This document shows, piece after piece, positions 1-6,139 of a stretch of 6,139 nucleotides of DNA; positions within the stretch are counted from its first letter, which is position 1; each line of letters opens with the position of its first letter. Source of the DNA: Streptosporangiaceae bacterium (lineage in GTDB: Bacteria > Actinomycetota > Actinomycetes > Streptosporangiales > Streptosporangiaceae). The stretch spans positions 1 through 6,139 of the forward strand of contig JASIBJ010000148.1 in the NCBI GenBank assembly GCA_030045215.1, in the 5' to 3' direction. The notes beneath the pieces are model-generated. The model was not told the origin of the DNA, made no database searches, and was given only the letters and a program-made list of their open reading frames with translations. The position numbers were made by a program, and so were the translations under genes.

Positions 1-122
1 GAGGCTAGTGCGCGTTGTCTTGGCACTTATTGGTTTGCGGTCACAGTGTTAACGAGGTTATGTCCGCCGTCCTCGGCCCGCTTCCCCTGGATCAACTACC
101 GAAGTCGAAGCCAGTCACCCCC
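1..122 (-). ncRNA. ssrA: tmRNA (transfer-messenger RNA), 5' part, truncated by window edge
   Basis: This is the 5' end of tmRNA, the RNA that together with SmpB frees stalled ribosomes and tags the unfinished peptide for proteolysis. On the minus strand it opens with GGGG at 122-119, followed by a GGCUUCGACUUCG block, then GGGGAAGCG and a pseudoknot-like GC stretch. This is the same order of elements as I recall for the mycobacterial tmRNA 5' half. The conserved AAUAAGU precedes the resume codon, GCC at 24-22. The tag frame then reads A-K-T-T-R-T-S-L before the sequence ends at base 1. The tag's 3' end, the remaining pseudoknots and the 3' tRNA-like half lie outside the window. The 5' end at 122 was set by aligning the distance between GGGG and UUCGA with that mycobacterial sequence; 121 is also possible. 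The identification is secure. The tag sequence depends on placing the resume codon correctly. Confidence 0.93.
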
Positions 123-200
123 TCTTGAGTTGTAACCCACCACGGTACAGGACGCTTCCCAGGCCGTCGAACACGCTCGCTTTAGGTAGAAAGCGCAGAA

Positions 201-241
201 TGCCCGACGGGTCATCCGCAGAGCGCGGACCCCATCGGGCA
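201..241. other. Imperfect GC-rich hairpin between PBP gene and ssrA
   Basis: The outer arms TGCCCGA (201-207) and TCGGGCA (235-241) are perfectly complementary. Inner GGG/CCC and CCGC/GCGG segments extend the stem with small bulges. It is the hairpin closest to ssrA and the last of a series of five. Neither strand has a clear T-tract after it (on the minus strand TTCTGCGCTTTCT follows), so a terminator role is only possible, not shown. Confidence 0.5.
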
Positions 242-263
242 TCCACCGGAAGGTGATGAGACA

Positions 264-306
264 CCCCCGTGGGCGCTGGCGGTGGCCGAAGATGCACCCA
301 CGGGGG
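264..306. other. Perfect 10-bp inverted repeat with 23-nt loop
   Basis: CCCCCGTGGG (264-273) and CCCACGGGGG (297-306) are exact complements separated by 23 bases. This is a strong hairpin on either strand. On the minus strand it is followed by TGTCTCATC rather than a T-run. It may be an actinobacterial-style terminator without a U-tail, or one helix of a larger folded RNA. Confidence 0.55.
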
Positions 307-310
307 CTTG

Positions 311-331
311 ACCGGCAGGGTCGGGGCCGGT
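311..331. other. Short perfect 6-bp hairpin
   Basis: ACCGGC (311-316) pairs with GCCGGT (326-331) around a 9-nt loop. It is weaker than its neighbours and might occur by chance in GC-rich DNA. It is listed because it falls in register between two much stronger hairpins. Confidence 0.3.
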
Positions 332-338
332 CCCAAGG

Positions 339-365
339 CCGGGCCTCCCCCGAGATGAGGCCCGG
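339..365. other. Perfect 9-bp hairpin with C-rich loop on + strand
   Basis: CCGGGCCTC (339-347) and GAGGCCCGG (357-365) are exact complements around a 9-nt loop, CCCCGAGAT on the + strand. Two G-T wobble pairs could lengthen the stem by two. It forms a pair with the hairpin at 379-413, which also has a C-rich loop on the + strand. Confidence 0.5.
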
Positions 366-378
366 TTCCCATCACGAC

Positions 379-413
379 GACTGGGCCGCAACCCCCCAAG
401 CGGCACCCCAGTC
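379..413. terminator. Hairpin downstream of the PBP gene; candidate terminator of the ftsEX operon
   Basis: GACTGGG (379-385) pairs with CCCAGTC (407-413), and an inner CCGC (386-389) pairs with GCGG (400-403). The loop contains six consecutive C on the + strand (G on the minus strand). It is the first strong hairpin met by transcripts leaving the PBP gene, about 70 nt past the stop at 482. No T-tract follows on the minus strand (GTCGTGATGG). A terminator role is inferred from position alone; an RNA-structural role is an equal alternative. Confidence 0.35.
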
Positions 414-481
414 ACTAGGAAAGACGCCGATGCGGATACAGATGGTTGCTTGGAGTTACTAAAAGGGTGTTCATGAACTGG

Positions 482-2530
482 TCAGGATCCAGTGCGAATG
501 TTCCGCAAGAACGCTCCCGCCACCGAGGCCGCCGAGTCCGAGGGCGACTTGACCAGTTCTGCTACCGCAAAAGCGATATCTCCCTGGTACCCGACGAACC
601 AGCTAATGCTCAGGTTGCCCTTGCCCCCGAATCCCGCGTTCCCGACCTGACCGTAGACGTTTCCGCCGATGTTCGCGGCCGAGCCCGATCCGTGGGTCAC
701 GGCGTCGTGCATGAGGCCCTGCAGCTCCGACAGGACCTGCGGGCTGATCGTTTCCTTGGCTGCCGCGACGCTCGGACCTGAGGACTGCGGGCCGGCCACG
801 AGCGATGGGGCGTGCCAGCGCCCCGAGTCGGCAGTCCCCGCCGCCAGGGCCATTGCCAGCGGGCTGACGAGCACGTCGCCCTGGCCGATTGCGTCGGCGG
901 CGACCTTGCCCTCCCCCGCCTCCTGGCCTATGGTGCCGGAGAAATAGCCGGTGAGCGGCAGCTGCCACTGCGCGCCGATGCCGAACTCAGTTGCGGCGAA
1001 CGAAAGCTGTGACTGGAATGACGGGATCTCGGACAGGACCGTGAAGGCGGTCGAGCAGTGCAGCGAAAAGTCCTTGTCGAAGGTTGAGTTCGTCCGCAGG
1101 CTGACCGGGTCAGCGGGGACGTTGGAGAAGTCGCGGCCATTGACCTGGCTGCTCGGCGAGCACCCGATCTTGCTCGCGGGCATGACGCGACCGGTCGCCA
1201 GCAAGGCCGCTCCAGAGACGATCGTGAATGCCTGGCCCGGCTGATATTCGCCACCGAGCGGGCTCAGCTGCGGCATTCCGGCGGCCTGGTGGCTTGAGAC
1301 CGCGAGAATCTTGCCCGAGTTGGCCTGGACCGCGACAAGGACCGCCGACCCAGACAAGCCTGCTAGGGCGCTGTTGGCTGCCAGCTGATCGCCGTAACTC
1401 AGCGTGGTGCGCACCGGCGTGCCACGCAGCCCCTGCCATCGCTGCGGCTCGGACGGCTCATTACCCTTCGCGTTCTCGATGACCACCGCCGTGGTGGGCG
1501 TTCCGGCCAGCCGCGACTGGAACGTCTGCTGCAACCCAGACAGTCCCACGGTCATGCCCGGCCGATAGGGCACTCCGTCCTCACGAAGAATCTGCGCCGT
1601 CTCGGTTCCGACCGCGCCCACCACATCCGGGGCAACGCTGTCATAGAGCCGCTCCCGAATGTGCCGAATCTGGATACCGGGAATGCCCACGAGCCGACTG
1701 CGCAGGCTCGCGTACCTGGCTGGAGTCAGAGTGAACAGCTCCTGGAACTGATTCGAGAGCGACGCCCTGATCTGTCCGGCTACCTGAGCGGCCGGGAGGT
1801 CAGGCAGTTCCAGCGCGGCGACCAGGCGCTCGGCGAATGTCAGGACCTCGTTACCGTGCAGCTGATTCGGGATCACGCCGATCAGGTACGTGCTGGATGG
1901 CACCGAAAGCGGCTGGCCGTCCGATGCGAGGAGCGCAGCCCGCGGGTACGCCTCCTGAACCACGGCCAGCCTGTCGCCAGCGCGCAATTGCGGCACGATC
2001 ACAGACGGGCTCCAGACAACCCGCCAGGTCGACCCCGACTCCTGAAGGCGGAACCTGCCACTGTACGTCCACTGCAGGCCGCTTGAACCGAGATCGATCG
2101 ACGCGTCGAACAAGGCGACCGCGGCGTTGCCATCCTGGCTGATACGGCCCATGCTCAGCACCAGATCGGTGGCATCGAGGTTGTCGTACGCGCTGCTGAG
2201 CTCTGCGGCCACGGCCTGCGGCTGTCCCGTCGTGAGAGCCGCTGCCCCTTGGTAGTTGCCCTGCTCCCAGTCGAGCAAGAACTGATAGACGGTCGGCTCG
2301 GCTGACGAGCCGCCGCCGCGGACCAACCCGACGGCGACCAGTGCGCCGATAACAATCACTACCGATGCGCGCTTGAGCATCGGCCGCGACCGCAGTGCCA
2401 CCCCGAATACCCCGGTCTTGCCGTCCCCGTCCCTGGCCTTCTTGGTCAGGGATACACGCATCGGCGGCCCGGGCCGCGGAGCACGATGCGCCCCGGCTCG
2501 CGGATTGCGGTTACCGCTGCGAAGCGCCAT
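482..2530 (-). CDS. Class B penicillin-binding-protein homologue with degenerate active site (probable pseudo-transpeptidase)
   Basis: This 682-residue protein is built like a class B PBP. It has a basic N-terminal tail, one membrane anchor (about 55-71), and a MecA_N/NTF2-like domain (about 76-185) ending in the family pattern W-x-V-x-W-x-P-S-x-x-x-P-x-L. A dimerisation region (about 186-370) and a transpeptidase-like domain (about 395-676) follow, so the bulk should lie outside the membrane. Active relatives acylate a serine and cross-link peptidoglycan, but here all three motifs are lost. SxxK reads Q433-A-F-T436 after an intact YQPG, SxN reads H491-C-S493, and KTG reads Q628-V-G630. Their spacing (+58, +195) is normal, so the alignment is firm. 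C457 and C492 remain and could form a disulfide. The ATG at 2530 is supported by GGAG six bases upstream and lies 11 bp after smpB. M24 and M51 are alternative starts. The frame is intact. Likely role: scaffold or regulator in wall synthesis (inference). Confidence 0.9.
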   Translation of the reverse strand: MALRSGNRNPRAGAHRAPRPGPPMRVSLTKKARDGDGKTGVFGVALRSRPMLKRASVVIVIGALVAVGLVRGGGSSAEPTVYQFLLDWEQGNYQGAAALTTGQPQAVAAELSSAYDNLDATDLVLSMGRISQDGNAAVALFDASIDLGSSGLQWTYSGRFRLQESGSTWRVVWSPSVIVPQLRAGDRLAVVQEAYPRAALLASDGQPLSVPSSTYLIGVIPNQLHGNEVLTFAERLVAALELPDLPAAQVAGQIRASLSNQFQELFTLTPARYASLRSRLVGIPGIQIRHIRERLYDSVAPDVVGAVGTETAQILREDGVPYRPGMTVGLSGLQQTFQSRLAGTPTTAVVIENAKGNEPSEPQRWQGLRGTPVRTTLSYGDQLAANSALAGLSGSAVLVAVQANSGKILAVSSHQAAGMPQLSPLGGEYQPGQAFTIVSGAALLATGRVMPASKIGCSPSSQVNGRDFSNVPADPVSLRTNSTFDKDFSLHCSTAFTVLSEIPSFQSQLSFAATEFGIGAQWQLPLTGYFSGTIGQEAGEGKVAADAIGQGDVLVSPLAMALAAGTADSGRWHAPSLVAGPQSSGPSVAAAKETISPQVLSELQGLMHDAVTHGSGSAANIGGNVYGQVGNAGFGGKGNLSISWFVGYQGDIAFAVAELVKSPSDSAASVAGAFLRNIRTGS

Positions 2531-2541
2531 GTGCCACTCCG

Positions 2542-3006
2542 CTATCTCCGCCGCCGCAGCTCACGGTCGACCTCTCGGGCTGCGTCCCGCTTCGCCAAGT
2601 CGTGTCGCTTGTCGTAGCTGCGCTTGCCGCGCGCCAGTCCCAGCTCGATTTTCACCTTCCCGTCCTTGAAGTACAAGGACAGCGGGACTAGCGTCAGTCC
2701 GCGCTCTCTGGTCGAGCTAGCCAGCCGGTCGATCTCTTTGCGGTGCAGCAGCAGCTTGCGAACGCGCCGCGGCTCGTGATTGGTCCAGGTGCCCTGCGTG
2801 TACTCCGGGATGTGTACCCCGTGCAACCAGGCTTCACTGTCAGTAATGACGGCGAATCCGTCGCCCAGCGAAGCCCGCCCCGCCCGCAATGACTTGACCT
2901 CGGTCCCGGTCAGCACGAGCCCGGCCTCGACGGTGTCCTCGATCGTGTAATCATGCCGGGCACGCCGATTCCTGGCGATGATCTTCGTGCCTTGCTCGAC
3001 GGCCAC
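2542..3006 (-). CDS. smpB: SsrA-binding protein SmpB
   Basis: SmpB binds the tRNA-like part of tmRNA, delivers it to the A site of ribosomes stalled without a stop codon, and fills the empty decoding centre and mRNA channel with its C-terminal tail. The 154 residues match the family end to end. They include the RRARHDY block (14-20), GTEVKSLR (34-41), [15 protein letters not shown] (65-79), KLLLHRKEI (84-92) and [20 protein letters not shown] (103-122), followed by GKRSYDKR (127-134) and a very basic tail ending in four arginines. The length is normal. The start is GTG at 3006, chosen because MAVEQGTK matches the usual N-terminus; no strong Shine-Dalgarno precedes it, so translation may be coupled to ftsX, which ends 22 bp upstream. 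The stop is TAG. Its RNA partner ssrA lies in the same direction beyond the PBP gene. Confidence 0.98.
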
Positions 3007-3028
3007 GGGTCAACCAGGTCCAGGCGCG

Positions 3029-3940
3029 TCAGACACGCAGGTAGCGCCTGAGTGTGAGGAAGGACGTGGCACCGCAGATGAGCAGGCCGGTGATCAGCGC
3101 GATAATGATCACCTCGGCGAGGTCGGTCGTGGTGAGCGTCACCCCGTAAGGGAAGTACGACTGCAGGCCATTGAGCCAGAGCGCCTTCACCGCGACCAGC
3201 AACCCGGCCGAGACCAGCCAGCCGATGAAGCCAGCAACCATCCCCTCGACAAGGAACGGGAGCTGCACGTAGAAGTTGGAGGCTCCCACCAGGCGCATGA
3301 TCGAGGTCTCCCGGCGCCGGTTGAATGCTGACAGCCGGATCGTGTTCGCGACCAGGAGGATCGCGGCCACCAGCAGGAAGATCGCGATGATCACGACCGC
3401 AGTTCGCGCGCCGTCGAGCAGCTTGTAGAAGTTATTCAGGATGGAGGCGTCATCTACTACCTGGGCCACGCCCGCGAGACCGTCAACGCTGTTCGTCACC
3501 GACACGGCGTCGGCCTGGGTGTTCCTGAGCCTGATCTCGAATGAACTCGGGATCTCATCGGGCGAGGTGTACTTGACCAGCGTGGGGCTGTCGGCGAACT
3601 CCTGCTTGAACAGTGCCACCGCCTGGGGCTGGGACAGGTACGTGACCGACGTGACCTCGGGGAGCGACTCCAGCGTCTGCTGGATGGAGGCGACCTCGGA
3701 CTGAGTGACAGCGCCGTTCTTGGCACAGTTCGCGCTGATCGCCTGGCTCGTGCACAGGTAGACCGATAGCTGAACCCGGCTCTGCCAGTAGGACCTGGTG
3801 TTGTCCACCTGCTTGACGAACAGCAGGCCGGTGCCCAGCAAGGAGAGGCTGATCGCGACCACCACGACGAGCGCGATGGTCATGGTCAGGTTCCGGCGCA
3901 GGCCAATCCACACCTCGCTGAGGACAAACTGGGCACGCAT
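3029..3940 (-). CDS. ftsX: Cell-division protein FtsX (ABC transporter-like permease subunit)
   Basis: FtsX is the membrane half of the FtsEX complex. It carries no known transported substrate; it passes the ATPase state of FtsE to extracellular peptidoglycan hydrolases or their activators at the division site. The 303-residue protein has the family layout: a short cytoplasmic start, TM1 about 20-42, a large extracellular domain about 43-178, TM2 about 179-203, TM3 about 225-252 and TM4 about 275-297. The conserved cytoplasmic segment RRRETSIMRLVGAS (208-221) follows TM2. The extracellular domain holds two cysteines, C63 and C72, that could form a small disulfide loop. The ATG at 3940 has an AAGGA ribosome-binding site nine bases upstream. 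It follows ftsE by 33 bp, clearly the same transcription unit. No hydrolase gene adjoins it here, so its extracellular partner must be encoded elsewhere or is unknown. Confidence 0.97.
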   Translation of the reverse strand: MRAQFVLSEVWIGLRRNLTMTIALVVVVAISLSLLGTGLLFVKQVDNTRSYWQSRVQLSVYLCTSQAISANCAKNGAVTQSEVASIQQTLESLPEVTSVTYLSQPQAVALFKQEFADSPTLVKYTSPDEIPSSFEIRLRNTQADAVSVTNSVDGLAGVAQVVDDASILNNFYKLLDGARTAVVIIAIFLLVAAILLVANTIRLSAFNRRRETSIMRLVGASNFYVQLPFLVEGMVAGFIGWLVSAGLLVAVKALWLNGLQSYFPYGVTLTTTDLAEVIIIALITGLLICGATSFLTLRRYLRV

Positions 3941-3973
3941 GTCGCTGAATCCTTCGGTAATCGGTAAGGGCGG

Positions 3974-4663
3974 TCAGTAGGCCTGGCCGTACACCCCGCG
4001 CGACTGATCGCGCACTACCTTGCCGTATTCGAGCTCGATGACACGCTTGCGCATTGAGTCGACGATCGCCGCGTCGTGCGTCGCCATGACGACGGTAGTG
4101 CCTGTCCTGTTGATCCGGTCCAGCACCTTCATGATGCCGATGGAGGTGGCCGGGTCGATGTTTCCGGTCGGCTCGTCTGCCAGCAGAATCGTCGGCCGGT
4201 TCACGAACGCGCGGGCCATCGCCACTCGCTGCTGCTCGCCCCCGGACAGTTCGTCAGGCATCCTGTCCCGCTTGCCCTCCAGCCCCACGAGGTCGATGAC
4301 CTCAGGGACCACCTTCCTGATGAACCGCCTCGGCTTGCCGATGACCTCAAGGGCGAAAGCGATGTTCTGGTAGACGTTCTTGTTCGGTAGCAGCCTGAAG
4401 TCCTGAAACACGCATCCGATGCGGCGGCGTAGGTGCGGAACCTGCCAGTTAGTCAGTCGGGCGAGGTCTCTCCCAGCGACGTGGATACGGCCCTCGGTGG
4501 CCCGCTCTTCCTTGAGCACAAGGCGCAGGAAGGTCGACTTGCCTGACCCTGATGGGCCGACCAAGAAGACGAACTCGCTCTTCTCGATATCCAGAGTCAC
4601 GTTCTCCAGCGCCGGACGGCCCTGGTTTGGGTACGTCTTGGTCACGTTATCGAAGTGGATCAC
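3974..4663 (-). CDS. ftsE: Cell-division ATP-binding protein FtsE
   Basis: FtsE is the cytoplasmic ATPase that pairs with FtsX. ATP binding and hydrolysis drive conformational changes that switch on septal peptidoglycan hydrolysis. All ABC signatures are intact in 229 residues: Walker [10 protein letters not shown] (36-44), Q-loop glutamine Q87 in VFQDFRLLP, signature LSGGEQQR (139-146), Walker B ILLADE (159-164) with catalytic E164, D-loop GNID (167-170) and switch histidine H196 in ATHD. The C-terminal extension with RDQSRGVYG is typical of actinobacterial FtsE. The start is GTG at 4663, giving the standard MIxFDNVTKxYP opening. The ribosome-binding site is poor (GATGG close to the start). 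It is the first gene of the ftsE-ftsX-smpB-PBP run; the promoter should lie in the 158 bp shared with the divergent small gene, but I see no convincing -35/-10 pair. Confidence 0.98.
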
Positions 4664-4821
4664 TGGCCCATCACACGTGGTAGACGAGATACTGACTCAG
4701 GTTGCCCGGGACTTCTTGGGTGCCCCGGTTTGGCCTCGGGCCAGTCTAGGGGGGAAACTGGCTTGGAACGTCCAACATCGTCGAAGTGGCTGGGCGAGCC
4801 CAGAGCCCGTTAGGAGCCTGG
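4664..4821. promoter_or_regulatory. Divergent intergenic region between ftsE and the zinc-ribbon gene
   Basis: These 158 bp must hold the promoters for ftsE (leftward) and for the small + gene (rightward). I found no good consensus promoter on either strand. Two symmetrical elements are visible: TTGGA-acg-TCCAA (4763-4775), a possible operator half-site pair, and CTGGGC-ga-GCCCAG (4790-4803), a compact palindrome just before the small gene. Their role is unknown. Confidence 0.4.
4812..4816 (+). promoter_or_regulatory. Ribosome-binding site deciding the start of the zinc-ribbon gene
   Basis: AGGAG ends five bases before the ATG at 4822. It favours that ATG over the in-frame GTG at 4786, which has no comparable site and would add 12 residues that look like non-coding sequence. 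Confidence 0.75.
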
Positions 4822-5007
4822 ATGAGCTGCGAGCACCTAATATGCGCCCAGTGTGCTGGGCCGGTTGCGGAGGGTCGCTGCCCGACCTGCCGTGACGCCC
4901 GTGCGCACATTCACCACCAGACTCATGGCGTGAGCATCCAGCTAATCCTGGTTGCTCTCATCGTGCTAGCGCTGCTGGCGCTGGCTGCCACCCACCTGGC
5001 CCCCTGA
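4822..5007 (+). CDS. Small zinc-ribbon protein with C-terminal membrane anchor, function unknown
   Basis: I recognise no named family for this 61-residue protein. Residues C8, C11, C20 and C23 form a C-x2-C-x8-C-x2-C zinc ribbon, with an extra C3. A basic, histidine-containing linker (R24-H35) leads into one hydrophobic helix (about 37-57) and a four-residue tail. By the positive-inside rule the ribbon should sit in the cytoplasm, anchored by the C-terminal helix. The start at ATG 4822 is well supported by AGGAG five bases upstream. The gene runs opposite to everything around it: divergent from ftsE and convergent with prfB, with a strong hairpin downstream. A real gene is favoured by the ordered cysteines, the clean transmembrane segment and the good ribosome-binding site. 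A regulatory or scaffold role at the membrane is only a guess. No catalytic motif is visible. Confidence 0.75.
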   Translation: MSCEHLICAQCAGPVAEGRCPTCRDARAHIHHQTHGVSIQLILVALIVLALLALAATHLAP

Positions 5008-5239
5008 GCCCCGCTAACGCCACGCCTGAGCCCGGAGGCCTAGCGCTTGGGGTGAACTGGGTGACGTTCAGGCGCGCCCTGAGCAGGCGGCGTCTGAGTT
5101 TGCCCGAGCGCGCGACTAGGCCTGTTGGCCGCCCGAGCAGGGCGGCCAACCCATCTCGAACACCGCAAATCCGGTCAACCCCCGCGCCGGGCTGGACCGC
5201 GCCCAGCTGCCGGGGTCCGGCCAAGGCCAGCCGAGGGTC
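5008..5239. other. Non-coding gap between two convergent genes
   Basis: These 232 bp lie between the stop of the zinc-ribbon gene (+) and the stop of prfB (-). I see no credible gene here. Apart from the strong hairpin at 5124-5150, there is a short repeat TCAGG-cgcgc-CCTGA (5068-5082) and some GC-rich pairing potential near 5190-5220, which is unremarkable at this base composition. Confidence 0.6.
5124..5150. terminator. Perfect 11-bp hairpin, likely bidirectional terminator
   Basis: GTTGGCCGCCC (5124-5134) and GGGCGGCCAAC (5140-5150) are exact complements around a 5-nt loop. The hairpin lies between two convergent genes, 117 bp past the zinc-ribbon stop and about 90 bp past the prfB stop, so it could end transcripts from both sides. 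There is no T-tract on either side, as is common in high-GC actinobacteria. Confidence 0.65.
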
Positions 5240-6139
5240 TTAAAGGCCCTGGGTACGGAGCCAGCGGATCTCGGCCTCGATGAAGTCGTCGATCTCGCCG
5301 TCCATTACCGCAGCGGTGTTGCCGGTCTCGTAGCCGGTGCGAACGTCCTTTATGTTCTGATACGGGTGAAGCACGTAGTTCCGTATCTGCGTGCCCCAGC
5401 TTCGACCACCGTCGCCCCGAAGCTCGTTCAGCTTCGCCGCTTGCTCTTCGCGCTTGCGCTCCAGCAGCTTGGCCTGCAGGACCGCGAGCGCGCTGGCCCG
5501 ATTCTGGATCTGGCTGCGCTCGTTCTGGCAGGACACCACGATGCCGGTCGGAAGGTGGGTGATCCTGACCGCCGAGTCCGTCGTGTTCACGCCCTGGCCG
5601 CCAGGGCCGCTGGACCTGAACACGTCGATCCGCATTTCGTCCTCGGGGATCTCGATGTGGTCGACCTGCTGGACCACCGGCAGCACGTCGACCATCGCGA
5701 ACGAGGTCTGACGGCGGCCCTGGTTGTCGTACTTGGAAATGCGCACCATGCGGTGCGTGCCGTGCTCGCCCCTGAGCGTGCCGTACGCGTATGGTGCCTT
5801 GATCGCGAACGTCGTCGACTTGATCCCGGCCTCTTCGGCGTAGGAGGTGTCGTAGACCTCGCTCGCGTAGCCGTGCCGTTCGGCCCAGCGGAGGTAGATG
5901 CGCTGCAGGCCCTCGGTCCAGTCGGCGGCGTCGGCTCCGCCTGCCCCGGCGTTGATGCTGATCAGGGCCTCGCGCGAGTCGTACTCGCCGTTCAGCAGGG
6001 TCCTGATCTCGAGCTGATCGATCTCCTTGCGGAGCTTGGCCAGGTCGTGCTCGGCTTCTTCCCGCGCGGTCTCATCGTGCTCGTCGGCCGCCAGTTCGAA
6101 CATCACCCCGGTGTCGTCAAGACGCTGGTGCAGCGCCTC
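5240..6139 (-). CDS. prfB: Peptide chain release factor 2 (RF2), 3' part, N-terminus outside the window
   Basis: RF2 recognises UGA and UAA in the ribosomal A site and triggers peptide release. About 299 C-terminal codons are visible; the frame stays open to base 6139 ([11 protein letters not shown] before V-M-F-E-L). Roughly 70 N-terminal residues of a normal-length RF2 are therefore missing, along with any frameshift site. The peptidyl-hydrolysis motif GGQ is present in [17 protein letters not shown] (GGQ codons 5602-5594). The usual RF2 downstream block [12 protein letters not shown] follows, then a charged helix and the C-terminal [12 protein letters not shown]. The stop-codon-reading tripeptide, SPF in E. 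coli RF2, reads S-K-Y here (5737-5729) in the context [18 protein letters not shown]2 rather than RF1 is indicated by this context and by the lack of RF1's PxT pattern. The gene ends in TAA and converges on the zinc-ribbon gene. Confidence 0.97.

What the first reader, a model, noticed from the sequence alone, without database searches (positions are those of the whole stretch)
482..2530. PBP homologue that has lost all three transpeptidase motifs
Directly readable from the sequence: the residues aligning with SxxK are Q-A-F-T (codons 1234-1223, straight after an intact YQPG), SxN is H-C-S (1060-1052) and KTG is Q-V-G (649-641). The distances between the three sites are those of an active class B PBP, and the rest of the fold is kept, including the MecA_N-like domain and the cysteine pair. 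The reading frame is intact over 682 codons, so this is not decay into a pseudogene but looks like a maintained non-catalytic protein. By inference it could be a scaffold, an allosteric partner for an active PBP or SEDS protein, a muropeptide sensor, or an extracellular partner of FtsX encoded in the same operon.
Basis: partly seen in the sequence, partly recalled or inferred. Interest (0 to 1): 0.78.

Follow-up and report, generated by a model that had tools for sequence, protein, structure and literature searches.

The report
Family-wide dead penicillin-binding protein
A protein related to a cell-wall-building enzyme, encoded just after the smpB gene, has lost its whole catalytic site in every readable copy sampled from a large family of actinobacteria, yet it is kept intact and its front domain is conserved more strictly than in a working relative, so it probably now has a structural or regulatory job.

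Summary
The 682-codon gene at 482-2530(-) is a class B PBP by domains (MecA_N, PBP_dimer, Transpeptidase) with SxxK=QAFT, SxN=HCS, KTG=QVG. It is not a recent loss: of 150 sampled genomes of the family, 147 gave a readable copy and none has an intact motif. Three genomes of another family of the same order carry a gene directly after smpB with all three motifs intact. The inactive copies form one clade (support 100), so one old loss is the simplest history. Selection is purifying (median dN/dS 0.21). Constraint has moved: over 136 genome pairs, compared with an active paralogue of the same genomes, the dead protein's transpeptidase domain is less conserved in 136 and its MecA_N domain more conserved in 125. 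No lysine, histidine, arginine or acid is conserved in the dead domain, so a rebuilt site is unlikely. Best reading: a maintained pseudoenzyme, an auxiliary non-catalytic partner in peptidoglycan synthesis working mainly through MecA_N; the partner is unknown. A 'headless' paralogue, motif-intact where fetched, has a full-length match in 112 of 121 order genomes but in none of the three with an intact smpB-linked copy.

The parts
482..2530 (-). pseudo-PBP gene, 682 aa, ATG start 11 bases after the smpB stop, RBS-like CGGAG ending 6 bases before the ATG
2315..2371 (-). single N-terminal hydrophobic segment (residues ~54-72), probable membrane anchor; no lipobox Cys in the window's protein
   Evidence: read from the sequence; no predictor was run
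1976..2305 (-). MecA_N (NTF2-like) domain, residues 76-185; more conserved in the inactive family than in active relatives
1457..1945 (-). PBP_dimer (pedestal) domain, residues 196-358
497..1339 (-). Transpeptidase domain, residues 398-678; family signature kept, catalytic motifs lost
1223..1234 (-). SxxK site, now Q-A-F-T (Q433, T436)
1052..1060 (-). SxN site, now H-C-S (residues 491-493)
641..649 (-). KTG site, now Q-V-G (residues 628-630)
1160..1162 (-). C457, one of the invariant cysteine pair (159 of 159 near-complete inactive sequences)
1055..1057 (-). C492, the other cysteine, middle residue of the former SxN site (159 of 159)
2542..3006 (-). smpB, directly upstream, same strand
   Evidence: name by recall; synteny marker
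1..122 (-). ssrA (tmRNA) 5' part, downstream on the same strand, cut by the window end
   Evidence: RF00023, E 3e-18
3029..3940 (-). ftsX
   Evidence: name by recall; conserved neighbour
3974..4663 (-). ftsE
   Evidence: name by recall; conserved neighbour

Best explanation
It is an old pseudoenzyme derived from a MecA_N-type class B PBP. SHOWN by sequence: genes with all three motifs intact sit after smpB in related lineages; in one clade that covers the sampled family, every readable copy has lost S..K, SxN and KTG; the reading frame, domain signatures, cysteine pair and place after smpB are kept under purifying selection; constraint has shifted from the transpeptidase domain to MecA_N; no alternative set of catalytic residues is conserved. 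INFERRED: the protein is held at the outer face of the membrane and works as an auxiliary non-catalytic partner in a peptidoglycan-synthesis or division complex. The transpeptidase module would serve as a structural arm, and MecA_N (the allosteric module in PBP2a-type enzymes, from general knowledge) as the main contact surface for a protein or for peptidoglycan. Cross-linking is left to other PBPs of the same genome.
For: 0 of 147 readable family genomes with an intact motif. Of 162 distinct smpB-linked inactive sequences, 159 have all three sites readable and none of the 162 has one intact (a search independent of the alignment found no SCN[TS] or K[TS]G[TS]A and only chance GSxxK strings elsewhere). 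Intact copies L128-L130 after smpB in 3 of 3 genomes of another family of the order, and L091, L093 further out. Inactive copies plus L127 one clade at 100. dN/dS median 0.21, range 0.12-0.59. Same-genome control: mean identity MecA_N 0.497 vs 0.391 and TP 0.393 vs 0.514 for dead protein vs active paralogue, bootstrap difference 0.23 (0.18-0.28). No K, H, R or D/E at 90% or more in the TP domain; C457 and C492 invariant. Other PBPs with intact motifs remain in the same genomes. Precedents: B. subtilis PBP2B keeps a structural role in division when catalytically dead (PMC5656894, abstract); C. difficile PBP3 promotes asymmetric division independently of its own catalysis (PMC12713402, sections 8 and 12).
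Against: No partner, localisation or phenotype is known; everything about function is inference. In M. abscessus PBP-lipo, an actinobacterial class B PBP that I recall as MecA_N-type, catalysis is required (PMC9170245, passages), and in C. difficile the enzymatic activity of PBP3 still matters later in spore formation. No structure could be modelled, so the cleft was judged by sequence only. The branch joining the inactive clade to L128-L130 has support of only 75, and in the TP-only tree the inactive domains lie apart from all intact ones, L128-L130 included. No tmRNA was found beside L127-L130, so their shared place with the window rests on the smpB side. Some dN/dS values are as high as 0.59.
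Confidence: 0.6

Rival explanations
1. Muropeptide or peptidoglycan sensor: the former cleft, or MecA_N, still binds wall fragments non-covalently and passes a signal to a partner.
For: In the window's own subfamily the replacement residues are themselves fixed: T436 and Q628 121 of 121, Q433 116 of 121, as expected if the altered cleft still does something. MecA_N is the domain that gained constraint.
Against: Across the family the cleft residues vary widely (position 433: T, E, Q, M, G, S, L, P, D, F, A, I; position 628: Q, V, I, L), against one conserved ligand in the cleft. Pfam shows no linked signalling domain in the window's protein.
Confidence: 0.2
2. Dedicated allosteric activator of a SEDS glycosyltransferase (FtsW/RodA type), the non-catalytic half of a SEDS-bPBP pair.
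For: Class B PBPs are described as selective allosteric activators of their SEDS partner, a role separable from catalysis (passages of PMC12713402). The pedestal domain is present.
Against: In G001 each of three SEDS genes lies on the contig of another class B PBP with PGSxxK and KTG; other genomes were not checked for pairing. The pedestal shows no extra constraint: entropy 2.01 inactive vs 2.00 active.
Confidence: 0.12
3. Extracellular partner of FtsX, regulating wall hydrolysis as degenerate EnvC does.
For: ftsE-ftsX-smpB-PBP order is conserved where the stretch reaches that far. Catalytically inactive LytM factors that regulate wall hydrolases are known (abstract of PMC8416486 as shown in the listing; the EnvC-FtsX link is recalled).
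Against: Copies with intact motifs share the neighbourhood (L128-L130), so the linkage predates the loss; in some genomes ftsX is a further 1 kb or so upstream (L054, L062, L066, L069).
Confidence: 0.06
4. An enzyme with a rebuilt catalytic site, for example using the Ser/Thr now at the lysine position.
For: 138 of 162 distinct inactive copies have S or T at the old lysine position, and 11 keep Ser at the nucleophile position.
Against: 21 of 162 have glycine at the lysine position. No base, acid or lysine is conserved at 90% anywhere in the TP domain; the polar residues that are (C457, C492, T494, S556) are also kept in the intact relatives.
Confidence: 0.03

Closest known systems
MecA_N-type class B PBPs (Enterococcus faecium PBP5, Staphylococcus PBP2a)
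   Same: Domain order MecA_N, PBP_dimer, Transpeptidase; the best solved match by sequence is a PBP5 chain, 8f3x (E 1.9e-19).
   Different: All three catalytic motifs are absent; below the NCBIfam cut-off of every PBP model matched. No resistance role is suggested.
The intact smpB-linked relatives (L128-L130, L091, L093)
   Same: Directly after smpB on the same strand; the same three Pfam domains in the two scanned, L128 and L093.
   Different: PGSTFK, SCN and KTG intact. tmRNA found near L091 and L093 but not L128-L130.
Mycobacterial PBP-lipo (MAB_3167c, Rv2864c)
   Same: Actinobacterial PBP involved in septal peptidoglycan synthesis (title and passages of PMC9170245); MecA_N architecture is recalled, not tested.
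   Different: Its catalysis is required: the S364A version does not rescue growth in M. abscessus.
B. subtilis PBP2B (S309A) with PBP3; C. difficile PBP3 (S299A)
   Same: Class B PBPs with roles independent of catalysis (PMC5656894 abstract; PMC12713402 sections 8 and 12).
   Different: Those are laboratory point mutants of active enzymes; here the dead state is natural and found in every readable copy of the sampled family.
Headless paralogue of the same order (L258, L262, L084-L087, L264-L275, L282)
   Same: MecA_N and a related Transpeptidase domain.
   Different: Motifs intact in all 19 fetched; in the 4 scanned by Pfam only the end of PBP_dimer (from about position 115 of 180) matches, in 2 of them below the cut-off.

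Membership tests
Class B penicillin-binding protein (by domains) | PBP_dimer followed by Transpeptidase domain | tested here: met
   both over Pfam cut-offs
Class B penicillin-binding protein (as an enzyme) | SxxK, SxN, KTG motifs | tested here: not met
Class B penicillin-binding protein (as an enzyme) | covalent beta-lactam binding | not testable with these tools
   needs purified protein
PBP2a/PBP5 (MecA) subfamily | MecA_N domain at the N-terminus | tested here: met
   41.3 bits against cut-off 22
PBP2a/PBP5 (MecA) subfamily | NCBIfam MecA, MecC, MecD or PBP4(5) score cut-off | tested here: not met
   14-72 bits against cut-offs 700-1500
PBP-lipo-like lipoprotein PBP | lipobox cysteine at the N-terminus | tested here: not met
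   no Cys in residues 51-90 of the window protein, read by eye; several relatives have one
Pseudoenzyme (maintained) | catalytic residues lost but domains, locus and purifying selection kept over a clade | tested here: met
SEDS-bPBP pair member | dedicated SEDS partner | tested here: inconclusive
   10 genomes, PF01098: 2-4 SEDS each; in G001 all three share a contig with another class B PBP
Degenerate FtsX partner (EnvC-like in role) | binding to FtsX | not tested
   only gene order was seen

The most novel reading that the evidence does not exclude
A naturally split class B PBP: one ancestral function divided between two proteins, a headless enzyme that kept catalysis but lost much of the pedestal domain, and this pseudo-PBP that kept the pedestal and a strengthened MecA_N but lost catalysis, and the two work together. 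A full-length match to the headless kind is listed in 112 of 121 sampled order genomes and in 0 of the 3 whose smpB-linked copy is intact. Against: G001, the sampled genome whose copy is closest to the window's, has no full-length match listed (it has two other intact paralogues, L071 and L089); neither have G018, G030, G141, G168 and G194; G060 has a headless copy although only the start of its smpB-linked gene was seen; the three intact-copy genomes are one family, so this is a single phylogenetic contrast; the origin of the headless copy is unresolved on the tree; and no interaction was tested.
Probability: 0.18. Interest if true: 0.85.

Novelty: new variant of a known kind. Interest (0 to 1): 0.68.

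Why it matters
Laboratory mutants suggest that class B PBPs have jobs apart from cross-linking; a natural lineage that gave up catalysis and kept the protein is a place to see that job alone. Here it is found in every readable copy of a large sampled family, with motif-intact relatives after smpB in another family of the same order as a built-in comparison. The shift of constraint to MecA_N points to a domain whose role outside PBP2a-type enzymes is little understood (general knowledge). It also warns annotation: where a source names these proteins, it says 'cell division protein FtsI/penicillin-binding protein 2', which as an enzyme name cannot be right.

Tried and rejected
Recent loss or sequencing error: rejected, 0 of 147 readable family genomes has an intact motif. 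Pseudogene: rejected by open frames, synteny and dN/dS. Rebuilt active site: disfavoured. Mis-registered alignment: a search of the 162 inactive sequences for the motifs themselves (after residue 250 of each stop-to-stop frame) found no SCN[TS], no K[TS]G[TS]A and seven GSxxK strings, all away from the real site. FtsX partnership from gene order: weakened. Origin of the headless paralogue by duplication of the smpB-linked gene: tried on a TP-only tree, not resolved. Promoter and terminator scan: nothing above shuffles. Literature: no description of a family-wide natural class B pseudo-PBP in the listings (CC-licensed library only; titles and abstract starts). PMC7617827 was opened at the abstract and not used. 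One search was an empty script.

Limits. Only the best 120 of 781 homologues were listed. The 162 include L127 (another family) and three partial copies: L222 shows none of the three sites, L220 only the first, L219 the first two. The 147 include L044 and L221, which show no smpB in the stretch fetched, and L219. G034, G060 and G107 are not in the 147: G034 has a copy after smpB with SxxK and SxN lost, third site not reached; G060 shows smpB and about the first 50 residues before the stretch ends; G107 has no smpB match. dN/dS is a simple NG86 estimate over 30 rows, 29 distinct pairs (window-L002 is listed twice), one a 188-codon fragment. Pairs are not independent. ARAGORN gave a tmRNA for L091 and none (Rfam finds it), so its counts are lower bounds.

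Full report
WHAT IS THERE. The gene at 482-2530(-) is an intact 682-codon frame. It starts 11 bases after the smpB stop with an RBS-like CGGAG. ssrA follows on the same strand; ftsX, ftsE and prfB lie upstream (gene names by recall, order seen in relatives). Pfam gives MecA_N, PBP_dimer and Transpeptidase, all above cut-off.

IT IS A CONSERVED STATE. A protein search gave 781 homologues, of which the best 120 were listed, one of them the window's own protein. Of the 121 rows aligned, all have T436, Q628, G630, C457 and C492, 116 have Q433, and none has an intact motif. A scan of named genomes found 19 loci, all in metagenome-assembled actinobacteria, several titled Streptosporangiaceae.

FAMILY SURVEY. 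Of 150 genomes drawn from the family of G001 (the genome of L002), 149 had a match at E 1e-90 or better. Places became loci or were fetched. 147 of 150 gave a readable copy and 0 of 147 has an intact motif; in 145 smpB lies on the same stretch. Of the other three, G034 has a copy with the first two motifs lost and the third not reached, G060 only the start of one before the stretch ends, and G107 no smpB match. Over everything fetched, 187 loci are smpB-linked, 168 of them distinct: 6 have all three motifs and 162 have none; no sequence has just one or two. The 162 include L127 and three partial copies; 159 have all three sites readable. At the lysine position the 162 carry S 82, T 56, G 21, Q 1, A 1 and one gap, never K. 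Of 144 inactive copies with at least 1300 bases downstream, 135 show a tmRNA there on the same strand (a lower bound).

WHERE THE MOTIFS SURVIVE. The order search brought in three genomes, G152-G154, which are the whole of another family as held. Their smpB-linked copies (L128-L130) read PGSTFK, SCN, KTG. No tmRNA was found in those stretches, nor beside L127. Two further intact copies after smpB, L091 and L093, have a tmRNA downstream; in L111 a tmRNA lies between smpB and an intact PBP gene. G151, alone in its family as held, has an inactive smpB-linked copy, L127, with serine kept, lysine lost, SCT and LAG. On a tree built without the motif columns, the 43 inactive copies used and L127 form one clade at 100, next to L128-L130 at a weak 75. 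One loss before the split of the family and G151 is the simplest reading.

SELECTION AND ITS SHIFT. NG86 dN/dS over 30 rows (29 distinct pairs) has median 0.21, range 0.12-0.59; window against L001 0.19 and against L002 0.13. Mean column entropies for 59 inactive and 34 intact sequences are MecA_N 1.76 vs 2.30, pedestal 2.01 vs 2.00, transpeptidase 1.98 vs 1.60. At matched pedestal identity (0.30-0.35), MecA_N identity is 0.445 in inactive and 0.263 in intact pairs, and transpeptidase identity 0.361 vs 0.419. The cleanest control uses 17 genomes that have both the dead protein and a headless intact paralogue. Over the same 136 genome pairs, MecA_N is more conserved in the dead protein in 125 and the transpeptidase domain (motif columns left out) less conserved in 136; the bootstrap interval of the difference, 0.18-0.28, excludes zero. 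So the transpeptidase domain was relaxed but not abandoned, and MecA_N gained constraint.

NO HIDDEN ACTIVE SITE. Among 159 near-complete inactive sequences, the polar residues kept at 90% or more inside the transpeptidase domain are C457, C492, T494 and S556; there is no lysine, histidine, arginine or acid. Intact relatives also keep these four. In the window's own subfamily the substituted residues are fixed, so the altered cleft may still matter there, for packing or for a ligand.

THE OTHER PBPs. Ten genomes examined hold 4-11 transpeptidase-domain genes each. One kind, headless, has MecA_N and an intact transpeptidase domain but lacks the front part of PBP_dimer. A full-length match to it is listed in 112 of 121 order genomes; it is not among the listed matches of G001, G018, G030, G141, G168 and G194, nor of the three genomes with an intact smpB-linked copy (the list was read by eye and counted). 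All 19 fetched have intact motifs. G001 has other intact paralogues, L071 and L089. Whether the headless kind arose from the smpB-linked gene is not resolved.

LIKELY WORKING. The protein has a hydrophobic anchor and extracellular-type domains (inference). Dead class B PBPs can still be needed: B. subtilis PBP2B S309A supports division if PBP3 supplies catalysis (PMC5656894, abstract), and C. difficile PBP3 promotes asymmetric division independently of its own catalysis, although its activity matters later in sporulation (PMC12713402, sections 8 and 12). Against a general rule, M. abscessus PBP-lipo needs its serine (PMC9170245, passages). I therefore favour an auxiliary, non-catalytic partner in peptidoglycan synthesis working mainly through MecA_N. 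A dedicated SEDS partnership is less likely: in G001 all three SEDS genes share a contig with another class B PBP, and the pedestal shows no extra constraint.

NOVELTY. Eight literature searches and passages of two reviews on actinobacterial PBPs and beta-lactamases (PMC6273383, PMC9146315) showed no description of such a family; the library holds only CC-licensed papers, so absence there is weak evidence. By kind it is a pseudoenzyme variant of a known protein family.

Re-reading the calls changed these points: the three partial copies among the 162, the missing tmRNA beside L127-L130, the RBS spacing, the number of independent homologue rows, and the class B status of the G001 SEDS neighbours (now tested).

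Noticed in passing
L097, L099, L101 (genomes G231, G209, G263): Off-locus relatives with Ser to Thr at the nucleophile (PGTAFK), SCN intact and KTG changed to TTG or TNG; each genome also has a motif-intact copy (L096, L098, L100). It looks like a second, independent, partial loss in another lineage.
   Followed up: no
L258, L262, L084-L087, L264-L275, L282: Headless class B PBP: MecA_N plus motif-intact transpeptidase with the front part of the pedestal domain missing; common across the order.
   Followed up: partly
window 2315-2371; L049, L061, L128, L174 and others: 15 of the 25 N-termini printed have a lipobox-like Cys just after the hydrophobic segment (for example VVTGC, MLTAC, MLVAC); the window and its nearest relatives lack it: a probable change from lipid anchor to membrane helix. 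No predictor was run.
   Followed up: no
window 264-306 and 339-365: Two G+C-rich inverted repeats between the pseudo-PBP stop and ssrA (13-base arms 92% complementary; 9-base arms 100%), not followed by a T run; possible transcript end or processing site.
   Followed up: no
L111 (genome G411): tmRNA lies between smpB and a motif-intact PBP gene, unlike the usual smpB-PBP-ssrA order.
   Followed up: no
L127-L130: smpB-linked PBP genes without any tmRNA in the stretches fetched, by ARAGORN or Rfam: ssrA seems to lie elsewhere in these families.
   Followed up: no
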